DNA of 6,178 bases. Source: Candidatus Rokuibacteriota bacterium. Its GTDB lineage: Bacteria > Methylomirabilota > Methylomirabilia > Rokubacteriales > JACPHL01. The stretch is from NCBI GenBank assembly GCA_016188625.1, contig JACPHL010000026.1, forward strand, positions 1 through 6,178. Direction: 5' to 3'. The notes beneath the pieces are model-generated. The model did no database searches and had not been told where the DNA came from. It saw nothing but the letters and a program-made list of their open reading frames with translations. The position numbers and the translations under genes are program-made. Shown here one piece after another: positions 1 through 6,178 of the stretch. Position 1 is the stretch's first letter; every line of letters begins with the position of its first letter.

Positions 1-32
1 ACACTCTTTCCCTAACACTGCTCTTCCGATCT
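1..32 (+). other. Illumina adapter remnant (sequencing artefact)
   Basis: The first 14 bases and bases 20-32 (GCTCTTCCGATCT) are identical to the two ends of the Illumina TruSeq Read 1 adapter. The five bases between them (15-19) replace six adapter bases, so the copy is slightly corrupted, as an error-bearing consensus would be. This is not genomic DNA. The biological sequence starts at about base 33, and the window's left edge is a true contig end. Confidence 0.95.
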
Positions 33-33
33 A

Positions 34-52
34 GCGCCGGCTTTGCCGGCGC
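34..52. repeat. GC-rich hairpin, 8-bp perfect stem with TTT loop
   Basis: GCGCCGGC (34-41) and GCCGGCGC (45-52) are perfect inverted arms around TTT. The hairpin directly follows the adapter and sits 20 bp before a second hairpin. It has no T-tract, so it is not a canonical intrinsic terminator. It could be one half of a repetitive extragenic palindrome, which would also explain why an assembly broke here. That repeat identity is inference, because no second copy is visible in the window. Confidence 0.6.
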
Positions 53-64
53 AACCCTTCGGGG

Positions 65-70
65 GGAGGA
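65..70 (+). promoter_or_regulatory. Ribosome binding site separated from its start by a hairpin
   Basis: GGAGGA is the only strong Shine-Dalgarno match upstream of the first cytochrome gene, but 35 nt separate it from the ATG at 106. The hairpin at 72-99 fills nearly all of that gap. If it folds in the mRNA, the effective spacing becomes about 7 nt (base 71 plus 100-105), which is ideal. No SD-like bases lie in 100-105. The sequence is seen; the structure-bridged initiation is inferred. Confidence 0.4.
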
Positions 71-71
71 A

Positions 72-99
72 TCGGAAGGGGGGCGGAGCCCCCCTCCGA
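72..99 (+). repeat. Strong hairpin, 12-bp stem with one bulge and GGA loop
   Basis: Bases 72-84 pair with 88-99 around a GGA loop. The stem has twelve pairs with A77 bulged, seven of them consecutive G-C pairs next to the loop. It lies six bases before the ATG at 106. There is no following T-run, so a terminator is unlikely. It may bridge the upstream GGAGGA to the start codon, or form a composite palindromic repeat with the hairpin at 34-52. Confidence 0.7.
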
Positions 100-105
100 A
101 TAACT

Positions 106-912
106 ATGCGCGTCCCCGTCGTCGTCAAGGTCGGGCTCTTCGCGCTGGCGGTGATGGGGATCTATACCTACTACGCCAACTCCATCCCCCAGATCCAGTC
201 GGCCCTGCCCGAGGAGATCTCCCTCGAGGCGGAGACCGTCACGCCGGAGCAGCTGGTCCGGGTGGGGGAGGAGCTCTTCAAGGGGAAGGGGACGTGCGAG
301 GTCTGCCACCGGATCGGCCAGGTGGGCGCCCGGGCGCCCGATCTGGCCGGGATCGGGGGGCGGGCCGGGACCCGCCGGCCGGGCGTGAGCCCCACGGCCT
401 ACCTCGTGGAGTCGCTCCTTCAGCCGGGCGCCTACGTGGTGGAGGGCTTCCCGAACATCATGCCCCGGGTGGACCGCCCCCCCATCGGGCTCAACCGGTC
501 CGAGCTCTGGGCGGTCGTGGCCTTCCTCGAGTCCCTGGGGGGCGAGGTGCGGGCGAGGCTGGACGACATCCCGAAGACGGCCGGGGTGCCGGCCGGCGAG
601 GCCCCCGTAGCCGAGCTGAAACTCCCGGGGGACCCCGAGGCGGGCAAGGCCATCTTCATGGGGAAGGGCGGGTGCGTCGCCTGCCACAAGGCCGGCCCCC
701 TCGGCGCCTCCCCCGTGGGCCCCGATCTCTCCGAGATCGCCAAGATCCAGACCCCCGAGTACATCATGGCCAAGATCCTGAACCCCGCCGCCATGGGGAC
801 GGTGGCGGGCTACCCGGCCGGCGTGATGCCGCCGACCTTGGGGCAGACCCTGACCGCCAAGGAGTACGTGGACCTGGTCTCATTCCTCCTGACCCTGAAG
901 GGCGGCGCATGA
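106..912 (+). CDS. Membrane-anchored diheme cytochrome c
   Basis: 268 aa. A short hydrophobic N-terminal segment (about residues 5-24) looks like an uncleaved signal anchor, leaving the rest outside the cytoplasm. Two class I cytochrome c domains follow, with heme sites CEVCH (Cys64, Cys67, His68) and CVACH (Cys190, Cys193, His194). Met119-Pro and Met241-Pro are the likely sixth ligands of the first and second hemes. The frame stays open back to a TTG at 43, but that extension would translate two hairpins into low-complexity residues. ATG 106, directly before the anchor, is therefore preferred, although its nearest SD lies across a hairpin. The stop overlaps the next start (ATGA). Likely role: electron carrier, perhaps the cytochrome c subunit of a quinol:cytochrome c reductase whose other genes lie upstream. 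That role is inferred from the gene neighbourhood. Confidence 0.9.
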   Translation: MRVPVVVKVGLFALAVMGIYTYYANSIPQIQSALPEEISLEAETVTPEQLVRVGEELFKGKGTCEVCHRIGQVGARAPDLAGIGGRAGTRRPGVSPTAYLVESLLQPGAYVVEGFPNIMPRVDRPPIGLNRSELWAVVAFLESLGGEVRARLDDIPKTAGVPAGEAPVAELKLPGDPEAGKAIFMGKGGCVACHKAGPLGASPVGPDLSEIAKIQTPEYIMAKILNPAAMGTVAGYPAGVMPPTLGQTLTAKEYVDLVSFLLTLKGGA

Positions 913-3209
913 AACGCCTCCTGGGGTCGAGATTCCTCCAGGCGATCCTGGTCCTCGTCGTCACCTTCGTGATCTTCCGCTTCGGGATCCAGCCCCCGGC
1001 GCCGTGGAGCGTGGTCACGCTCTACATGGCCATCGTCCTCCTCTCGGTCCTGGTGTGGGTCTCCGCGGACTCCGATTCCTGGCGGGCGTTCCTCGCCCCC
1101 ATCCGGGCGACCCTCGTGGAGGAGCGCCGGCGCCCGCTCCTCTACGCCCTGCTGGGGCTCCTCCCCCTCGGGGTCGGCTACTACGCCTACCTCCAGGCGG
1201 CGCCGAGGACCGAGGCGCCGGTCGAGCTCCGGGTGATCCACCCCGCGCCTCCGTCCTCCATCACCTTCCGGGGCAAGACCCTCGACATCCAGGGCCTCGA
1301 GAACCCCCTCCGGAAGGACGCGGCCACGCTCGAGCAGCACGTGCGCGAGGGGGGCACGATCTACGTCAGGAACTGCGTCTACTGCCACGGCGACAACCTG
1401 GACGGCCAGGGCCACTTCGCCCACGGCTTCAGCCCGCCCCCGGCGAACCTCGCCGATCCCGGGACCATCGCCATGCTCCAGGAGTCGTACGTCTTCTGGC
1501 GGATCGCCAAGGGCGGGCCGGGGCTCCCCAAGGAATCGACCCCGTGGAACTCCGCCATGCCCGCCTGGGAGGATCGGCTCAGCGAGGAGGAGATCTGGAA
1601 GGTCGTCCTCTACCTCTACGCGGCCACCGGCCAGGAGCCCCGCCGCTGGGAGCACGCCGGGGGGCCGGGTCCGGCGGTGGCCTCGGGCGGCGGGCGGCCC
1701 CCGGGGAGGACCCTCCCCGGTCCGGCCGCGGCCGAGGCCCAGCAGGCGGGGGATGTCGCGCTGGGGCGGCGGGTCTACGAGCGGAAGTGCGCCTACTGCC
1801 ACGGCCTCGAGGGGAAGGGGGACGGCCCGGCCGCCGAGCTCCTGCACCCCAAGCCCCGCGACTTCACCCGCGGTCTCTACAAGATCCGCTCCACCCCCTC
1901 GGGCCAGGTGCCGACCGATCGGGACCTCTTCGAGGTGATCACCAGGGGGATGCCCGGGACCTCGATGCCGGCCTGGCCGATGCTCCACGAGAGGGAGCGC
2001 TGGGCCCTGGTCGCCTACATGAAGACCCTCTCCGATCGTTTCCAGGGGGAGCCGCCGAAACCCGTGGCGTTCCCCAAGCAGATCCCCGTCTCGGAGGCCT
2101 CCATCGCCCGGGGCAAGGAGATGTACGAGGCGATCGAGTGCAACAAGTGCCACGGCGACGCCGGCCGCGCCGACGGGCCCTCCGCCCCCGAGCTGGAGGA
2201 TGACTGGGGGCACCCGATCAAGCCGGCGAACCTGACCCAGCCCTGGACCTTCCGGGGCGGGCCCAGGCGGGAGGACATCGTCAGGCGCCTGGCCACAGGC
2301 CTCATGGGCACGCCGATGCCCACCTTCGGGGAGACCGTCCAGGACTATAAGGAGTACAAGAAGGGCGAGTCGGAGGAGAAGCAGGACCCCAAGGTCTGGG
2401 CCGAGTGGAAGGACGCCAACCTCTGGGACCTGGCCAACTACGTCCGCTCCCTCGGCCCGGAGCGGCCGAACTGGGCGACGTTCCTGGTCGTGAGGGGGGT
2501 CGAGGGTGAGATCCCCCTGGACCCGACCGCCGAGTTCTGGGAGCGGCAGCCGGCCGCGAACATCCCCCTGGTCGGCCAGGTCATCCAGGACCCCCGGGAG
2601 TTCGCCCCGACCGTCGCCCAGGTCTCGGTGCGGGCCGTCTACACCTCGGAGGAGGTCGCCTTCCACCTCGCCTGGGACGACCCGACCCCCTCCAAGCCGG
2701 ACCCGGCCAAGAAGGTCTTCGCCGACGCCGTTGCCATCCAGCTCCCGGTCAAGCTGGAGCCGACCGAGCGCCCCTATTTCCTGATGGGGGACGGCGCCAG
2801 GCCCGTCTACCTCCTGACCTGGCGCTCCGACGGGGGGGTGGGCGAGGCCAACGTGACGGGGCTCGGGAAGCTGACCCCCCAGCGCGGCGAGGCGGTCCAG
2901 GCCAGGGGCCAGGTGGCCTACGCGGACGGCCGGTACCGGCTGGTGATCAAGCGGCCCCTCGAGACCGGGGACGCCAACGATTTCGCCTTCCCCGCCCGGG
3001 AGTTCTTCCCCGTCGCCTTCTTCGCCTGGGATGGGTCCAGCGGCGAGCAGGGGTCGAAAGGCTCGATCTCCTCGTGGTATTATATTCGTGTAGAGGCCCC
3101 CCCCTCCCGGCGTCAGTTCGTCATCCCCCCACTGGTCGTGCTGCTGGCGGTGGTCGCCGAGGTCCTGGCGGTCCGGTGGGCCCGGCGTCAGGGGGCGGGG
3201 AGCCGCTAA
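909..3209 (+). CDS. Membrane triheme cytochrome c with C-terminal ethylbenzene-dehydrogenase-like heme b domain
   Basis: 766 aa. Three N-terminal hydrophobic helices (about 10-28, 34-53, 77-96) are followed by three cytochrome c domains: CVYCH (156-160) with Met217, CAYCH (294-298) with Met353, and CNKCH (411-415) with Met470 as likely axial ligands. A Gly/Pro/Ala-rich linker (about 250-280) separates the first two. Residues about 525-728 resemble the EB_dh (ethylbenzene dehydrogenase gamma, NxrC-like) heme b fold, with FLMGDG and RPVYLLTWRSDG motifs. Met626 and Lys681 are candidate heme b ligands by analogy with the Met/Lys pair of EbdC. A last helix (about 737-756) ends in basic residues. 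ATG 909 overlaps the previous stop by 4 bp, implying translational coupling. The open frame continues upstream only as an overlap artefact. Likely role: multi-centre electron conduit at the membrane. Donor and acceptor are unknown. Confidence 0.88.
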   Translation: MKRLLGSRFLQAILVLVVTFVIFRFGIQPPAPWSVVTLYMAIVLLSVLVWVSADSDSWRAFLAPIRATLVEERRRPLLYALLGLLPLGVGYYAYLQAAPRTEAPVELRVIHPAPPSSITFRGKTLDIQGLENPLRKDAATLEQHVREGGTIYVRNCVYCHGDNLDGQGHFAHGFSPPPANLADPGTIAMLQESYVFWRIAKGGPGLPKESTPWNSAMPAWEDRLSEEEIWKVVLYLYAATGQEPRRWEHAGGPGPAVASGGGRPPGRTLPGPAAAEAQQAGDVALGRRVYERKCAYCHGLEGKGDGPAAELLHPKPRDFTRGLYKIRSTPSGQVPTDRDLFEVITRGMPGTSMPAWPMLHERERWALVAYMKTLSDRFQGEPPKPVAFPKQIPVSEASIARGKEMYEAIECNKCHGDAGRADGPSAPELEDDWGHPIKPANLTQPWTFRGGPRREDIVRRLATGLMGTPMPTFGETVQDYKEYKKGESEEKQDPKVWAEWKDANLWDLANYVRSLGPERPNWATFLVVRGVEGEIPLDPTAEFWERQPAANIPLVGQVIQDPREFAPTVAQVSVRAVYTSEEVAFHLAWDDPTPSKPDPAKKVFADAVAIQLPVKLEPTERPYFLMGDGARPVYLLTWRSDGGVGEANVTGLGKLTPQRGEAVQARGQVAYADGRYRLVIKRPLETGDANDFAFPAREFFPVAFFAWDGSSGEQGSKGSISSWYYIRVEAPPSRRQFVIPPLVVLLAVVAEVLAVRWARRQGAGSR
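3054..3083 (+). promoter_or_regulatory. Candidate internal promoter for the cupredoxin gene
   Basis: Inside the last part of the multiheme gene, TCGAAA (3054-3059, 4/6 to TTGACA) and TATTAT (3078-3083, 5/6 to TATAAT) are 18 bp apart. The -10 element falls in five consecutive codons ending in A or T (TAT TAT ATT CGT GTA, 3078-3092), very unlike the rest of this gene. It would give the cupredoxin a leader of about 145 nt. The motif is seen; promoter activity is inferred. Confidence 0.35.
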
Positions 3210-3217
3210 CGTGAGAG

Positions 3218-3230
3218 AAGGGAGGAGGGA
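3218..3230 (+). promoter_or_regulatory. Strong ribosome binding site of the cupredoxin gene
   Basis: The purine run AAGGGAGGAGGGA contains GGAGG with suitable spacing to ATG 3237, which fixes that start. It is the clearest ribosome binding site in the window and suggests that the cupredoxin is made in larger amounts than the cytochromes upstream. Confidence 0.8.
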
Positions 3231-3236
3231 AGACCC

Positions 3237-3947
3237 ATGCGGACACGCGCACTGATCGCGGTGAGCCTGATCGGGCTCCTGGCGCTCCTGCTCTTCGGCC
3301 TCGAGCCCAGGGCCGGGGCTCAGGGCGGGGGGACCGTCGTCGGCGAGGTGAAGTACCAGGGGACCCCCCCGGCGCCCGGGATGCTCAAGGTGACCAAGGA
3401 CACGGAGGTCTGCGGCAAGGAGAAGACCTCCTCGGAGCTCGTGGTCGGGCCCGACAAGGGGATCCAGTGGGCGGTGGTCTCGGTGACCGGCGCCAAGGGG
3501 AGCCCGCCCAAGCCGGCCAAGAAGCCCGCCCTGGACCAGAAGGGGTGCGAGTTCCACCCCCACGTCCTCCTCGTCCCGGCCGGGGCCGAGGTGGACATCC
3601 TGAACTCGGACGGTGTGCTTCACAACATCCACACGTTCTCCACGGCCAACGCCCCCTTCAACAAGTCGCAGCCGAAGTTCAAGAAGGTGATCGAGGCCAA
3701 GTTCGACAAGCCCGAGATCGTCAAGGTCAAGTGCGACGTCCACGGCTGGATGGGGGGCTGGGTCGTGGTGATGGACCACCCCTGGCACGCCGTCACCGAC
3801 GCGAAGGGGGCCTTCAAGCTCGAGAACGTCCCGGCGGGCAAGCACAAGGTCGAGGTCTGGCACGAGACCCTGGGCAAGGTCGCCAAGGAGGTGGAGGTCA
3901 AGGCGGGCGCCGAGACGCGGGTCGCCTTCGAGCTGGGGAAGAAGTGA
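3237..3947 (+). CDS. Secreted cupredoxin (plastocyanin/amicyanin-like) with carboxypeptidase-regulatory-like tail
   Basis: 236 aa. A classic signal peptide (basic MRTR, hydrophobic core 6-21, AGA-Q) predicts cleavage after about Ala28. A cupredoxin domain spans roughly 105-180. Likely type 1 copper ligands are His129 in DGVLHNIHTF, then Cys166, His169 and Met172 in CDVHGWM. The C-x2-H-x2-M spacing equals the short ligand loop of amicyanin. Cys59 and Cys104 could form a disulfide outside the copper site. Residues about 185-236 (AVTDAKGAFKLENVPAGKHK and onward) look like a small beta-sandwich of the carboxypeptidase regulatory-like type. The gene is 27 bp after the multiheme cytochrome gene and may be cotranscribed with it, with a possible promoter of its own. 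Likely role: soluble periplasmic electron shuttle between the cytochromes and the CuA oxidase. The copper site is well supported; the partners are inferred. Confidence 0.88.
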   Translation: MRTRALIAVSLIGLLALLLFGLEPRAGAQGGGTVVGEVKYQGTPPAPGMLKVTKDTEVCGKEKTSSELVVGPDKGIQWAVVSVTGAKGSPPKPAKKPALDQKGCEFHPHVLLVPAGAEVDILNSDGVLHNIHTFSTANAPFNKSQPKFKKVIEAKFDKPEIVKVKCDVHGWMGGWVVVMDHPWHAVTDAKGAFKLENVPAGKHKVEVWHETLGKVAKEVEVKAGAETRVAFELGKK

Positions 3948-4143
3948 CCCGGTGCGGCCCCCGGGAGGCGGCGGTCCCGAGCGGAACGTTAAGCGGAGCG
4001 GCGCGGGTCCCCGTCGTGAGCGAGCCGGGTGGGGAAGCCGACAGGCGAGCGGAAGACAAAGAGGAGGGGCCCCGCCCGGCGAGCCACAGACGGGTGCGCC
4101 GCGGAGCGTGTGGAGCGAGGGGCCGACGCCTCCAGCGGGGCGG
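3948..4143. other. Gene-free stretch between convergent genes
   Basis: This 196-bp region lies between the cupredoxin (+) and the small membrane protein (-). It is extremely GC-rich, and open frames through it have no recognisable protein. Short dyads occur (CCCGG 3948-3952 with CCGGG 3961-3965; palindrome GGGGCCCC 4066-4073), but none is followed by a T-run on either strand. I see no intrinsic terminator where two converging transcripts should end, so termination may depend on Rho. Confidence 0.5.
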
Positions 4144-4335
4144 CTAGCCTATGAACCGCTTCAGGTTCTTGAGGTAGTAGGCCAGGAGGCCCGAGACGAG
4201 CAGCGAGATCGCGGCGATGACGAGGGCCCGCACCTCGCCGGTGGCGCGGTAGTCGAGGACCTCCCGGATCGAGAAGACGAGACCGAAGACAATGGCCGTC
4301 CCGATCAGGAGCCTGTGGGCCGCGATGAGCCGCAT
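4144..4335 (-). CDS. Small two-helix membrane protein of unknown function
   Basis: 63 aa from ATG 4335 to TAG 4144. I do not recognise a named family. It has a short basic N-terminus (MRLIAAHR), helix 1 (about 8-22), a polar loop with REVLDYRATGEVR (about 23-35), helix 2 (about 37-54) and a basic end, LKNLKRFIG. Both ends are basic, so both probably face the cytoplasm. Codons end almost always in G or C like the neighbours, which supports a real gene. The frame stays open upstream to 4452, but that part is non-hydrophobic and overlaps the coxB promoter, so the internal ATG is preferred. No good SD precedes it. It is transcribed away from coxB and towards the cupredoxin. A link to oxidase assembly is possible only by position. 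Confidence 0.6.
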   Translation of the reverse strand: MRLIAAHRLLIGTAIVFGLVFSIREVLDYRATGEVRALVIAAISLLVSGLLAYYLKNLKRFIG

Positions 4336-4377
4336 GGTCGTGGGCCGGCAGCAGTGTAACACGGTTTGGGGCCGAGT

Positions 4378-4399
4378 CGCGTTTTCGCGGAATTTCCGC
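4378..4399. promoter_or_regulatory. Overlapping inverted repeats abutting the coxB promoter (candidate operator)
   Basis: CGCG-TTTT-CGCG (4378-4389) overlaps GCGGAA-T-TTCCGC (4387-4399). The second dyad ends one base before the -35 box of the promoter at 4401. This position is usual for an activator or repressor site and also lies between divergent genes. The symmetry is seen; protein binding is inferred. Confidence 0.4.
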
Positions 4400-4400
4400 C

Positions 4401-4428
4401 TTGACACGCGGGCTTGCCGGACGATAAT
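4401..4428 (+). promoter_or_regulatory. Sigma70-type promoter for coxB-coxA
   Basis: TTGACA (4401-4406) matches the -35 consensus exactly. After a 16-bp spacer, GATAAT (4423-4428) matches TATAAT at five of six positions. The predicted transcription start is near 4435, giving a leader of about 114 nt before coxB ATG 4549. The AT-rich -10 region stands out from the GC-rich surroundings. This is the best promoter in the window. Confidence 0.75.
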
Positions 4429-4534
4429 TGTGGAGGATTTGGGGCAGATCACTCACATTGCTCGGCCTTGCCGTGGTCCGGGGGGCCAGCGCCCTCCCCG
4501 ATCCCGTTCCCCCCATTCCAAGGTGGTGAGCACG

Positions 4535-4555
4535 ATGGGTAGACCGTCATGTTGA
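4535..4555 (+). CDS. Possible six-codon leader ORF overlapping the coxB start
   Basis: ATG 4535 follows the SD-like AAGGTGGTGAG (4520-4530) at sensible spacing and encodes MGRPSC before TGA 4553-4555. It overlaps coxB ATG 4549 in a different frame. CoxB itself has only a weak SD (near 4538-4543), so reading of this mini-ORF could deliver ribosomes to coxB by termination-reinitiation. It may equally be chance. Confidence 0.2.
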   Translation: MGRPSC

Positions 4556-5208
4556 GGTGGCTGCCGGAGAACGTCTCCACCTACGGGCAGGAGATCGACT
4601 TCCTGTTCTATCTCATCTACTACATCACGGGAGGGATCTTCGTCCTGGTGGCCGCGGCGATGATCGTCTTCCTGGTGCGGTACCGGCACCGGGAGGGCCG
4701 GCGGGCCACCTACACCCACGGGAACACCACCCTGGAGATCGTCTGGACGATCGTCCCGGCCCTGATCCTGGTGGTGCTGACCCTGCTGAGCGTCCCCACC
4801 TGGAGCCGGATCAAAAGCCACGTGCCCCAGACCGATCTCCAGATCCGGGTGACCGCCAAGCAGTTCAACTGGGAGGTCACCTACCCCGGGCCCGACGGCC
4901 AGTTCGGGACCGCCGACGACCTCGAGCTGGAGAACGAGGTCCACGTCCCGGTGGGCAAGCCCGTCCGGGTGATCCTCGCCTCCAGGGACGTCATCCACAG
5001 CTTCTTCGTGCCCCAGCTCCGGTTCAAGCAGGACGCCGTCCCCGGCCGGGATATCATCGAGTGGTTCGAGGTGACCAAGCCGGGCCGGTACGAGATCCCC
5101 TGCGCCGAGCTGTGCGGGTTCGGGCACTCCGGGATGAAGGGGTGGCTCTACGCCCACCCCCCCGAGGAGTACGAACAGTGGGTCCGGGAGCGCTGGCCCT
5201 CGTCCTGA
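4549..5208 (+). CDS. coxB: Cytochrome c oxidase subunit II (CuA subunit)
   Basis: 219 aa. It accepts electrons from a periplasmic donor at the binuclear CuA site and passes them to subunit I. Two N-terminal transmembrane helices (about 16-44 and 63-83) precede a periplasmic cupredoxin domain. All CuA ligands are present: His150 in DVIHSFF, then Cys185, Glu187, Cys189, His193 and Met196 in CAELCGFGHSGM. QFNWEVTYPG (105-114) carries the conserved aromatic segment (Trp108) associated with electron entry. An insert, GPDGQFGTADD (114-124), is rich in Asp and Gly and might bind a cation. There is no fused cytochrome c domain, so this is not a caa3-type subunit and an external donor is needed. ATG 4549 places PENVSTYG at the N-terminus as expected. 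coxA follows after a 65-bp gap, in the usual order. Confidence 0.96.
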   Translation: MLRWLPENVSTYGQEIDFLFYLIYYITGGIFVLVAAAMIVFLVRYRHREGRRATYTHGNTTLEIVWTIVPALILVVLTLLSVPTWSRIKSHVPQTDLQIRVTAKQFNWEVTYPGPDGQFGTADDLELENEVHVPVGKPVRVILASRDVIHSFFVPQLRFKQDAVPGRDIIEWFEVTKPGRYEIPCAELCGFGHSGMKGWLYAHPPEEYEQWVRERWPSS

Positions 5209-5213
5209 GCCGA

Positions 5214-5229
5214 GGGACAGGCCTGTCCC
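5214..5229. repeat. Perfect 16-bp palindrome between coxB and coxA
   Basis: GGGACAGG and CCTGTCCC are perfect inverted halves with no spacer, 5 bp after the coxB stop. In RNA it could form a 6-bp stem with a GGCC loop; in DNA it is a symmetrical site suited to a dimeric protein. No T-run follows, so it is not an intrinsic terminator. It might stabilise the coxB 3' end or set the coxB/coxA ratio. Confidence 0.55.
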
Positions 5230-5255
5230 GGCGCATCGGGTGAGACCCTAGCGCG

Positions 5256-5261
5256 AAGGAG
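5256..5261 (+). promoter_or_regulatory. Ribosome binding site of the original coxA start
   Basis: AAGGAG lies 12 nt before ATG 5274, with a second purine run (GGGGAG, 5266-5271) between them. No SD precedes ATG 5305. This supports 5274 as the native coxA start, although that ATG is not in frame with the main coxA reading frame. Confidence 0.55.
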
Positions 5262-5273
5262 AGACGGGGAGCG

Positions 5274-5312
5274 ATGGCTAACACGGCAGCGACGGCCATG
5301 ACGCATGGTCAT
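5274..5312 (+). pseudogene. coxA: Detached N-terminal fragment of coxA (out of frame)
   Basis: From ATG 5274 the frame reads MANTAATAMTHGH, which looks like the polar, His-containing N-terminus usual for cox subunit I. It then enters nonsense because the conserved coxA sequence continues in another frame from 5308. Expected residues between this start and GGVLALLIRW, including the DHK-x-IG region and the first half of helix I, are missing. The simplest explanation is a deletion of 3n+2 bases near 5304-5316, either real or made by assembly. Confidence 0.55.
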
Positions 5313-6178
5313 CGGGGGAGTCCTGGCCCTGCTCATCCGCTGGCAGCTGGCCTGGCCCGAGACGCCGGTGCCCGGGTTCCGGTGGGTCCCCGAGCCGTAC
5401 ATGTTCGGGGGGATCATCCCGCCCGAGACCTACAACATGCTCTTCACCATGCACGCCACCCTGATGATCTTCTTCGTGATCATGCCGATCCTGGTGGGGG
5501 CCTTCGGGAACTTCCTGATCCCGCTCATGGTCGGGGCCCGGGACATGGCCTTCCCCCGGCTGAACATGCTCTCCTTCTGGCTGGGGGCCGTGGCGGGGGC
5601 CGTGATGCTGGCCGGGTTCTTCGTCCCCGGTGGTCACGCGGCCTCTGGCTGGACCGCCTACGCCACGCTCTCGGCCAAAGGGGTGTACACCGGGGTGGAC
5701 TGGGGGCAGAACCTCTGGCTGATCAGCCTCATCATCCTCTCCGCCTCCTCGATGATGGGCGCCATCAACTACATCACCACCGTGGTCAACATGCGGGCCC
5801 CGGGGATGACCTTCTTCCGGATGCCCCTGGTCATCTGGTCGCTCTTCATCACCGCGATCCTGGCGCTCCTGGCCCTCCCGATCCTCGCCTCGGCCTCGGC
5901 CATGCTCCTGTTCGACCGGACCCTGGGGACCCACTGGTTCCTCCCCGAGGGGGGCGGGGACCCGCTCCTCTGGCAGCACCTCTTCTGGTTCTTCGGCCAC
6001 CCGGAGGTCTACATCCTGATCCTCCCGGCCATGGGGATCGCCTCGGACGTGCTCTCGACCTTCTCGCGGAAGCCCATCTTCGGCTACCGCGCCATGGTCT
6101 ACTCCATGCTGGCCATCTGCTTCCTGTCCTGGATCGTGTACGGCCACCACATGTTCATCAGCGGGATGAACCCGACCA
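5305..6178 (+). CDS. coxA: Cytochrome c oxidase subunit I, 5' damaged and 3' cut by the window edge
   Basis: 291 codons are readable from ATG 5305; a TGA at 5299-5301 closes the frame just upstream. This catalytic subunit reduces O2 to water at heme a3-CuB and pumps protons. Visible residues (numbered from 5305) are Arg12 in LLIRWQLAWP, the low-spin heme a ligand His50 in LFTMHATLM, and a D-channel entrance GN...ARDMAFPRLN. The active-site motif WFFGHPEVY follows, with CuB ligand His232, Glu234 and Tyr236, then CuB ligands His281 and His282 in YGHHMF. The Glu in GHPEVY and the D-channel residues indicate a family A (A1-type) oxidase. The heme ligands of helix X and the K-channel Lys lie beyond the edge. 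ATG 5305 is probably not the native start: it starts midway through helix I, lacks an SD, and follows a better start at 5274 in another frame. Domain identity is certain; the 5' end is not. Confidence 0.9.
   Translation, partial: MVIGGVLALLIRWQLAWPETPVPGFRWVPEPYMFGGIIPPETYNMLFTMHATLMIFFVIMPILVGAFGNFLIPLMVGARDMAFPRLNMLSFWLGAVAGAVMLAGFFVPGGHAASGWTAYATLSAKGVYTGVDWGQNLWLISLIILSASSMMGAINYITTVVNMRAPGMTFFRMPLVIWSLFITAILALLALPILASASAMLLFDRTLGTHWFLPEGGGDPLLWQHLFWFFGHPEVYILILPAMGIASDVLSTFSRKPIFGYRAMVYSMLAICFLSWIVYGHHMFISGMNPT

Follow-up and report, generated by a model that had tools for sequence, protein, structure and literature searches.

The break at the start of the cytochrome c oxidase subunit I gene (coxA) described here is very probably a local assembly or scaffolding error, the gene itself being intact in the living bacterium. 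The window, i.e. the whole stretch of DNA that was analysed, spans all 6178 bases of contig C70 and belongs to a draft metagenome-assembled genome bin of 2.60 Mb, which comprises 344 contigs, is 84 % complete and has a GC content of around 70 %. An Rfam search of the window gave no matches, and its features are the following:

1..32, no strand: remnant of a degraded Illumina TruSeq universal adapter at the end of the contig, by alignment to the adapter
909-3209: protein of 766 residues, encoded upstream of coxBA, that combines an ethylbenzene dehydrogenase-type heme domain with three cytochrome c stretches
in the window: cytochrome c-like gene
in the window: gene for a carboxypeptidase-regulatory-like protein
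4549..5208, + strand: intact coxB, cytochrome c oxidase subunit II (PF00116, E 2.2e-18; PF02790, E 3.7e-13)
5256..5271, + strand: Shine-Dalgarno-like AAGGAG (5256-5261) and GGGGAG (5266-5271) ahead of the coxA start, from sequence reading
5274..5304, + strand: coxA 5' fragment, MANTAATAMT plus one base, matching the N-terminus of relatives
5304..5313, + strand: junction with around 95-110 nt gone (101 by G033 and G037), from the start-to-MVIGG distance in comparison with relatives
5305..6178, + strand: coxA body, cytochrome c oxidase subunit I from the middle of helix I to the contig end, where it is truncated (PF00115, E 2.9e-89, profile positions 15-269 of 436)

An earlier note on this DNA had proposed that a start with a ribosome-binding site at 5274 gives a typical subunit I N-terminus and that the conserved protein then resumes in a different frame, and both observations hold. 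The ATG at 5274, preceded by the two Shine-Dalgarno-like motifs, opens MANTAATAMTHGH, a typical CoxA N-terminus, and its frame continues into HRGSPGPAHPL..., a non-oxidase sequence, while CoxA picks up one frame over from the ATG at 5305 with MVIGGVLALLIRWQLAWPETPVPGF... (MVIGGVLALLIRW). The COX1 profile match covers 291 residues of this second frame. The breakpoint itself lies within ATGGTCATC (5305-5313) and could not be placed more finely than that. From the start to the methionine of MVIGG we counted 31 nt in the window versus 126-138 nt in the relatives, or 141 nt at one relative locus that has two possible starts. Therefore, around 95-110 nt are missing, a length of 3n+2 in every comparison, in agreement with the 3n+2 loss and the 70-110 bp that had been estimated from the window alone; against the two closest relatives, G033 and G037 (loci L004 and L005), the loss amounts to 101 nt. 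The lost part spans HHELGFVRTYIFSTDHKMIARQFLFLGLFM, i.e. around 33 residues comprising the pre-helix stretch, the DHK motif and the first half of helix I. The DHK segment and half of helix I had already been reported as absent, and both are indeed gone, with the refinement that the HHELGFVRTYIFST stretch before the DHK motif has been lost as well.

The comparison covered about 29 loci from within the order, together with the nearest among the named genomes, all from outside the bin's own family, and every one of these relatives has an uninterrupted coxA N-terminus of the type ...HHELGFVRTYIFSTDHKMIARQFLFLGLFMMVIGGLLA..., including ‘Candidatus Methylomirabilis sp.’ MAG-BB-18, which is among the nearest named genomes (81 %) and carries the full N-terminus. 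A complete first membrane helix that carries the DHK motif and is in frame with the start is thus absent from the window and present in all relatives, and the short 5' end that the earlier note had named as evidence against a misassembly was seen in none of the relatives examined. In contrast to the CoxA of relatives, to which the coxA body is 73-84 % identical, the copy in the window has lost around 33 residues, has a broken frame and runs off the contig at its 3' end. We attribute the absent first-helix and DHK segment to assembly. A programmed frameshift or another form of recoding that restores the frame is scarcely conceivable: the overlapping frames are all that speaks for it, and a frameshift would be unable to supply the 33 or so residues that are present in all relatives.

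Apart from its 5' end, the gene has the characteristics of cytochrome c oxidase subunit I (CoxA, PF00115) of the heme-copper oxidase superfamily, i.e. coxB lies directly upstream and the MHATLMIFF (helix II) and WQHLFWFFGHPEVY motifs are found here likewise. The 5305 frame contains TMHATLMIFF and LWQHLFWFFGHPEVYILILP (WxHxFWxxGHPEVY motif), which, following general knowledge of the family, we take to be the helix II heme ligand region and the region of Cu-B and the cross-linked Tyr, respectively. The multiheme protein encoded at 909-3209 is possibly the electron donor for the oxidase.

From ATG 5305 to the contig end, the frame shows no stop and no further damage, and the dN/dS of the remaining coxA is around 0.3 against both L004 and L005, the same as for coxB. 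Both observations fit a working coxA, and the substitution pattern shows purifying selection on the rest of the gene, although a very recent loss would be invisible at such divergence. This bears on the other branch of the earlier proposal, namely that the oxidase copy would be inactive or would start from an internal ATG, neither part of which finds support in our data. The ATG at 5305 is in the correct frame, which is open to the contig end, so that a shortened but working subunit I might start there. However, this ATG corresponds to the methionine that is conserved in helix I (within FMMVIGG in relatives) and lacks a ribosome-binding site, which makes an internal start very improbable; in addition, the product would miss half of the first membrane helix, and 31 nt upstream the proper start is retained together with its ribosome-binding site.

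An inactive coxA would be expected if a real and recent deletion of around 100 bp had occurred by slippage or short-homology recombination in the strain or in a fraction of the population, which we consider unlikely. In its favour, the HGH found in the N-terminus of relatives L017, L021 and L022 suggests that the left side of the junction ATGGTCATC may once have read CATGGTCA(T/C), which would give 7-8 shared bases. Furthermore, such a loss could be tolerated, since the bin carries another complete oxidase subunit I on contig C247. On the other hand, the remaining coxA is otherwise undamaged with a dN/dS near 0.3, no relative has a comparable loss, and essential single genes of the bin are broken in a similar style. 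The more specific idea of a lineage whose coxA was recently inactivated by a real deletion and which has shifted to other heme-copper oxidases appears quite improbable.

The bin contains further errors of the same kind as the one postulated for coxA, i.e. frame breaks, N gaps, a duplicated overlap and a chimeric contig. Mid-gene frame switches on the same strand and without a stop were surveyed by means of a coding-frame hidden Markov model trained on the window's own genes, and 108 contigs of the bin (861 kb, 740 kb coding) were compared with 321 kb (282 kb coding) of G033 and G037. The bin yielded 24 such events (3.24 per 100 kb of coding sequence) versus three in the control (1.06 per 100 kb; one-sided p=0.037), a modest excess; the approach is heuristic and the control small. 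About half of the 24 events were compared with family profiles.

Essential genes are among those broken. In alaS, of which a sole copy was found in the bin (L195, contig C274, near 5165), the match to TIGR00344 is split at 619/637 with a change of frame, and the distance between NEKVRETL and GEKYG is 10 nt versus 63 nt in relatives, i.e. 53 nt are lost, again 3n+2. Moreover, ispE is broken after position 181 of 294, ffh is interrupted at a gap of 25 Ns, a copper ATPase is without one stretch, lpd skips from 331 to 360, and cox3 skips from 104 to 129 with a break near 3632 of contig C122. On contig C270, 8 Ns separate two ends that both read AGCGCGCTCGAGATCCT, a 17-base overlap, and a stretch LVAGILRRR-ETQQ is duplicated in the bin with one difference between the copies. 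At the high-coordinate end of C122 (L118, 7053-7690), parts of two different oxidase subunit I genes are fused in frame, probably through a chimeric join. Identity to the coxA of relatives is no higher than 63 % in the first part and 78-86 % in the second. This second fragment matches the C-terminal part of the relatives' coxA and is likely the remainder of the coxA in the window, with around 41 codons left unassembled between the two contigs.

Frame breaks were also seen in one relative, where two of them, near 8217 and 11364 of contig C7 of G033 (L204), fall in neighbouring genes with the look of heterodisulfide reductase-type subunits; either errors or recoding may lie behind them.

Chen and co-authors (PMC7111523) describe local assembly errors, as well as runs of N where the flanks in fact overlap, as frequent in metagenome scaffolds built from short reads, and the bin shares both the mid-gene breaks and the Ns between overlapping flanks with the errors described there. 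Considering that no relative is short, that mid-gene breaks occur across the bin, that essential genes are hit, that there are scaffolding faults and that adapter remains at the start of the window, an assembly fault is the reading that we favour for coxA, one of the two options that the earlier note had left open. Accepting it, two pieces of coxA would have been joined directly in the draft assembly, with around 101 nt carrying the DHK motif and the first half of helix I dropped and the frame shifted as a result. The join may have arisen while short reads of this GC-rich (around 70 %) genome were assembled or scaffolded, for instance through an under-estimated gap size or through the bridging of a short shared stretch. 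The simplest account would be that scaffolding, in a genome of 70 % GC, closed a gap that had been taken to be smaller than it is. It is also conceivable that similar short stretches collapsed, in which case ATGGTCAT would formerly have stood on both sides and its left copy would have been lost. Perfect short homology as a general cause of the breaks was not borne out, the alaS junction showing little visible homology.

The sequence at 1-32 was identified by alignment to the TruSeq universal adapter, with 31 of 33 adapter letters matching and one base inserted. The exact adapter core CTCTTCCGATCT occurs as a single copy across the bin, on the contig of the window only, which rules out adapter sequence as a widespread cause of breaks.

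The window also contains two repeats. The one at 33-99 measures around 67 nt, includes two palindromes (GCGCCGGC..GCCGGCGC and GGGGGGCGGAGCCCCCC) and occurs in 42 near-full copies across 0.86 Mb of the bin and in nine across 0.32 Mb of the relatives. The other, an interspersed repeat of around 190 nt, lies between genes at 3956-4145; near-full copies number 23 over 0.86 Mb of the bin and none over 0.32 Mb of the two relatives. It folds over its full length into a single imperfect hairpin (z -4.7) and resembles a palindromic or MITE-like element. Eight of its 33 matches touch contig ends, and the repeat contributes to the fragmenting of the assembly. It may be a real feature, and a more interesting one than the coxA break.

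Since the damage appears to extend even to alaS, ffh and ispE, neither the gene models of this bin nor any claims of gene loss or pseudogenes made from it are trustworthy without reads. Concerning a known and ordinary gene, the coxA break reveals no new biology and matters as a quality warning alone.
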